Source: Desulfoscipio geothermicus
GTDB lineage: Bacteria; Bacillota; Desulfotomaculia; Desulfotomaculales; Desulfallaceae
Length of the DNA: 64,000 nt
Assembly (NCBI GenBank): GCA_016841205.1
Contig: JAENZP010000001.1
Span: 124,001-188,000, forward strand
Reading direction: 5' to 3'
A program made the position numbers and the translations under genes. Numbering within the stretch: the first letter of the stretch is position 1; each line of letters starts with the position of its first letter. A model generated the notes under the pieces. It was not told the origin of the DNA. It saw only the letters and a list, made by a program, of their open reading frames with translations, and ran no database searches. Below, piece by piece: positions 1-64,000 of the stretch.

Positions 1-59
1 TACTATTTTTACGTACTATCTTTTTACCATCTACCTGCATAATATTTATTAAGGTTCAA

Positions 60-135
60 GTAGATGCAACAGCGCATCTACCTCTTACGGCAATGTCGCC
101 TGCCTTTTCGGAGGGTGACATTATTTTTTTTCTGG
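60..135 (+). promoter_or_regulatory. asnB leader: hairpin pair with terminator (ANTAR-type attenuator candidate)
   Basis: An 8-bp perfect hairpin (60-67 with 74-81, hexaloop AACAGC) is followed by a short hairpin GGC-AATGTC-GCC at 89-100. The 3' strand of the second is also the 5' arm of an intrinsic terminator (92-100 with 113-122, then a T run to about 131). Two small hairpins, the second mutually exclusive with a terminator, is the layout of RNA sites bound by ANTAR antiterminators, whose hexaloops carry A1 and G4. The second loop fits; the first has A1 but A at position 4. Similar elements precede the glt operon and glnA. Regulation is inferred. Confidence 0.6.
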
Positions 136-180
136 GCCATGCTATATGTTGATTTAATCGTCATGGGAGGGATAGATTAA

Positions 181-2025
181 ATGTGCGGAATTACTGGCTG
201 GATAGACTGGGATGCAGACCTAACCCGACAGCGTCCCATACTGGAAGCCATGAATGAAATTCAGTTCCACCGCGGTCCTGATGCGGGAGATGCATGGATT
301 TCAACTCATGCCGCTCTGGGCCATCGCCGGCTTGCGGTGGTTGATCCGGCGGGCGGAAGTCAGCCCATGCTTCGCCGGCGCGGAGATAATATATATGTAA
401 TAGTGTATAACGGTGAGCTATATAATACTCCGGAATTGAGGAGGGAATTGACAGATCGCGGGTACACCTTTAGCGGGCATTCGGACACCGAAGTGCTGCT
501 GTTATCGTATATTGAGTGGGGAACGGATTGCTTGCAGCGGTTAAACGGCATCTACGCCCTGGCTATCTGGAGCGAGCTGGACCAGAGCTTGTTTATGGCC
601 CGGGACCGTGTGGGTGTAAAACCGCTGTTTTATACCCGGCAGGGCAATACACTGCTGTTTGGTTCTGAGTTGAAATCATTACTGGCCCACCCGAAGGTGA
701 AGCCTGTAGTAGATGCCAATGGCCTGGCGGAAGTGTTAATCATGGGTCCGGGTCGCACGCCGGGCCATGGTGTATTTCGCAACGTGGCTGAGCTTAAGCC
801 TGGTCACTACCTGGTGTATAACCGCAGCGGCCTGCGCATTCAGCGCTACTGGCAACTGGAAAGCAGACCGCACGAAGACGATCTGGACACCACCACGGCC
901 AAAGTACGCGAACTTTTCTGCGATGCCGTGACACGCCAGCTAGTGGCTGATGTGCCTGTTTGCACATTATTATCGGGCGGGCTGGATTCCAGCGCCATCA
1001 CAGCGGTGGCCGCAGGCGTCTGGGATCAAAACGGCGCAAAACCGCTGCATACCTGGTCTGTAGATTATAGAGATAATGACATGTATTTTAAACCCGACCT
1101 ATTTCAACCAAATAGCGATGCCCAGTGGGTGAAACGTGTCTCGGAAAACTTAGGGACTGAGCATCATGAGGTTATTATTGACACCCCTGAACTGGTAGAT
1201 GCATTGGCAGCTGCCGTCCGGGCTCGGGATTTACCGGGCATGGCCGACGTGGACTCCTCGTTATACCTTTTTTCCCGGGCAATTAAAAAATCAGCCACTG
1301 TTGCCTTGTCAGGGGAGTGTGCTGATGAAATATTTGGAGGCTATCCCTGGTTCCACAAGCCCCAGGCTGCGGCAGAAGGTACTTTCCCCTGGCTGCGAGG
1401 GCTTACTGAACGTGTGCACATGCTGGCTCCTGAAATAGTTGATCTGCTGCAACCCGAAGAGTACGTAAAGCGGCGCTATCAGGAAACCCTGGCTGAAGTC
1501 CCCCGTCTGGCAGGTGAAGACCCCAGGGAAGCTCATTTACGGGAACTTGCGTATCTGACGATGAACTGGTTTATGGCTACCCTGCTAGACCGCAAAGATC
1601 GTATGAGCATGGCCGTAGGTCTTGAGGTGCGTGTCCCTTTCTGTGACCATCGTTTGGTAGAGTATGCTTGGAATATACCGTGGGTGATGAAAAACTGCGG
1701 CAACATGGAAAAGGGCATACTGCGCCGGGCGGTGACCGGCTTGCTGCCCGAGGATGTGCTTAACCGGCGAAAAAGTCCTTACCCCAAGTCTCACCATCCG
1801 GCTTACCTGGAGACGGTGAGGAGAATGGTAATTGAAATACTGGATGACTCCGCATCGCCACTGCTGCCTCTTATTAACGCGGATAATGTTCGTCGCATGA
1901 CTCAATCCACCGGTTCATTTTTTAGCCGGCCATTTTATGGCCAGCTGATGACCGATGCACAATACTTTGCTTATTTAATCCAGGTGGACACCTGGCTGAG
2001 GGAGTACCGCGTACAGATAGCTTGA
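181..2025 (+). CDS. asnB: Asparagine synthase (glutamine-hydrolysing)
   Basis: Makes asparagine from aspartate, ATP and glutamine in the cytoplasm. The protein begins MCGITGW, giving the catalytic Cys2 of a class II glutamine amidotransferase domain (about residues 2-215). The ATP-pyrophosphatase signature SGGLDSS lies at residues 265-271 and the synthetase domain runs to about 560. At 614 aa it is full length for the AsnB family. A ribosome-binding site (GGGAGG) lies about 10 nt upstream, and the start is fixed by the need for Cys2. It converges on the glt operon with only 86 nt between. The attenuator-like leader just upstream links it to the same nitrogen control proposed for glt and glnA. 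Confidence 0.95.
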   Translation: MCGITGWIDWDADLTRQRPILEAMNEIQFHRGPDAGDAWISTHAALGHRRLAVVDPAGGSQPMLRRRGDNIYVIVYNGELYNTPELRRELTDRGYTFSGHSDTEVLLLSYIEWGTDCLQRLNGIYALAIWSELDQSLFMARDRVGVKPLFYTRQGNTLLFGSELKSLLAHPKVKPVVDANGLAEVLIMGPGRTPGHGVFRNVAELKPGHYLVYNRSGLRIQRYWQLESRPHEDDLDTTTAKVRELFCDAVTRQLVADVPVCTLLSGGLDSSAITAVAAGVWDQNGAKPLHTWSVDYRDNDMYFKPDLFQPNSDAQWVKRVSENLGTEHHEVIIDTPELVDALAAAVRARDLPGMADVDSSLYLFSRAIKKSATVALSGECADEIFGGYPWFHKPQAAAEGTFPWLRGLTERVHMLAPEIVDLLQPEEYVKRRYQETLAEVPRLAGEDPREAHLRELAYLTMNWFMATLLDRKDRMSMAVGLEVRVPFCDHRLVEYAWNIPWVMKNCGNMEKGILRRAVTGLLPEDVLNRRKSPYPKSHHPAYLETVRRMVIEILDDSASPLLPLINADNVRRMTQSTGSFFSRPFYGQLMTDAQYFAYLIQVDTWLREYRVQIA

Positions 2026-2072
2026 CAAATGCACATGCCACAGGGGAAGTAAAGGGTGGTAGCAAGGGGACG

Positions 2073-2106
2073 GTTCTCCTGCTTCCTTAAAAGGAAGCAG
2101 GAGAAC
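2073..2106. repeat. Perfect 16-bp inverted repeat between asnB and gltB3
   Basis: The 16 nt at 2073-2088 are perfectly complementary to 2091-2106, so either transcript would form a strong hairpin. It sits between the two convergent stop codons and may terminate both, although no T tract follows on either side. The preceding bases (GGGGACGGTTCTCC) resemble a dispersed motif I recall from Firmicute genomes, often linked to REP-type palindromes, so it may be a mobile palindrome rather than a simple terminator. That resemblance is from memory. Confidence 0.6.
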
Positions 2107-2111
2107 ATGAA

Positions 2112-2963
2112 TTAGTAAGCGTAGATTTGTCCATAGGGCCTTAATGATACCGGAACTAGTTTTTGAAAACTCCCGTTTAAAATCTCTTCCGGATTGCCGC
2201 CGAAGTGGTTACAGTATTCTCGCACATAGCAGTCGATATTTTCTTTGTCTTGATCATCCAATGGACGTACTCCCACTTCCTTACCTAGCTGATGTTCCGA
2301 CACGTAACCCCGCAGGTAGATCACCCCGCCATGCATGCCGGTGCCAATGTAGTGGGCCCGGTGTGGTTCACCTTCCTGCAAGTTTAAACCCAGCAGCAAC
2401 ACCATACCCCCGGCCATGTACTCGCCCAAAAAGTCCTGAGCTGTGCCTCCCACCACCAGCACGGGCACTTTGTCACGGTACTCCTTCATGTGAATGGCAG
2501 TGCGGTAGCCCACGTTATCCCTGATAAATATTTTGCCGCCCCGCATGGACATAGCTGTGACATCTCCCGCCCGGCCATGTACAATGATTTCTCCGCTATC
2601 CATTGTATTGCCCACACCGTCCTGGGCATTGCCTTGCACAACAATCCGGTGGCCGTTTAAAAACGTGCCCAAATCATTGCCCGGAAATTTATTCACTTCA
2701 ATGTACAGTTTATCTTCAGAGGGTAAATACAGCCGGGTGCCGATATATCTTTGTCCAAAAACATTATTAATAACCAACTCTTTGCTGCCCCTCTGTACGG
2801 TTTCCCTGAGTAAGTCGTTTAATTCTTTATGCTTTAGCCCAAGCGCGTTTATCGTAGCGCGACAGCCGTCAATATTCACCCTGGTTTTATAGAGAATATC
2901 TATAGGCTGTAAATTATCTAAAAAATTATCGCGATAACCAAACTTTACATTAAAACCATTCAT
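2112..2963 (-). CDS. Glutamate synthase GXGXG-domain subunit (GltB C-terminal part)
   Basis: A 283-aa protein corresponding to the C-terminal beta-helix (GXGXG) domain of the large glutamate synthase subunit, here a separate polypeptide. Visible signs are the Gly-rich turns such as GTFLNGHRIVVQGNAQDGVG and repeated MRGGKIFI/AGGMVLLLG strands. In GltB this domain is structural and helps couple the amidotransferase and FMN sites. It is the last gene of the operon, 4 nt after the FMN/Fe-S subunit. Splitting GltB into three proteins is known in archaea and in some thermophilic and anaerobic bacteria. Confidence 0.88.
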   Translation of the reverse strand: MNGFNVKFGYRDNFLDNLQPIDILYKTRVNIDGCRATINALGLKHKELNDLLRETVQRGSKELVINNVFGQRYIGTRLYLPSEDKLYIEVNKFPGNDLGTFLNGHRIVVQGNAQDGVGNTMDSGEIIVHGRAGDVTAMSMRGGKIFIRDNVGYRTAIHMKEYRDKVPVLVVGGTAQDFLGEYMAGGMVLLLGLNLQEGEPHRAHYIGTGMHGGVIYLRGYVSEHQLGKEVGVRPLDDQDKENIDCYVREYCNHFGGNPEEILNGSFQKLVPVSLRPYGQIYAY

Positions 2964-2967
2964 TTTA

Positions 2968-4497
2968 TCACTCTCCTGCTCCTTTTACCCCAAGCACATT
3001 TAACTCCCATTCTTCAAGACCTACGCCGCGCAGATGCTCCCGGTTGGCCCGCAGGCTTTCAATTGCGTTTACGCCAAGACCGCCCAGCATCTCTTGAATT
3101 TCGTGGCCCCAGCCCCTTAATAGGTTCAACAGCCTTTGACTGGTCAGCTCGGGATTCAACCGCTTGGTCAAGAAGGGATTCTGGGTACAGATCCCCCAGT
3201 TGCACTTGCCGGTATAACATTTTTGGCAGAGAGTACAACCCATAGCTACTAGAGCGGCGGTGCCGATATAAACAGCATCGGCCCCAAGTGCAATGGCTTT
3301 GATTGCGTCGGCAGAGGAGCGGATGCCTCCGGCGGCTATAACAGAACACTTATTCCGAATACCCTCATCCCGCAGCCGTTTATCCACCGAGGCCAGGGCC
3401 AGTTCCATCGGTATGCCCACGTTATCACGGGTGGCCAGGGGTGCCGCTCCGGTGCCCCCCCTGATTCCGTCAATAGCCACAATATCTGCTCCGGCCCGGA
3501 CAATGCCCGAGGCAATGGCCGCCACATTGTGCACCGCGGCAATTTTTACCGAAACGGGCTTGGTGTAATTAGTAGCTTCTTTTAGCGCGTAAATCAACAT
3601 GGACAGGTCTTCAATCGAGTATATGTCATGCTGGGGTGCCGGAGACAAAGCGTCCGTACCCCGGGGAATCATTCTGGTTTGAGCAATGTAATCAGACACC
3701 TTCTCCCCGGGTAGGTGTCCACCAATGCCCGGCTTGGCTCCCTGGCCAATCTTAATTTCAATAATCCGGGCGCAGTTCAAATAATCAAGATCTACCCCGA
3801 ACCGGCCACTGGCACACTGCACAATGGCACAGTCGGCGTACTCATCCCGCATTTCCACAGGCAGTCCGCCCTCACCGGTGTTAAACAACACACCGGCCTC
3901 CTTGGCCGCCATAGCCAGCGATTTAAAAGCAGGGTAGCTGATAGCACCAAGGGACATTGCACTAAACACCAGAGGTATTTGCAACATTACATTCGGATAC
4001 AGCTCCGATCCTAACTTTGCCTTACCATCGCTAAACTCAATTTTCAATGTATCCGGCTTACGCCCTAAAAATGTTTGGAGCTCCATAGGTTCCCGCAGCG
4101 GGTCAATAGAAGGATTAGTAACCTGGGAAGCATTAAGCAGCAAGTGGTCCCAATATACCCGGAACGGCTTGTCATTGCCGCTACCCGTCAAAACCACACC
4201 GCCCGTGGCGGCCTGTTTTTTTAGGTTCTGCATTTTATCTCTGGTCCAGCTGCTATTGGGCCGGTAATCTTCCAACCGTGGCCGCACATACAGGGCATCG
4301 GTGGGACAAAGTGTTACACAGCGTTGGCAGCCCACACAGTCTTTTTCAGAAGAAAAAAATCTGTCCAGCTCAGCGTCGTAAAGGTGTACCTCGTTAGCAC
4401 ACTGCCGCTCGCATACCCTGCAGTGGATACATCTATCTTCCCGCCGTTCAACTATAAATTCGGATAACAAGTAAGACTGCATTTTTACCACCCTCAA
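2968..4497 (-). CDS. Glutamate synthase FMN-binding subunit with N-terminal ferredoxin domain
   Basis: A 509-aa archaeal-type glutamate synthase core. The N-terminus carries two 4Fe-4S motifs (CIHCRVCERQC and CVGCQRCVTLC, about residues 22-66). The FMN-binding TIM-barrel follows, with PGIGGHLPGEKV and the GIRGGTGAAPLATRD phosphate/flavin region. The motif CTLCQKCYTGKCNWGIC near residue 425 matches the cysteines that hold the 3Fe-4S cluster of GltS. It converts 2-oxoglutarate and channelled ammonia to glutamate. It overlaps the amidotransferase gene by 4 nt, so translation is probably coupled. The extra ferredoxin domain suggests reduced ferredoxin or the neighbouring flavoprotein as electron donor; the donor is inferred. 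Confidence 0.92.
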   Translation of the reverse strand: MRVVKMQSYLLSEFIVERREDRCIHCRVCERQCANEVHLYDAELDRFFSSEKDCVGCQRCVTLCPTDALYVRPRLEDYRPNSSWTRDKMQNLKKQAATGGVVLTGSGNDKPFRVYWDHLLLNASQVTNPSIDPLREPMELQTFLGRKPDTLKIEFSDGKAKLGSELYPNVMLQIPLVFSAMSLGAISYPAFKSLAMAAKEAGVLFNTGEGGLPVEMRDEYADCAIVQCASGRFGVDLDYLNCARIIEIKIGQGAKPGIGGHLPGEKVSDYIAQTRMIPRGTDALSPAPQHDIYSIEDLSMLIYALKEATNYTKPVSVKIAAVHNVAAIASGIVRAGADIVAIDGIRGGTGAAPLATRDNVGIPMELALASVDKRLRDEGIRNKCSVIAAGGIRSSADAIKAIALGADAVYIGTAALVAMGCTLCQKCYTGKCNWGICTQNPFLTKRLNPELTSQRLLNLLRGWGHEIQEMLGGLGVNAIESLRANREHLRGVGLEEWELNVLGVKGAGE

Positions 4498-5639
4498 ATG
4501 GATTTATTTAAACTTTGCAAGTGATCCCGGGTGTTAAGTCTGACCACCACCGGTTCACCGCCGGGAGGTGTCCAGGCTAGTTCCAGATCAGGGCATACCG
4601 CCCGGATGGCCGCCTCTTCCGAGGATAAAAACACCAGATCGCCCTTGGCCCCCGCCGTAATTGGCCGCAGCCTGATGCGGTCGGTAAGGCCGATCATTTC
4701 ATTATGATGGGCAACAATTACCGTGAATGGGCCATTCATTAAAAGTGGCGCGTATGTCATACGCAGTGCCGTGTACAATTCCTTATCATTATCATTCATC
4801 TGGCGGATGGCCTCCCACATGGGCGGAGCAAATATTTTCGCTACCACCTCTATGGGCAACTCCTGACGCCGCATTAACAAATCCACCGCATAGGCCAGCA
4901 CTTCAGTATCCGTGTGCAAAGTACAGTAATAATTATGCATCTCCAAAAACCGGCGGTTGGAACCGTAAGATGATATCTCTCCATTATGTACCACCGTCCA
5001 GTCCAGTATGGAGAGTGGGTGCGCCCCACCCCACCAGCCCGGCGTATTGGTGGGAAATCTGCTGTGCACTGTCCATATATAGCCCTCGTACAACTTATCC
5101 AGCATAAAGTAATCCGCTATTTCCTCGGGAAAGCCGACGCCCTTAAAAACACCCACATCTTTACCCGATGAAAATACATAGGCATCATCTATGTGGCTAT
5201 TCAGGTGCATCACTTTACTGATGACATACTCATCGTCAGGTATATTCTCCTCCGCGCTGCCTTTCTGCGGGGCAACGAAATACCGCCATGCCAGAGGAGG
5301 AGCAAACAGGTGGATATCCGGGTTAGTGGGTATTTCTTCGTCAAACACAACATAAAAATGCTTTTTTAAAAAAGCTTCCACTACTTTTTTGGCCGCCATA
5401 TTTTTGTCCTGATAAATAATGTGCAGTGCATAATGATCTTTATATTTAGGGTACAGCCCGTAAATAGCAAACCCGCCACCTAATCCGCTGCCCCGCACCT
5501 TCATGTTTTTTATAGCGTCAATGGCCATTTGTCCGCCAAATCTAACACCACCGGTATGCATCACCCCGAACAGTCCGCAGGCATCCATCTCTTTGTCCGG
5601 CACAAACCTCTCGTTCTGGTAATATTGTTGTACCAGCAT
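4494..5639 (-). CDS. Glutamate synthase amidotransferase subunit (class II GATase)
   Basis: A 381-aa class II glutamine amidotransferase corresponding to the first domain of GltB; it releases ammonia from glutamine for the neighbouring FMN subunit. The nucleophile is the Cys of ACGLFGVMHTGG near residue 21; other signatures are HSRFPTNTPGWWGGAHP and the VHNGEISSYG region. The nucleophilic Cys lies about 20 residues in rather than at position 2, so a short propeptide would have to be removed, as in other GltB-type enzymes. It follows the flavin oxidoreductase gene with no gap. Confidence 0.9.
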   Translation of the reverse strand: MLVQQYYQNERFVPDKEMDACGLFGVMHTGGVRFGGQMAIDAIKNMKVRGSGLGGGFAIYGLYPKYKDHYALHIIYQDKNMAAKKVVEAFLKKHFYVVFDEEIPTNPDIHLFAPPLAWRYFVAPQKGSAEENIPDDEYVISKVMHLNSHIDDAYVFSSGKDVGVFKGVGFPEEIADYFMLDKLYEGYIWTVHSRFPTNTPGWWGGAHPLSILDWTVVHNGEISSYGSNRRFLEMHNYYCTLHTDTEVLAYAVDLLMRRQELPIEVVAKIFAPPMWEAIRQMNDNDKELYTALRMTYAPLLMNGPFTVIVAHHNEMIGLTDRIRLRPITAGAKGDLVFLSSEEAAIRAVCPDLELAWTPPGGEPVVVRLNTRDHLQSLNKSI

Positions 5640-6944
5640 TTATACCACCCCTAAAATTACGTCATCTTGCAGCAGTTTCCAGCGCAGTGTTTCCGGCAAA
5701 TCAGCATATCCAAAATCGTTTTTAAACAGCTCCAGTTGAAAAGCACGCACGTCAATTTTACGTCGCATCAGGTTTAAAAATATACCTGCTCTGGCTATTT
5801 GACCAACTAGTATAAAACCTTTAATTTGGCCGTTTTCAGACAGTACAAATTTACGGTATGTTTGTCCGTCCGAATCATGTTTTTGTATTACTTCCAGGCC
5901 GTTTCCCTGGTTTGCTCCGATTACATTTATACCGGCATTGACTATGTTAACGTCGAAAAAGTGCATGGCATTCATAGTGGTGCCCTGAATAAATGCCCTT
6001 TCAATACCGGCCATATTGAAGCCGGCAATACGTCCACCCAGGTAGGCGTTAGGCCACAGCGGCATATTTTGCTCAACACCTGTTACAAAGTTATATATGG
6101 ATGCGCAGTCACCGCAGGCAAAGATACCCGGCACCGAAGTTTGCATTTTTTTATCTACTAATATTCCCCGGTTAACTTCTATGCCCGTGCCTTCGGCCAG
6201 TTCCACCCGGGGTGCCACTCCCACCCCTACAATGAGTAAATCGCAGGGTATGTTTCGACCATCTTTTAAGGTAACGCTTTCCACCCGCTCAGTGCCGTTC
6301 ACCTGATCGATAGTGTTGTTTAAATACAAAGCAAGTCCGGCCTTTTGCAAAGCGCCTTCCACCAAGTGAGACGTGGTTTCATCCACCACCGGCGCCAATA
6401 GCCGTTCGGCCAGCTCCAAAACATGCACCTTGATACCCCTTTTGTGCAGTGCCTCGGCAGCCATCAAACCGATGACCCCGCCACCCAGCACAACGGCACT
6501 ACGAGCACCGGCCAGTTCCTTTTCAATACCCATCAGGTCAGGCATGCTGTGAAAACTAAACACGTTTTGTTTATCAAGGCCGGGGATGGGCGGAAAGACC
6601 GGTTTTCCGCCGGTGGCTATAAGCAGCTTGCCATAGCCCAGTCGGCTGCCATTGTCCAGTTCAACCACCCGTACCGCGCTATCGATTTTTACAGCCCTGT
6701 GCCCCTGAAAAACACATACTCGTGCGCGATCATAAAAGTCAAGGGGCCGGTAATACATTTTATCCCTGGTGATCTGACCACCCAGGTAATAAGGGATCAA
6801 CGCTCTGGAGTATATGTGGCAGTCTTCTTCAGCCACTAAGGCCACTGTGCTGTTTTTATCTACACTTCGCAAACCCTCTATACAACCCACAGTACCTGCT
6901 GAGTTGCCTATAATTAGGTAATCAAAATCGCCCATATTACACAT
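5640..6944 (-). CDS. FAD-dependent NAD(P)-type oxidoreductase of the glt operon
   Basis: A pyridine-nucleotide-disulfide-type flavoprotein (434 aa from the chosen start). It has an N-terminal dinucleotide fold (YLIIGNSAGTVGCIEGLR), a central NAD(P)-binding GGGVIGLMAAEAL motif and the FAD-binding GIFACGDCAS motif. No CxxxxC redox disulfide is visible, so it resembles NADH oxidase/rubredoxin-reductase-like members. Its place between a ferredoxin and the split glutamate synthase suggests that it passes electrons from NAD(P)H or ferredoxin to the synthase (inference). I chose the ATG at 6944 because GGGGGAG lies 7 nt upstream; a longer frame would start at 6980 and overlap the ferredoxin gene. 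Confidence 0.85.
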   Translation of the reverse strand: MCNMGDFDYLIIGNSAGTVGCIEGLRSVDKNSTVALVAEEDCHIYSRALIPYYLGGQITRDKMYYRPLDFYDRARVCVFQGHRAVKIDSAVRVVELDNGSRLGYGKLLIATGGKPVFPPIPGLDKQNVFSFHSMPDLMGIEKELAGARSAVVLGGGVIGLMAAEALHKRGIKVHVLELAERLLAPVVDETTSHLVEGALQKAGLALYLNNTIDQVNGTERVESVTLKDGRNIPCDLLIVGVGVAPRVELAEGTGIEVNRGILVDKKMQTSVPGIFACGDCASIYNFVTGVEQNMPLWPNAYLGGRIAGFNMAGIERAFIQGTTMNAMHFFDVNIVNAGINVIGANQGNGLEVIQKHDSDGQTYRKFVLSENGQIKGFILVGQIARAGIFLNLMRRKIDVRAFQLELFKNDFGYADLPETLRWKLLQDDVILGVV

Positions 6945-6966
6945 CGATGATCTCCCCCACATAAAA

Positions 6967-7404
6967 TTAGCAGTCTTCATATACTAGTGCTTCGTTGGGA
7001 CAATGACTCACGCAATATAAGGTATCCAGCCCGGCGCAAAGGTCGCATTTAATAATTTCCCTTTTCCGGGGGTTAATAAATACGTTGCCATAGGGACAGG
7101 TTAGCACACAGCTGTAACAACCCACGCATTGGTTTGGATCATGTACTACCCGCCCGGACTCCGGGTCTTTCCATAAGGCCCCGCTAATACAGGCTGTGAC
7201 ACAGTCCGGTTCGGCACAGTGCCTGCACTGCAGCGCAAAAGTAAGCGGCAATTTTTCCTCCACCACCAGCCGGGGCAGAGGTTTATCATCTTCATATAAA
7301 AAGGCCTTAATAATGTGTTTAGATTTGGAGTGGGCCACCGCACACCATACTTCACACAAATGACAACCCATACAAACCTCGGGTTTGGCCTTAATTCTCC
7401 CCAT
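6967..7404 (-). CDS. Multi-cluster 4Fe-4S ferredoxin (DMSO reductase B-like)
   Basis: A 145-aa iron-sulfur protein with CMGCHLCEVWCAVAH, CRHCAEPDCVTACISGAL, CVGCYSCVLTCPYG and CDLCAGLDTLYCVSHCP, i.e. four Cys groups as in HycB/DmsB-type electron-transfer subunits. It is the first gene of the glt operon and probably serves as electron carrier to the flavoprotein and synthase (inference). The frame is open to 7485, but that start would lie inside the terminator stem of the leader. The ATG at 7404 has AAGGA 9 nt upstream and gives the expected N-terminus just before the first cysteine motif. Confidence 0.85.
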   Translation of the reverse strand: MGRIKAKPEVCMGCHLCEVWCAVAHSKSKHIIKAFLYEDDKPLPRLVVEEKLPLTFALQCRHCAEPDCVTACISGALWKDPESGRVVHDPNQCVGCYSCVLTCPYGNVFINPRKREIIKCDLCAGLDTLYCVSHCPNEALVYEDC

Positions 7405-7468
7405 TATGCTCATTCCTTCCCATGTAAAAATGCACTGCTGTTGAACCTCTATGTTTCGTAACCGGCAC

Positions 7469-7591
7469 AAAATAAAAAGGCCCACAAAGTATAGCCTTAA
7501 ATAAAGGTATAACCTTTTAAAAGGTTGACCTTATCAAGCAATACTTTGTGGGCCGCATCGCCCTTTAATAAAACGGACTCATCATTGAGCC
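7469..7591 (-). promoter_or_regulatory. glt operon leader, proximal attenuator (ANTAR-type candidate)
   Basis: Read on the minus strand, a small hairpin at 7591-7575 has a CTC/GAG stem and hexaloop AATGAT (A1, G4). A second follows at 7563-7550, GGGC-GATGCG-GCCC (G at position 4 but G instead of A at 1). The 3' arm of the second overlaps a long terminator stem (7541-7554 with 7479-7492) followed by a U-rich tract at 7478-7469. This is the two-hairpin plus terminator layout of ANTAR targets. The terminator lies about 65 nt before the ferredoxin start, so read-through would control the whole operon. Confidence 0.6.
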
Positions 7592-7625
7592 GCCGGTAAA
7601 ATGTTTTTACTATGAAGTTATTATT

Positions 7626-7681
7626 ATAAAAAAACGTCCCTAAAAACTTGCTTCAAGCAAATCATTGGGACGCCATTGTCC
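7626..7681 (-). promoter_or_regulatory. glt operon leader, distal attenuator (ANTAR-type candidate)
   Basis: On the minus strand, hairpin GGAC-AATGGC-GTCC at 7681-7668 (hexaloop with A1 and G4) shares its 3' half with a terminator (7667-7672 paired with 7635-7640) followed by a run of seven U residues. I see no convincing first hairpin upstream of it. Together with the proximal element this makes two attenuators in series in front of the same operon. Confidence 0.5.
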
Positions 7682-7701
7682 TTAATTATATATTTCTATT
7701 A

Positions 7702-7729
7702 ATTATACTAATTTGCAGAAAAAAAGCAA
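7702..7729 (-). promoter_or_regulatory. Sigma-A-type promoter of the glt operon
   Basis: On the minus strand, TTGCTT (7729-7724), a 16-nt spacer and TATAAT (7707-7702) form a good vegetative promoter. Transcription would begin about 7695, just ahead of the distal attenuator. Confidence 0.6.
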
Positions 7730-7772
7730 GGTATACCGGCTAGAAATATTGTATACACTTTACAAACCGGCT

Positions 7773-8498
7773 TTATGTAATTTGCAGGAATATAAGCATC
7801 AGGGTTGCCGCAGAGGAGAGCAGCATTACCACATAGTCTGCTAAAATAAAATTCAGCCGCCTGAGATAAGTACGCTGAGGATAAGCCCTGAACCCCCGGT
7901 TTTCCATTGCCATCGCCAGTTGTTGGGCTTTCTGCATCATCCCGTAGATTAAAGGGAAAAACAATTGGCGATATATAGTAAGTTTTTGGCCCCAAGGTAC
8001 TTTCTTTAGCTCAATGCCCCGCAATTGAATGGCGGTAATCACATTGATCATTTCTTCCCGGAAAACCGGTAAAAAACGTAGAGCTATGAAAACCATGAAG
8101 GCCAATTCGTAAGGAACTTTCCACTGAACCAGGCCCAGAACAAAATCCCGGGAACTAAATGTGGTTAACAGCAAAGCGGCAGCAATAACCACTATAATAC
8201 GCAAAATTATACTGCTCCCTACCAACAGGCCATTGTAAGTAATCAGGGGTACCGGGCCTATGGACAACAGCACCTTACCTCCCGGTGAAAAAATGCATTG
8301 AATTATAAAAAGCATTAGCATAAGAGAAAGAAACGGTTTCAGGTATCCCCATACGGTACTTGGATCAAAACGAAAAATCAGCAACAGCACAATTGTAGCC
8401 GCAAGCACCAAGAGCAACCGGCCAGGAGTGCTATAAATCAAAGCTAAACAGGAAAGGCATATAACCATCACCATCTTGGTCCGCGGGTCAAGCTTCAT
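7773..8498 (-). CDS. ECF transporter transmembrane component (EcfT/CbiQ family)
   Basis: A membrane protein of about 241 aa with several hydrophobic helices. It has the family's conserved cytoplasmic region with an A-R-G-like coupling motif (AMENRGFRAYPQRT, about residues 188-201), which contacts the ATPase. It would couple ATP hydrolysis by the adjacent ATPase to movement of the substrate-binding S component. The chosen ATG at 8498 (MKLDPRTKM) has GAAAGGAAAG upstream and overlaps the ATPase gene by 11 nt; a longer in-frame start at 8591 lies deep inside that gene. It is the last gene of the ECF/surface operon. Confidence 0.88.
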   Translation of the reverse strand: MKLDPRTKMVMVICLSCLALIYSTPGRLLLVLAATIVLLLIFRFDPSTVWGYLKPFLSLMLMLFIIQCIFSPGGKVLLSIGPVPLITYNGLLVGSSIILRIIVVIAAALLLTTFSSRDFVLGLVQWKVPYELAFMVFIALRFLPVFREEMINVITAIQLRGIELKKVPWGQKLTIYRQLFFPLIYGMMQKAQQLAMAMENRGFRAYPQRTYLRRLNFILADYVVMLLSSAATLMLIFLQIT

Positions 8499-9180
8499 AG
8501 CAGGCACTTTCCTTTCGCTCGTTACACCCTTGAATCCGGCCATCAGCCATAATAACAACCCGCTCTGCCAACCGGTTAACAAATGACTCATCGTGGCTGA
8601 TTAAAATCATGCCTCTACCCAACCGGGCAATTTTTTTTAAATAGTTCTCTAAAAGCTTTTTACGGAAGGCATCCAGGCCAATGGTAGGCTCATCCAAGAT
8701 CAGAAATTCGGGTTCATTGGCCAGTACGGCGGCTATAGCCAGGCGCTCTTTTTCCCCCTGGCTTAAATTCAAAGGAAAGGCATTCTGGTAGCCGGTTAGC
8801 TCAAAATAGTCAAGGTAGAATTTAATTTTTTCCTTGACCGTTTCCGGATCGTAACCCCGGTTGTTTAACCCGAAACCGACTTCCTCAGCCACTGTGCTAC
8901 AAAAAAGCTGCAGGTCCGGTTTTTGAAATACATAGCCAATCCTACGACCAATTTCCCCTAGTGAATAGTTCGTTAAAGGAGACCCTGCTAAATAGATTTC
9001 TCCTTCAGTCGCCCGCAAAACCCCTATCATCAGCTTGGTCAGAGTAGTCTTACCGCAGCCGTTAGGTCCGGTGATGGCCGTTATTTCTTCTTTCTCAAAT
9101 TTCAGGTTTATCCCCGTCAGGGCCGGTTTCATTTTACGGGGGTAATAGAAGGCTACTTGCCTTAATTCTAAATATGTCAC
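8488..9180 (-). CDS. ECF transporter ATPase (EcfA/CbiO family)
   Basis: ABC ATPase of about 230 aa with Walker A GPNGCGKTT, Q-loop YVFQKPDLQLF, signature LSQGEKERLAIA, Walker B FLILDEPTIGLD and the switch ISHDESF. The YVFQ(K/N)P.LQLF form is typical of cobalt/ECF-type ATPases. The GTG at 9180 was chosen because AGGAGGAG lies just upstream and the product then starts VTYLELRQVAFYYP, as in family members. Only this one intact ATPase is present. ECF modules usually use two (A and A'), and a relic of a second lies immediately upstream, so this one probably works as a homodimer. Confidence 0.9.
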   Translation of the reverse strand: MTYLELRQVAFYYPRKMKPALTGINLKFEKEEITAITGPNGCGKTTLTKLMIGVLRATEGEIYLAGSPLTNYSLGEIGRRIGYVFQKPDLQLFCSTVAEEVGFGLNNRGYDPETVKEKIKFYLDYFELTGYQNAFPLNLSQGEKERLAIAAVLANEPEFLILDEPTIGLDAFRKKLLENYLKKIARLGRGMILISHDESFVNRLAERVVIMADGRIQGCNERKESACYEA

Positions 9181-9219
9181 CGGTTCTCCTCCTATCGTAT
9201 GAGCGACCTTTACGATCAA

Positions 9220-9329
9220 TTAAAATACTACAATTTCTCCCTGAGCCACCCGAAAGTCGATACCTTTTAACACCAATGGCCCACCTGGCCGGTATGATAG
9301 GTCAACCCCTGTGCCACTACAGCCACCAT
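9220..9329 (-). pseudogene. Relic of a second ECF ATPase gene
   Basis: On the minus strand an ATG at 9329 opens MVAVVAQGLTYHTG. A frameshift is then needed to continue as PGGPLVLKGIDFRVAQGEIV, ending at a stop at 9220-9222. Joined, these match the N-terminus of a CbiO/EcfA-type ATPase up to just before Walker A. The frameshift, the early stop and the absence of the remaining 200 or so codons show that only an N-terminal stub is left between the S component and the intact ATPase. Confidence 0.7.
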
Positions 9330-9356
9330 AAGCGAATATCCACCTCTTCAATATAT

Positions 9357-9938
9357 TTAACTATGCTCATCCTCAGGCATCTCCAAGTTTCGTTTGGGGA
9401 ATTTCCATAGCTGCTGCACTATTTTAAAAGCAATCAGGCCGCCTAATCCACCGGACAAGGCAGCAGTACTTAAACTTAAGACCAGTGGAATGGCAGGAAG
9501 ACGGTAGTATAGATAATTTACTATACCAGTACCGGCAATATTACATAACATACCCGCCAAAAAGGCACACGGCAGGCAGCAAACCCGATGGCCGATGAGA
9601 AACAGTCCCAGGTCTGCCAGGACGCCCGGTGCAGTATAGCTTAGCAAGCTCAATACACCTTGTGATCCAACCATACCGGTAGCGGTGACCATGATGGCCT
9701 GGATCAGGCCGATTAGGGACATTGTACCTCTTTTACCGGTAATTCCAAATCCCAGGACCAGCCACATCATATAGAAACCGCCTGCCAAAGCTCCCCCGGG
9801 AATCAAAAGCGTTCCGGTAATAATATGAGCCAAAGGAGCTATTATAGGTTTGATGGCTATCCCCAGAGCGGACATCATAGCAATAATGATTAAGTCATAA
9901 ATAGAAAACTTATCAAGAAATTTTCGCCAAAGCCCCAC
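9357..9938 (-). CDS. ECF transporter substrate-binding (S) component, ligand unknown
   Basis: A 193-aa, very hydrophobic protein with about six membrane segments and Gly-rich loops (GTLLIPGGALAGGFYMMW). This is the size and pattern of integral-membrane S components that bind vitamins, cofactors or metals. It starts at a GTG with GGGGTG upstream, 16 nt after the DUF2149 gene, and is followed by the ATPase and EcfT genes. I cannot assign a ligand from sequence; no Co/Ni-type (CbiM) N-terminal histidine motif is visible. Confidence 0.75.
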   Translation of the reverse strand: MGLWRKFLDKFSIYDLIIIAMMSALGIAIKPIIAPLAHIITGTLLIPGGALAGGFYMMWLVLGFGITGKRGTMSLIGLIQAIMVTATGMVGSQGVLSLLSYTAPGVLADLGLFLIGHRVCCLPCAFLAGMLCNIAGTGIVNYLYYRLPAIPLVLSLSTAALSGGLGGLIAFKIVQQLWKFPKRNLEMPEDEHS

Positions 9939-9954
9939 GCTTTTTCACCCCGTT

Positions 9955-10269
9955 TTACTCGTTGGTCAGCATGAAAAACTGCCCCGTATTGGGGTCTTTG
10001 TAAACAGTGCCCATTTTTTCGTAAAGTTTGCCCTGTCCCTGGGTTTCGATAAGATCGTTGCGAATATCCTGGTTTTGGGTCACTTCCCGGCCCTGCTTCA
10101 GGTCCACCCGCTCTCCCGTCTGGCCCAGGTCAACGTTCCAATGAATGACCAGAGAGAGCATCAGCCCACAAGCAAACACCAGCATGGCATCTACAATATT
10201 GACGGCGCCCTCCAGAGGACTGACATCTTCGGGCATCCTGAGCCTTCTACTTCTCAATCCCCCGTTCAC
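9955..10269 (-). CDS. DUF2149 family membrane protein (ExbD-like partner)
   Basis: A protein of about 104 aa with one transmembrane helix (about residues 25-45, NIVDAMLVFACGLMLSLVI) and a short extracytoplasmic tail. This is the topology of ExbD/TolR/MotB partners and the sequence pattern of DUF2149. The GTG at 10269 was chosen because GGAGGT lies 8 nt upstream; it overlaps the ExbB-like gene by 23 nt. The NxxDxxLVF stretch keeps an acidic residue in the membrane helix, as in ExbD. From memory, DUF2149 is found next to ExbB-like genes and CobN-like chelatases in methanogens. Confidence 0.75.
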   Translation of the reverse strand: MNGGLRSRRLRMPEDVSPLEGAVNIVDAMLVFACGLMLSLVIHWNVDLGQTGERVDLKQGREVTQNQDIRNDLIETQGQGKLYEKMGTVYKDPNTGQFFMLTNE

Positions 10270-10900
10270 GGGCAAACACCTCCAGTAAGCTTTCCATCAG
10301 AGCTTCAAGAGAACTCAGGTAATCTTCATACCACCTTTTCCGCAGTCTGGAGATGGCAAAGGCTACACCGGCCGCTGCCAGGCCGGCAACGGTAGCGTCA
10401 AAAGCGGTAAGCAGTGAATCAGCCAGTGTCTTGGTATCGCCCTGTCCGAGGGCAATCATGCCGGGTCCCAGTGGAATCAATGTAGCCATTAATCCGAGCA
10501 TGGGCCCTAAACGCGCCACCAGGTCGGTCCTGTTGGTTATTTTGGCATAATGCAGTTCCTCGCTTGCAAGCAGCCGGCGCGCCAAGGCCTGCAGGGAGTC
10601 GGAGGGCAAACTGCCGTACTTGATTAGTTCACCAAGAGCCGCTTTCTGGCGCCGAAACAGGCGGCTATTTTCAATTTCATTCATGATTTCCCCGGTATTT
10701 TTACCTTGAAAGGCGTTAACCAATTCCGGCACGTTAATTTTTACCTTGCGCCGCTCTATAAAGGCTTCCGCCGCTAAACCGCCCAGCTCAATCACCGCCA
10801 GAGCCATAAACAGCAATAAAACAATAATAGTAGGTATTAGTAAGCCGGACGAAACAGTATGCATCGTATCTTTTAGCGGTGTCAATATAGTAACTGTCAC
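10247..10900 (-). CDS. MotA/TolQ/ExbB proton-channel family protein
   Basis: A 217-aa membrane protein with one N-terminal helix, a cytoplasmic stretch and two helices near residues 120-180. The latter contain the family motif LGPMLGLMATLIPLGPGM and a downstream FDATVAGLAAAGVAFAI. Such channels use the proton or sodium gradient to drive a partner, here most likely the overlapping DUF2149 protein. The GTG start overlaps the stop of the surface protein gene upstream by 4 nt, so the two are probably translationally coupled. An ExbB/ExbD-type motor in a monoderm is not the classical TonB system, and its target is unknown. Confidence 0.85.
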   Translation of the reverse strand: MTVTILTPLKDTMHTVSSGLLIPTIIVLLLFMALAVIELGGLAAEAFIERRKVKINVPELVNAFQGKNTGEIMNEIENSRLFRRQKAALGELIKYGSLPSDSLQALARRLLASEELHYAKITNRTDLVARLGPMLGLMATLIPLGPGMIALGQGDTKTLADSLLTAFDATVAGLAAAGVAFAISRLRKRWYEDYLSSLEALMESLLEVFARERGIEK

Positions 10901-12171
10901 TTTGCTACCTCCCTTGCATATTCCATATATCTTCTACCTGATCCAAAAAGAAATAAGAACCCAAATAATACTGCCGCATAAATATCTAAAGCGTTTTGCT
11001 TCTTTATCTGCTGTAATGGAACAGCATCGGGCGACATCTCAAATACACGCCAGGGTTGACTGCCCGCCTGAGAGGGGGAGATAACCTTGGTGGTTAAAAC
11101 GGCGGCTTCGGCTTCCTTATTTGCCAGGTTCTGATGATTATCTCTCGCCGCCTGCGGCCCGTCAGGGTTACCAGGCCCCTCAATCTTTTGAGAGCCGGTG
11201 CCTGCAGAAGCACTAACCTGATTGGGACCGTTCACAACACAGGTGGCCGTCAAATTGCCCACTACAGTACTCACTGTAATGATAGCCGTGCCCGGGCCGA
11301 CAATCGTCACCAGACCGTTTTTATCCACCGTGGCCACGCCGGGATCACTGGAACTCCATATCACACTCTTATCGGTGGCATCATACGGAGCTACGGTGGC
11401 GGTCAACCGTACCGTGCTGCCGACTTTTAAATTGATACTATTTTGATCTAGAGCGATCTCGGTGGGCGGCATACCCCCCAGCATTATTTCGATGGCATGC
11501 ACCCATTTGACAGATTGCGTTGCGGTTTGTGTATTGGGATCAGCCTGGCCAAACAACAGCCTGAACCTGGTAGAGGTGTCATAAACACTAAAATCAGGTT
11601 CAGAAACATATCGCTGCCAGTTATCCTTGTACGCTATAATCGGATCTACCCGTATTGCTCCGTATATTGCCTCAGCTGTGGACATTCCTTTTTCATAATC
11701 CCATTTAGAAGGTAAATTGGGATAATAGAATCGAGGTTTATCAAGGAGGTAGGGTTTGTCTAAACATTGATACCACCCATGTTTAATATCACTGGAGTAA
11801 AAATAAAATTTCTGTACCGAATTCACATCGATACCGGCATCTGCCAGCAAGTCGGTTAATTTAACCCCTGTGGCCGCATCCACGCACACTGCATTCATGC
11901 TGTCAATGAAAATGTAGGCCTGTTTTACCTGCGGCAGTTTATCAAAGTCACTAAGCGTATAGACCTTCTTCGTATAATATGGTCCGCCGAAATAGCCGAC
12001 CTTGATCGTTAACGTGTCTGCCGGTACTCCTTGCAAGCCGGTGCCGCAGCCAGTTGTGCTTGCCATTCCCGGCCCTGCGATACACAGCAGGCCGAATAAA
12101 ATAAACAGCATCACTACAAGGGCGAACGCATTCCACTGCCCGTGCTTCAACTCCAAACCTCTCAACTTCAT
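10897..12171 (-). CDS. Membrane-anchored surface protein: YedY-like domain plus BIG2 domain
   Basis: A protein of 424 aa from the ATG at 12171 (GGAG upstream). It has an N-terminal signal segment (hydrophobic about residues 16-36) and then a domain at about 50-225 resembling the sulfite-oxidase/YedY molybdopterin fold (YTLSDFDKLPQVKQ, GVKLTDLLADAGID, FYYPN, FGQAD). A bacterial Ig-like BIG2 domain follows at about 235-315 (SVIWSSSDPGVATVDKNG), then a low-complexity linker and a C-terminal membrane helix (AAVLFGFLFLFGSG) with a basic tail. It would be displayed outside but anchored in the membrane. The 4-nt overlap with the ExbB-like gene suggests that it is a physical partner of that pair. The cofactor-binding Cys of true YedY enzymes is not evident. 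Confidence 0.7.
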   Translation of the reverse strand: MKLRGLELKHGQWNAFALVVMLFILFGLLCIAGPGMASTTGCGTGLQGVPADTLTIKVGYFGGPYYTKKVYTLSDFDKLPQVKQAYIFIDSMNAVCVDAATGVKLTDLLADAGIDVNSVQKFYFYSSDIKHGWYQCLDKPYLLDKPRFYYPNLPSKWDYEKGMSTAEAIYGAIRVDPIIAYKDNWQRYVSEPDFSVYDTSTRFRLLFGQADPNTQTATQSVKWVHAIEIMLGGMPPTEIALDQNSINLKVGSTVRLTATVAPYDATDKSVIWSSSDPGVATVDKNGLVTIVGPGTAIITVSTVVGNLTATCVVNGPNQVSASAGTGSQKIEGPGNPDGPQAARDNHQNLANKEAEAAVLTTKVISPSQAGSQPWRVFEMSPDAVPLQQIKKQNALDIYAAVLFGFLFLFGSGRRYMEYAREVAK

Positions 12172-12213
12172 CACTCTTCACTCCAAACTCTTCACTCCAA
12201 CTTGACTGAAATA

Positions 12214-13695
12214 CTACTGTAATCGTTCATACAAACGTAAAATCATTGCTGCCGCCTCAGCCCTGGTAGTGTTTGATTGAGGAGCAAAAGTGTTATTACT
12301 CATTCCATTGATTATTCCGCAGCTTACTGCCAGCGCTATTTCCTGCCTTGCCCATAATGATATGTCACCTTTGTCCACGAATTTGTCAATTGGTTCACCG
12401 GTTATAACATGAGACAAATCTTTAGTGGATTCCTTTTTCAAGGCCCTGGTAATGATTACAGCTATTTGTTCCCTGGTTATGTTTTCGTCCGGGGCAAAGG
12501 TATTATCATTAATACCCATGATTAACTCCGCCTTAACTGCCGCTGCCACATCGTCGTGATACCACGCGCCTGTAGGTACATCTTTAAAGGAAAGTGCTAC
12601 GCCCTGATTAACTTTAATATTCAAAGCCCTAACCAGCCATTGAGTGAATTGAGCGCGGGTAACTTTTTCTCCCGGTTTAAATTCCGTTCCGGTTTTATTA
12701 ATAATACCTATTTTTGCCAAAGTACTAATGCAATCTTTGGCCCAGTGGTTTTCTATATCCATAAAATAACAGGTTTGATCTTCTTCGGTCTCATTACCGA
12801 GGTCCGGTGTTTTTGTATAATATTGAAAAGTTTTTACCTCGCTGTCCAATTTGCCAAAACCAATTATTCTTGCTTTAATAGTTACATTACCGTTTACCGG
12901 TACTGGCTTATTCATTTCTTCCGGCCGAAAGTTGGGGTAGCTGATATTGAATATATAGTCTCCATAGGTAGGCTCACTTCCATCCAAGGTATAATAAATC
13001 ATAACATTATCCGGTATATCATCCGATTTCTTAAGTGTTACTTTCGTACCCGGGGCAACCAGGCCGGGTAAGGGATCGGCAGAAGGCGTTTCCCATTGCC
13101 GCAGTGGCCCTGTGGTTACTTCAATCACTCCGCTTTTTAACATTTCCTGAATCATGACACAATCGCCACCGGTCGGTTCATTCGGCGAACACTGGCCAAA
13201 GCATACTCTCCCATTTGAATCGTTCATAGCAATTATCGTTTCCACCGGTACTTTTCCTTTTTCGCTGCGCTTGGGCGGCCATTCCACACAATCACCCGGA
13301 TTTTCACCATCAGGGAAATAATACCTGGGCTCGTCGAGCAACTGTGCCCTGGTAAAATCCATATGCACAAACGTGCCACCGGATGGCCTGAAGATAAGCA
13401 AGGCTGCATCATCTTTTAAGCCCGCCACATCTAAAATACTTTTAAGCGTCGGCCCGGTTAGATCCTTAAAAACTTTTAGGGACGGCCAGTGATTATATCC
13501 TGAATATGAATAAGTTTTTTGCGGCAGGGCTTTTAAATCGGTCATGGTGAACCGCACCTCTTTCTGCACCCCATCACCTTTTACGGTTAACACCACAGGC
13601 TCTTCCGCACTGGACACTTGCGGGGCAGTCATAATGAGCAGTCCGGCTATCATACATAGCCCCAACACCAGGCTGATAATCAATTTTTTAAGCAT
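12214..13695 (-). CDS. SLH surface protein with YedY-like and chitobiase-C-like domains
   Basis: A 493-aa exported protein. The signal peptide covers about residues 1-30. A degenerate sulfite-oxidase-like domain spans about 32-200 (FTMTDLKALPQ, TLKSILDVAGLK, EPRYYFPDGENPGD, FGQCSPNEP). A chitobiase/beta-hexosaminidase C-terminal-like module (MIYYTLDGSEPTYGDYIF) lies at about 205-300, and three SLH repeats at about 312-493 would bind secondary cell-wall polymer. The N-terminal two-thirds are close to the 558-aa protein at 30063-31739. It lies 17 nt downstream of the 190-aa anchored YedY-like protein. A ligand-binding rather than catalytic role is inferred, because the Moco-binding Cys is replaced around YSGYNHWPS. 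Confidence 0.8.
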   Translation of the reverse strand: MLKKLIISLVLGLCMIAGLLIMTAPQVSSAEEPVVLTVKGDGVQKEVRFTMTDLKALPQKTYSYSGYNHWPSLKVFKDLTGPTLKSILDVAGLKDDAALLIFRPSGGTFVHMDFTRAQLLDEPRYYFPDGENPGDCVEWPPKRSEKGKVPVETIIAMNDSNGRVCFGQCSPNEPTGGDCVMIQEMLKSGVIEVTTGPLRQWETPSADPLPGLVAPGTKVTLKKSDDIPDNVMIYYTLDGSEPTYGDYIFNISYPNFRPEEMNKPVPVNGNVTIKARIIGFGKLDSEVKTFQYYTKTPDLGNETEEDQTCYFMDIENHWAKDCISTLAKIGIINKTGTEFKPGEKVTRAQFTQWLVRALNIKVNQGVALSFKDVPTGAWYHDDVAAAVKAELIMGINDNTFAPDENITREQIAVIITRALKKESTKDLSHVITGEPIDKFVDKGDISLWARQEIALAVSCGIINGMSNNTFAPQSNTTRAEAAAMILRLYERLQ

Positions 13696-13712
13696 TACCC
13701 TTCACCTCGCAT

Positions 13713-14285
13713 TTACTGTAATTCCAGGCTCACCAGCCAATTAGTAATGTGCTGCCCGGTTTTGTCGCTGCCCATAATCAGTTGGAGGCTTCCCTCCCCA
13801 CCTGCTTTTGTGTTTAATGGCTTACCGTAATCAGCATAAGCAATAAACACATTATCCGGCTGCAGAACATCAGACATTTCCAACACCTGGCTATAGTAAT
13901 CTACACCCCTGGTAATAACTTTTTCGTATTTTTGGGTCAGGCCGGGATCAATGCTGTTCAAAACACTCAGGAGTGATGTACCGGTAAATTCGTGCTCACT
14001 GCTTTCAACACTGTTGTTACCGGGACTATTACCACAACTACCATCACAATTTAATTGAACAACCATTTTCTTTTCTACGGCCGGTAGTTTCTTAAGGTCG
14101 GCAATGGTAAAACTACCCAATGTGGTATCACCGGCTGTAATTACCAGCGTTCCTTCCTGCGGCCCGCTGTTATAATGATTTAGTAATGAGAAGACAACAA
14201 CCACCAGTGCCAACAGCACAACCCCTAAAACAAACCATATGGGGTTTTTAATACCTTTATTCGCATCGAACTTGGTTTCATCCAT
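13713..14285 (-). CDS. Membrane-anchored sulfite-oxidase/YedY-like domain protein
   Basis: A 190-aa protein with one N-terminal membrane anchor (about residues 17-37) and an extracytoplasmic domain that is the most recognisable molybdopterin-fold member here. Its landmarks are FTIADLKKLPAVEKKMVVQL, the GTSLLSVLNSID segment, VDYYSQVLEMSDVL and the end ITNWLVSLELQ. It keeps two cysteines in QLNCDGSCGNSPG where true enzymes ligate Mo, but it is shorter than YedY and lacks the expected cofactor-binding Arg/His set as far as I can see. It is the first gene of the run leading to the ECF transporter. Cofactor binding is uncertain. Confidence 0.7.
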   Translation of the reverse strand: MDETKFDANKGIKNPIWFVLGVVLLALVVVVFSLLNHYNSGPQEGTLVITAGDTTLGSFTIADLKKLPAVEKKMVVQLNCDGSCGNSPGNNSVESSEHEFTGTSLLSVLNSIDPGLTQKYEKVITRGVDYYSQVLEMSDVLQPDNVFIAYADYGKPLNTKAGGEGSLQLIMGSDKTGQHITNWLVSLELQ

Positions 14286-14380
14286 TTTATTGCCTCCAGG
14301 ATTATCTACTATCAGCCTGTAATTTCCATCCTAGAAGATCTGAAATCAACCAGCTGAAAAGCTTAAATAAGATTAAGCTA

Positions 14381-14410
14381 GGTTCGGTAGGAGATAACTC
14401 CTTCCGAACC
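14381..14410. terminator. Inverted repeat between phosphoesterase and YedY-like gene
   Basis: GGTTCGG plus AGGAG at 14381-14392 pairs with CTCCT plus CCGAACC at 14398-14410, giving a hairpin of about 12 bp in the 144-nt gap. No clear T tract follows on the minus strand, so it may be a weak terminator or an RNA-processing site separating the phosphoesterase gene from the ECF/surface operon. Confidence 0.4.
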
Positions 14411-14429
14411 CAAAGCTCATTTAAAATTA

Positions 14430-16190
14430 TTAATTATTAGAAGTTATATCAAAATTTAATTTTTGATATGGCTCATCAATAGGTACATTGGCCTCATCCA
14501 AAACATAGACGTCAACATAAATCTTACTGCCGGCGGAAATGCTATCAGGCAAGGTAAAATCAGCGTAGACATCCGCTCCCGCCGTCGGAACATCAACCTT
14601 TAAACTGGCTATTCCCAATGATTCGCCGCCACAGTCTGCCGCAGCGTCGTTTCCACTACGCAGCTGGAACACAGCCAAAGCTTTCTGCGTAATGTTGGTA
14701 TTATTATTAAGGTGGGCCTGCAAGCGGCAATACCCCTGCGCGGAAACGGAGTTTATCTCTTGGTACGAGCTATTTAGAAGCTTGGCGCTGCTTATTGTTA
14801 CTTGTGCGGTCATAGCACTGCCTTTATTGATCTTATACTCATCCACAACATCGCCTTCCGCATCCCTGGTAGTCATTGTCAATACGTCGCCGTCAATGTT
14901 TAATATTGTATAACAAGTCGTATTAGTTAAAACTTTGGCAATGTAATCATACTGTTCCGGGTTAATGTAAAACTTGTTACTCGCATTGCCCATCAAGTAA
15001 GCAATCCCATCCGTTGGATCTTCCTGGATCGCGCCTTCATAAATGGGATAGGTGCGCATATACATATGCTGGTGCCCAACGAGCGCCATGTCCACCCCGT
15101 TACGCTCCAGCACCGGCACCCAGTATTGCTTTAAAATCTCAGCCTGCGCATCGTCACCGCCAGCACCGCTATAAGCCGTATATGGAGGTACATGGAACAT
15201 AACAAATTTCCACTTTTTGCCGCTGTTTTGCAGATCACTTTCCAGCCAGCTTATACCGGCCTGGTAAGCATCGTCTTCACTTCCCATCAAGCTGCTGTCC
15301 AGCACAACAAAATGGGCATTGCCATAATCGAAAGAATAGTGTTGTTCCTCATACCCTGCAGGCCCATTTTGGGGTAAAGCAAAATATTTTAAAAACAGGT
15401 CGGAATCGCTACTTTCATGATTGCCTGCGGCAGGCATTAATGGAATATGGTCAAAAACACCGGCTGCCGCATTGAATAACTGCGACCATTGTTCAGTTTC
15501 ATTTGCTTCATTAACCAAATCACCGGCTTGCAAAGCAAATTTTATGTCCGGATAATCGGCGTAAGCTTGCGCTAAAAGCTGCTGCCAGACTCCGGCGCTG
15601 GTATCGTTATAACCGGCATGCACATCACCCATAAACATAAAGGAAAAATTATCTGTCCCGGTCGCTGTGGTAAAGGTGGCCGGTTCGCTCCAGCAACCTT
15701 CCGTACCAACGCGGTAGGCATAGGTGGTACCCGGTTGTAAATTATCGATTTCCACCTCAAATTGATTGAAGCCCGGATATAATTCACTGCAAGCAGCATC
15801 TTTCTCCAGCGTGCCGCTAAAATCGACTGAATAGGCACCTTCCTGTATATATTGAACCTTTCCGCTAGCCGTGCCGTATACCCCCCAGGACACAGTCTGA
15901 GTCGTTTGGGGGTTAGCCGTCCAGGTTAGGACAGGCTGGACATAAACTTGCGAGGCAACAGTCTGGAACGTCTGCAGAGCGGCCCGGTCCAAATAGACAG
16001 TGGCCTCATCTTCGCTTGCACCAGCACCGTATACCTGCGAGGAAACAGTTGTGGCAACCTGTAAGCCGCTCAGATCCGGCTGGACAGGAGTTTGTCCAGC
16101 TAACCCCTGTCCAGCTAAAACAAAGCCGACTACAAGCATAAGAAACAATAACACACCCAGCTTTTTCAGCCGGACCTTATCCTTCGCCAT
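14430..16190 (-). CDS. Secreted metallophosphoesterase (purple acid phosphatase-like)
   Basis: A 586-aa exported protein with a signal peptide (about residues 1-32). An Fn3-like N-terminal domain of the purple acid phosphatase type lies at about 80-175 (TAYRVGTEGCWSEPATF is close to its end). The calcineurin-like catalytic core has the metal motifs FMGDVHAGYND, AGDLVNE, AAGNHES, FHVPPY and VGHQHMY. The last 115 residues or so are the recurring C-terminal domain shared with four other proteins of this block. It probably hydrolyses a phosphate ester outside the membrane; the substrate is unknown. GAAAGGAG precedes the start. Downstream genes follow after a hairpin-containing gap. Confidence 0.88.
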   Translation of the reverse strand: MAKDKVRLKKLGVLLFLMLVVGFVLAGQGLAGQTPVQPDLSGLQVATTVSSQVYGAGASEDEATVYLDRAALQTFQTVASQVYVQPVLTWTANPQTTQTVSWGVYGTASGKVQYIQEGAYSVDFSGTLEKDAACSELYPGFNQFEVEIDNLQPGTTYAYRVGTEGCWSEPATFTTATGTDNFSFMFMGDVHAGYNDTSAGVWQQLLAQAYADYPDIKFALQAGDLVNEANETEQWSQLFNAAAGVFDHIPLMPAAGNHESSDSDLFLKYFALPQNGPAGYEEQHYSFDYGNAHFVVLDSSLMGSEDDAYQAGISWLESDLQNSGKKWKFVMFHVPPYTAYSGAGGDDAQAEILKQYWVPVLERNGVDMALVGHQHMYMRTYPIYEGAIQEDPTDGIAYLMGNASNKFYINPEQYDYIAKVLTNTTCYTILNIDGDVLTMTTRDAEGDVVDEYKINKGSAMTAQVTISSAKLLNSSYQEINSVSAQGYCRLQAHLNNNTNITQKALAVFQLRSGNDAAADCGGESLGIASLKVDVPTAGADVYADFTLPDSISAGSKIYVDVYVLDEANVPIDEPYQKLNFDITSNN

Positions 16191-16230
16191 AGTGCTTCTC
16201 CTTTCTTACTCCTATCCCAAATTCTGTTAT

Positions 16231-16707
16231 TTACGGTGCTATACTAAAACTAGTATTATTGTAGGAATTAGCCAGCGGTATCTGATCATCCCATCCGTGC
16301 CAGACAAAAACATCAACATATACTTTGCCGCTCAAACCATCAGGTAGAACATAATCCATAGTGACAGCTGAGCCTGTTACGGGAAAACTAGATGATACTC
16401 CTACACAATTTAATACCTTGCCACCACTATTAGCTGTCGCCCCAGTGCCGTTCCTTACTTGAACAATTACCAATCCATCAGTTATAGCTTGACCGTTATT
16501 GTCTATTTGGGCCTGAATACGATATCCGCTTTGCTTAGCTACGGTTTGTATCTCATCATTATTTGAGGGATTAATTAGCCTGACACTGCTAATGCTAAAA
16601 TCATTAGTAGGCTCTTCTGATGACGCTGCCGCAGCTGTGATATTTGCCATCACAAACGCCATAGCGAGCATAAACACGAGCATCCTTCTAGCTGCACTAT
16701 TAATCAA
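16231..16707 (-). CDS. Secreted stand-alone copy of the recurring C-terminal domain
   Basis: A protein of about 158 aa. After a signal peptide (to about residue 28, ending TAAAAS) it consists almost wholly of the domain found at the C-termini of the phosphoesterase, two RCC1 proteins and the 558-aa protein. Landmarks in order are SSVRLINPSN, SGYRIQAQIDNNG, LVIVQVRNGTGATA, VLNCVGV, DYVLPDGLSGKVYVDVFVW. The TTG at 16707 is preferred, with GGAGGG 7 nt upstream; GTG at 16713 is too close to that site. Function is unknown. Its existence alone shows that the domain folds independently and is not just a sorting tag. Confidence 0.7.
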   Translation of the reverse strand: MINSAARRMLVFMLAMAFVMANITAAAASSEEPTNDFSISSVRLINPSNNDEIQTVAKQSGYRIQAQIDNNGQAITDGLVIVQVRNGTGATANSGGKVLNCVGVSSSFPVTGSAVTMDYVLPDGLSGKVYVDVFVWHGWDDQIPLANSYNNTSFSIAP

Positions 16708-16747
16708 GTGCACCCCCTCCTTTACATTATTTCATATACAGTATTTG

Positions 16748-19513
16748 CTAATTGGAGTTGAGCACTATATTAACAATGTTAACTACATCCAGCACGTTAA
16801 CGTAGCCGTCACTGTTTGCATCGGCGGCATAAAATTCGTCGGAGCTGGGCTGGATCTTGCCCAGAACGATGTTCACTGTTTTTACTACATCCAGGACGTT
16901 TACGTCACCATCATTATTCACATCTCCTTTGAGCGTCAAATTAGAGGACGCCCGTTTAACAGTGGCGGTATAAGTTTTGACCGTGCAATCTTCCGCGGTT
17001 ACTTCCACGGTGACCGGGTTGGCCCCTTCGTTAAGGCCGTATACCGTTTGAGCCACGCTGCTTGTTGCCAACGTTCCGTTAATTTTCAGGGTTGCTTTGC
17101 TGTCTGCAGTAGTGGCCGTGATACTCACGCCGGTCACATCATTGGGCACATCCACCGTGTAAGCGGTAACCGCCGGGTCAAAAGCCGGGCTCAGGGTATA
17201 GGAGTCCGAGTATACCATACCGGTTACCGATAGGTCGCTTAAGTCGGCATTGCTGCTTGGCATAGTGAAAAGATTAAGCCCGGCAGGAATGCTGCTGTTG
17301 TAATTAGCATCATCTCTGGACCAGCCCGTGAGGCTGCCGTCCGTTTTTAAGGCACAGATAGTTTCGTTTGTTGGCGCGCCGGATATCGCTTTGATATCGG
17401 TTGACTCTTCAAATGAAATCTGACCCCTCATACATACACCTTGAATAGTACCGTCATCAAATATAGCAACAGATACCTTAACTCCTCCCGCAATAGCCCG
17501 TACGTTTGATAACGAGTCAACAAAAGCCTGATTGCTTGTTACGTGAGAAGAATAACCGCCTATTGCTACCGTGCCGTCTTTCTTTAAAGCCAGCCAGTGA
17601 ATTCCTCCCGCTGCTATCGCTACCACATTTCCATCCAGACCTGCCGGCTCATTGGTGTCTCTCCCCCAAACTGTGATGCTCCCTGCATCATTAAGGGCCA
17701 CGGCATAGTTATTATTGATTGCCATTGCCACCACATTGCCTAGACCTTCAGGTACGATATCAACATTTCTAGTATTACTACCCCAAACAACAACCTCGCC
17801 GGCCTCTGTAACAACGGCAGACATATTACCGCCTGCTGCTATTGATTTTATTTTTAAGCCCTGCACTTCAGTGGGGATGGTATATGTGGACGGATTAAAA
17901 TATTGATCCAAAACACTGCCCCAACCAACTATTGTGCCATCCTCTTTTAACGCCAGCGTAAAACCAGCTCCTGCTGCCAAGGCCTTGACTCCGCTCAGTC
18001 CCGCCGGCACATTCAGCTGTCCGTAGGTGTTATCACCCCATACTTCCACTGTCCCATTTGCCTTAACGACGGCTGTATGCGGTAATTCATCAGCCACACC
18101 AACCGCCATTTTAGCCGCATATTGCGCATAGTCGCTGGCGGCATAGGCCTCCGGGGTCTGCGGCAGGGGATTAACTTGGCCTGCGTCGTTCGCCCGGTTG
18201 ACGGTAATATCATAGTTCTTGACCGTGCCGTCTTCCGCGGTTACTTCCACGGTGACCGGGTTAGCCCCTTCGTTAAGGCCGTATACCGTTTGAGCTACGC
18301 TGCTGGCTGCTAACGTTCCGTTAATTTTCAGGGTTGCTTTGCTATCTGCAGTAGTGGCCGTTATACTCACGCCGGTCACATCATTGGGCACATCCACCGT
18401 GTAAGCGATAACCGCCGGGTCAAAAGCCGGAGTCAGGGTATAGGAGTCCGAGTATACCGTACCGGTTACCGATAGGTCGCTTAAGTCGGCATTGCTGCTT
18501 GGCATGGTGAAAAGATTAAGCCCGTCAGGAATGCTGCCGTTGTAATTAGCATCATCTCTGGACCAACCCGTGAGGCTGCCGTCCGTTTGTAAAGCACAAA
18601 TAGTTTCGTTTGTTGGCGCGCCGGATATAGCTTTGATACCGGATAACCCATTAAATGAAGTTATATCACCAGTCATACATACACCTTGAATAGTACCGTC
18701 AGCAAATATAGCAACAGATACCTTAATTCCTCCCGCAATAGCCCGTACGTTTGATAACGAGTCAACAAAAGCCTGATTGCTTGTTACGTGAGAAGAATAA
18801 CCGCCTATTGCTACCGTGCCGTCTTTCTTTAAAGCCAGCCAGTGAATTCCTCCCGCTGCTATCGCTACCACATTTCCATCCAGACCTGCCGGCTCATTGG
18901 TGTCTCTCCCCCAAACTGTGATGCTCCCTGCATCATTAAGGGCCACGGCATAGTTATTATTGATTGCCATTGCCACCACATTGCCTAGACCTTCAGGTAC
19001 GATATCAACATTTCTAGTATTACTACCCCAAACAACAACCTCGCCGGCCTCTGTAACAACGGCAGACATATTACCGCCTGCTGCTATTGATTTTATTTTT
19101 AAGCCCTGCACTTCAGTGGGGATGGTATATGTGGACGGATTAAAATATTGATCCAAAACACTGCCCCAACCAACTATTGTGCCATCCTCTTTTAACGCCA
19201 GCGTAAAACCAGCTCCTGCTGCCAAGGCCTTGACTCCGCTCAGTCCCGCCGGCACATTCAGCTGTCCGTAGGTGTTATCACCCCATACTTCCACTGTCCC
19301 ATTTGCCTTAACGACGGCTGTATGCGGTAATTCATCAGCCACACCAACCGCCATTTTAGCCGCATATTGCGCATAGTCGCTGGCGGCATAGGCCTCCGGG
19401 GTCTGCGGCAGGGGATTAACTTCCTCTGCCAAGCCGATAGGTATACAGGTAAACATCAACGACAAACAAATTAATACCGACAAGATCCTTTTAATCCGTT
19501 TTACTCTTTGCAT
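16748..19513 (-). CDS. RCC1-repeat surface protein with internal duplication and C-terminal dockerin
   Basis: A 921-aa exported protein. The signal peptide is about residues 1-29. Two almost identical 415-residue halves start at NPLPQTPEAYAASDY (about 33 and 448). Each holds RCC1-type propeller blades (ALKEDGTIVGWG, VVTEAGEVVVWGSN, ALKKDGTVAIGG) followed by a cadherin-like beta-sandwich domain (YTVDVPNDVTGVSITATT, LNEGANPVTVEVTAEDG). The last 60 residues are a type I dockerin with two calcium loops (GDVNNDGDVNVLDVV and DANSDGYVNVLDVV). Dockerins normally dock to cohesins, but none is in the window. AAAAGGAG precedes the ATG. Unlike its two RCC1 neighbours it lacks the recurring C-terminal domain. 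Confidence 0.85.
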   Translation of the reverse strand: MQRVKRIKRILSVLICLSLMFTCIPIGLAEEVNPLPQTPEAYAASDYAQYAAKMAVGVADELPHTAVVKANGTVEVWGDNTYGQLNVPAGLSGVKALAAGAGFTLALKEDGTIVGWGSVLDQYFNPSTYTIPTEVQGLKIKSIAAGGNMSAVVTEAGEVVVWGSNTRNVDIVPEGLGNVVAMAINNNYAVALNDAGSITVWGRDTNEPAGLDGNVVAIAAGGIHWLALKKDGTVAIGGYSSHVTSNQAFVDSLSNVRAIAGGIKVSVAIFADGTIQGVCMTGDITSFNGLSGIKAISGAPTNETICALQTDGSLTGWSRDDANYNGSIPDGLNLFTMPSSNADLSDLSVTGTVYSDSYTLTPAFDPAVIAYTVDVPNDVTGVSITATTADSKATLKINGTLAASSVAQTVYGLNEGANPVTVEVTAEDGTVKNYDITVNRANDAGQVNPLPQTPEAYAASDYAQYAAKMAVGVADELPHTAVVKANGTVEVWGDNTYGQLNVPAGLSGVKALAAGAGFTLALKEDGTIVGWGSVLDQYFNPSTYTIPTEVQGLKIKSIAAGGNMSAVVTEAGEVVVWGSNTRNVDIVPEGLGNVVAMAINNNYAVALNDAGSITVWGRDTNEPAGLDGNVVAIAAGGIHWLALKKDGTVAIGGYSSHVTSNQAFVDSLSNVRAIAGGVKVSVAIFDDGTIQGVCMRGQISFEESTDIKAISGAPTNETICALKTDGSLTGWSRDDANYNSSIPAGLNLFTMPSSNADLSDLSVTGMVYSDSYTLSPAFDPAVTAYTVDVPNDVTGVSITATTADSKATLKINGTLATSSVAQTVYGLNEGANPVTVEVTAEDCTVKTYTATVKRASSNLTLKGDVNNDGDVNVLDVVKTVNIVLGKIQPSSDEFYAADANSDGYVNVLDVVNIVNIVLNSN
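16945..18175. repeat. Long direct repeat, copy 1 (period 1245 bp)
   Basis: This stretch is repeated at 18190-19420 with only scattered base differences over most of its length. The offset is 1245 bp, exactly 415 codons, so the reading frame is kept. The strongest divergence is at about 17395-17470 compared with 18640-18715. The near identity indicates a recent tandem duplication or ongoing gene conversion inside the 921-aa gene. Confidence 0.9.
18190..19420. repeat. Long direct repeat, copy 2 (period 1245 bp)
   Basis: Second copy of the 1245-bp unit, encoding the N-terminal half of the 921-aa RCC1 protein. Even stretches free to vary at third codon positions are the same in both copies between about 18740-19400 and 17495-18155. 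Confidence 0.9.
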
Positions 19514-19544
19514 TTGCTAACACTCCTTTTTGCGTTTCAGGTTC

Positions 19545-20191
19545 TTACACTTATCATTTATTGTTCTGTTACGGTAAAACTCAAATTCTGGCTTGGGTTG
19601 GCCCGGGGCACCATGGTATCCCAACCGTCCCAAACAAATACATCCACGTAAGCTTGCCCGCTTAAGCTATCCGGCATGGTAAAATCTATGCTGACCGCTT
19701 TACCGTCAACCGGAATCTCACCCGCCAGCCCGACACATTCCAGCACCTGACCGCCGCCGGCAGCAGTGGCGCCGTCACCGATGCGCACCTGCATGATCAC
19801 TAGTCCATCTTGTGGGGCGCAGTAATTGTTGGCTATATTGGCGTTAATGCGGTAGCCGCCTTGGCCGGCCACGGAAGTGATGCTCTGGCCCGACGAGTCG
19901 AGCAGTTCTACCTTGTCCACGGCAAAATAGTGCCCGGATAATACATTAAGCCCCTCCAGCATCTGATTGATTTCTTCATTGTAAGGCCCGCCGCCAAAGT
20001 ATTTAAGGGTGCCGTCCCTGTAGATTATCGTGTAATCTGTTATTGTTAATACATTTTTCTCAGCGGCCAGCTCTTCGGCGTAATCTGTATAAGCACCCCA
20101 GACTACGATTGTACCGTCCGCCTTTACGGCCAAACCGCCGGCACATACGGCGGCCACATCATGTAAGCCAACCGGTACATTCCTATTGCCA
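19545..20191. repeat. Block shared with 23683-24329 (3' end of first RCC1 gene)
   Basis: From the short sequence downstream of the stop codon into the gene, about 645 bp match 23683-24329 at an offset of 4138 bp. I noticed one mismatch, near the outer edge. Upstream of about 20191 the two genes diverge gradually. A sharp edge of this kind suggests gene conversion or a recent duplication followed by unequal divergence. Confidence 0.85.
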
Positions 20192-23100
20192 CCGGAATTA
20201 TTACCCCAGACTACCACCGTGCCGTTCCCTCTTAAGGCTATGCAGCTTGCACCGTTAGCACAGATATCTACCACGTTATTTAAGCCCGGCGGGACGTCCC
20301 GCTGGCCGCAATCGTTATTGCCCCAAGCCACCACCGTGCCGTCTTCTTTTAAGGCAACGGAACAATCACCACCTGTGAAAATACGGGCCACGTCAGTCAA
20401 ACCGGCCGGTACGTCGCACTGGCCGTAATCGTTATTGCCCCAGGCCGCCACCGTGCCGTCCTCCTTTAGAGCCAGGCAGTGGGAAGAGCCCGCCGCTATG
20501 GCTTTAACCCCGCCCAGGTTTTCCGGCACGTCACACTCGCCGTTATAGTTACTGCCCCAGGCCACCACCGTGCCGTCTTCTTTTAAAGCCAGACAGTACA
20601 GGCTATAAGCATCGATAGCCTTAACATTGCTTAAGCCTTCCGGCAGATCGCAAGCGCCTTCCCGGTTATCGCCCCAAACCACAACCGTGCCGTCCTGCTG
20701 TAAAGCCATTACAAAATACCCTGTAACCTTGATTGCCTTAACGTTGTTTAAACCCGCTGGCACATCAGCTTGGCCATGATAATTTTTAGGGTCACATACT
20801 TTGACAGTACCGTCCATATTTAATACGGCATAGCCTAAGCCGATAACCTTAGCGGCGGCCTGGATATAGTCGCTGGCTGCATAAGCAGCCGGGGTCTGGG
20901 GAATATTGGGCGACGGACCGCTGTATGGGGGCGGGTCGTCCGCAAAAAGGTTCAGCCCCTGGGGTACGTTACATTGACAATAATAATCATCACCCCAGGC
21001 AGTAACCGTACCGTCCTCATTTAAGGCCAGCAGGTAATCACTGCCACTGTTGATGGCCAGTACTTCCCGGTCAAGTTCAAGAGGAACACCTAAATCAATA
21101 TTTTCACCATATTGGTTACCCCAGACGGCTAGGCTGCCGTCCCACTTTAAGGCAGCGGCATAATTTGAGCCCACGGCAATGGCCTTGACATACTGCAGGT
21201 GGATATTTTCAAATTCCACACCATTATAGTCTGTTCCCCAAATCACCAGGGTGCCGTCAGCCTTCAGGGCCATACTGTAATATAATTGAACAGCTATTGC
21301 CACCACATGGTCCAGCCCGGCAGGCACGTCACACTGGCCGAAAGAATTATTACCCCAGGCTACCACTGTGCCGTCGGCTTTGAGAGCCAGCATGTGTCTA
21401 CTGCCGCACTCGATATCCACTACATCACCGGCTTCATTCAACCCAGCCGGAACGTCGCACTGGCCGTAATCATAAAGCGGTTCGCCCCAGACAACCACCC
21501 TGCCGTTCTTGGTCAAGGCGGCGGAAAAATATTGGCCGGCAGCAATATCCACTACATCACTTAACCCAGCCGGTACATTGCTCTCAGCATACCTACCGCC
21601 CCAAGCGACAACGGTGCCGTCCTTCTTTAAGGCTAGACTGGAACTGCAGGTGGCTAAGTCGATAACATTGTCCAAGCCGGCCGGGACATTACACTCACCA
21701 TCAGCATTATTGCCCCAGGCGACTACCGTGCCGTCTTTTTTTAAAACCAGATTGTTACCACCTGCCGCCAACCGGCGGGCATAGGCAGCGTAATCGCTGG
21801 CCTGATAGGCTCTGGGGGTCTGGGGCAGGGCGAACTCACCGCTGACCCGTTTGACGTGGAGAGTGTAGGTGCGCTGGCTGCCGCTTTCAGCAGTTACCTT
21901 GATTTCGATGGGGTTGTCGCCTATCGCCAGGCTAGAGCCATTAAACACCGAAGCGACACCGGCAGCTGCCGGTTCTCCGTCGATCTCCAGTGTGGCTTTG
22001 CTGCTATAGGGCTGCGCGGTAATACGCACCTCCGCCACCTCGTAATCTACATCAACCACCCCTTCGCATTGAATACAGCTAAATTTGGGATAAATACTGC
22101 AGCTGGTAATTTTTGTTTCTCCTGCCTCGTAAACCACAGCAGCCACGCTAAGACTGCCAAGTTTATCGTTGGTGCTGACGGCGCTTAACAGGTTGAGTCC
22201 GTCCGGCACGTCGCCCATACCGCTATCGTTTCTGCCCCAGGAGGCCAGCGTACCGTCCTCTCTAACGATGTACATATCAAAAGGTCCGGCGGCCAGGGCC
22301 TGTACCGGGCCCAGCCCGGACGGGACATCAAGCAGTCCGTATTGGTCTTTCCCCCAAACCGTAATGTTACCGTCGGCTGTAAGAGCTGCCGAGTAATTTA
22401 TTCCGGCGGCCACAGCCCGCACATTAGCAAGCCCTGCCGGTACGGGATATGCGTCGTTACCCCAGCAAACAACGGTACCGTCTGTCTTTAAAACAAGAAC
22501 ATGGCTGCTTCCGGCGGCTATAGCTACTGCATTGCCGCCAAACCCTTCGGGCACGGCGCACTGCCGGTATGCATCATTCCTGTCCCAGGCGGATACCGCA
22601 CCGTCATCGGCCAGGGCCAACACATAATTGTTATTCATGGCTATCGCCTTCAGGGCTTTTTCGCTTTCCAGTACTTGACTGTTTTCTATATTCGCGCCCC
22701 AGACAACTATCTTGTCGTCTTTAGTGAGTACAGCGGAGTTTGAATCTGTAGCTGCAATAGCTTTAATTTTTAACCCTGCCAGTGCTGCGGGAATATCGCA
22801 CTGGCCTTTGTTATTAGGCCCCCAGGCGACTATTGTGCCGTCCTCTTTTAAGGCCAGCGTATGGCCGGAGGCGATCACGGTCTTTACTCCCGTCGCCTCC
22901 ATCGGAACTTCCAACTTCCCATAGGTGTTGTCACCCCATGCCTGCACCGTCCCGTCCGGCAGGACCACTGCCGCATGCATCGAACCGACCGCCAGCCTGG
23001 AGGCCAATTGCACGTAATCGCTAGAAGCGTAAGCCTCCGGTGTCTGGGGCAGTTCACCGGCCCCGTAAACCTCTTCATCTACCGCCGCCTTGTAAACATA

Positions 23101-23211
23101 ACTGTCCACAGTCGGGCTGCTCGTGGTGTTGCCGTCACCGGCGGCCCAGACCGCCGGCAGCGAGCCGAGCAGCAGGACCAGACATAGGAGCAGCGAGAAA
23201 ATCTTTTTCAT
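19558..23211 (-). CDS. Large secreted RCC1-repeat protein (three propeller blocks)
   Basis: A 1217-aa exported protein with signal peptide 1-23 (ends AVWA). Three blocks of RCC1-like blades (DGTVVAWGNN.G.C.VP.GL) are each introduced by a helical-looking motif: LPQTPEAYASSDY, LPQTPRAYQASDY and IPQTPAAYAASDY. A cadherin-like beta-sandwich (about residues 345-450, ending YTLHVKRVSG) separates blocks 1 and 2. The last 115 residues or so are the recurring C-terminal domain (DKVELLDSSGQSITSVAG to FVWDGWD). There is no SLH or membrane anchor, so it is probably free or held by the C-terminal domain. RCC1 propellers are protein-interaction scaffolds; the partner is unknown. It is a paralogue of the gene at 23696-26437. 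Confidence 0.85.
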   Translation of the reverse strand: MKKIFSLLLCLVLLLGSLPAVWAAGDGNTTSSPTVDSYVYKAAVDEEVYGAGELPQTPEAYASSDYVQLASRLAVGSMHAAVVLPDGTVQAWGDNTYGKLEVPMEATGVKTVIASGHTLALKEDGTIVAWGPNNKGQCDIPAALAGLKIKAIAATDSNSAVLTKDDKIVVWGANIENSQVLESEKALKAIAMNNNYVLALADDGAVSAWDRNDAYRQCAVPEGFGGNAVAIAAGSSHVLVLKTDGTVVCWGNDAYPVPAGLANVRAVAAGINYSAALTADGNITVWGKDQYGLLDVPSGLGPVQALAAGPFDMYIVREDGTLASWGRNDSGMGDVPDGLNLLSAVSTNDKLGSLSVAAVVYEAGETKITSCSIYPKFSCIQCEGVVDVDYEVAEVRITAQPYSSKATLEIDGEPAAAGVASVFNGSSLAIGDNPIEIKVTAESGSQRTYTLHVKRVSGEFALPQTPRAYQASDYAAYARRLAAGGNNLVLKKDGTVVAWGNNADGECNVPAGLDNVIDLATCSSSLALKKDGTVVAWGGRYAESNVPAGLSDVVDIAAGQYFSAALTKNGRVVVWGEPLYDYGQCDVPAGLNEAGDVVDIECGSRHMLALKADGTVVAWGNNSFGQCDVPAGLDHVVAIAVQLYYSMALKADGTLVIWGTDYNGVEFENIHLQYVKAIAVGSNYAAALKWDGSLAVWGNQYGENIDLGVPLELDREVLAINSGSDYLLALNEDGTVTAWGDDYYCQCNVPQGLNLFADDPPPYSGPSPNIPQTPAAYAASDYIQAAAKVIGLGYAVLNMDGTVKVCDPKNYHGQADVPAGLNNVKAIKVTGYFVMALQQDGTVVVWGDNREGACDLPEGLSNVKAIDAYSLYCLALKEDGTVVAWGSNYNGECDVPENLGGVKAIAAGSSHCLALKEDGTVAAWGNNDYGQCDVPAGLTDVARIFTGGDCSVALKEDGTVVAWGNNDCGQRDVPPGLNNVVDICANGASCIALRGNGTVVVWGNNSGGNRNVPVGLHDVAAVCAGGLAVKADGTIVVWGAYTDYAEELAAEKNVLTITDYTIIYRDGTLKYFGGGPYNEEINQMLEGLNVLSGHYFAVDKVELLDSSGQSITSVAGQGGYRINANIANNYCAPQDGLVIMQVRIGDGATAAGGGQVLECVGLAGEIPVDGKAVSIDFTMPDSLSGQAYVDVFVWDGWDTMVPRANPSQNLSFTVTEQ

Positions 23212-23309
23212 GGACTTCTCTTCCTTTCCCGGTTTCGTGCCAATCCAATAAGAAAAATGTGATAAAATGATGGGCCGCAGCAGCTTGCGGTCAATCTAGC
23301 TGGTTTTTT

Positions 23310-23580
23310 ACATACTGAGTGGCAATTATTGCCGGTACTTCATATTTAACATGTGGATCTCCAGGATCAGGATAATAATAGCGTGTATTGTCCAGCAAAG
23401 AGCTCTGCCGAGTGTTACCGAGTAGTTATCGGAAGCGGTTATTTCAATGCCGGCAACATCGCTAAGGTCATATTGAATCTGATTATCCAACGCATCATTT
23501 AGAACCTGCTGCAATTCCGGACCGTAGGCGGTGTAATACCGAGACCGATCACGACAGAAATCGCAAGTTGAATAGCTTTG
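23310..23580 (-). pseudogene. Decayed copy of the 191-aa YedY-like gene at 26567
   Basis: The plus-strand text at 23310-23580 matches 26690-26955 with many substitutions and small deletions. The surviving frame (MQQVLNDALDNQIQYDLSDV, then GIEITASDNYSVTLGR) aligns with residues from about 88 on of the intact protein (MEQVFNDALTNQGQYDLDDV). It then shifts frame at the LLDTTRYYY region. No start or signal peptide survives. It lies upstream of the 1217-aa RCC1 gene, just as the intact gene lies upstream of the 913-aa RCC1 gene, so a two-gene unit was duplicated and one member decayed. Confidence 0.8.
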
Positions 23581-23682
23581 CTTCTTATTAATTAACGAAG
23601 GTGTTCATTTCCTCGCTACCTGAATTCAATTACGCTACTTAACAAAGATTACTTTGAAAAGATATCCTTGTATTACAGGTTT

Positions 23683-24329
23683 TTACACTTATCATTTATT
23701 GTTCTGTTACGGTAAAACTCAAATTCTGGCTTGGGTTGGCCCGGGGCACCATGGTATCCCAACCGTCCCAAACAAATACATCCACGTAAGCTTGCCCGCT
23801 TAAGCTATCCGGCATGGTAAAATCTATGCTGACCGCTTTACCGTCAACCGGAATCTCACCCGCCAGCCCGACACATTCCAGCACCTGACCGCCGCCGGCA
23901 GCAGTGGCGCCGTCACCGATGCGCACCTGCATGATCACTAGTCCATCTTGTGGGGCGCAGTAATTGTTGGCTATATTGGCGTTAATGCGGTAGCCGCCTT
24001 GGCCGGCCACGGAAGTGATGCTCTGGCCCGACGAGTCGAGCAGTTCTACCTTGTCCACGGCAAAATAGTGCCCGGATAATACATTAAGCCCCTCCAGCAT
24101 CTGATTGATTTCTTCATTGTAAGGCCCGCCGCCAAAGTATTTAAGGGTGCCGTCCCTGTAGATTATCGTGTAATCTGTTATTGTTAATACATTTTTCTCA
24201 GCGGCCAGCTCTTCGGCGTAATCTGTATAAGCACCCCAGACTACGATTGTACCGTCCGCCTTTACGGCCAAACCGCCGGCACATACGGCGGCCACATCAT
24301 GTAAGCCAACCGGTACATTCCTATTGCCA
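23683..24329. repeat. Block shared with 19545-20191 (3' end of second RCC1 gene)
   Basis: Partner of the block at 19545-20191. It encodes the same last ~205 residues, including the whole recurring C-terminal domain. The 5' leaders of the two genes (23213-23300 and 26439-26525) are also nearly the same, so the duplicated unit is at least 3.2 kb with a more variable middle. Confidence 0.85.
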
Positions 24330-26437
24330 CAGGAATTATTCCCCCAGACCACCACAGTGCCGTTCCCTCTTAAGGCTATGCAACTTGTATCGTTAACACA
24401 GATATCTACCACATTACTTAAACCCGGCGGTACGTCCCGCTGGCCGCAATCATTATTCCCCCAGGCCACCACCGTACCGTCATTTTTTAAGGCAACGGAA
24501 CAATCACCACATGTGAAAATACGGGCCACGTCAGTCAAACCGGCCGGTACGTCGCACTGGCCATAATCGTTATTACCCCAGGCCGCTACCGTGCCGTCTT
24601 CCTTTAGAGCCAGGCAGTGGGAAGATCCCGCCGCTATGGCTTTAACCCCGCCCAGGTTTTCCGGCACGTCACACTCACCGTTATAGTTACCGCCCCAGGC
24701 CACCACCGTACCGTCTTCTTTTAAAGCCAGACAGTATTGGCTATAAGCATCGATAGCCTTAACATTGCTTAAGCCTTCCGGCAGATCGCAGGCGCCATCC
24801 CGGTTATCGCCCCAAAACACTACCGTGCCGTCCTGTTGTAAAGCCATTATAAAATACGTTGTAACCTTGATTGACTTAACGTTGTTTAAACCAGCCGGCA
24901 CATCAGCACGGCCATGATAATTTTTAGGGTCACATACTTTGACAGTACCGTCCATATTTAATATGGCATGGCCGCCTCCCAAGCTGATAACCTTAGCGGC
25001 GGCCTGGACATAGTCGCTGGCGGCATAAGCAGCCGGGGTCTGGGGAATATTGGGCGACGGCCCGCTGTACGGGGTCGGGTCGTCCGCAAAAAGGTTCAGC
25101 CCCTGGGGTACGTCACATTGACCATAAGTATTATCACCCCAGGCCGTAACCGTGCCGTCCTCGTTTAAAGCCAGCAGGCAATCACTGCCACTGCTGATGG
25201 CCAGTACTTCACGGTCAAGTTCAAGAGGAACACCTAAATCAACATTTTCACCATATTGGTTACCCCAGACGGCCAGGCTGCCGTCCCACTTTAAGGCAGC
25301 GACATAATTTGAGCCCACGGCAATGGCCTTGACATACTGCAGGTGGATATTTTCAAATTCCACACCATTAGAGTCTGTTCCCCAGATCACCAGGGTGCCG
25401 TCAGCCTTCAGGGCCATACTGTAATTCGTATGAGTTGCTATTGCCACCACATGGTCCAGCCCGACAGGCACGTTACACTGGCCAACATAGTTATCACCCC
25501 AGGCTACCACCGTGCCGTCGGCTTTGAGGGCCAGCATATGCCTGGTGCCGCACTCGATATCCACTACATCGCCGGCTTCATTCAACCCCGCCGGCACGTC
25601 GCACTGGCCGTAATCGATAATCGGTTGACCCCAGACAACCACCCTGCCGTTCTTGGTTAACGCGGCGGAAAAATATTGGCCGGCAGAAATATCAACCACA
25701 TCACTTAACCCGTCCGGTACATTGCTCTCACCATTCCTGCCGCCCCAGGCGACAACAGTGCCGTCCTGTTTTAAAGCCAGGCTGTGCCTGTTACTGGCGG
25801 CCACAGCGGTGACGTTGTCCAGGCCGGCCGGGACGTTACACCCGCCATCAGCATTATAACCCCAGGCGATAACTGTGCCGTCCTTTTTTAAGGCCAGGTT
25901 AAGATCGCCTGACGCCAACCGGCGGGCATAGGCGGCGTACTCGCTGGCCTGGTAGGCCTGAGGGGTCTGGGGCAGGGTATATTCGCCGCTGACCCGTTTG
26001 ACGTGGAGAGTATAGGTTAACTGGCTGCCGCTTTCAGCCGTTACCTTAATCGGGATGAGATTGTCGCCCACCGCCAAATCCCTGCCGTAAACCGCCGTAG
26101 CGACACCGGCTGAAGCCGGTATCCCGTTTATTTCAAGGGTGGCCTTATCGCCGGAGGGCTGCGCGGTGATACGCACTTCTTCCGCCCCGTAGGCCACATC
26201 AATTATGCCCTCAGTCTGTGTACTGCTGAAGGCGGGATAGATTCCGCAGGAGATTATGTTTTCTTTTCCGTCCTGATATACCACGCTTTCCACGGTCAGG
26301 TCGGCAAGGGTACTGTCGTTATAGACGGTGTCAGTCACCGACGATGGGAATAGTTCAGTTGTTTCCTCCGCCCAGGCCGCCGGCAGCGAGCCGAGCAGCA
26401 GGACCAGACAGAGGAGCAGCGAGAAAATCTTTTTCAT
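23696..26437 (-). CDS. Secreted RCC1-repeat protein (two propeller blocks)
   Basis: A protein of 913 aa from the ATG at 26437 (AAGGAAGAG upstream), which gives the signal peptide MKKIFSLLLCLVLLLGSLPA; the longer frame to 26521 adds non-signal residues. A cadherin-like domain comes first (about residues 45-150). Two RCC1 blocks follow, introduced by LPQTPQAYQASEY and IPQTPAAYAASDY, then the recurring C-terminal domain. Relative to the 1217-aa paralogue it lacks the first propeller block of about 300 residues. The final 205 residues are identical between the two. Likely a secreted scaffold or ligand-binding protein; function is inferred from the fold only. Confidence 0.85.
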   Translation of the reverse strand: MKKIFSLLLCLVLLLGSLPAAWAEETTELFPSSVTDTVYNDSTLADLTVESVVYQDGKENIISCGIYPAFSSTQTEGIIDVAYGAEEVRITAQPSGDKATLEINGIPASAGVATAVYGRDLAVGDNLIPIKVTAESGSQLTYTLHVKRVSGEYTLPQTPQAYQASEYAAYARRLASGDLNLALKKDGTVIAWGYNADGGCNVPAGLDNVTAVAASNRHSLALKQDGTVVAWGGRNGESNVPDGLSDVVDISAGQYFSAALTKNGRVVVWGQPIIDYGQCDVPAGLNEAGDVVDIECGTRHMLALKADGTVVAWGDNYVGQCNVPVGLDHVVAIATHTNYSMALKADGTLVIWGTDSNGVEFENIHLQYVKAIAVGSNYVAALKWDGSLAVWGNQYGENVDLGVPLELDREVLAISSGSDCLLALNEDGTVTAWGDNTYGQCDVPQGLNLFADDPTPYSGPSPNIPQTPAAYAASDYVQAAAKVISLGGGHAILNMDGTVKVCDPKNYHGRADVPAGLNNVKSIKVTTYFIMALQQDGTVVFWGDNRDGACDLPEGLSNVKAIDAYSQYCLALKEDGTVVAWGGNYNGECDVPENLGGVKAIAAGSSHCLALKEDGTVAAWGNNDYGQCDVPAGLTDVARIFTCGDCSVALKNDGTVVAWGNNDCGQRDVPPGLSNVVDICVNDTSCIALRGNGTVVVWGNNSCGNRNVPVGLHDVAAVCAGGLAVKADGTIVVWGAYTDYAEELAAEKNVLTITDYTIIYRDGTLKYFGGGPYNEEINQMLEGLNVLSGHYFAVDKVELLDSSGQSITSVAGQGGYRINANIANNYCAPQDGLVIMQVRIGDGATAAGGGQVLECVGLAGEIPVDGKAVSIDFTMPDSLSGQAYVDVFVWDGWDTMVPRANPSQNLSFTVTEQ

Positions 26438-26566
26438 GGACTTCTCTTCCTTTCCCGGTTTCGTGCCAATCCAATAAGGACAAATTTGATAAAATGATGG
26501 GCCGCAGCAGCTTGCGGTCAATTTATCTTTTTTTTATATCACTTCATTATTTACTAAATCCGGGGA

Positions 26567-27142
26567 TTAATTTGTAATTAAATTAATCTCGCTGATGGAT
26601 TGCACAAAGTTGAGAATGGTATAATCATCAGGATTTGTCTGGCCATAAAAATTCCTGATGCAACCGGAGGTGCTTAATTGACCACCAAGATTCCCATACT
26701 GAGTGGCAATTATTGCCGGCACTGCTACTCCTTGTGAACTTGGAGTAGCATAATAGTAGCGTGTGGTGTCCAGCAAAGAGCTTTTGCTGAGTGTTACCGA
26801 GTAGTTATCGGAAGCGGTTATCTCAATGCTGACAACATCGTCAAGGTCATATTGCCCCTGATTTGTTAAAGCATCATTAAAAACCTGTTCCATTTCCGGC
26901 CCGTAGGCGGTGTAATACCGATACCGGTCATGACATTCATCATAAGTTGAATAGTCATGTGAAGCAGTTGTGCTAAATATACTTGTATTATTTAACTGCG
27001 TGGAGGTATACGAATCCAACGTGCTGTCATTCAGTTTAACCGTTACGGAAGTGGTATCCGCAAAAGCTGCTGCACTAGTCAAACAGATGACTAAAGACAT
27101 AACAAACAATATGCTCAGTAATTTGATACCTTTCATTTTCAT
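26567..27142 (-). CDS. Secreted YedY-like small protein
   Basis: A 191-aa protein with a signal peptide (about residues 1-28, ends AAAFA). I read it as a short, diverged member of the sulfite-oxidase-like fold seen in its neighbours. The order SVTVKLNDSTLDSYTSTQL, IEITASDNYSVTLSKSSLLD, TRYYYATPS, VPAIIATQYG, ILNFVQSISEINL parallels the DGYRAEFTVDELFNQTRYKF-to-FVKYLNSITV region of the 917-aa protein upstream. AAAGGAGG precedes the start. A decayed paralogue lies at 23310-23580. No cofactor-binding residues are evident. Alternative: an unrelated secreted domain; the assignment rests on pattern only. Confidence 0.6.
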   Translation of the reverse strand: MKMKGIKLLSILFVMSLVICLTSAAAFADTTSVTVKLNDSTLDSYTSTQLNNTSIFSTTASHDYSTYDECHDRYRYYTAYGPEMEQVFNDALTNQGQYDLDDVVSIEITASDNYSVTLSKSSLLDTTRYYYATPSSQGVAVPAIIATQYGNLGGQLSTSGCIRNFYGQTNPDDYTILNFVQSISEINLITN

Positions 27143-27262
27143 TAAAAACCCTCCTTTTTTTTGCTGCTGCGGCCCAAAAGAAATCTTAGAATCAATGGTT
27201 AAATATTAAGCATTATCCTCTTCTTTAACTGCTTGGTCATTATCTGCTTCCTGATTATCCGT

Positions 27263-30016
27263 TTACTGGTTTCCCTGTTGATTAGCGCCGATAAAATTGA
27301 CGTATGTTAGAAACCGTTTTAATATAGCTGCGCTTTGAGCCCGGTCGGCATTGGTTTGCGGTGAAAAATCTCCGCCAGCCATACCGGTGATTATGCCGGC
27401 CTTGGCGGCCAGAGCCACATCCTGGGCTGCCCAGGAGGCAATTTCTGACTGGTCCTTAAACTGGGCCAACTGCCGGGCCTGCTCTTCAGCGGGTAGTGTA
27501 TCCTCTTTACCGGCTACACGGGCTGCCCGCATAATCATGGCGGCCATTTCCTGCCGGGTGATGTTGTTACCGGGTTTAAAGAGGCTGCCTTCATAACCGC
27601 CGATAATATTTTCCTGCGTGGCTGCGGCAACACTGCCAGCGTACCAGTCTGAAGCTGTCACGTCCTTAAACCGGCCTTCTTTTAAAGTTCCTTCTTCCAG
27701 ACCCAAAGCCCTGACCAGCAGAGCGGCAAATTCAGCCCGGGTAATGTTGCTGCCGGGCGCATAGGTGGTGGCGGTTTTGCCGGAGATCAACATTTTATTA
27801 GCCAATAATTCAATATCCTCTTTGGCCCAGTTATCCTGAATGTCGGTAAAGGTCTTGTTGGACTGCAAAACAGTATATAAACTGTTGGTCCGGTTTAAAA
27901 TAACCGCTATATTTTGGCCGTCCCTGGTTTCAAACCGCGTAGGCAAAGGTTGGAACTGTCCTTGCGTCTCATGCCATACGACACCTGTGGCCTGTCCGGC
28001 ATTGAAATCGCCGGTCAGAGGAATTTCCCGCTCAACATAGGTTTTTCCGAAGGAATTATAGGTTACTTTTTTATCACCGGGCGCGGTGATTTCCACATGG
28101 AATCCGACCGGGTTAACCGGCATTTTTTGATCGCCCCTTATATGGGCAGCCAGTTTGTTTTTATCCTCATCAGTTGCTTTGAAAATATAAATTTGCAGGT
28201 TCAGTTCTTCCGGTTTTGCGCCTAATTCGGATGCTATTTTATTAAGGTCAAGGGAATTCAAAGGCAGGGTGTAATAGCCGATGGTGCTGTTTATGCCCAT
28301 CAACATCCCTTTTTCTTGGGCTTTTTGCAGCACCGCAGCAGGCACTTCCGTGACCACTTCATCCACAGCGGCGGTAGAAGTAACCGCCAGCCTGCTCCCC
28401 TGCTCCCCATTTTCTATGTCATCCAGGGTGCCTGGCAGTAAAGTGATTTTCTCTCCCTTACGGCCGTTCTCAAGAGTTAATTCTTCTTTTTGAATATTAC
28501 TTTCATCAATTTCGGAATTCTTTTTACCTCCTGTAACCGTAAACTTAAAGGTAACAATGTCGCTATCTATTTGCCCTCGCCCGACAGCTTTGGCTTTAAT
28601 GGTGGTGTTTGCATTTACCGGAATCGGTTCGTTTAATTCCGGAATATGACCGCTGACATTATAAATCTCGCTGTCCAGGTTCGGCTCGCTGCCGTCGGTG
28701 GTATAATAAATTATTGCTCCCGCTTTACCCACAAGGACAATTTCTGAACCACTTTCTACTTGACCGCCCTGGGTGGCAACTTTTTGATTGGAACCGGGAG
28801 CGATAATTTTGGCCGTCGGTTCGGACCACTGACCTGGAGAACTGGTCGATACGGTGATGCTATTTAAGTATTTGACAAATCCCAAAAGAGTTTGTTCTGT
28901 TTGCGCGCGCTGGCCATAACATAGTACCGGTGTCTCACTACTGGTCATACTGCTAAAACTTGAAGACCCTTCCACCCGTTTCAGGGCAATTAACGGCTCT
29001 ACTGTTATTTGATCGGGGAATTTGTAACGTGTTTGGTTAAATAGTTCATCAACCGTAAATTCGGCCCTGTACCCGTCAGTAGCCTTAAAAGTAATTTTTT
29101 TAGCTGCTCCCCGCATTTCGGCTTGATCCAGCAAGGTCCGCAGCGGTACACCTTCGGCAGCTACAAATAAATCTTGAGGCCAGTCATTAGTCGCTGAAAA
29201 TAATACTCTTTCCTGATCCATTTCTGCTAGCTCATCAAGGGAAAAAGATATTTCATTTGCCACTCCATCCCCACTGATAAAAAGATCATCATCGGGGTCA
29301 ATTCCTCCACTCCCAGGATCTCCTCCCGGATTATCACCTCCGGGGGTTTCTCCTTCTGTTGAAGCTACCGTAAATTGATAAGTTTGGGCTGTGGCCAGCC
29401 CGTCTCCGGTAACAGCAATGGTATAATCACCTGCGACCGCATCGGCAGCCAGGGTAAAACGGGTGGTAAAATTACCGTCGACCACCGGCGGCTGGGCTAC
29501 ATAAACCCGCCCGTTCTTGCTGTTGCGAACGCAAATAGCAATTGCACCGGTTCTTTCGGCCGTCCCGGTTATCTCCACTATGTCTCCCGGCTTGAATTTT
29601 TCCCCCGCGGAGGGTTTTGTCAGGTTTACGTCGGCTCCACCGGTACTTCTCACCTCAAACCGGTATGTTTTTAGTTCCGGCAAGCCTAAGCTACCGACAT
29701 TAATTGTATATTGCCCTTCATCCTCCGGATTGAGGGTAAAACCGGTGCTAAAGACGCCACCTTGCACCTGGGGCTGGGCCGTAAATATCAATACACCTTG
29801 TTCATTACGCACGGCTATCGATACCTCGGCTAATCCCTGGGCAGTGCCGCTAATTTCAACCGTGTCTCCAGGCTTGTACACTTGATGAGCGCCGGGAGAA
29901 GTCAGACTCACTTGAACACTCTCAGCAGCTGCATAACAAACTCCGAATATCCACAAGGATATCGCCAGCATCATCAAAATACCTAATAGATGCCTTCTTA
30001 TCTGTAAAAACTTCAT
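27263..30016 (-). CDS. Large SLH surface protein: Ig-like x2, YedY-like, chitobiase-C-like, SLH x3
   Basis: A protein of 917 aa from the ATG at 30016 (AAAGGAG upstream); the longer frame to 30136 adds a non-signal leader. Order of parts: signal peptide (about 1-28); two similar Ig-like domains (VYKPGDTVEISGTA and KFKPGDIVEITGTA, about 30-215); a Gly/Asp-rich linker; a degenerate sulfite-oxidase-like domain (about 245-390; FSLDELAEMDQERVLF, LCYGQRAQTEQTLLGFVKYL); a chitobiase-C-like module (IIYYTTDGSEPNLDSEIYN); a further beta-rich region (about 500-715); and three SLH repeats to the end. It would be displayed on the S-layer or cell wall. The Ig-like domain is shared with the SLH protein at 32669-34042. 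Confidence 0.82.
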   Translation of the reverse strand: MKFLQIRRHLLGILMMLAISLWIFGVCYAAAESVQVSLTSPGAHQVYKPGDTVEISGTAQGLAEVSIAVRNEQGVLIFTAQPQVQGGVFSTGFTLNPEDEGQYTINVGSLGLPELKTYRFEVRSTGGADVNLTKPSAGEKFKPGDIVEITGTAERTGAIAICVRNSKNGRVYVAQPPVVDGNFTTRFTLAADAVAGDYTIAVTGDGLATAQTYQFTVASTEGETPGGDNPGGDPGSGGIDPDDDLFISGDGVANEISFSLDELAEMDQERVLFSATNDWPQDLFVAAEGVPLRTLLDQAEMRGAAKKITFKATDGYRAEFTVDELFNQTRYKFPDQITVEPLIALKRVEGSSSFSSMTSSETPVLCYGQRAQTEQTLLGFVKYLNSITVSTSSPGQWSEPTAKIIAPGSNQKVATQGGQVESGSEIVLVGKAGAIIYYTTDGSEPNLDSEIYNVSGHIPELNEPIPVNANTTIKAKAVGRGQIDSDIVTFKFTVTGGKKNSEIDESNIQKEELTLENGRKGEKITLLPGTLDDIENGEQGSRLAVTSTAAVDEVVTEVPAAVLQKAQEKGMLMGINSTIGYYTLPLNSLDLNKIASELGAKPEELNLQIYIFKATDEDKNKLAAHIRGDQKMPVNPVGFHVEITAPGDKKVTYNSFGKTYVEREIPLTGDFNAGQATGVVWHETQGQFQPLPTRFETRDGQNIAVILNRTNSLYTVLQSNKTFTDIQDNWAKEDIELLANKMLISGKTATTYAPGSNITRAEFAALLVRALGLEEGTLKEGRFKDVTASDWYAGSVAAATQENIIGGYEGSLFKPGNNITRQEMAAMIMRAARVAGKEDTLPAEEQARQLAQFKDQSEIASWAAQDVALAAKAGIITGMAGGDFSPQTNADRAQSAAILKRFLTYVNFIGANQQGNQ

Positions 30017-30062
30017 AAATTCTCCTTTCATCTCCCAAACAAAAGAAGAGCAAGAAATAGTT

Positions 30063-31739
30063 TTATTCAATATCAAAGCATAATGTATGGCTATCCTTTC
30101 CCAACGGGTTAAGACTACTGCAATTATCCCAAACAAAAACGTCTACATAGGCTTTTCCACTTACATTAGCGGGCATGGTAAATTCAGCCGCAGCCAGGCC
30201 ACCCGCAACACTTACCTCTGTCTGGGCGGCGACGCATCCCACAACACTGCCCCCGGTGGTAGCGGTTGCCCCTTCCCCATTGCGCACCTGAATAACCAGC
30301 AAAGCGTTCTTGTCTGCATTTACTTTGTTATCAAACCCGGCTTCGATAGAATATCCTCCACCGGCTGCAACAGAAGATATTTCCTGACCGTTATGGTCCA
30401 GCAATTTAACACTGCTGATGGTTATTTCATCGTCGACATTAATCAACCTGATAGTATTGACATACTTCAACCTATTACCGGTTAAATCAATACTGCTAAG
30501 ATTACGTAAAATTTGAATATTTACCGTTTCATCTCCGGATGTATCGGCAATATTTTCACCGTTTACTTCATAGGCCAGCAGGCACTGCTGGTCTTTTAAT
30601 TCCTGGACCGTACCGGCCTCAATTGTTTCACCGCCGGCTGTAATAAACTCAACGCCCCACCTGCTGGAAACATTAAGTTGATCGAGCAGTGTACCTAAAA
30701 GCACCCCTTTGCCGTCCAGAGAAACAGTTTGTCCCTGCTCCGAGCACTGGTAGCTTCCCTCAGCCGGGGACATGCATTTTAATGTTTCTACCGCATAGCT
30801 AACCGGATTACTTAACCCGGCTCCTTCAATGGTACAGGCTAACGCCCCTAAGTTATATTCAAGGGTTACGACCTCACTGTCCAACTTACCAAAACCAATC
30901 GCCTTTGCTTTAATGGTTACATTTCCATCTATTGGTACCGGTGCGTTTAATTCCGGTTGAAAATAAGGGTAGCTGATATTGGCTATGATGCTTTTATTCG
31001 TAGGCTCGGTACCGTCCAGGGTATAATAAATGATAGGTCTGGTATTGGTACCATCACCGTACTGTAATTTTACTTCCGTACCAGGAACTACAGTGCCCGG
31101 GGCGATATCCACGTTCGGTGATTCCCATTGCTCCAGAGGCCCTGTGGTTACTTCAATGGTCCCTCCCCCACACACATCATCGATCGTTAGACTTTTACAT
31201 ACAATTGGCTCAAGGGGTGCTCGCTGACCGAATAACAGTTTCCCATTCGCCAAGTTTAAAGCCAGCATGGTCTCAACAAGTATTTTCCCTTCCTCACTAC
31301 GCTCCGGGGGCCATCCTACAACATCACCTGGATTCTCAACATCGGGGAAATAATACCGGGGATCATCCAGCAACTGTTTTCTGGTATAATCGCTATAACT
31401 ACCACCGGATTCTTTGACTCTGATTAATTGGGCATTATCTTTTAATCCGGCTACGTCTAAAATGGTTTTCAGCGTCGGGCCCGTCATATCTTCAAATATT
31501 TTTAAGGACGGGTAGCGATTATAGCCGGAATAGGTATAAGTTGCCTGCGGCAGGGCTTCCAGGTCGGCCCAGGTAAACTGCACTGTTTTTTCGACCCCGT
31601 CACCTGTTACTGTTAACGCTATTGGCTCGGCAGCATCAGAGACCTGCGGTGCAGCCAGGACAAAAAAACAGGCAATAAAACATAATACCGCCAAACCGAC
31701 CAGTAGGTTTCGCAAGCTTAAATTTCGGAAATTTTCCAT
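30063..31739 (-). CDS. Secreted protein with two YedY-like domains and chitobiase-C-like module
   Basis: A 558-aa exported protein. The signal peptide is about residues 1-35. A first sulfite-oxidase-like domain follows (FTWADLEALPQATYTYSGYN, LKTILDVAGLKD, DDPRYYFPDVENPGD), then a chitobiase-C-like module (IIYYTLDGTEPTNKSI). A second, more diverged copy covers about 305-435 (YAVETLKCMSPAEGSYQC, LGTLLDQLNVSSRWG, RLKYVNTIRL), and the recurring C-terminal domain runs from ITISSVKLLDHNG to the end. Its first 300 residues closely follow the SLH protein at 12214-13695, but here the SLH repeats are replaced by the extra domain and the C-terminal domain. AAAGGTG precedes the start. Ligand unknown. Confidence 0.8.
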   Translation of the reverse strand: MENFRNLSLRNLLVGLAVLCFIACFFVLAAPQVSDAAEPIALTVTGDGVEKTVQFTWADLEALPQATYTYSGYNRYPSLKIFEDMTGPTLKTILDVAGLKDNAQLIRVKESGGSYSDYTRKQLLDDPRYYFPDVENPGDVVGWPPERSEEGKILVETMLALNLANGKLLFGQRAPLEPIVCKSLTIDDVCGGGTIEVTTGPLEQWESPNVDIAPGTVVPGTEVKLQYGDGTNTRPIIYYTLDGTEPTNKSIIANISYPYFQPELNAPVPIDGNVTIKAKAIGFGKLDSEVVTLEYNLGALACTIEGAGLSNPVSYAVETLKCMSPAEGSYQCSEQGQTVSLDGKGVLLGTLLDQLNVSSRWGVEFITAGGETIEAGTVQELKDQQCLLAYEVNGENIADTSGDETVNIQILRNLSSIDLTGNRLKYVNTIRLINVDDEITISSVKLLDHNGQEISSVAAGGGYSIEAGFDNKVNADKNALLVIQVRNGEGATATTGGSVVGCVAAQTEVSVAGGLAAAEFTMPANVSGKAYVDVFVWDNCSSLNPLGKDSHTLCFDIE

Positions 31740-31820
31740 GCGTTATTCACCTTTCCATTTATTAAATGGTAATGGCAACTATCATCACAGCATCTGCTCC
31801 TAGGTAGTCAAGTTATCTCT

Positions 31821-32636
31821 TTATTCTTTAAATTCAATTATAAAAAGCTGCTGATCATCGGTATTAAAAAAATTATCATCTGTTATTGGCTGCTTGGCTG
31901 TGATTATCAGGCTGCTGCCGTTCTTTTCCCAAATGCTTTGTTGTAGCTCATGGGTTTCGTTATATCTAAAGCGCGGGGGATTGGCCAAACGCGCGTTGCT
32001 TAATCCTTGCAGCACATCGGCCAAGCACGGTGAACCGTTTATCGTTACCTTTAACTCCCTTGAATTGAGCTGGCCAAAATAATCATCAGCTATTAAAGCC
32101 ATGCGCACGCCCAGCAATAATTCGTTACATTTTTCCTGGTGATGGAGCAAAGCCTGTTTCATGAAAATCTGTTGACGCATTTCTCTTTTTAATGGACGAA
32201 TGTATGGCGTAACCGGGGAAAAAACGATTTCCTGCTCATAATAGGGTTTAATGTCCAGCACAGGTGTTTCATTTATGGCATCCAATCCACTGACCCAAAG
32301 GATATTGTCTTTCACCTGCTCCAAACGGACCAGCGATAAGGCAATTGGATTGGGCCGGCCAAAGGCACGCAGGCTAAAAACTCCATATTCAGGAAGGTTG
32401 GAATTAACCTTTCCGGGTACGACTCTCAAAATGTCGCGCGGCGCCTTGTGAAACCACATTTGAATCCAAAGATGCGAGTTTTTCTCAATACGCAATAACC
32501 CGTCCTTGTATTCGGGAAATATTTCGATTTGGGAGGTACCTCCCCCAATCGGCACATTGTCCAAAGCCTGAAAATCAGATCTAATAATCCCTATCGGTTT
32601 TAAAGTAATAATGCCGGTTTCATTACATGCTGACAT
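31821..32636 (-). CDS. TrmO-family tRNA methyltransferase fused to an FmdE-like domain
   Basis: 271 aa. Residues about 8-140 match the TrmO/TsaA (UPF0066) family, which N6-methylates threonylcarbamoyl-A37 of tRNA. The evidence is IGIIRSDF, LWIQMWFHKA, VFSLRAFGRPNPIALSLVRL and DAINETPVLDIKPY. The remaining 130 residues (HHQEKCNELLLGVRMALIAD, ELKVTINGSPCLADVLQGL) resemble formylmethanofuran dehydrogenase subunit E (FmdE)-like proteins of anaerobes, a domain often tied to molybdenum/tungsten metabolism. AAAGGA lies upstream of the ATG. It is the only apparently cytoplasmic protein in the run of exported ones. Whether it acts on tRNA or has been recruited for another methylation is open. Confidence 0.75.
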   Translation of the reverse strand: MSACNETGIITLKPIGIIRSDFQALDNVPIGGGTSQIEIFPEYKDGLLRIEKNSHLWIQMWFHKAPRDILRVVPGKVNSNLPEYGVFSLRAFGRPNPIALSLVRLEQVKDNILWVSGLDAINETPVLDIKPYYEQEIVFSPVTPYIRPLKREMRQQIFMKQALLHHQEKCNELLLGVRMALIADDYFGQLNSRELKVTINGSPCLADVLQGLSNARLANPPRFRYNETHELQQSIWEKNGSSLIITAKQPITDDNFFNTDDQQLFIIEFKE

Positions 32637-32668
32637 GTAGGAACATCCTTTCTCAGCTTTTTATTTAA

Positions 32669-34042
32669 CTACTCATTTATGGCATTAACAATAACTGTCA
32701 CCGCCTCCGCCCTGGTGGCGCCTGCCTTGGGCCGTACTGTGTCGTCGGGATAGCCATTAATAATCCCGTTCTCCGTTGCAATGGCAATCGCTTCCCTGGC
32801 CCAGCTGGAAATGCTGCCAATATCTGCAAACTGCGTTTCCCCTGCTGCCGGGGCCAGCCCGGCAGCCTTAACAATCATCGCGGCCATCTGCTCCCGGGTA
32901 ATCAGGTCGTTTGGACCGAAGGTATCCGCGTCATAGCCGCTTACTATCTCATTGGCAGCTGCAGTCGCTATACTTTCCCTTGCCCAGTGGCTGGCTGTGT
33001 CTGCGAATGTTTTACCGCCATCAACTGCTGACAGCTTGAACGCATTTACCAGCACGGTGGCAAATTCGGCCCGGGTAATGGATTTGTTTGGCTTGAAGCT
33101 GCCATCCGGATAGCCGCTTATGCAGCCCATAGCCACCAGTTTGTTAATGTTGTCATAGGCCCAGTGACCGGCAATATCATTTAATGCTACAGCTAGTAAG
33201 CCGTCATCATTAACTACATCATTTTTGACTATCATTACGGCATATTTTGTAAGATGATTTACCTGTATGGTTACGGTATCGCCAGAAACAGTGCCTCCAA
33301 GCTTAATCCACTCGCCCTGGCTCTCTTCATAGTAGTAGATCGCCGGAGTCTCATCCTGACCTATGGATTTGGGATCAAAGCTAAGTGTTATGGTTACATT
33401 TTTGGCAAAGGTGTAGTTGTTTTTGCCACCCACGCTGAATTCATATACATTGCCGGCAAGCTTGAAACCCGCGGGCACGGCGGGAGGTGTGGTTGCTTTT
33501 TGCACTTTAACTTCCACTTTGCCGGTGCCTGTTAGCGCGTTGGCGGGCATTTCAATTTTGGCTTCACTGCCCAAGCTTATTGTGCCACCCGCGCCGGGTG
33601 TAACTGTGGCCGTTCCGGTAGTGGAAGTAACCGGATTCGACGTTGGACCACCGCTAACGCCGCCAACGCCGGTATTATTGCTGCTCTTAAAAACCTTAAA
33701 AGTGAAGCTATACGGCGCAGACAATTCTTTGGCGCTAATACTGATAGTGTATTGACCTGCCACTGCGTCATTATTAAGTTGAAATTCCGTTGAGAAAGTA
33801 CCATTTTCTACAGATGGCTGCGCCGCATATGCCATACCGCCTGTAGCATTGCGCACTAAAATAGTAACCTGGGTAATATTTTGCGCATTACCGGTAATTT
33901 GGATGTTATCCCCAGGTTGGTAATTTTGAGAAGAAACCGGTGTCTCAAGACCGACTGATGGTCCATTGGCTTCAGCAAAAGCAACTCCCATGCATAACAA
34001 GCAAACAACCGGAACTAATAAAACACTGAAAAGTTTTTTCAC
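32669..34042 (-). CDS. SLH surface protein with Ig-like and ZU5-like domains
   Basis: A protein of about 457 aa from the GTG at 34042 (AAGGA 8 nt upstream), giving signal peptide MKKLFSVLLVPVVCLLCMG; the ATG at 34051 is too close to that site. After the signal come an Ig-like domain (NYQPGDNIQITGNAQNITQV) like those in the 917-aa protein, a Gly/Thr-rich linker, a ZU5/Big-like domain (LGSEAKIEMPANALTGTGK to VNHLTKYAVMI) and three SLH repeats to the end. It is the first gene of the surface block and has a long leader region. Probably a cell-wall-bound structural or binding protein. Confidence 0.82.
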   Translation of the reverse strand: MKKLFSVLLVPVVCLLCMGVAFAEANGPSVGLETPVSSQNYQPGDNIQITGNAQNITQVTILVRNATGGMAYAAQPSVENGTFSTEFQLNNDAVAGQYTISISAKELSAPYSFTFKVFKSSNNTGVGGVSGGPTSNPVTSTTGTATVTPGAGGTISLGSEAKIEMPANALTGTGKVEVKVQKATTPPAVPAGFKLAGNVYEFSVGGKNNYTFAKNVTITLSFDPKSIGQDETPAIYYYEESQGEWIKLGGTVSGDTVTIQVNHLTKYAVMIVKNDVVNDDGLLAVALNDIAGHWAYDNINKLVAMGCISGYPDGSFKPNKSITRAEFATVLVNAFKLSAVDGGKTFADTASHWARESIATAAANEIVSGYDADTFGPNDLITREQMAAMIVKAAGLAPAAGETQFADIGSISSWAREAIAIATENGIINGYPDDTVRPKAGATRAEAVTVIVNAINE

Positions 34043-34236
34043 GAGTACCATCCTTTTAGTAATTTGCTTTAGAACTTGAATCATGGTTGCAATAAAATAC
34101 CGGAATTAGCCATAACCCGCAAGAATACATAGAACATATACGCCTTCTCTCTTATTTCGTTAAGTAAAACCGAATTTTATCACCTCCAAATTAATTTTTA
34201 TTTCCCTAAATTTCACCACTTCATAGTTTCTATTTA

Positions 34237-34317
34237 GACCTCACCATTGCTAATGGGCCTTTGCTTACGGGATACCTTCCAACCGGTTAGGCGAAAGGAC
34301 TCTTTAATTTTGGGTCT
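34237..34317 (-). other. Structured leader-like element, unassigned
   Basis: On the minus strand AGACC (34317-34313) can pair with GGTCT (34241-34237). This encloses a CCTTTCG/AAAGG helix, a CCATT-TAG-CAATGG-like hairpin and a purine-rich core (GGTTGGAAGG). It lies about 200 nt upstream of the SLH protein gene and just after a terminator, so it could be the 5' leader of the surface block. I could not match it to a known riboswitch class. Confidence 0.3.
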
Positions 34318-34344
34318 GCAGGCACGCCGATTAAACACACAAAA

Positions 34345-34385
34345 AAAAGACCTTCAGTCTAGGCCTAGGCTGGAGGTCTTTTTTA
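34345..34385. terminator. Bidirectional intrinsic terminator
   Basis: A stem of about 18 bp (AAAAGACC at the outside, GGTCTTTT on return) flanked by an A run on the left and a T run on the right, so it can stop transcripts on both strands. Confidence 0.75.
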
Positions 34386-34771
34386 CAAAAATAAATTACC
34401 AGTTAATGGAAGACAATAAATGTGCAATCCATCCTGTAATTTGATCTAATGCCCCTTTCCAACCATGGGAGGTGAATCCGTTTCCAGATTAACCCTTAAA
34501 GGCCTTTTGCCATGACTGAGTGTTTTAGACAAGAAGACTCGGAGCTAAATTATAAAATTGTGTAAAATATATACTAATTATATTCATTTTATGTCAAGTT
34601 TTCACATCGGGTCAAGTTAATTTTTTCTATGTAATTCGACAACATTCCCTTATTTACGACAATAAGAGTGTGGAATTCATTAATAAATCCAATAAGCATC
34701 ACCAGCCTAGGAAAGAACGTACGCATTAGCGCATGTTATTCAAAAAACTTGATAAACATTAACGATGGCTA

Positions 34772-34800
34772 TTGCATTTTAAAAGCAACTCCATTATAAT
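34772..34800 (+). promoter_or_regulatory. Sigma-A-type promoter of glnA
   Basis: TTGCAT (34772-34777), a 17-nt spacer and a perfect TATAAT (34795-34800). The start would be at about 34807, shortly before the first hairpin of the leader. Confidence 0.7.
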
Positions 34801-34823
34801 TATTTTGCATAATTAAATATTAT

Positions 34824-34900
34824 TTAATACAACGATGTATTAAAAAAAAAGGCAATGATGCCCACGAACAGTTTCAATTAATTGTTCGTGGGCTTTTTCA
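34824..34900 (+). promoter_or_regulatory. glnA leader, first attenuator (ANTAR-type candidate)
   Basis: Hairpin 1 is TTAATAC-AACGAT-GTATTAA (34824-34843) and hairpin 2 is GGC-AATGAT-GCC (34851-34862), joined by an A-rich linker. Both hexaloops have A at position 1 and G at position 4, the published hallmark of ANTAR-domain RNA targets. The GCC of hairpin 2 begins the 10-bp stem of a terminator (34860-34869 with 34884-34893) followed by five T, so hairpin 2 and the terminator exclude each other. This is the best-formed example in the window. Confidence 0.75.
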
Positions 34901-34918
34901 TTTTTACCGTGCTGTAGT

Positions 34919-34970
34919 CCGGCAAAGAAGCCGGCCAAGGTTTTTAAATAAAACCTTGCGCCGGTTTTTA
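34919..34970 (+). promoter_or_regulatory. glnA leader, second attenuator
   Basis: CCGGC-AAAGAA-GCCGG (34919-34934) is again a hexaloop with A1 and G4. Its 3' strand is shared with a second strong terminator (34931-34945 with 34950-34964, then five T). The glnA start is only about 55 nt further on. A second step of termination control behind the first is the simplest reading. Confidence 0.65.
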
Positions 34971-35022
34971 ATATGCAATTAATTGATACAAATATTTATT
35001 TACTTGAAAGGTGGTTTCAGTT

Positions 35023-36357
35023 ATGGATGAAGTTAGGGATAAAAGAGAAATCATTGCTGAAGCAAGGGAAAAGGGAGTAAAGTTTATCCGTCTGCAGTTT
35101 ACTGATTTACTTGGGGTAATGAAAAACGTAGCTATTACTATCGATCAACTGGAAAAAGCTTTGGATGGGGAATTAATGTTTGACGGTTCTTCAATTTACG
35201 GTTTTAGCAGGATTGAGGAGTCCGACATGTACTTGCGTCCCGACCCCAGCACCTTCGTGGTATTCCCTTGGAGGCCTAGGGATGGCGGAGTAGCCAGATT
35301 GATGTGTGATATTTACAATCCCGATGGCAGCCCATTTGACGGTTGCCCCAGGGTGATCTTAAAACGTCAATTGGCCAGAGCGGCAGAACTTGGTTATACC
35401 ATGCAGGTGGGCCCGGAGCTGGAATTCTTCCTGTTCTGTGTGGATGATAACAACGTACCGACCCTGAAAACCCATGACAACGCCGGTTATTTCGATCTAT
35501 CCCCGGTTGACCTTGGAGAAGCGGCCCGCAGAGACATAGTATTAATTTTAGAGCAAATGGGATATGAGATTGAGGCCTCCCACCACGAGGTGGCCCCCGG
35601 TCAGCATGAAATTGATTTCAAATATTCGGACGCTCTTGATACAGCTGATAAAATTGTTACCTTTAAATACGTAGTACGAACCATTGCCCAGCGGCATGGC
35701 CTGCATGCCACCTTTATGCCCAAACCGGTATTCGGCATCAACGGCAGCGGTATGCATACCAACCAGTCTTTGTTCAAGGGGGATAGCAACGCTTTTTATG
35801 ACACAAACAGTCATATGCAGTTAAGTAAGGAAGCTTATTATTATATCGGTGGTTTATTAAAACATGCCCGGGCTCTGGCTGCCATCACCAACCCCACGGT
35901 TAACTCCTACAAGCGCCTGGTGCCTGGCTATGAAGCACCGGTATATCTTGCCTGGAGCGGTCGCAACCGCAGTCCCCTGATCCGCATTCCTGCCAAGCGC
36001 GGACAGAGCACCAGGGTCGAGCTGCGCAACCCGGATCCGGCCTGTAACCCTTACTTGGCACTGGCGGGATGCCTGGCCGCCGGTCTGGACGGAATTGTCA
36101 ATCAAATAGATCCTCCACCGGCATGTGATCGGAACATCTACCAGATGACAAATGCAGAACTGGATGAAATTGGTATTAGGTCACTGCCTGCCAGTCTGCC
36201 GGAAGCTTACGATGAACTGAGCCGTGATGAAGTAATCAAGGGTGCACTAGGCGAGCATGTTTATGAAAAACTGGCCGAAGCCAAGGCCAAGGAATGGGAA
36301 AACTTTAGTATGCAGGTACACCAGTGGGAAATTGACCGCTACCTAACTTTGTTCTAG
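35023..36357 (+). CDS. glnA: Glutamine synthetase, type I
   Basis: Condenses glutamate and ammonia with ATP. At 444 aa it has the length of the Bacillus-type GSI-alpha enzymes, which lack the adenylylation site. Family motifs are present: [18 protein letters not shown], the GPELEFF metal-binding region, [11 protein letters not shown] and the ATP-site [17 protein letters not shown], followed by [10 protein letters not shown]. The ATG at 35023 has AAAGGTGG 8 nt upstream; an in-frame GTG at 35011 overlaps that site. A tandem attenuator leader precedes it and a strong terminator follows, so it is probably monocistronic. It supplies the glutamine used by AsnB and the glutamate synthase at the other end of the window. 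Confidence 0.96.
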
Positions 36358-36408
36358 GAAATATTGCAGGATAAATTTAGTTCATGGTATATCAGTGCAA
36401 TATGGCAA

Positions 36409-36445
36409 GTGCCGACACCTATGCACAGGTGTCGGCACTTTTCTT
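36409..36445 (+). terminator. Intrinsic terminator of glnA
   Basis: A 13-bp stem (AGTGCCGACACCT and its complement) with a short loop, followed by TTTTCTTTTA. Confidence 0.85.
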
Positions 36446-36512
36446 TTACTAACCCTTCTAAGATCTGGTCATCGGATAATTAACGCAAAGCAGATACCTT
36501 AACGCTTTTATT

Positions 36513-37640
36513 TTATGAACACCGGGTGCCATTCACTTCCGCGGCTATGTCTAAAATAGTGGCCAGTGTTTTTTCCCGCCTTGCGTTGATGGCGTCAAAA
36601 TCCATGTAGGGTGCATAATATTTTTCCATATTATCGTGCTCGGCCTTAGCCTGGCGAAGGAAAGAAATGGCTTGCTCTATGCTGTCCCTGTACATTTTGC
36701 GGGCGAAGGTCTTTTCTATTAGGTATTTTTCGTTAAGGATGGGGTTTACACATTCCATTGTATCAATCACAACATCCTCAGCTTGTGCGATAAAATCGTG
36801 TGGCTCTACAGAGTTAACTATGGCCACGTCCAGAGCGGGGATCACCAGGTGGTCGATTAAATTGGGCTCCAGCGCGCAGTGGTATGCTTCCACATCAAAC
36901 CCACGCATCATAGCTGCATCCATCAACCTGGCTACAAGTATGTTTTTACCTGTTCCATCGTCTCCTTCAATAATATACCGTTTGCCTATATGGTCCACTA
37001 TAGTGCCCAAGTGGCTTACCGGGCCATCGGGTGTAATAGCGGTGGCAAATAATCTCCTGGCCTTGGGATTATCGGTTTGCCGATCTTTACCCTCAAAAAT
37101 TTCGTGCACCAGATCCAGCACCATGCGGTCGAACCTGCCCACATTAAAAGCACCCGTTCCGACATAATACAGCTTAACTTCATCGAGGAATATTTTAGCC
37201 GCCGCTAAATAAGCGTAACCCCGGTTAAAAAGTCTGCCGACCTCCTTATTGCAGGCTAATATCTCCTTTTTATTGGCCAGGATACCCTGCTCGTTCCAGT
37301 TGTCACCCAAATGGAGAATAGTGTCAACAGCTCCAGGGTTCTTGGGATCCACTACGTGTGGAGCTGTGCCATCCAGCATGGCCACCTTTATGGCCGGTAT
37401 CACTATACCGTCCAGAGAACCGTTATCCGAGGAACAGCAGTGAAACTCCACGTTATACCCGCGTTCCAGCATTTCTTCACCAATCTTGCGCATAAAAGTG
37501 GATTTACCCACACCAGGGCCACCTTTAATAACAAATATCCGGGCAGCTTCTTGCTGATCAATAATATAATCATAAAAGGAGTAAAAGCCCTGACTGGTAT
37601 TACCGCCGGGAAAAACTTTTTTCATTCTTCCCTTGGACAA
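36513..37640 (-). CDS. Tandem P-loop ATPase-like protein (PRK06851-type)
   Basis: 375 aa, built of two similar halves. The N-terminal half has a perfect Walker A (KGGPGVGKST, about residues 39-48) followed by FHCCSSDNGSLDGIVIPA. The C-terminal half has a degenerate one (EGDDGTGKN, about 222-230) followed by AYHCALEPNLIDHLVIPA. This pattern matches an uncharacterised Firmicute family I recall as PRK06851. No helicase or transporter motifs are visible. TTG at 37640 has AGGGGG 8 nt upstream. It is a single gene on the strand opposite glnA. Function unknown. Confidence 0.75.
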   Translation of the reverse strand: MSKGRMKKVFPGGNTSQGFYSFYDYIIDQQEAARIFVIKGGPGVGKSTFMRKIGEEMLERGYNVEFHCCSSDNGSLDGIVIPAIKVAMLDGTAPHVVDPKNPGAVDTILHLGDNWNEQGILANKKEILACNKEVGRLFNRGYAYLAAAKIFLDEVKLYYVGTGAFNVGRFDRMVLDLVHEIFEGKDRQTDNPKARRLFATAITPDGPVSHLGTIVDHIGKRYIIEGDDGTGKNILVARLMDAAMMRGFDVEAYHCALEPNLIDHLVIPALDVAIVNSVEPHDFIAQAEDVVIDTMECVNPILNEKYLIEKTFARKMYRDSIEQAISFLRQAKAEHDNMEKYYAPYMDFDAINARREKTLATILDIAAEVNGTRCS

Positions 37641-37754
37641 ATGAGGTTCCCCCTTTACTGCATATACCTGCCTTACACCGCCATCGTCTGAATGATGTTT
37701 GATGCAGCAGGCACCCTTTACTTGTGGCTGTGTACGAACTTTATAATATAAAAT

Positions 37755-37789
37755 GCCATGATATAGGTTTCAGCAAACCTTCTCATGGC
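37755..37789. other. Stem-loop in the 37641-37918 gap
   Basis: GCCATGA/TCATGGC encloses AGGTTT/AAACCT, a two-helix hairpin without a T tract. Nothing else is recognised in this 278-nt gap upstream of the P-loop gene. Confidence 0.4.
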
Positions 37790-37918
37790 GTTATTGCCAG
37801 AGTGTTTTCCTTGAACCACCGGGTTAGTTTATTATATGCGCGGTACACGCAAAAATGATTTACCAAGGAGGCACCCGATCGTGCCATATATTGGATAGCA
37901 GGCGACAACTATCCGGCG

Positions 37919-38308
37919 TTAGCCAAACAGGCGTACTAATGAGTAGATAATCATTATAATTACCGTTATCAAGAATAAAATAATCAGCCCCGTGGTGGCT
38001 AACCAAATAGCCCGGTTTTTCCGACCCCGTAACCAGGCCTGCAGCCGGTATTCCTCAAGCACTGCCGGGGGTACCATATGCATAGCTAGTCTCATGCCCA
38101 GGGGTATAAGTACCAGATCATCCAGGTACCCCAACAGCGGTATAAAATCAGATACAATATCCAGCGGACTGAAGGCATAAACCACCACTAACGCGGCTAC
38201 TAATTTAGCATGCCAGGGCATCCGGGGATCCCGGTAAGCGAGAAAGAAAACGTAAATGTCGGACTTTAGATCCCTGGCTCGCCTGAACCAGAGCCTGATT
38301 TTTCCCAA
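37919..38308 (-). CDS. DUF1232 (YkvA-like) small membrane protein
   Basis: 129 aa. The DUF1232 signature is clear: PWHAKLVAALVVVYAFSPLD followed by VSDFIPLLGYLDDL. A basic N-terminus and a C-terminal hydrophobic helix (about residues 100-127) suggest a membrane protein. TTG at 38308 is chosen because GGAGG lies 7 nt upstream; the longer frame from 38326 contains that site within the coding part. Function of the family is unknown. Confidence 0.8.
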   Translation of the reverse strand: MGKIRLWFRRARDLKSDIYVFFLAYRDPRMPWHAKLVAALVVVYAFSPLDIVSDFIPLLGYLDDLVLIPLGMRLAMHMVPPAVLEEYRLQAWLRGRKNRAIWLATTGLIILFLITVIIMIIYSLVRLFG

Positions 38309-38405
38309 GAATGTGCCTCCGCTCAAATGTATAGATTAAATGTCTCTAAATTTTGTTAATCTACTTCAAGTGCTTATATATGAACAATACCTGTAATCAA
38401 ATAGT

Positions 38406-39239
38406 TTAACCCCTGTTGATTAATTCTCCGTATAGCTCGGGGCGCCGGCAGTCAATGAAAAAACTATCACGCATGGAAGCAGACTCACGGCGGCGGATGG
38501 TATTGATCATTACAGGATCAAGGTCGGCCACCAGTAGTTCTTCCCGGTTATTAAAGGCCTCGGTGACAACGTTTCCCCTGGGGTCAATCACCAGAGCTCC
38601 GCCACAGAAGCTATGCCCGGCATCGTCCTCACCCACTAAATTGCAGGCCGCCAAATAAACAGCATTATCATAGGCCCGGGCGGTCATATATTTCAACCAT
38701 ATTTTTCTGCGGTCCCCTACGATGGTGGGTGAGGCATGAGGCGCAAAGATAATTTCTGCCCTTTTTAGAGATAAAATAGTGGTAACTTCGGGAAAATGCA
38801 AGTCCCAGCATATTTGTAGACCAAAATTCGCTTTAGCATAGCTAAACACAGGCAGTTTAGAACCCGGAGTGAAATTGTTTTTTTCGCTAGTGCCTAAATG
38901 TGTCTTCCTATACTTAGATAACTTTCCGTCCGGATAGGCCACCAATTGTGTAATAAATGGCTTGCCTGTGGGCGATGTCTCCGCCAATCCAGCTAATACC
39001 ACCATGCTGTACCGTTTGGCCAAATCTAAAATGCGTCCGGATGAAGGGCCGGGTATGTTTTCAGCAGTGGGCCCGGAGCAGTTCCTGCTGTAACCTTGCA
39101 CACATAGCTCGGGAAAGCAAATTATATCGGCTTTTTGATCTGCTGCATCCCGGATAAAAGATTCCATTTTATTAAGATTATTCTCTGTTTCCGCAAATTG
39201 TACGTTCATCTGCACCAAAGCTATCCGTGTTTGTTCCAT
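38406..39239 (-). CDS. Carbon-nitrogen hydrolase (nitrilase superfamily)
   Basis: 277 aa. The nitrilase catalytic triad is visible: Glu in CFPELCVQGY, Lys in KYRKTHLG and Cys in LQICWDLHFPE. The superfamily cleaves amides, carbamoyl groups or nitriles; this member looks like the omega-amidase/carbamoylputrescine-hydrolase-like group, and the substrate cannot be told. ATG at 39239 (GGGTGG upstream) is chosen over the TTG at 39251. It appears monocistronic. Confidence 0.85.
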   Translation of the reverse strand: MEQTRIALVQMNVQFAETENNLNKMESFIRDAADQKADIICFPELCVQGYSRNCSGPTAENIPGPSSGRILDLAKRYSMVVLAGLAETSPTGKPFITQLVAYPDGKLSKYRKTHLGTSEKNNFTPGSKLPVFSYAKANFGLQICWDLHFPEVTTILSLKRAEIIFAPHASPTIVGDRRKIWLKYMTARAYDNAVYLAACNLVGEDDAGHSFCGGALVIDPRGNVVTEAFNNREELLVADLDPVMINTIRRRESASMRDSFFIDCRRPELYGELINRG

Positions 39240-39338
39240 ATTTCCACCCAATTATCATATTGTTAACTTGGTCAGGTCTCCAGCAGGTGTAATGGGGCCG
39301 CTACCCTTATTTTAACACCGGTGGTCCTAGGGAATGCA

Positions 39339-39743
39339 TTAACCTTGCAACAGTATAGACAATAATCCCAGCGGGTTATTTAAAAGCAGAACGTCCGTGA
39401 CGTTAAAGGTTAATGTTACATCCTTTTCTACATTTAAAGGCACAACTTCCAAAGTAGCGGTGGTCTTAGCGGTAGTGCCCTGAACAGATATGTCCCGTAC
39501 GTTATGCAGCTTGATGTTCCCTTTAAGCTGGTCAATTAGTTTTTCTGCCACGGGTGCAGCTTCACCTAAATATTTTTGCACTGTTTCCATGTTGCCATTA
39601 TTAATACCATTTATCAGTTCAGTTACTGCATTTCTAACATCTTCTTCTGTGAGTACAACGGTATGGTTAGTGTAATCTTTTGTTGAAATACAGCCGGACA
39701 TAATAATAGACATCATTAGCAATAATAAAATTATACGTTTCAT
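39339..39743 (-). CDS. Small lipoprotein of unknown function
   Basis: 134 aa from the ATG at 39743. The signal is typical of a lipoprotein (MKRIILLLLMMSIIMSGC) with Cys at about residue 18. The mature part (residues 30-134) has an alpha/beta pattern with a GNMETVQKYLGEAAPVAEKL helix and VQGTTAKTTATLEVVPL strands, similar in outline to DUF4878/NTF2-like lipoproteins, but I do not recognise it with confidence. Confidence 0.65.
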   Translation of the reverse strand: MKRIILLLLMMSIIMSGCISTKDYTNHTVVLTEEDVRNAVTELINGINNGNMETVQKYLGEAAPVAEKLIDQLKGNIKLHNVRDISVQGTTAKTTATLEVVPLNVEKDVTLTFNVTDVLLLNNPLGLLSILLQG

Positions 39744-39845
39744 ATATTTAGCCTTGTTTAAAGAAACCGGCTGCATTTATGTGGCCGGCTTTTTCACAGA
39801 CCTTTTCTCCTTTCGGCTTAATAATTAACTGGTTTTCTGAAGTAA

Positions 39846-41645
39846 TCAATTTTTTGGATAATCTTCGATGCCGCCTTCTGCTAAATAACGATAAATTTTC
39901 TGCAGAAATTCTGAGCCATAACGTTGCAGCTTGAATTCCCCTACCCCATTGACAGTCAGCAGTCCCTGTTCATCTGTCGGGCAGCATCGGCTCATTTCCT
40001 GCAGCGTCTTGTCGGAAAAAATCATGTAAGGTGGAAGCTTTTCTCGAACGGCAATATCCTTACGCAGCTGGCGCAGCATCTGGAAAAGGTTGTCGTCCAC
40101 ATGAACTTGCCTGTTTCGGCGTACTTTTTGGTATACACTGGCTTGGCCTTTAAGTACCGGGTAAGCACTTTCTCTTAACTTGAGTACAGGATACTCGCTC
40201 TGGGTCATGGTGATATAACCTTCAGCTATCAACATGTTTATAATATCTTTTATTTCCCGGATAGCATAATTGTTTAACAGACCGTAGGTAGATAAATGAT
40301 TAAAGCCAAGCTGCAGTACCTTTTTATTTTGAGAGCCTTTCAAAACATCGGCCACCATTGTTAAGCCGTATTGTTCCCGCATGCGCCATATGCAGGATAA
40401 AATTTTTTGCGCTTGTACCGTGATATCCACCGACTCGCTATCACCGCTGCAGTTGAAGCAGCTACTGCAAGTATCGGCAACATTTGTATCGCCAAAATAA
40501 GTTAGAATGCACCGGCGTAAACAATTAGAGGTGTGGCAATAATCAATTATAGACTGTAATTTGCGGTAATCGGTCTCTCTACGTTCCGGTGTCGTTTCAT
40601 TAAGTTCAATTAATCTCTTTTGCACCTGGATATCCTGCGGGCTGTATAAAAGTATGCATTCTCCCGACTCCCCGTCCCGTCCGGCCCGGCCGGCTTCCTG
40701 ATAGTAGGCCTCCATATTCTTGGGCATGTTATGATGAATTACAAAACGTACGTTGGATTTGTTGATACCCATGCCGAAAGCGTTGGTGGCAATAATTACC
40801 AGGATATTATCATGGATGAAATCATCCTGAACTTGGTTGCGCTCCCCGTCGCTCAGCCCGGCATGATATTTACCGACGGAAAACCCTTTAGCCTGTAAAA
40901 AGTCGTACAGGCTGTCCACTTCCTTGCGAGTGGCAGCATAGATAATGCCCGAACACCCCTGATTTTGCCTCAGGTATTGGAGCAAGAAGTTTTTTTTATC
41001 TTCCCCTTTAATCACTTGTAGGTATAAATTAGTGCGGTCGAAACCTCCAATGTGGACTAAAGGATTTTGCAGGCCCAATTGTTTGATGATATCCTGCCTT
41101 ACAGCCTCGGTGGCGGTGGCAGTAAAAGCGGCCACCGCCGGTCGAGTAGCAAATCCATTGATTAGCCCGGCAATGGCTAGGTAGCTGGGCCTGAAATCAT
41201 GCCCCCACTGGGAAACACAGTGCGCTTCATCCACTGCCACCAGGGAAATATTCAGCTGGTAAATAAGCTCCCGAAAGGATTCTGATTCCAGTCGTTCCGG
41301 TGCTATATACAGCAGTTTGTAAAAGCCCCGAGCCAAATCCTGCATACGTGTAACGGTTTCACGGTAGGCCAGTGTACTGTTGATAAATATGGCCGGTATG
41401 CCCTGGTTAATTAATGCATCTACCTGGTCTTTCATTAATGATATTAGTGGTGATATAACCAGCGTGATACCGGGTAGGACTAAAGCCGGTATCTGGTAAC
41501 AAATGGACTTGCCCCCACCGGTGGGCATTATCCCCAGCGTATCACCTCCATTTAAAATATTGTTAATAATTTTCTCTTGGCCCGCCCGAAAGCATGAATA
41601 TCCGTAATATTTTTTCAACAAAGATCGGGCTCTTTCCATGATCAT
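39846..41645 (-). CDS. recQ: ATP-dependent DNA helicase RecQ
   Basis: 599 aa, a full-length RecQ. Helicase motifs: MPTGGGKSICYQIPAL (Walker A), VDEAHCVSQWGHDFRP (motif II/aromatic loop), FTATAT (III), IIATNAFGMGINKSNVRF and HHNMPKNMEAYYQEAGRAGRDG (V, VI). A four-Cys zinc site (NCLRRCILTYFGD with CSSCFNC) and winged helix follow, then an HRDC domain ending LLTVNGVGEFKLQRYG. It unwinds DNA in recombination and repair. GGAGTG lies upstream; ATG at 41645 or 41639 are equally possible. Confidence 0.95.
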   Translation of the reverse strand: MIMERARSLLKKYYGYSCFRAGQEKIINNILNGGDTLGIMPTGGGKSICYQIPALVLPGITLVISPLISLMKDQVDALINQGIPAIFINSTLAYRETVTRMQDLARGFYKLLYIAPERLESESFRELIYQLNISLVAVDEAHCVSQWGHDFRPSYLAIAGLINGFATRPAVAAFTATATEAVRQDIIKQLGLQNPLVHIGGFDRTNLYLQVIKGEDKKNFLLQYLRQNQGCSGIIYAATRKEVDSLYDFLQAKGFSVGKYHAGLSDGERNQVQDDFIHDNILVIIATNAFGMGINKSNVRFVIHHNMPKNMEAYYQEAGRAGRDGESGECILLYSPQDIQVQKRLIELNETTPERRETDYRKLQSIIDYCHTSNCLRRCILTYFGDTNVADTCSSCFNCSGDSESVDITVQAQKILSCIWRMREQYGLTMVADVLKGSQNKKVLQLGFNHLSTYGLLNNYAIREIKDIINMLIAEGYITMTQSEYPVLKLRESAYPVLKGQASVYQKVRRNRQVHVDDNLFQMLRQLRKDIAVREKLPPYMIFSDKTLQEMSRCCPTDEQGLLTVNGVGEFKLQRYGSEFLQKIYRYLAEGGIEDYPKN

Positions 41646-41674
41646 TCACTCCACGATTGGTTAGTAATTTGCCC

Positions 41675-41878
41675 TTATGTAAAACCAGCCAGCAACATCT
41701 TATATTTCTTGCACATGTAAGCTTTATCCTGCCGTAGTTTAAATGTTAAGGTAAAAGAAGGGAACCACCCGGTTCCTGCCTCTGGTAAAGTGGGATTTTT
41801 AATGGTCGTATCGATGGCTACGAGCAAAGTAGCTACCATCATAGCAATGGTGACCATATTGCGCTGCGCTGTTTTCTC
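41675..41878 (-). pseudogene. N-terminal relic of a DHA2-type MFS transporter
   Basis: The frame opens with GGGGGAAC upstream and reads MEKTAQRNMVTIAMMVATLL, then VAIDTTIKNPTLPEAG. This is the first transmembrane helix of EmrB/QacA-type drug exporters (usual form LLVALDTTIVNVALP). After about 40 residues similarity is lost and the frame ends, so more than 90% of the transporter is missing. Confidence 0.6.
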
Positions 41879-42009
41879 CATGAGCTGCAGTTCCCCCAAA
41901 TGTAACAGTTAAATATATATAATGCTATTAACAGTGCACCGTCAATAATTTAATTATTTACACAAGACTATTTAATTTTGTCTACAAGGTCCAGGTCTTG
42001 ATATTAAGA

Positions 42010-42038
42010 TTGACAAATATAAAATATATATATAAAAT
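42010..42038 (+). promoter_or_regulatory. Sigma-A-type promoter of the trpB2 T-box transcript
   Basis: TTGACA (42010-42015), 17-nt spacer, TAAAAT (42033-42038). The T-box leader begins about 20 nt downstream. Confidence 0.65.
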
Positions 42039-42055
42039 GCAAATATAATATTAAC

Positions 42056-42318
42056 TGTTGAATCAGAGAAGTAAACTTGAAACTGAACTTCCAGAGAGTT
42101 GCAGTGGCTGGAATTGCAACAGTTACAGTCAAGTTGAATGGGCTGACGAGGGCGATCGCTAAATGTTGATAACAAAGTAGTGATCGACGGGAACTCCACC
42201 CGTTATCAAGGGAGCACACATGGTAGTGTGTGGAGTAAGTGGACCTTTGGTCAATTTGGGTGGTACCGCATGAGTTTTAAAACTTTTGTCCCTATAGATG
42301 GACAAGAGTTTTTTTATT
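42056..42318 (+). promoter_or_regulatory. T-box riboswitch, tryptophan specifier
   Basis: A classic T-box leader. Stem I runs from about 42056 with an apical GTTGC...GCAAC hairpin. A specifier context GAA-TGG at 42136-42141 reads the Trp codon UGG. The T-box sequence GGTGGTACCGC lies at 42259-42269. A terminator follows with stem AAAACTTTTGTCC/GGACAAGAGTTTT and a T run to about 42318. Uncharged tRNA-Trp would bind specifier and T-box and prevent termination, raising expression of the downstream tryptophan synthase. Confidence 0.88.
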
Positions 42319-42397
42319 TATATTTAAACATGATCAAAAAATGAAAAGCCGGCTGATGTTTATCAACATATTATTAAATGAAAGGGGTAAAACAATA

Positions 42398-43762
42398 GTG
42401 AAAATACCTTACAGAACATACCTAACAGAAGAAGAAGTGCCCAAACAATGGTATAACCTGCGGGCAGATATGAAAGAACAACATGCTCCTTTTTTAAATC
42501 CAGGTACACTCCAACCATTAACAACAGAGGAATTGTATCCTATATTTTGTGAGGAACTATGTAAACAGGAAATGGATACGACAACGCAATATATAGATAT
42601 TCCAGAGGAAGTTCAGGAGTATTACAAAACATTCCGGCCATCGCCTTTGATTCGGGCCTATAATCTTGAAAAAGCGTTGGACACGCCTGCTAAGCTTTAC
42701 TTTAAATTTGAGGGTAATAATACTTCGGGCAGTCATAAATTGAATGCAGCCGCAGCTATGGCCTATTATGCTAAAGCGCAGGGCCTGAAATCCCTTACTA
42801 CGGAGACGGGGGCAGGACAATGGGGTACCGCCCTGGCAATGGCTTGCGCCTTTTTTGGTCTTAAACTGACAGTATATATGGTTAAGGTCTCTTTCCAGCA
42901 AAAACCGTTCCGAAAAGCAGTCATTGAAACTTACGGTGCGGATATTATAGCCAGCCCTTCAGATACGACAGAGTCAGGACGCGCCATCCTGGCTAATGAT
43001 CCTAATACCGGGGGCAGTTTAGGCTGCGCAATCTCAGAGGCAATTGAACTTTCTTTAAAAGATGAGAGCTGTCGCTATGCTCTTGGTTCTGTTCTAAATC
43101 AGGTACTGCTTCACCAGTCCATTATTGGTCTGGAAAGTAAAATAGCTATGGAGAAAATCGGAGAATACCCGGATATCGTGGTTGGCTGTGCCGGCGGCGG
43201 GTCTAACCTGGGTGGACTGATGGCGCCGTTCATGCAAGATAAACTGACCGGTAAGGCTAATCCCCGTATTATTGCCGTAGAACCAGCTTCCTGTCCATCA
43301 CTCACCCGGGGTAAGTATGCTTATGACTTCTGCGATGTAGGAAAAGTAACGCCACTGGCTAAAATGTACACACTTGGGAGCGGATTTATTCCTTCACCGA
43401 ATCACGCCGGCGGTCTTCGGTATCACGGCATGTCACCCATCATTTCCAAGCTTTATCATGATGGATACATGGAGGCTGTTTCTGCAGAGCAGACCAAAGT
43501 GTTTGATTCAGCAGTAATGTTTGCCAAGGTGGAGCAGATCCTTCCGGCACCGGAATCCTCTCATGCCATCCATAGTGCTATTCAAGAGGCACTTAAGTGC
43601 AAGGAAACGGGAGAAACGAAGACGATTCTGGTTGGTCTTACCGGTACAGGATATTTTGACATGCATGCCTACATGCAGTACCATGACAAGACAATGACTG
43701 ATTATATTCCTACAGACGTGGATTTACAAAAGGGTTTTGACGAGTTACCCAAGGTAGAATAG
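42398..43762 (+). CDS. trpB: Tryptophan synthase beta chain, TrpB2-type
   Basis: 454 aa from the GTG at 42398 (GAAAGGGG upstream); the longer frame from 42341 starts in the leader. It joins indole (or, for some TrpB2, O-phosphoserine and indole) and serine with PLP. The PLP lysine lies in NTSGSHKLNAAAAMA, and the phosphate-binding loop is GCAGGGSNLGG. The long N-terminus (YLTEEEVPKQWYN) and PSPLIRAYNLE are typical of the TrpB2 subgroup. No trpA or other trp gene is nearby, so it may salvage indole. Control by the Trp T-box immediately upstream supports the function. Confidence 0.93.
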   Translation: MKIPYRTYLTEEEVPKQWYNLRADMKEQHAPFLNPGTLQPLTTEELYPIFCEELCKQEMDTTTQYIDIPEEVQEYYKTFRPSPLIRAYNLEKALDTPAKLYFKFEGNNTSGSHKLNAAAAMAYYAKAQGLKSLTTETGAGQWGTALAMACAFFGLKLTVYMVKVSFQQKPFRKAVIETYGADIIASPSDTTESGRAILANDPNTGGSLGCAISEAIELSLKDESCRYALGSVLNQVLLHQSIIGLESKIAMEKIGEYPDIVVGCAGGGSNLGGLMAPFMQDKLTGKANPRIIAVEPASCPSLTRGKYAYDFCDVGKVTPLAKMYTLGSGFIPSPNHAGGLRYHGMSPIISKLYHDGYMEAVSAEQTKVFDSAVMFAKVEQILPAPESSHAIHSAIQEALKCKETGETKTILVGLTGTGYFDMHAYMQYHDKTMTDYIPTDVDLQKGFDELPKVE

Positions 43763-43780
43763 TTCCTACCAATTATTCGT

Positions 43781-43830
43781 CAGGGGTTTTGTGATGGCTT
43801 TCACCACTCACAAAACCCCTGAAGTTTTCT
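43781..43830 (+). terminator. Terminator of trpB2
   Basis: CAGGGGTTTTGTG (43781-43793) pairs with 43809-43821, followed by AAGTTTTCT. It also lies at the 3' end of the convergent DUF5714 gene. Confidence 0.7.
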
Positions 43831-43882
43831 AGGATCATTAATTCAACTGCTTTTGATTACCAAATTGCGGGCATCTTCATTT

Positions 43883-44683
43883 TTAACCTTTTTTATAATA
43901 TGCACAGCGGTCTTTTCGACACACGTGGGGGTGACGCTCTACATGATCACAGATGATTGCTTCGTGCATAACCGTCGGTACTGTAATATGCAAATATTCC
44001 TTCGCCAGTTGGACGCTCTTGGCTAGTGCGGTTCGAACAAAGTTTTTGCAGCAGCATGGTCCGGTTTCGTGGGCAATTACATTTATTATCTTACTTACAA
44101 CTTTCATTGTAATAGCCGTTTCCCAGTCTTTAGGACAGGCTGCCCCTAGAATAACGCTAAAACAAGCGCCAACGGCGGGGGCAATACCGCAAACACCGGT
44201 TAGACCACAGTACCCTCCAATGGCCTGTCTCTGGGTTCGGTTCAGCGCTTCATCAATTTGGTCCTTTGTTATTTTAAGAGTACCCTCGTTTTTTATGGCC
44301 GCCATTAATGCACCGGCGGCTATCCAGGCGTTTTCGCAGCCGAGCATGGGAACTTTGTCTTGATAGCCCATCAGAGTTTCTGCAATTTCCAAGGGATTCT
44401 TGGATGTTGTGTTAAGCACGTAATCTCTAATCAGATCAAAAACGTCTTTTCCATGACAAGCATCACAGATATAATGGCCATTGGAGCAAATAATATTAGC
44501 GATCTCAGTTTTACCACAGCGAAAACATTTAAGCTCTTTACCCCTCTCAAAGTATATTAGTACACTATTGCATATTTGGCAGTTTTCGGTACTGTTTGGT
44601 GTATGATACCGACTGGTATCCGAACCGGTACCTCAACAGTCGGCAGTATTATCGTTATTAATTTTATTAATTAATTCGGTCAC
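43883..44683 (-). CDS. DUF5714-family protein, candidate selenoprotein (in-frame UGA)
   Basis: Read from GTG 44683 (perfect GGGGAGGTGAT site just upstream), the frame runs 266 codons with a single in-frame UGA at 44635-44633, codon 17, directly after Cys16 (DC-U-GTGSD). Downstream of the UGA comes a zinc-ribbon-like Cys set: C35xxC38, C53xxC56, C66, H70, C73 and C76. The DUF5714-like region follows (MLGCENAWIAAGALMAAI, QAIGGYCGLTGVCGIAPAVG, HETGPCCCKNFVRTALAKSV). A conventional call would start at the GTG at 44419 and lose all of the N-terminal cysteines. A SECIS-like hairpin follows the UGA. Function is unknown; a Cys-Sec pair suggests redox or metal/metalloid chemistry. Alternative: a nonsense mutation in a Cys codon. 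Confidence 0.65.
44605..44635 (-). promoter_or_regulatory. SECIS-like hairpin after the in-frame UGA
   Basis: In mRNA sense, the UGA is followed by 12 nt and then GATACC-AGTC-GGTATC (44620-44605), a perfect 6-bp stem with a 4-nt loop. The loop begins 19 nt after the UGA and has G at its second position. Bacterial SECIS elements are known to have an apical loop about 16-37 nt after the UGA with a G among the first two loop bases, so it fits. Confidence 0.55.
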
Positions 44684-44998
44684 GCTAATCACCTCCCCGG
44701 GTTTTTATTTATTTTATGTTTCTACATCGGCTTACAAATTCCCCTGCCGTTGCGAACTCACGTACATTAAATAGCCCGCCCATACTAAATTCACATCATA
44801 ACCTCTATATTCAAAACTACTTTTAATGAATGTTTAGAATTAATGTGGTTATTCCCTTGTATCCACCTAAATCTAACAAACGTTTATCTCCTAAAATTAC
44901 ATGATCTTTCTACTTGAATTAAATTTTAAATAATAACGTACAATAGCATGTAGATGTATGTAAAACATATAGATCATAGCAATTATGGAGGTCCGATT
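44684..44998. other. Intergenic region 44684-44998
   Basis: A 315-nt AT-rich gap between the divergent DUF5714 and glycosyltransferase genes. It must hold both promoters, but I see no clear match. Apart from the two ribosome-binding sites at its ends, nothing is recognised. Confidence 0.5.
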
Positions 44999-46171
44999 AT
45001 GTTCCAAAAATCAAAGCTTTTGCAAATTGTTAGACCTACGGAAGGTGGTATTGGAAGACATATTATCACTTTGGTGGGCGGATTAAAGGAAGAATTCGAT
45101 GTTACTGTAGCCTGCCCACAAAAAAGCGCACTGGAAGATAAACTTGTTTCAGAAAATATAAAGACATTACCGCTGCCTTTAGACGGCGAAGTATCCCTAA
45201 AAAAAGACTATGCATCATTTAACATTCTTCGTAAATTCATGCGTAAGGAACAGGTTCACCTGGCACACGCCCACGGGGCAAAGGCAGCCCTTATTGCCAG
45301 GCCGGCAGCTCTTTGGGCAGGGGTGCCTTCTATATACACAGTACATAACTCTATTTTTAATGAAAACTGGCCGGCTTGGAAAAACAATATGGCAGCCGTT
45401 GTTGAGCACATCCTCTCGTGGCCCACCGGCTGCATTTTAACTGTTTCAAATGCTTTAGGTGAAGAAATTAAATATAGACAAAAGATTTCGTATTCTAAAA
45501 TAAAAGTTATCCATAATGGTATTCAGTTTAACAGTTTTGGCAATAGCAATTTCCAGCATAAGTTCAAAGAAAAGTTGAATATCCCTCCAAGCCGAACTGT
45601 AATAGGAACTGTAGCCAGAATGGCTCCACAGAAGGGGCTTTCTGTGTTGATAGATGCTGCAGAACAGCTTATTGGCAAATATAACGTACATTTTTTAATA
45701 GTTGGTGATGGGCCTTTAAGGGGGGAACTTGAAGAAAGAATACGGTTATCGTCAATCAATGATTACTTTACTCTTACCGGTGTGGTTAAGGATATTACTC
45801 AGGCGTACTCTGCAATGAATATATTTGTACTGCCGTCAATAACGGAAGGCTTACCCTTTACTATATTAGAAGCAATGGCCTTTTCTTTACCGGTAGTGGC
45901 TACGTCTGTCGGAGGGGTACCGGAGATTATTAAGCCTGGTGAATGTGGTTTCCTAGTCCCACCTGGAGACCACATAGAGCTAGCCTCTAAAATAGCTTAC
46001 TTAATTGATTGCCCCGGCATAAGAAGTGAGTTTGGCTACAGGGGCAGACAAAGAGTACATGATAAATTTGATGCTTCAAAAATGATTGGGGAAACAAAAG
46101 GTATTTATTATACTCTATTAAAAGAACCTAAATTAAAAACTTATTTAGAATATGAGGCTAACCCCAATTAA
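44999..46171 (+). CDS. Glycosyltransferase family 4 (GT-B fold)
   Basis: 390 aa from the ATG at 44999 (GGAGG 8 nt upstream; the frame opens earlier at 44954). N-terminal Rossmann half with RPTEGGIGRHI; the linker GTVARMAPQKGLSVLIDA and the C-terminal nucleotide-sugar site SITEGLPFTILEAMAFSLPVVAT with VPEIIKPGECGFLVPPGD are typical of GT4 retaining enzymes. It transfers a sugar to a surface polysaccharide, lipid or other acceptor at the cytoplasmic face. No other polysaccharide genes are adjacent, so the product is unknown. Confidence 0.88.
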   Translation: MFQKSKLLQIVRPTEGGIGRHIITLVGGLKEEFDVTVACPQKSALEDKLVSENIKTLPLPLDGEVSLKKDYASFNILRKFMRKEQVHLAHAHGAKAALIARPAALWAGVPSIYTVHNSIFNENWPAWKNNMAAVVEHILSWPTGCILTVSNALGEEIKYRQKISYSKIKVIHNGIQFNSFGNSNFQHKFKEKLNIPPSRTVIGTVARMAPQKGLSVLIDAAEQLIGKYNVHFLIVGDGPLRGELEERIRLSSINDYFTLTGVVKDITQAYSAMNIFVLPSITEGLPFTILEAMAFSLPVVATSVGGVPEIIKPGECGFLVPPGDHIELASKIAYLIDCPGIRSEFGYRGRQRVHDKFDASKMIGETKGIYYTLLKEPKLKTYLEYEANPN

Positions 46172-46474
46172 ATATGCTGTATCCCTTACTTGTCGTGTTT
46201 ATTTGTCCTGAAAACTATAATAATACTTCACAATTCATTTTAATAATTGGTCTTCTTATTATACTTTTTTTCTGTTACCCATCATTTCATCTATTGCCAA
46301 CACCTTGTTTAACTAAAGAAGTTAAGAAGCTTTTGGCTAAATAAGAAGACAAAAAAGAAAAAAGCCGATTTGGCAGGTCTGCCTGCAACGGCCACTTAAC
46401 TATGCAGAGTTGTGTTTTAATGGTATATTCTTGGTAATAAACAATGCTGTATTTCCTACGAAAGGGTGGTCCAA
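46172..46474. other. Intergenic region 46172-46474
   Basis: About 300 nt, AT-rich. I see no gene, and the only structure is a weak GCCG...CGGC hairpin near 46363-46393. A promoter for the SRAP gene is expected near 46430 but is not convincing. Confidence 0.4.
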
Positions 46475-47149
46475 ATGTGCGGACGCTTTACGCTGGCGGT
46501 GGAGCTATCCACTATTATCAGGATTTTTCAGGCTCAATATAACGACGTTAGTTTTGCTTACAGCAGACGCTATAACATTGCCCCCAGCCAGAATATTTTG
46601 GTTATCACCCAAACGGAAGGAATCAGGCAAATATCAACAATGAGCTGGGGTCTAATACCCCCCTGGTCCAAGGATGCCTCCATAGCCAACAAGTTAATTA
46701 ATGCCCGGGCAGAGACAATCGATCAAAAGCCTTCCTTTAAACTTTCCTTCTTGCATAGCAAGTGTCTTATCCCTGCTGACGGCTTTTACGAGTGGAAAAA
46801 GAAAGCCGGTAAAAAAATCCCCGTGCGCATCACGTTGCCCAACCAAGAGGTCTTTGCTTTCGCCGGCATCTGGGCAAAGTGGCAATCGCCACAGGGCCAG
46901 AATATTTATTCATGCAGCATAATTACAAGTGAATCAAATGATCAAATGCGGAATATACATAACCGGATGCCGGTTATATTATTCGGGGAAAGCTCTTACC
47001 ACGCTTGGCTGAAATCAGATAAAAACGCCGTGCTGAAAGATCTTATGCAGCCATACAGCAGTCCAATGGTTGTTTATCCGGTTTCCAGTCAAGTTAACTC
47101 GCCAAAAAACGACTTTCCTACCCTGATCGAGGAGAAAACCATATATTAA
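46475..47149 (+). CDS. SRAP-domain protein (YedK/HMCES family)
   Basis: 224 aa. It begins MCGRFTL, placing the catalytic Cys at position 2, and has RYNIAPSQNI, the SWGLIPPWSKD segment, NARAETIDQKPSF, CLIPADGFYEWKK and IHNRMPVIL, the full set of SRAP motifs. The family crosslinks to abasic sites in single-stranded DNA to protect them. ATG at 46475 is required to keep Cys2; AAAGGGTGG lies upstream. Confidence 0.93.
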   Translation: MCGRFTLAVELSTIIRIFQAQYNDVSFAYSRRYNIAPSQNILVITQTEGIRQISTMSWGLIPPWSKDASIANKLINARAETIDQKPSFKLSFLHSKCLIPADGFYEWKKKAGKKIPVRITLPNQEVFAFAGIWAKWQSPQGQNIYSCSIITSESNDQMRNIHNRMPVILFGESSYHAWLKSDKNAVLKDLMQPYSSPMVVYPVSSQVNSPKNDFPTLIEEKTIY

Positions 47150-47551
47150 GCTGCGTTCACTCTGGTCTGAACGAGTATATAAAGTGCCAAACTTAAAGTT
47201 GCAGTTTTGAAAAGTGAAATTCTTTTCCCCAAAATACCTTTCTCCCCTGCCTTTCCAAATAAGAACATATTAGCTTCCCTTAGGTTGCTATACGTCTTCC
47301 GACACCTCACAATATTGGTTATGCCGGGTTCATTAATCTCATTATGGTAATGTTGAATTCAAAGTAAGTAACTGTCAAATGTCAAGGTTTGACCCTATTT
47401 GTTTAAATATAGGTATATTTGTATACAAGATACTGCTATGCCAAAGTTTACTATATATTATAATAACAAGGGAGGAGGTGAAAGTAGGAAGGTAGGTTGT
47501 GTAACAATTTAAATTCAGTTGGTAAGAAAATCTTATAAGGGGGCGTCTTTA
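47150..47551. other. Intergenic region upstream of the MBL-fold gene
   Basis: About 400 nt without a gene. It contains the first copy of the 23-bp direct repeat (47373-47395) and two purine-rich stretches (GGGAGGAGGTGAAAG near 47470 and GGGGG near 47538). The first is not followed by a usable frame and may be the remnant of a short lost gene. Confidence 0.4.
47373..47395 (+). repeat. 23-bp direct repeat, copy 1
   Basis: Matches 48458-48480 in the same orientation with one mismatch in 23. The core AAATGTCAAGG followed by TGACCC resembles a dispersed motif I recall in several Desulfotomaculum-type genomes. Confidence 0.75.
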
Positions 47552-48340
47552 ATGAAAAAATTTAGTTTGACAATAATTTTTACCTTGATCTTAACTTTGG
47601 GGTTAATATCATTTGCTAATGCTGCGGCTCTGGATAGCCAAAAAGATAAAGTTCAATGGCTGGGACATTCAGCATGTTTAATTACTACAGAAAAAGGCAC
47701 AAATATTTTGATTGATCCGTGGATAACAGGTAATGATACTTGCCCAATTAATAAAGAAAGCATTAAGCCGGATATGATAGTGGTTACTCACAACCATTTT
47801 GACCATATGGGAACAGATATTCCTTACTTTGTAGAAAATAATACAAATTGCATGGTGATAGTTCAAAATGATGTAGTACAAGCATTAAAGGACTTAGGGG
47901 TAAATGATAATAATATAATTACCGGTGGTATGGGCTTAAATTTTGGCGGTCAGGTTGAGGTGAAAGGTATCAAAATAACCATGGTCCAAGCTATTCATTG
48001 CCCAAGTGCTGCAGGATATATTATTGAGATTGAAGATGGTACAACCATATACCATGCTGGCGATACCGGTATATTTGCTGGTATGGAACTTTTAGGGAAC
48101 CTTTATGATATAGACCTCGCCCTTTTACCAATAGGGAGTATATTTACTATGGATCCTTACCAGGCGGCACATAGTTTAAATCTTCTCAAACCCAAAAAAG
48201 TCATACCTATTCATTATGCTACTTTCCCAGTTCTAGTCCAAGACGCCACGGAGTTTGTAAAACTCAGTAAAAAAATTGCCCCATCTGTAAGTATAAAAGT
48301 TCTGAAACCTGGTGAGCAATTGGAACTTAACGAAAAATAA
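47552..48340 (+). CDS. Exported metallo-beta-lactamase-fold hydrolase (UlaG/UPF0173-like)
   Basis: 262 aa from the ATG at 47552 (GGGGG upstream), giving signal peptide MKKFSLTIIFTLILTLGLIS and mature start near AALDSQ. The fold is clear from the WLGHSACLI strand, the metal site VTHNHFDHMG, HCPSAAGYIIEI, YHAGDTGIF and the final HYATFPVL. Members without a signal peptide are cytoplasmic; this one is probably extracytoplasmic. Substrate unknown. It is flanked by 23-bp direct repeats, so it may have arrived as a unit. Confidence 0.85.
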   Translation: MKKFSLTIIFTLILTLGLISFANAAALDSQKDKVQWLGHSACLITTEKGTNILIDPWITGNDTCPINKESIKPDMIVVTHNHFDHMGTDIPYFVENNTNCMVIVQNDVVQALKDLGVNDNNIITGGMGLNFGGQVEVKGIKITMVQAIHCPSAAGYIIEIEDGTTIYHAGDTGIFAGMELLGNLYDIDLALLPIGSIFTMDPYQAAHSLNLLKPKKVIPIHYATFPVLVQDATEFVKLSKKIAPSVSIKVLKPGEQLELNEK

Positions 48341-48394
48341 GACGATATAAAACTAGAATTTAAAAATATAAGTATAACTATTGTTAAACCCTAA

Positions 48395-48442
48395 AAAGGA
48401 CCATGCTTCTTTATGATTATTAGGTCAGCATGGTCCTTTCTT
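48395..48442 (+). terminator. Terminator of the MBL-fold gene
   Basis: AAAGGACCATGCT (48395-48407) pairs with 48427-48439 and is followed by a short T-rich stretch. Confidence 0.65.
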
Positions 48443-48457
48443 AATGCGCAATTTAAT

Positions 48458-48480
48458 TGTCAAATGTCAAGGTCTGACCC
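48458..48480 (+). repeat. 23-bp direct repeat, copy 2, at the fetB 3' end
   Basis: Second copy of the repeat at 47373. It overlaps the 3' end of the FetB-like gene: on the minus strand it encodes the last residues (VRP) and supplies the TGA stop at 48467-48469. An insertion has probably replaced the gene's original end. Confidence 0.75.
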
Positions 48481-49264
48481 CATAAAAGGGTTGCAAGGCC
48501 CCGTCATTATTAAATAGCTTTTTATAGGAAAGCCCCACTAATACTAGACAGCCAATAGCCACAGCAGCGGCAATCATTAACATTACGACTATTTGATAAC
48601 GCACTGCTTCGCTGGGGTCAGCACCACCCAGGATTTGTCCGGTCATCATTCCTGGTAAACTTACCAGCCCAACCACCATTAAAGAGTTGATTGTCGGTGT
48701 CATCCCGGCCCTAACAGCTTCACGAACACTGTCACGGATGGCCTCCCAGGGGGTGGCACCAAAAGCAAGCATTGCCTCAATTTCTGTTGTTCGGGATCTG
48801 GCTTCCCCGTAAAGACGGTCCAGGGATAGGGCGATGCCGTTCATAGCATTACCTAGAATCATACCAAAAATGGGTATTGCTATCCGGGCGGAGTACCAGG
48901 GGTCCGGGGATATGATCAGGGTAACAACTATGCTCCCAACCAGGTAGGTGCTGGCGAGAAGGGATAAAAAAGCCAGTAGTGTTGGGTAATCAGGCACATT
49001 GGACGTTCTTTTTACCGCGGTACGGGAAGCGATATAACACATTAAGGTAATAATTGCTATGATCAGCCAGAGGTTATTAATGGCGAAAATATAAGTCAGG
49101 GCATAGCCAACCAGCGTTAGTTGTACAAAAGTACGGATAGTACCCCAGATTAAGGACTTTAATAGGCCGAGTTTAAGAACTGAAGATATTCCCCCGGTAA
49201 TAAGCACTAAGATTACGGTTAAGGCTAATTGAAAATTGGAAATGGGAATTATACTATTTTCCAT
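48467..49264 (-). CDS. fetB: FetB/YbbM-type ABC permease
   Basis: About 265 aa with seven or so membrane helices. The family pattern is seen in KSLIWGTIRTFVQLTLVGYA, IPIFGMILGNAMNGIALSLDR, EIEAMLAFGATPWEA and LPGMMTGQILGGADP. FetAB is known in E. coli as an iron exporter protecting against oxidative stress; an equivalent role here is by homology. Start ATG 49264 or 49273; the gene overlaps fetA slightly. The last few residues come from a dispersed repeat. Confidence 0.85.
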   Translation of the reverse strand: MENSIIPISNFQLALTVILVLITGGISSVLKLGLLKSLIWGTIRTFVQLTLVGYALTYIFAINNLWLIIAIITLMCYIASRTAVKRTSNVPDYPTLLAFLSLLASTYLVGSIVVTLIISPDPWYSARIAIPIFGMILGNAMNGIALSLDRLYGEARSRTTEIEAMLAFGATPWEAIRDSVREAVRAGMTPTINSLMVVGLVSLPGMMTGQILGGADPSEAVRYQIVVMLMIAAAVAIGCLVLVGLSYKKLFNNDGALQPFYGVRP

Positions 49265-49919
49265 ACCGTTCATGACCTCCCAATGGCTTTATATTTAGAA
49301 ATGAAAGATGCTCCAACTGCCGGTAGTCATCAGTATGGGATATTAATAAAGCGGCACGGTCTGTTGTAGTTAACCATTCGGAAAGCACTTGGTACATTGA
49401 CTGCCGTGCTGGTTCATCCAGTGCCGCCGTGGGCTCATCCAAAAGCAAAACCATGGGGTTTATTAGAACGGCACGGATAAAGGCAAGTCTTGAGGCTTCA
49501 CCACCGGATAGCGTGCGTGCATCTTGATTCCATAATTGCGCCGGCAAAAGCAACCGTTCCATCAATTCCCTGGCCCTGTTAACATCCAAGGCTTTGGAGT
49601 TCCTTATCCTGATAGCAAATGGAATGGCCAGGTTGTCCGCCACAGATCCATCGAAGAGTGCTGGTTTTTGGGCCAGGTAATGGACGTTGGCCCTCCAGAT
49701 AGAGCTTGGTATTTGTAACCAGCTTTTCCCTTGTAAAAAAGCCTCGCCTCCAATTCCAGACTGGAGCCTGGATAGAATCCTAAACAAGGTTGATTTTCCA
49801 GCTCCCGAAGGGCCTTGCACTATTAAAACTTCTCCGTTGTAAAGTGTGCCTGAAACTCTAATATTACGTGGTCCTTCATTTCCAAGAGTATAGGTAATAT
49901 TTTTAAATTCAAATAGCAA
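49254..49919 (-). CDS. fetA: FetA/YbbL-type ABC ATPase
   Basis: 221 aa. Walker A GPSGAGKST, signature LSGGEASRLAFIRA, Walker B VLLLDEPTAALDEPAR and the ISHTDD switch. It energises the FetB-like permease encoded directly downstream with 11 nt overlap. TTG start at 49919 with AAGGG upstream. Confidence 0.87.
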   Translation of the reverse strand: MLFEFKNITYTLGNEGPRNIRVSGTLYNGEVLIVQGPSGAGKSTLFRILSRLQSGIGGEAFLQGKSWLQIPSSIWRANVHYLAQKPALFDGSVADNLAIPFAIRIRNSKALDVNRARELMERLLLPAQLWNQDARTLSGGEASRLAFIRAVLINPMVLLLDEPTAALDEPARQSMYQVLSEWLTTTDRAALLISHTDDYRQLEHLSFLNIKPLGGHERYGK

Positions 49920-49993
49920 TTATGCATCCCTTCTAACACTTTCAGCAATGGTCAAGTATTTCAAGCGAAGCTATCCGGTTAATGTAGAAAAGT

Positions 49994-51169
49994 TTATTGC
50001 ACCAAATTCAAAAAATCTTCCCGCCATTGTTGAGAAAGCATATCTATTGGTAGCTGAAACTCAGGCATGCCGGCGGCATAAGGGGCAATCTCATACTGGC
50101 CAAAGCATAAAACAATATGATTATCATTGATGTAAAAGGGGTGGTTTGCAGAAATGGTTTTAAAACCCTCATCTCCTTCGAAATACATACCCTGGCCGCT
50201 GTTTATCTGATCCGTAATCCGCTTTTGGATTTCACCATTGATGGTGTTTATATAGCCAGCATTATCCTTAAATAATTCCTGTAGTGATAATTGCCTGCCG
50301 TTTTGGGTATCCAGGTTATAGTAGTCTCTCCAGGTCAGACCATGCGCTCCTCCTGAATACTGGTATGTCTCCACCACTAGAGATAAAACACCGCCGCTAG
50401 TGTAAGCTTCATAGGCAACGTATAATTGAAAGGGATAAACCGGGAAATCAAATTCTTTGGCGCTTGTGGTATATTCCTTGTAACTGCTCTCCAGCTCATT
50501 CTTAGTTTGCAAGGCCTTATCTAATACTTCCTTGTTTATTTTCTCCTGTAACGATTTATTGGTCATACCGGTTATTATGGGGATCTGCATGTTTAACTCC
50601 AGCTGGTCGGTGGTGGATTTTATTTCCCGGGCGCAAACAATTACCCCGTTAGTGGAGGCTTCTTTAGTACCGGGGGCGTATACCATTATACTTTGAGTAT
50701 TGCTATCCCATTTAACCGCAAATCCGCATGCTTCGGCTACCCAACGGGCAGGCAGATAAAGCAGCCCGTCCCGCAAAACAGGCATTACGTCCATGAATGC
50801 TGTTTTACTGTTTAATACTTTATTTGTTTCAGCATCTAAATAATTTATTTCCAACTGTTGGCTTCCCATATGCAAAATAATATCTACATTTTTATTACCC
50901 CGAAAGTATAAACTTACCGTGCCTGTAGGTTTATCCCAAAATGTAAGCTTATCCTCTGCTCCCAGTACGCTGGTCAGGAACTTCACCGGTAAGTAAGTTC
51001 TGCCCCCAATAATGAATGGCATAGCATCCATAGTTAATTCAGTGTCATTGATTATGTATTTACTGTTCCCTGGATAAAAAACAATTTTTTCAGCCGGGGC
51101 TGCCATCACGCTGCCGGGCAGAATGATGACCAATAATAAAACTCCGATTAAGACCATCAGCTTTTTCAC
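49994..51169 (-). CDS. Exported stalk-domain protein with DUF4163/DUF3298-like C-terminus
   Basis: 391 aa. Signal peptide to about residue 23 (ends SVMA). The copper-amine-oxidase-N-like stalk domain (about 30-165) carries FIIGGRTYLPVKFLTSVLGA and VLRDGLLYLPARWVAEACGF. The C-terminal half (about 185-385) with QYSGGAHGLTWRDYYNLD, LSLQELFKDN and FYINDNHIVLCFGQYEIAPYA matches the DUF4163/DUF3298 pair found in RsiV- and PdaC-like proteins. Likely cell-wall associated; RsiV-type domains can bind lysozyme, but no function is claimed here. GTG start with GGGAGG upstream. Confidence 0.82.
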   Translation of the reverse strand: MKKLMVLIGVLLLVIILPGSVMAAPAEKIVFYPGNSKYIINDTELTMDAMPFIIGGRTYLPVKFLTSVLGAEDKLTFWDKPTGTVSLYFRGNKNVDIILHMGSQQLEINYLDAETNKVLNSKTAFMDVMPVLRDGLLYLPARWVAEACGFAVKWDSNTQSIMVYAPGTKEASTNGVIVCAREIKSTTDQLELNMQIPIITGMTNKSLQEKINKEVLDKALQTKNELESSYKEYTTSAKEFDFPVYPFQLYVAYEAYTSGGVLSLVVETYQYSGGAHGLTWRDYYNLDTQNGRQLSLQELFKDNAGYINTINGEIQKRITDQINSGQGMYFEGDEGFKTISANHPFYINDNHIVLCFGQYEIAPYAAGMPEFQLPIDMLSQQWREDFLNLVQ

Positions 51170-51363
51170 AACATGGCCTCCCTAACATATAAATATAATT
51201 CATTGATTATATTTGACACTATTCGTGGTTTACCTTCCTCCGCCATCAAAGTAAGGTTTAAGGTACCAAAATTAAAAGTGTTATTTTTTATATTTAACAA
51301 AGGAATACTGGACGCCACATAGAAAGTAATAATCAATCTATTAGCGTAAAGGAGATATTCTAA

Positions 51364-51738
51364 ATGGGCTTTTTAAGTGATTTAATGGGTGAAGACTCAG
51401 AAGTTAATATCACAGAAGTTCAAAAAGGATTTGCTAATATTCTTGCCCCTTCTGAAAAAGTTGAAAAAGCTTACAAACTTATTAATGATTTATTCATTTT
51501 TACTAATAAGCGTCTTATACTGGTTGATAAGCAAGGAGTTACGGTAAAAAAGATAGGTTATCACTCTATCCCCTATAGTAGCATAACTCATTTTAGTATT
51601 GAAACAACAGGACATTTTGACCTGGATGCAGAGCTAAAGATATGGATTTCCGGCGATTCTAACCCTATATGTAAAGAATTTGATGAAAGCCAGAATATTT
51701 ACGAGCTTCAAAGTGTTTTAGCACACTATGTTCTATAA
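51364..51738 (+). CDS. Bacterial PH-domain (bPH_1) protein
   Basis: 124 aa with AAGGAG before the ATG. NDLFIFTNKRLILVDKQGV and KIGYHSIPYSSITHFSIETT are diagnostic of the bacterial pleckstrin-homology domain family (YvbH-like). It has no signal peptide or membrane helix. Role unknown. Confidence 0.85.
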   Translation: MGFLSDLMGEDSEVNITEVQKGFANILAPSEKVEKAYKLINDLFIFTNKRLILVDKQGVTVKKIGYHSIPYSSITHFSIETTGHFDLDAELKIWISGDSNPICKEFDESQNIYELQSVLAHYVL

Positions 51739-52360
51739 TACCCAAAATGTGTAATGAAGAAAGGCTGCCGTTTTCCAAAATTCACTGTTTGCAATTAATA
51801 AAAGCCCTCCTCCATATTTGGAAGAAGGCTTCTATGTTATAAGCCCGTAATGACCTTAGCTACAACCACTATGAGCATCTGCATAGCCCATGACAACTTT
51901 TTGGCTGCCATGAACCATTATGACACCAATAATGATTTTGACTCGACTATTATGGATACCTTATCAGCCTGCAGCAATCTCTCGACTGCTGCAAACCAGC
52001 GCAACCTTTAAAACTCTTTAAAAATTACTCGGCACCCATAATAATCTTAGCTCGACTGGTAAACATCCCTTACGACCATATTGCAATCATTATGGACTGC
52101 AATATAGCCTGCCGAAACATATACCAACCTTCCTCCGGATAATACCGAGCCTTTATGACCCGTTGTATTAGCCTTTGGCCGATTATTACAGAGCTTTTTT
52201 AACCCTGTAACAATCTTGGCTCGGCCATTACGAACCTTATGAAATGTATTATTGCCAATTAGGAATTTTATATGAGTGAGAATTAATACCTATTAATATT
52301 TGTTATTCACTGTATGAATGGCACTCAATCTTTATATACGATTTGACAAACAAAACATCC
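51739..52360. other. Intergenic region with degenerate repeats
   Basis: About 620 nt lacking genes. Between 51849 and 52245 four imperfect copies of a unit with a core like ATAATNNTCTTAGCTCGACT, followed by TTAYGANNCCTTA, are found near 51849, 51929, 52037 and 52207. Irregular spacing and decay suggest an old repeat array. No protein frame or RNA fold is convincing. A hairpin AAGCCCTCC...GGAAGAAGGCTT near 51800-51830 may terminate the PH-domain gene. Confidence 0.4.
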
Positions 52361-52389
52361 TTGACTTTTAATAGGTCTGAATATATAAT
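52361..52389 (+). promoter_or_regulatory. Sigma-A-type promoter of tRNA-Pro
   Basis: TTGACT (52361-52366), 17-nt spacer, TATAAT (52384-52389), 30 nt upstream of the tRNA. Confidence 0.8.
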
Positions 52390-52418
52390 AGCTATTGCAA
52401 CCGAATAAAAGATATCGG

Positions 52419-52496
52419 CGGGGCGTAGCTCAGTTTGGCTAGAGCGCTACCTTGGGGTGGTAGAGGCCGCACGTTCAAGTCGTGTCGCTCCGACCA
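52419..52496 (+). tRNA. tRNA-Pro (anticodon GGG)
   Basis: A cloverleaf can be drawn: acceptor CGGGGCG pairs with CGCTCCG (one G-U). The D arm contains AGCTCAGTTTGG, and the anticodon arm is CTACC-TTGGGGT-GGTAG with anticodon GGG. The T arm has GTTCAAGTC, and the genome encodes discriminator A and CCA. It has its own promoter and terminator, so it is a single-gene unit. Confidence 0.93.
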
Positions 52497-52499
52497 GTA

Positions 52500-52540
52500 A
52501 AATCAAGGGTTCCTGGAATTGGGGTCCTTGATTTTTTATT
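52500..52540 (+). terminator. Terminator of tRNA-Pro
   Basis: AATCAAGG pairs with CCTTGATT and is followed by TTTTTATTTT. A second hairpin with a T run (CGGCC/GGCCG) follows at about 52596-52631 in the otherwise featureless gap up to 52794. Confidence 0.75.
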
Positions 52541-52794
52541 TTGACTATGATTTTGACGATGATTGGATTAAAAACCCTATATATGCAAATAATTATCGGC
52601 CTCAACTATAAAGCCAAGGCCGTTTTTTTAATTTTAAACACTGGTCAGCCGTCTAAAATACTACTGGCTACCCATCTGAACCTTATCCATTGTGTGTTGC
52701 AATATAAACGGTCTTACCGTAGGAAATAATTTCAGGTAACTATAAAGACACCTAGAACATACATTACTCCTGAAACAAGAGGAGGAGTGTAAAC

Positions 52795-53448
52795 TTGGTG
52801 AATTTACTTGGAATAGTTTTTTTATCACTAGCATTAAATATAGATGCTGCAGGGGTAGGAATATCATATGGTATTCGTAAAATTAAATTACCAGTGTTAT
52901 CCATATTCATAATATGTTTAATATCTATGGCCAGCTTAAGCATATCAATGCTGGCAGGCAATGTGATAGAAAATTATATAACAAAAACAATGTCCCAGCA
53001 TATAGGAGGTTTCATATTAGTTCTCCTTGGGGCATGGGCGACTTATCAATATTTTAGGGATGAAGAAACACTTTCTGAAGATAAAAAAGAATATTCATCA
53101 GAAACCCTAATCATTTTTCAGATTCACTTACTTGGCTTCTTAATAAAAATACTTAAAGAGCCACAAATTGCTGATGCCGATAAGTCAGGAACAATATCCA
53201 TACACGAATCACTATTACTGGGTATGGCATTAGCCCTTGATTCGCTAGGAGCTGGGGTGGCAATTTCACTTATGGGTTTTAATATTATAATTACAGCTTT
53301 ATGCGTGGGAGTGTGCCAGTTTCTATTTATGTATTGTGGGGCAATTGCAGGTTCAAAATGGAGTAGTACCCTCCTTGGCAATAAAATTTCAATTCTACCT
53401 GGATTATTATTGGTAATGATTGGATTAAGCAGGTTTTTTTTAACTTAA
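52795..53448 (+). CDS. ytaF: YtaF-like sporulation membrane protein (MntP superfamily)
   Basis: 217 aa with about six membrane helices. The two inverted halves each keep the family motif: SLALNIDAAGVGISYGIRK at the N-terminus and GMALALDSLGAGVAISL after the central loop. The hydrophilic central EPQIADADKSGTISIHES segment is typical of YtaF. The MntP relatives export Mn; the YtaF role in spores is not known in detail. GAGGAGGAG precedes a TTG (52795) or GTG (52798) start. Confidence 0.87.
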   Translation: MVNLLGIVFLSLALNIDAAGVGISYGIRKIKLPVLSIFIICLISMASLSISMLAGNVIENYITKTMSQHIGGFILVLLGAWATYQYFRDEETLSEDKKEYSSETLIIFQIHLLGFLIKILKEPQIADADKSGTISIHESLLLGMALALDSLGAGVAISLMGFNIIITALCVGVCQFLFMYCGAIAGSKWSSTLLGNKISILPGLLLVMIGLSRFFLT

Positions 53449-53922
53449 TCTACATTTCAAAGATAATACGATCAACTATTTATTACAGGAGAGAAAGCCT
53501 CAACTAGTAAGCCAAGGCTGTTTTATATTTTTACGCCGTTGCCGCTACATTAATCATAATAATTGACAGTGAGTTATACGACAATAGGCAGATTATTAAA
53601 GCCGGGCATGGAATATGCTCGGCTTTTTTGCCTTATTGGCTTGTTCTCTTGGTTGATTTAAGTTATATTGTATAGCGGTAAGCAGAAGCACCCTAAAAAG
53701 GTGTTTTTTATTTAGCTTTCTCGAAACGTTAACCAGTGGTAACGGGGAATTTTTTTTTATTCTCCCGTTCCCAGCCTCTGCACATGCAGACTTTAGCAAA
53801 TTACATATAATATATTCCAAAGTTTGGCAACTAAAATATTTTACTACAAAATGGTAAATTAAATTCACATAAAGTACTTTATTCATATATTATGTCAATA
53901 TATACCTAAGAGAGTGAGTTGA
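53449..53922. other. Intergenic region with several hairpins
   Basis: 474 nt without a supported gene. Three hairpins are seen: near 53493-53530, 53598-53629 and 53685-53712. The middle one (AAAGCCG/CGGCTTT plus T run) is a good terminator. The minus-strand frame at 53596-53886 crosses all of these and has no ribosome-binding site. Confidence 0.5.
53598..53629 (+). terminator. Intrinsic terminator in the ytaF-cyclase gap
   Basis: AAAGCCG...CGGCTTT with a T run, loop about 16 nt. Confidence 0.65.
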
Positions 53923-55320
53923 GTGATTATAAAAGAAAGCACTAACAAGCTAAAAATGGCTAATTTATTGTGGAAAAGTTCTTTCTTGATAGTTTCATGT
54001 CTTTTCCTATGCTGGATAGTAAAAATATTGGAACCCCAATTTAATTTTTCGGAAAAAATCTTTCTTACAATACATATCAACATTGAATTTTTTTGTGTAT
54101 TTGTGGCTTTTTGTTTTTTTACCGTAACCTGGTATTCTTATTTAGGAGAAAGGGTATATTACAGTTATTTTATTGGTGTGGGGCTTTTGGCTGTAGGCTT
54201 TATAGACTTGTTTCATCTTTATACCTATAAAGGGATGCCTGATATTTTTTCATCACAGTGTCCTAACAAGGCAACAATTTTTTATATTATTGGAAGGATA
54301 TTAATGGCTTTCACCTTCCTATTTAGTTTGCTCCTATATAATCGTGAGTTAAAAATTACAAAGCAGTTCAGGTTCTTCTTACTAATTACTACCCTGGGCT
54401 TGGTAGTATTAATTATTGGCACAGTTTCTCTTAATCCTCAGTTATATCCTACTATGTATGCTGAAGGGCAAGGTCTTACGGATATCAAGGTATATTGTGA
54501 ATATTTTATTATTGTTGTTTTATTCCTAACAACCATCGGCTATGTATATTTATACAAAAAATACATGAAGCCTTTCCTGGAATTGATCGTGCTATCTCTG
54601 CTGTTATCCATTTTCAGCGAAATATGCTTTATCTCTTATGAAAATGTCTACGCCACCACCAACGTGTTGGGACATGTGTTTCGTTTTGCCGGTTACATCC
54701 TTTTATATGTAACATTCTTTATGGAAAATGTAAAAAAACCTTATGTTGATTTGTATAGTATAAAGGAGCAATTAGTTAGTACAAATCAGATACTGGAAGA
54801 GAAGGTCCGAGAGCGTACCCTCGAACTACAGAAAGCTATGGAGGAAATGGCTCGGTTAGCATATTACGATACACTTACCGGAGCAGCGAATAGGCAAGAG
54901 TTTTCCAATCGTTTCATAACTATATTGAATAAAAGCTTGGGAAATGATGTTCACTCAGTAATGGCAATTGACTTCGATTCATTTAAAACTATCAATGACA
55001 CTTATGGGCATGCAAAGGGAGACGATTGTTTGAAAACCTTTGTTGACATAGCACTAGAAATAGTTCGCCCCACCGACACAGTGTCCCGTTTTGGCGGTGA
55101 TGAATTCATGCTGCTTCTCCCGTATACACCCAGGGAGGGAGCCAAAGTGGTAGCTGATAAAATCAGAAAGCGACTTGCTGAAGTAGCTAACCCCCTTTTT
55201 ACTATCTCAATTGGAATTGCCCAGTGGCCGGATGACGGAAAAAAGGAAAAGGATCTATTGGCCAAGGCGGATCAGCAACTCTACCTTGCCAAAGAAAAAG
55301 GTAAAAATAGGATAGAGTGA
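53923..55320 (+). CDS. Membrane diguanylate cyclase, MASE3-GGDEF
   Basis: 465 aa. The N-terminal 280 residues are seven or so membrane helices of the MASE3 sensor type (GLLAVGFIDLFHLYTYKGMP, FRFAGYILLYVTFF). A coiled linker (EEKVRERTLELQKAMEEM) and a GGDEF domain follow: YDTLTGAANRQEF, AIDFDSFKTINDTYGHAKGD, the active loop FGGDEFMLLLP, and a C-terminal KADQQLYLAKEKGKNR. It would make cyclic di-GMP in response to an unknown signal. The product-binding RxxD inhibitory site is not obvious. GTG start with AGAGTGAG upstream. Confidence 0.92.
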   Translation: MIIKESTNKLKMANLLWKSSFLIVSCLFLCWIVKILEPQFNFSEKIFLTIHINIEFFCVFVAFCFFTVTWYSYLGERVYYSYFIGVGLLAVGFIDLFHLYTYKGMPDIFSSQCPNKATIFYIIGRILMAFTFLFSLLLYNRELKITKQFRFFLLITTLGLVVLIIGTVSLNPQLYPTMYAEGQGLTDIKVYCEYFIIVVLFLTTIGYVYLYKKYMKPFLELIVLSLLLSIFSEICFISYENVYATTNVLGHVFRFAGYILLYVTFFMENVKKPYVDLYSIKEQLVSTNQILEEKVRERTLELQKAMEEMARLAYYDTLTGAANRQEFSNRFITILNKSLGNDVHSVMAIDFDSFKTINDTYGHAKGDDCLKTFVDIALEIVRPTDTVSRFGGDEFMLLLPYTPREGAKVVADKIRKRLAEVANPLFTISIGIAQWPDDGKKEKDLLAKADQQLYLAKEKGKNRIE

Positions 55321-55486
55321 ATTATATAATTGGATAAATATTATTATAAGCAATTGATTGTTAGTCTATATTTATTACCGTTACAACTTGCTATTATTTA
55401 CAGGTTGCCATTGGTATTCAATATATGTTAACTTAATTAATGTTGTTATTAAAACATATTACACAAATTAAGGTGGTGTAAAACAA

Positions 55487-55846
55487 ATGAAAAAGTTAAT
55501 AGTAATTGCTACCTTAGCGGGATTGCTAATGCTTTCCGCAATCCCAGCTCTAGCTGCTACATCGAGTTGTCTCTCATCTTCATGTAATCCTGTGTCCTTA
55601 TGTTCTGGATCTTCTTGTGATCCTGTATCCTTATGTACCGGGTCTTCTTGTGATCCCGTATCCTTATGTACCGGGTCTTCATGTAATCAGGGTATTTCAG
55701 AATCAGGGAATAATGTTTCACAACTAATTAGCCAATTTCAGTCCCAATTTCCTACTGCAGGTAATACCACATGCTCACAACTAGGTAACTGTTCTACGCA
55801 AATCAACAACTTGTTACCAAACTTATCTAGTTGCTTTAACCGCTAG
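55487..55846 (+). CDS. Small secreted Cys-repeat protein
   Basis: 119 aa with signal peptide MKKLIVIATLAGLLMLSAIP (cleavage near ALA-AT). Residues about 29-65 are four tandem copies of a 10-residue unit, LCTGSSCDPV-S-type, each with a CxxxxC pair; copies 2 and 3 are nearly identical at DNA level. The remaining 50 residues contain three further Cys and Gln/Ser-rich stretches. AAGGTGG precedes the start and a terminator follows, so it is a real single-gene unit. I do not recognise the family. Regularly spaced CxxxxC pairs suggest disulfide stacking or metal binding. Confidence 0.75.
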   Translation: MKKLIVIATLAGLLMLSAIPALAATSSCLSSSCNPVSLCSGSSCDPVSLCTGSSCDPVSLCTGSSCNQGISESGNNVSQLISQFQSQFPTAGNTTCSQLGNCSTQINNLLPNLSSCFNR

Positions 55847-55900
55847 CATCAATACCCTACTTGCATTATAATTTTGATGAAATTTCGTGTCATAAGGAAA

Positions 55901-55940
55901 TTAAAGGGAAATGCATTTTAGCGTTTCCCTTTAATTTTTT
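55901..55940. terminator. Terminator between convergent genes
   Basis: TTAAAGGGAAA...TTTCCCTTTAA with a T run on the plus strand; serves the Cys-repeat gene and possibly the ABC operon on the other strand. Confidence 0.75.
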
Positions 55941-55955
55941 GGGATGGATATAATG

Positions 55956-56927
55956 TTAATATAAGCCCTTCTGGATCACTTCTGTATATTTAATATCATT
56001 CTTAAGTAAATTTTTATTTTTTAACCAGTTAATAACATTGTTGACGTCTTTCTCAACTGGAAGTTGAGGTTCCGGGTAATTCTGTACTTTATAACTATTG
56101 GCAATCTGTTCAGGGATATTAATATTAGTAACTAATAGGCCTTTATACTGATCAGGTTCACTGTTGATGTCTTCTACCGCCTTTGCATATGCCTTGTAAA
56201 AACGGGATATGGCATCTGTTTTACTCCTTAGTGCTTTTTGAGTCATAATTATTACAGATTGGGAAAGATTTTCTCCATTGGTATCATCTGCAATAACCTT
56301 AGCCCCTTGAGCTACTGCGTTAGAAATATGTGGATCTGGAACGGTGATAGCATCAATCTGGTTATTTAAAAGCATTTGAATTCTTACCGGTATTTTAGCG
56401 ACCGTGGTTTTTTTGACTTCAGACGGGCTCATCCCAGCTTGGCCCAAAATTCTATCCGTTACATATTCGATAATTGAATTATTGGATATACCAATACTTT
56501 TACCTTTTAAGTCTTGCACCGTTTTAATATCACTATTAGGGGCTGCCACAATAGCAAAACGTCCTTCTTGCGGGGTTGAACCCAGCGCGATAGAGGTAAT
56601 ACGCAGATCCTCCCCAGAACCTTTAAGCATGAGAGCAATCATCATATCTGTGATCATTCCATCTAGCTCACCAGATTGAAAGACGTTCTGGAGCTCTACA
56701 GGACTTTGCAACGGAACAAATTCGACCTGTACATTCTCAGACTCAAAATAACCATTTTTCTGAGCCACCAAGATAGGCAAATTCTCCTCAGTCGTTAGGG
56801 AGCCAATTTTTAATATGGCTTGTGAATTTTCTTGCTCATTTTCTTGCCCATTACGAGCACAGCCAGTAGCCACTGCCAGCAAAAGAATCATGCTAAGCAG
56901 AGTAATTAGTAGAGATTTAAATCGCAT
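55956..56927 (-). CDS. ABC substrate-binding lipoprotein (NMT1/SsuA-like)
   Basis: 323 aa from the ATG at 56927 (AGGAGG upstream; the frame opens at 56984). Lipoprotein signal ends LLLAVATGCARNG with the lipidated Cys near residue 23. The periplasmic-binding type II fold shows ILKIGSLTTEENLPILVAQ, YFESENVQVEFVPLQSPVE, GKSIGISNNSIIEYVTDRIL and QIDAITVPDPHIS. It would bind a small anionic or aromatic nutrient (nitrate, sulfonate, taurine or thiamine-precursor types) and deliver it to the permease encoded upstream. Ligand unknown. Last gene of a TetR-ABC operon. Confidence 0.87.
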   Translation of the reverse strand: MRFKSLLITLLSMILLLAVATGCARNGQENEQENSQAILKIGSLTTEENLPILVAQKNGYFESENVQVEFVPLQSPVELQNVFQSGELDGMITDMMIALMLKGSGEDLRITSIALGSTPQEGRFAIVAAPNSDIKTVQDLKGKSIGISNNSIIEYVTDRILGQAGMSPSEVKKTTVAKIPVRIQMLLNNQIDAITVPDPHISNAVAQGAKVIADDTNGENLSQSVIIMTQKALRSKTDAISRFYKAYAKAVEDINSEPDQYKGLLVTNINIPEQIANSYKVQNYPEPQLPVEKDVNNVINWLKNKNLLKNDIKYTEVIQKGLY

Positions 56928-56962
56928 ATGGTTACCTCCTGTTATTAATTTTTTCCTTCGCT

Positions 56963-57718
56963 TTATAAATGAACCCAGGAACACAGCACTTTTTCACAGG
57001 CATCTAATAGCAAATACAGCAAAAATCCCATTAGACCCATAGCAATGATCCCGGCAAACATTTTATCGTAAGATAAACTGCTCCATGAATTCATAATAAA
57101 GTAGCCGATCCCTTCCTGGGTAGCATAGGTTTCCACGAGGAAAAGCACGGACATGGCAATACCCAATCCCAATCTTAAAGAAGTTAGAATGGCAGGCAGA
57201 CAGGCTGGAAAATACACATGCTGATATAGCTCTAACTCATTTGCGCTCAAAGACTTAACTGAAACAACGTATTCTTTTGGTAAGTTTCTAGCTGCATCCC
57301 GGGTAGTTACAAGTATTAAATAAAATATAATTAAAGTAATCAGTACAATTTTAGATAGATTGCCGATCCCCAAAAGAATTAAAAAAATAGGAAGAAATAC
57401 TACTTTGGGTACGGGGTAGGTCATATAGATCAAGGGAGCTGAAAATTCATCAGCTCTTTTATTTTTGCCAAGAAATAACCCCAATGGAACTCCCAAAACG
57501 GTAGCAATTACAAGGCTCACCCCAACTCGATAAAAACTAATTGTCAAATGTGACATTAATTCACTAGTAAAAAGTTCAAAGAAGCTTTTAAAGGCAGCTA
57601 ACGGAGTCGGCAAAGCAGGGGTGTTTAGGATCAAGGATAATAGATACCAAAAAGCGATCAGGATTACAACTGCCGTCAAAGTATAAAAAGACTTTTGAAT
57701 AAGGTCTCTTTGATTCAT
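56963..57718 (-). CDS. ABC permease (SsuC/TauC-like)
   Basis: 251 aa with about six helices and the ATPase-coupling EAA region (SLSANELELYQHVYFPACLP). Start ATG 57718, directly after the ATPase gene; the longer frame to 57844 lies inside that gene. Works with the neighbouring ATPase and binding lipoprotein. Confidence 0.87.
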   Translation of the reverse strand: MNQRDLIQKSFYTLTAVVILIAFWYLLSLILNTPALPTPLAAFKSFFELFTSELMSHLTISFYRVGVSLVIATVLGVPLGLFLGKNKRADEFSAPLIYMTYPVPKVVFLPIFLILLGIGNLSKIVLITLIIFYLILVTTRDAARNLPKEYVVSVKSLSANELELYQHVYFPACLPAILTSLRLGLGIAMSVLFLVETYATQEGIGYFIMNSWSSLSYDKMFAGIIAMGLMGFLLYLLLDACEKVLCSWVHL

Positions 57719-57720
57719 GG

Positions 57721-58470
57721 TTAATTCAACCCTCTCAAGCTTGAGCGCAAAGAGTTGGTTATTTCTAGGAATTCCACTTTCCCTCGGGCGGAGTAGTCGC
57801 CAGCCAGAGGGTTTGAAAGTTCCTTTATGATGGTTCCAGGGCACTCTGACATGACAAAAATCTTCTGCCCTAAGAAAACTGCCTCTTCAATGTTATGTGA
57901 AATTAAGAGAATGGTTAGATTAGTTTCATGCCAAAGCTCAAGAAGGAAATCTTGCATTTCTTCCCTGGTAAGTGCATCTAAGGAAGAAAAAGGCTCGTCC
58001 ATTAATAGGAGCTCCGGTTCAAGGACTAAAGATCTAGCGATCGCAATTCTTTGCTGCTGTCCTCCACTCAGTTGGGCTGGATACCGTTTTCTTAAATATA
58101 AGAGTCCCAATTTATTGAGGATCTTTTCCGTCCTTAAAACAGTCTCTTTCTTTGAAAATCCCCTAATTTGTAATCCCAGCCTAACATTATCCCAGACTGT
58201 CTTCCAGGGTAAAAGACCATACTCTTGCAGAATTAAAGCTGTTGCGCAACATTCTTTAGGTGATTTACCATTTATTAATACTGTCCCTTGATAAATCTGA
58301 TTCAGTCCGGCTAAAACGTTTAAAAGTGTACTCTTTCCACATCCTGAAGGTCCAATAATCACACCTATACTCCCAAAAGGAAGGGATAAACTAAAATTTT
58401 TAAGAGCAGGGGTAATTTGGTTGTCTTGAACATAGCTTACCTGTAAAGATTCTATCGATAAATAATCCAT
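57721..58470 (-). CDS. ABC ATPase (SsuB/TauB-like)
   Basis: 249 aa. Walker A GPSGCGKST, signature LSGGQQQRIAIARSL, Walker B LLLMDEPFSSLD and LLISHNIEEAVFLG. NitT/TauT-type. It lies 3 nt after the TetR gene and 2 nt before the permease gene, forming a compact operon. Confidence 0.9.
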   Translation of the reverse strand: MDYLSIESLQVSYVQDNQITPALKNFSLSLPFGSIGVIIGPSGCGKSTLLNVLAGLNQIYQGTVLINGKSPKECCATALILQEYGLLPWKTVWDNVRLGLQIRGFSKKETVLRTEKILNKLGLLYLRKRYPAQLSGGQQQRIAIARSLVLEPELLLMDEPFSSLDALTREEMQDFLLELWHETNLTILLISHNIEEAVFLGQKIFVMSECPGTIIKELSNPLAGDYSARGKVEFLEITNSLRSSLRGLN

Positions 58471-58473
58471 CTC

Positions 58474-59082
58474 TTAATTCTTCCCCAGACCTCTCATATT
58501 AAAATTAATTAACGTCTTATAGGCTAGATCTATATCTAATGGCTCATCACTATTGATCCAATATAAAATAACCTCACGGAAAGCACCTACAAATGCAGTT
58601 GCGCTAACCAGTGTATCCTGCTCCGGAATCAACTGCTGTTCCATCAGTTCGTCCAGGTCAATCTTGGTAAAGCTGATTAGGTCATTTATAATATCCGAAA
58701 ATTTTGTGTTAAAAACTGTATTGTTCTGTGGTGAAAGATCCAAGAGGATTTTGGCCAGATGTTTTTTCCCCATAAAGGTATCTATACAAGCTTTCATGGT
58801 AGCTTCCAGCTTGTCAAAACCATTTGTGAACGGCGCTCTTTCCTTTTTTATAATATCAAGTAGTTCCTTGTAGATTTCTTTAAGCAAAACGTCGATCAAG
58901 GCATCTTTATCTTTAAAATATAGATAGAAGGTACCTGTTGCAATTCCAGCTCTTTTGGCAATTGCCTTGATAGAGGTACTGCCCATTTCTTTTTCAGCCA
59001 GGATTTCTCTTGCTGCATTAAGTATTTTCCTTTTACGTGACTGTTGTTTTTCTATTATTTTTTCAGTTTTATGATATACCAT
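58474..59082 (-). CDS. TetR-family transcriptional regulator
   Basis: 202 aa. N-terminal helix-turn-helix ILNAAREILAEKEMGSTSIK followed by AIAKRAGIATGTFYLYFKDK is a classical TetR DNA-binding domain; the C-terminal ligand domain is diverged. First gene of the ABC operon, so it probably autoregulates and responds to the transported compound or a related one. The AT-rich gap to sigK (59083-59257) should hold its operator; no clear palindrome was found. Confidence 0.9.
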   Translation of the reverse strand: MVYHKTEKIIEKQQSRKRKILNAAREILAEKEMGSTSIKAIAKRAGIATGTFYLYFKDKDALIDVLLKEIYKELLDIIKKERAPFTNGFDKLEATMKACIDTFMGKKHLAKILLDLSPQNNTVFNTKFSDIINDLISFTKIDLDELMEQQLIPEQDTLVSATAFVGAFREVILYWINSDEPLDIDLAYKTLINFNMRGLGKN

Positions 59083-59257
59083 TATAGACTCCCGTAATCA
59101 AATATTAAGTTATGCAAAAAATGAATATTGGTTCAATTTATAATTTGATTCTACCTTGTATAATTTGCTATGTCAACAATATTTTTTATTTGTACAGGCA
59201 CAGTCTGATTTTTTTATCATAATATATATAACTATTGCATAAAAGGGGGAATGTTCA

Positions 59258-59956
59258 TTGCCTGGTTTCTGGACCCTAGCGGTGATGTCGATAGTCCAAG
59301 GGATTATGTTACTTATCTCATATGTGGCACAAAATAGTTTTCCTAAACCGTTAACGGAGGAGGAAGAACATCATTACCTGGAGAAATTGTCGCAGGGGGA
59401 TGAAAAGGCAAAAGAAGTGTTGATTGAACGCAATCTAAGATTAGTAGCTCATATCATTAAAAAATTCGAGAATAGCGGTGACGATTTTGATGATTTGATT
59501 TCCATCGGCACTATCGGCTTAATTAAAGCAGTGAACACCTTTAATGCAGCTAAATCTTCGCGACTGGCTACCTATGCTTCCAGGTGTATTGAAAACGAGA
59601 TTTTAATGTATATGCGTTCCAAGAAAAAAAAGCGTTCGGAAATGTCGCTGTATGAACCGATCGGAACTGATAAGGAAGGTAATGAAATCCATTTTCTGGA
59701 TATTCTCAGCACGGATGCTGAGGCGGTAGCTGAGATGGTTTCGCGCATTTTGGACAAGGAACAGTTGTGGAGAAAGCTAAAAAAACTTCCCCCCCAGGAG
59801 AGAAAAGTGCTGGTATTGCGTTTCGGCCTACGTGGCAAGGGTCGTAAAACACAAAAGGAAATTGCTAAAAAATTGGGGATTTCCCGTTCCTACGTAAGTA
59901 GAATAGAAAAAAGGGCCATTGATCGTTTGTCTGAACAATTTCAGGCTGAAGCTTAA
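59258..59956 (+). CDS. sigK: Sporulation RNA polymerase sigma factor, sigma-K type
   Basis: 232 aa. The short hydrophobic pro-sequence (TLAVMSIVQGIMLLISYVAQ) precedes SFPKPLTEEEEHHYLEKLSQGD, and NLRLVAHIIKKFENSGDDFD and DLISIGTIGLIKAVNTFNA follow (region 2); region 4 ends ISRSYVSRIEKRAIDRLSEQ. This matches pro-sigma-K, the late mother-cell factor activated by SpoIVFB cleavage. The gene is continuous, with no skin-type insertion. TTG start, AAAGGGGG 8 nt upstream. It is strong evidence that the organism forms endospores. Confidence 0.93.
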   Translation: MPGFWTLAVMSIVQGIMLLISYVAQNSFPKPLTEEEEHHYLEKLSQGDEKAKEVLIERNLRLVAHIIKKFENSGDDFDDLISIGTIGLIKAVNTFNAAKSSRLATYASRCIENEILMYMRSKKKKRSEMSLYEPIGTDKEGNEIHFLDILSTDAEAVAEMVSRILDKEQLWRKLKKLPPQERKVLVLRFGLRGKGRKTQKEIAKKLGISRSYVSRIEKRAIDRLSEQFQAEA

Positions 59957-60016
59957 ACGGGGATTAGAAAATTATAATTACATCAGAGAGAAAAACCTCT
60001 ACAGATGAGAAGTATA

Positions 60017-60063
60017 GTTTTGTGAGAACCTCTTCCATGCTTGGGAGAGGCTCTCACAAAAAA
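60017..60063. terminator. Bidirectional terminator between sigK and the methyltransferase operon
   Basis: TTTTGTGAG...CTCACAAAA with an inner CCTCTTCC/GGGAGAGG stem; T run on one strand and A run on the other. Confidence 0.75.
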
Positions 60064-60065
60064 CA

Positions 60066-61139
60066 TTATAAAAAGTTTTCCGGGTTTAACGGATATTTGG
60101 CGCATTTACGGGCTTCGGCTATAAAAGCCAGAGAATTCTCCAAAGGTGTGCCATAAGCTGAATCGCAGCCGGTGGAAATAGTAAACCCGCCAGGGCTGTC
60201 CCAGGTCTTTTTAAAGCACTCCCGTACACCTATCCTTACCTGCCGAGGCGTGCCCAGATAAACGATACTGATGGGATCAACGTTCCCTATCAAATGCACT
60301 CTATCACCGATCTTTTCTTTAGCAAGCGTCAAATCCACCTGGTTATCGAGACTGATTATTTTATAGCCGCAATCGGCCATATCCTCTAGCAGTTTACTTG
60401 TATCACCACAAATATGACAGCACATCGGTCCTGGTTTGATAGCCTCGCAATCCTTCACAAAACGGCGGGCATAAGGTACCACAAATTCTTGAAACCGTTT
60501 CCTTTGGATGATCGTGCCTGAAGCAACCGGATCGGCTATCGAAACGCTAAAACCTTCTTCCAGGAAAGGCCTGGCCAGCTGCAGTAAAGCCTGCGTAATA
60601 AATTCCAAAAGCTTGTGCACCTGCTCAGGCTGCCTGTGCAGAGCTCTTAAGAGCTGTTCCGTGCCGACCAAACCCGATGCACAGGTAAATGCTCCCGTAA
60701 ACCCCATGCTGCAGTTCACTTCATGCCCCAGTTCTTCTCTCAGGATAAGTGCGGCCTCATAACATTTTTTAACGGTCGGATCTGTTTTTACGGTAACACG
60801 TTCCAAATCCAACATACTCAAATCATTAATATCCTTGATTGGGTTTTCCAAAATAGCCGGCGGCTGATGCTCCGGGTCAGACATAACTGCGCCAAAAGCT
60901 ACCGGCATACCGTGCAGGCCATAAGACACGCTCACACTGTCACAGCCAAAAACTTCATAGACTTTCTTTTGCACTTCAGCCATCGAACGGGCATCAGCTT
61001 TTTCCTGCCTTCTGGTCCAACCCAGCAGAGAGTGACCGGGGGCGCCGTAAAACATACCGATAGGCATCCTGTCTACAGGTTCCTTTTTCTCCAGTGCCTT
61101 CGCCCTTTCTATTGGGGTCATTAAATCATCCTGATGCAT
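60066..61139 (-). CDS. Uroporphyrinogen decarboxylase-family methyltransferase
   Basis: 357 aa from the ATG at 61139 (AAGGTG upstream). TIM-barrel UroD-like protein with the zinc-site pattern of MtaA/CmuA-type corrinoid methyltransferases, MCCHICGDTS and, near the C-terminus, STGCDSAYGTPLEN. True HemE lacks this HxC...C set and starts with an R-rich motif that is absent here. In this operon it likely moves a methyl group between a corrinoid protein and a carrier such as tetrahydrofolate or a thiol; the exact substrate is unknown. Last gene of the operon, 17 nt after the activase gene. Confidence 0.8.
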   Translation of the reverse strand: MHQDDLMTPIERAKALEKKEPVDRMPIGMFYGAPGHSLLGWTRRQEKADARSMAEVQKKVYEVFGCDSVSVSYGLHGMPVAFGAVMSDPEHQPPAILENPIKDINDLSMLDLERVTVKTDPTVKKCYEAALILREELGHEVNCSMGFTGAFTCASGLVGTEQLLRALHRQPEQVHKLLEFITQALLQLARPFLEEGFSVSIADPVASGTIIQRKRFQEFVVPYARRFVKDCEAIKPGPMCCHICGDTSKLLEDMADCGYKIISLDNQVDLTLAKEKIGDRVHLIGNVDPISIVYLGTPRQVRIGVRECFKKTWDSPGGFTISTGCDSAYGTPLENSLAFIAEARKCAKYPLNPENFL

Positions 61140-61156
61140 GTTCACACCTTCATTCA

Positions 61157-62827
61157 TTAAAATTCCATTGCCTTAACAAATACGGCATCAAAACCTTCCA
61201 AATGGGATAATTCAATATAACTAATTTCGTTGGCCAACTTTTCTACAGACTTTCTTTCTTCAGAGGAAAGCAGACAAAGATAAGCGCCTGATTTGGAGGT
61301 ATTGCCCACATAGGTTATTGTATTTTCCAACTCCCGAGGGATAAGACCTGCGCCCGTTAAGCTTTCCACCTTTAAATGTGCTCCGAACTGGCCGGCTACC
61401 AACACTTGGTTAATTTCCGAAAAATCTATACCGGATGCTTGTACCATTGTTTGGATCCCGGATAGAATCGCCCCTTTAGCAAGTTGCACTTGCCTTATAT
61501 CCTGCTGGGTCAAATATATATCATTTTCACGATCAATGATAAAACGTTTTTTCCCGGCGGCTCTTTCTACCAAAGGGTGCTCTAGTAGACGGCCGCTTTT
61601 ATGCATAATACCGGTTCTGACCAGTTCGGCTACAGCAGCCAGCAAGCCGCTGCCGCAAAGCCCGGTTGGTTTGCCCCCGCCAATCACGGAAACCTCAACC
61701 GCAATACAGGCACCGGTGCCCCTTAGCCGCACATCCTCGATAGCACCCCTTGCAGCCCTGACTCCGCAGCTGATGTTCATCCCCTCCAAAGCAGGTCCTG
61801 CGGCACAAGAGCAGGCAACGAGCCGGCCATTTCTGGATAGTACCATTTCGCCATTGGTGCCGATATCAATGAAAAGAATATTCCTGGCATCATGATGAAT
61901 GCCACAGGCTAAGATCCCTGCTGTGATATCTCCACCCACAAAAGCAGACACCGCAGGCAGACAATAAACTAAACAGAAGTCGGATACAGGCAATTGCAAA
62001 TCCTTAGCGCCCTGTAAAACTAACGCCCCGTTAAAAGCCGGCAAATATGGTGATATACCCATGGAAGAAGGGTCAATACCGGCCAGAAAATGAATCATGG
62101 TATTGTTCCCACCCACCGTAATTTCATAAATATCTTGGGCGGTAATGGCGTAATTCCGGCTGCACTGGATAAAAATTCCTTTAATTAATTTTCTTAGATC
62201 TTGCAAAATAGTTTTCTGCTGAATTAGCGTGCCGTTTGCATTTGTCATAGCAAAATTAATTCTGGTCATCACATCCTGTCCAAAAGTCTTTTGCCCGTTC
62301 AAACAGGATACACTTGCCAGTTCCCGGCCATTGGCCAGGTCAATTAGGCCGGCCACAACAGTTGTGGTGCCGATATCAATTGCCAGGCCATAGAGCCTGT
62401 CCCTCGTATCACCCTGCTCAATGCCGATAATATCCTGTCCTGCCATAACCACGGTATTGCCAATTTGATTAAGTCTTTTTGAAATATGAGGTTTACTAAC
62501 AAAATCTCTTAAATAGCCCTTGCTTATAATTTCGCTTACCTCATCTTCAGGAGGTAATGCCAAAGTAATATCCTCGGCCACGACATGCAAGCAAGCCAAA
62601 CGCCATCCTTCGTCAAGCTCTTGCTCGTTAAAAACCTCTTTTTCCCTATCTAACCAAGCGATAGATGGATCTAAAATCTTTACCTTGCATTTTCCACAGC
62701 CTCCAACACCGCCGCAAGGAGCATCAATTAATTCTAATCCCGCTAAAAATTGATAAAGATTGAAATCCCGGTAGCTTTCAAAAACACTTACAGTACCGTT
62801 ATCATGGTTAATAGTAACCTTTGCCAT
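61157..62827 (-). CDS. Corrinoid-activating Fe-S ATPase (RACE/RamA-like, DUF4445)
   Basis: 556 aa. An N-terminal [2Fe-2S] ferredoxin domain with CGGVGGCGKCKV and RLACLHV (about residues 38-80) is followed by a linker and a large ASKHA-type ATPase domain (GLAIDIGTTTVVAGLIDL, FIDIGTNGEMVL, the CAAGPALEGMNISCGVRAA region, VAGQFGAHL). Such proteins reductively reactivate corrinoid proteins from Co(II) to Co(I) using ATP. It overlaps the upstream methyltransferase gene by 20 nt. GGAG 7 nt before the ATG. Confidence 0.92.
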   Translation of the reverse strand: MAKVTINHDNGTVSVFESYRDFNLYQFLAGLELIDAPCGGVGGCGKCKVKILDPSIAWLDREKEVFNEQELDEGWRLACLHVVAEDITLALPPEDEVSEIISKGYLRDFVSKPHISKRLNQIGNTVVMAGQDIIGIEQGDTRDRLYGLAIDIGTTTVVAGLIDLANGRELASVSCLNGQKTFGQDVMTRINFAMTNANGTLIQQKTILQDLRKLIKGIFIQCSRNYAITAQDIYEITVGGNNTMIHFLAGIDPSSMGISPYLPAFNGALVLQGAKDLQLPVSDFCLVYCLPAVSAFVGGDITAGILACGIHHDARNILFIDIGTNGEMVLSRNGRLVACSCAAGPALEGMNISCGVRAARGAIEDVRLRGTGACIAVEVSVIGGGKPTGLCGSGLLAAVAELVRTGIMHKSGRLLEHPLVERAAGKKRFIIDRENDIYLTQQDIRQVQLAKGAILSGIQTMVQASGIDFSEINQVLVAGQFGAHLKVESLTGAGLIPRELENTITYVGNTSKSGAYLCLLSSEERKSVEKLANEISYIELSHLEGFDAVFVKAMEF

Positions 62828-63872
62828 TTTTATCTCCTGGATATTTAGTTAGCTGTTTGTTTTTCTGTTTAGTCGCTGTAACCATTGCTTGCACATTAAT
62901 TAAAGGAGTGGCAGTTGAGAGCCCGCAAGCCGGAGCTACAATGTCTATGCCCTTGGATATGGCTGTTTTTACCAAACTGGCCACCTTTTCCGGTGACATA
63001 GTTCCCAGGGCATGGGTATTGATATTGCCCATAACCACCTTTTCGGGAATATATTTTTTTATTAACGCCACCGGCACAATGGAATCAAAGCTAAACACAT
63101 TACAATGAAACTCTGAAATAATTTCGTAAACGCTTTTCAAAGCACCACAAATATGCACAATTTTTACGGGGACCGACAAAGCATCCAATACCTCATTGAC
63201 ATACCTTACTGAAAAAGCCTTAAATCTTTGCGGGCCCAATATTTCACCGGTACCGCTGGGCTCGGCAATACAAATAGCATCTGCTCCGGCCTCTATTTGC
63301 GCCCAACCGAAAGCAATCAGATTTTCCACAATGAACTCCATGAGCTTTTCTGCCTCTGCCGGGCTCTTCAGGTATTCCTTCAGTAAAACAGACATATCCA
63401 CCAGGGTACCGGCAATGCTGACCGGGCCGGTCAGGTTACCGATAATCGGCACACCTGTATTTCGGGCGTTTAAAAGCTTAATGGCCTCAATCACTACTTT
63501 GGCCCTGCCGGAATTAATGTCCAGGGGCTGCAATAAGCACACCTGAGCTGAAGACGACAAGGGAGAGTCAACAACGTGGGGTTCACAAAGCAAATTCCCC
63601 ATGTTCACTCTAGCGCCCATTGCCTCAGACTCTACCGTCATACAAAAGGGCAAGCCGTAGTTTTCAAAGCCGCCCGCTTCATTTAGGGCATAGGCCAGGT
63701 CGGCCATTTTTTTCGGGTCTACATGCGCTTCCGGCCACAGGCAGTTCGATTTTTCCATAATATCCTGGAACATCATATTCATCATGCCACCAGGGCAAAT
63801 ACAAGGTGGTTTATCAACTGGTTGTTTATTCACCACTGCAAAAAGCCTTTCTTTAGGAGTAAAAGCTTGCAT
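62808..63872 (-). CDS. MtaA/MtbA-like corrinoid methyltransferase
   Basis: 354 aa, UroD-like TIM barrel. HICGALKSVYE and APACGLSTATPLIN supply the zinc-binding His/Cys set of methylcobamide:thiol methyltransferases. PPCICPGGMMNMM near the N-terminus and MTVESEAMGARVNMG are typical of the MtaA/MtbA group. It is 3 nt from the corrinoid protein gene upstream, so it most likely demethylates or methylates that protein. In a bacterium without coenzyme M the acceptor would be tetrahydrofolate or another thiol (inference). Confidence 0.85.
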   Translation of the reverse strand: MQAFTPKERLFAVVNKQPVDKPPCICPGGMMNMMFQDIMEKSNCLWPEAHVDPKKMADLAYALNEAGGFENYGLPFCMTVESEAMGARVNMGNLLCEPHVVDSPLSSSAQVCLLQPLDINSGRAKVVIEAIKLLNARNTGVPIIGNLTGPVSIAGTLVDMSVLLKEYLKSPAEAEKLMEFIVENLIAFGWAQIEAGADAICIAEPSGTGEILGPQRFKAFSVRYVNEVLDALSVPVKIVHICGALKSVYEIISEFHCNVFSFDSIVPVALIKKYIPEKVVMGNINTHALGTMSPEKVASLVKTAISKGIDIVAPACGLSTATPLINVQAMVTATKQKNKQLTKYPGDKNGKGYY

Positions 63873-63875
63873 TGG

Positions 63876-64000
63876 CTAAGCTCCAATTTTTTCTGACTCT
63901 GCTCTCATGAGCTTGTCCACTAGTTTGACTGCGTCTACTGCGGTAGCGGAATAACCGTCAGCACCAATCTTTTGGGCAAAAGCCGGGGAAATGGGGGCGC
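63876..64000 (-). CDS. Corrinoid (B12-binding) protein, 3' end only
   Basis: The last 40 codons before the stop at 63876-63878 read APISPAFAQKIGADGYSATA then VDAVKLVDKLMRAESEKIGA. This is the C-terminal part of the cobalamin-binding domain of MtbC/MtmC-type corrinoid proteins (usual form APVT..FA..IGADGYA.DA). The start lies beyond the window. It would carry the methyl group for the neighbouring methyltransferases. Confidence 0.8.
   Translation of the reverse strand, partial: APISPAFAQKIGADGYSATAVDAVKLVDKLMRAESEKIGA

Follow-up and report, generated by a model that had tools for sequence, protein, structure and literature searches.

The closest described relative of the protein analysed here is MbdU, a metal-binding double selenoprotein that is credited to Haft and Tolstoy 2025 in a review (PMC13188914) and listed there as a CU-motif selenoprotein with two selenocysteines (Sec). 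In MbdU, an N-terminal CU tail, a ribbon and a DUF5714 domain are followed by a DUF2284 domain with the second Sec. NCBIfam covers it with model NF045648, whose whole-protein cut-off is 600 bits; a full DUF5714-DUF2284 example from a Nitrospira MAG (L133) reaches 780 bits. The ArsM/DUF2284 and ArsM/AhpD selenoproteins (NF041536 and NF041537) bear the same Sec-carrying partner domains as the DUF5714 fusions among the relatives of our protein, but they have a methyltransferase in place of DUF5714, and our protein carries neither partner domain. A third group consists of DUF5714 proteins that share the ribbon and the core, some of them adjoining or fused with the radical-SAM protein TrsS; they lack the CU tail and form a separate, distant branch of the tree. 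DUF5714 itself was not mentioned in the literature searched.

The window, a stretch of 64,000 nucleotides from Desulfoscipio geothermicus, carries on its minus strand, from 44683 to 43883, a single gene of 266 codons plus TAA (43885-43883). It opens with GTG (44683-44681) and has an in-frame UGA as codon 17 (44635-44633), directly preceded by a Cys codon, TGT (Table 1). We propose that its product is a DUF5714/MbdU-family selenoprotein, in a short form with one Sec and with the role outlined below, and give this reading a probability of roughly 0.85. The protein matches the Pfam family DUF5714 (PF18978) with an E value of 2.2e-51 and 174.3 bits (gathering cut-off, 26.2). NF045648 aligns over most of its length (model positions 15-268 of 468, E = 1.6e-114), and the score of 383 bits lies below the cut-off of 600. 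The gene ends after DUF5714 with its one UGA, and both the DUF2284 domain and the second Sec are absent. Since the homology is to the first half of MbdU, and two of the features that define MbdU are missing, we class the protein as a distinct short form. The earlier note had announced a candidate new selenoprotein. This has to be narrowed, because the same protein makes up the N-terminal half of the already catalogued MbdU; the novelty, as judged against the NF045648 model and the review, lies in the stand-alone form with one Sec, which is unclaimed by any NCBIfam model, and in its further architectures. In a public plasmid record that matches at 54%, no gene is listed at that place, but the table of this record holds four features only and is uninformative on annotation.

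Table 1. Features of the DUF5714 gene in the window, with the basis of each assignment
Feature	Position	Strand	Basis
Whole gene, UGA at codon 17 read as Sec	43883..44683	-	Sequence and comparison with relatives
Shine-Dalgarno sequence GGAGG, 8-base spacer to GTG	44692..44696	-	Sequence; same-genus relatives have a purine-rich site before the start
Cys16 (TGT) and Sec17 (TGA) pair	44633..44638	-	TGA in 69/80 named relatives, 67 of them after Cys
SECIS-like hairpin GATACC-AGTC-GGTATC	44605..44620	-	Covariation, 63 relatives
Cys-rich zinc-ribbon-like region, residues 35-78, CxxC..CxxC..C..CxxCH	44450..44581	-	Cys/His invariant in alignment
DUF5714 domain (PF18978), residues 85-263	43895..44431	-	Invariant C159, C165, C211, C212, C245, C255, C260
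Internal GTG, start chosen by mechanical ORF calling	44417..44419	-	ORF list

The reading frame was described correctly in the earlier note. The GTG is preceded by a GGAGG ribosome-binding site, and the frame runs through one UGA into the Cys-rich ribbon and the DUF5714 region. As that note had also said, standard gene calling misses the 88 N-terminal residues: the ORF caller starts at the GTG at 44419. This is exactly the start expected if the UGA simply terminated a short leader peptide, and many distant, Sec-less DUF5714 proteins do begin just before the ribbon. We nevertheless consider a leader peptide very improbable. Between the UGA and codon 89 the window gene has no in-frame ATG, GTG or TTG, and yet this stretch encodes the ribbon, whose cysteines are invariant in an alignment of 16 relatives. 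The relatives have start codons with plausible ribosome sites upstream of the UGA, and the codon conserved across phyla is UGA itself, not UAA or UAG, together with a covarying hairpin.

The conservation of the UGA was followed from the order to other phyla. In the order-level survey, 23 of 113 genomes had a homologue, and TGA preceded the ribbon in 15 of the 16 close ones; in a phylum-wide sample, UGA was present in all but one of the 17 strongest matches, and that one begins past it. Scanning GTDB contigs yielded 80 named loci, and the alignment with homologues that the earlier note had suggested revealed an in-frame TGA before the ribbon, at the same place, in 69 of them, with a Cys codon before it in 67; in two (L112 and L114), Gly precedes the Sec. 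The homologues also retain the CxxC ribbon and do not simply start past the UGA without it, the outcome that would have spoken against Sec. The UGA-containing loci span Bacillota (including Desulfosporosinus, Clostridium carboxidivorans, Moorella, Thermincola and Anaerosolibacter), Nitrospirota, Thermodesulfobacteriota, Spirochaetota, Actinomycetota and other MAGs. The tree requires 4 changes for the label "N-terminal Sec", versus 16.5 for shuffled labels. Five of the 80 loci (L086, L119, L122, L136 and L137) have no N-terminal in-frame TGA, and five more (L125, L129, L139, L142 and L146) lack the N-terminal UGA but have one in a C-terminal tail.

A single close relative, from a Pelotomaculum MAG (L028:1477-1515, identical to L110), reads TCA (Ser) instead of TGA but keeps the hairpin, which may reflect a recent loss or an error in sequencing. 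This case could be taken to mean that the UGA marks a decaying pseudogene or is itself an error. That reading is refuted by the occurrence of the same UGA in dozens of independent genomes and by the conservation of the protein, which is 81-88% identical to its same-genus homologues with invariant Cys, and its probability is close to nil. A clean Cys-for-Sec orthologue of the same clade was not found among the relatives examined; the distant Cys forms, CCC in L036/L037 and CSC in L035/L041, belong to TrsS-linked or other branches and are not close orthologues.

The hairpin downstream of the UGA (GAUACC-AGUC-GGUAUC) has 6 bp and a G at loop position 2, and its loop lies 18 nt after the UGA, a geometry that agrees with published rules for bacterial SECIS elements (PMC13188914). 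Folding of the window sequence alone was no better than chance (z = -0.94). The comparison was therefore extended to 63 relatives, aligned on sequence only, with shuffles and slid pairing as controls. Here, 89% of the cells were paired, all six pairs had changed on both sides, and 77 compensatory cells were counted, compared to 18.5 in shuffles. The covariation score was 0.551; shuffles gave 0.228 ± 0.017 and slid pairing no more than 0.149. RNAalifold recovered the inner five pairs unprompted. The hairpin that the earlier note had picked out at the right distance is thus borne out in geometry and in evolution. Downstream of the Sec, the conserved G-Q-H is probably in part a by-product of the GGUC loop. 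Consistent with decoding of the UGA, all of selA, selB, selC and selD, which the earlier note had recommended looking for, are present in the genome: selA (C7:56780-58159) adjoins selB (C7:58198-60087), tRNA-Sec lies at C6:81111-81205 (68.6 bits), and selD at C24:126799-127719 (L151). The latter has one in-frame TGA, and SelD of this organism is probably a selenoprotein itself. Nearly all genomes of the order have selA, so its presence does not discriminate there.

Because the UGA is conserved across phyla, the SECIS changes are compensatory, the sel machinery is complete and no usable start exists before the ribbon, we regard insertion of Sec at codon 17, as predicted from the sequences, as close to certain. 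The preference of the earlier note for Sec over a random stop is upheld by the same four lines of evidence.

Closer inspection of the relatives revealed several architectures around DUF5714. MbdU-type relatives are DUF5714-DUF2284 proteins with two Sec, and further loci encode fusions of DUF5714 with CMD/AhpD (L072:6001-7137, L079:6001-7134, L095 and L102). The DUF5714-AhpD fusions have three predicted Sec, in the CU tail, in GCEPU and in a terminal CKTU that is followed by a hairpin; a similar fusion (L122) has no clear N-terminal Sec. No NCBIfam model reaches its cut-off with the DUF5714-AhpD fusion, and the three-Sec form is apparently unmodelled. In the relatives with a UGA only at the C-terminus, the tail reads CHTUKPU (L125, L129, L142 and L146) or SCUK (L139), and a hairpin follows the UGA in all three that were folded (L125, L129 and L139). 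To judge from these sequences, the Sec arm looks as though it had moved from one end of the protein to the other. In one genome, a 695-aa open frame (L035; G096:C1:2245984-2248008) joins a DUF5714-type protein to TrsS. TrsS as a functional partner in the D. geothermicus genome was rejected, as no TrsS scored over the cut-off there.

How might such a protein work? According to the sequence-based model, SelB, Sec-tRNA(Sec) and the hairpin past codon 17 would insert Sec beside Cys16 in a flexible N-terminal tail, which would be followed by the Cys-rich ribbon and then by the helical DUF5714 core with its seven invariant Cys. The vicinal Cys-Sec pair could make and break a selenenylsulfide, or it could bind a soft metal or metalloid, and in either case it may act as a mobile arm on the Cys-rich core. 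The CU pair is reminiscent of the GCUG tail of thioredoxin reductase. In the predicted structure, most of the N-terminal 31 residues are disordered (pLDDT < 50), whereas the core is confident (pLDDT 93). This difference, together with the position of Sec at the C-terminus of some relatives, suggests a mobile arm, a role that we consider plausible at slightly less than even odds.

The fold of the core offers a further, more specific possibility. Sequence searches found no solved relative, and Foldseek gave no match at E < 0.001. With the first model, the best structural match was CyuA (Z = 7.0, rmsd = 3.5, 134 residues), followed by PrpD/MmgE in the next three places; with a better core model, PrpD was again at the top (Z = 5.6, versus 4.1 for the next), and CyuA was not among the matches listed. 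CyuA is reported to share its fold with PrpD/MmgE, and three conserved Cys hold its 4Fe-4S cluster (PMC12647591). Furthermore, two hhalign runs placed GYCG and TGPxC on the cluster-Cys motifs of CyuA, at a probability of about 1-2%. The DUF5714 core may share the CyuA/PrpD fold, as far as the models go. It is imaginable that it is a diverged [4Fe-4S] domain of the CyuA/L-serine dehydratase/MmgE-PrpD type, in which C159, C211 and C212 hold the cluster and the Sec tail binds or serves the open iron. The tail would then resemble the C-terminal Cys with which L-serine dehydratase binds its cluster. We consider this cluster-bearing core rather unlikely: the resemblance to CyuA, the L-serine dehydratase alpha subunit and MmgE/PrpD is a possible, weak one of the helical core, with no significant sequence or Foldseek match, Z values below 8 are common for helical models, and CyuA was absent from the matches listed in the second structural look.

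The neighbours of the window gene (TrpB-like, RecQ and a glycosyltransferase) gave no clue to function, and the gene stands alone. In Desulfotruncus arcticus and Peptococcaceae BRH_c8a (L228 and L229), a cluster closes with DUF1638 and then the DUF5714-Sec gene; its other members encode DUF2284, two MtaA-type proteins, one corrinoid protein, a RACo activator and an MtrH-like protein, and CbiM/CbiN cobalt transport adjoins. Of these names, DUF1638, RACo and a URO-D/MtaA-type relative were checked by Pfam or NCBIfam, and MtrH, corrinoid and Cbi were read from sequence. The cluster further encodes two unnamed small proteins (about 104-106 aa). Elsewhere, ArsR-type regulators lie near the gene in 9 loci and ACR3 in 4 (named from sequence; raw counts without a background rate). 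These neighbours and the fusions point toward a role of the DUF5714-Sec protein in corrinoid-dependent methyl transfer or metal(loid) handling, for which we see about equal chances either way. The protein might instead be a non-catalytic, zinc- or metal-binding chaperone or a sensor of metal(loid) stress, with the Cys-Sec pair as a soft-metal ligand only. The zinc-ribbon-like N-terminus, the ArsR, ACR3 and P-type ATPase neighbours at some loci and the NCBIfam label "metal-binding" for MbdU would fit, but the corrinoid methyltransferase clusters at other loci and the AhpD fusion with its CxxU suggest redox or methyl chemistry, and we regard a mere chaperone or sensor as unlikely. A broader idea, to which we give only a minor chance, takes DUF5714 for a widespread enzyme core, Sec-dependent and of the [4Fe-4S] or metal(loid) kind, with a movable Cys-Sec tail at either end; corrinoid methyl-transfer and arsenic-type clusters would use this module alone, joined to DUF2284, or joined to AhpD with three Sec.

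In sum, gene callers drop the first 88 residues of the short one-Sec protein, the probable active pair included, and as this form is present in many anaerobes, the annotation of dozens of genomes would change. One Sec-tail protein that is combined with DUF2284 or AhpD, which are also partners on the arsenite methyltransferase selenoproteins, offers a concrete way into the part that selenium plays in metal(loid) metabolism and in corrinoid methyl metabolism. If the reading of DUF5714 as an enzyme core were true, it would stand for a branch of methyl or metal(loid) metabolism that depends on selenium and is as yet undescribed.
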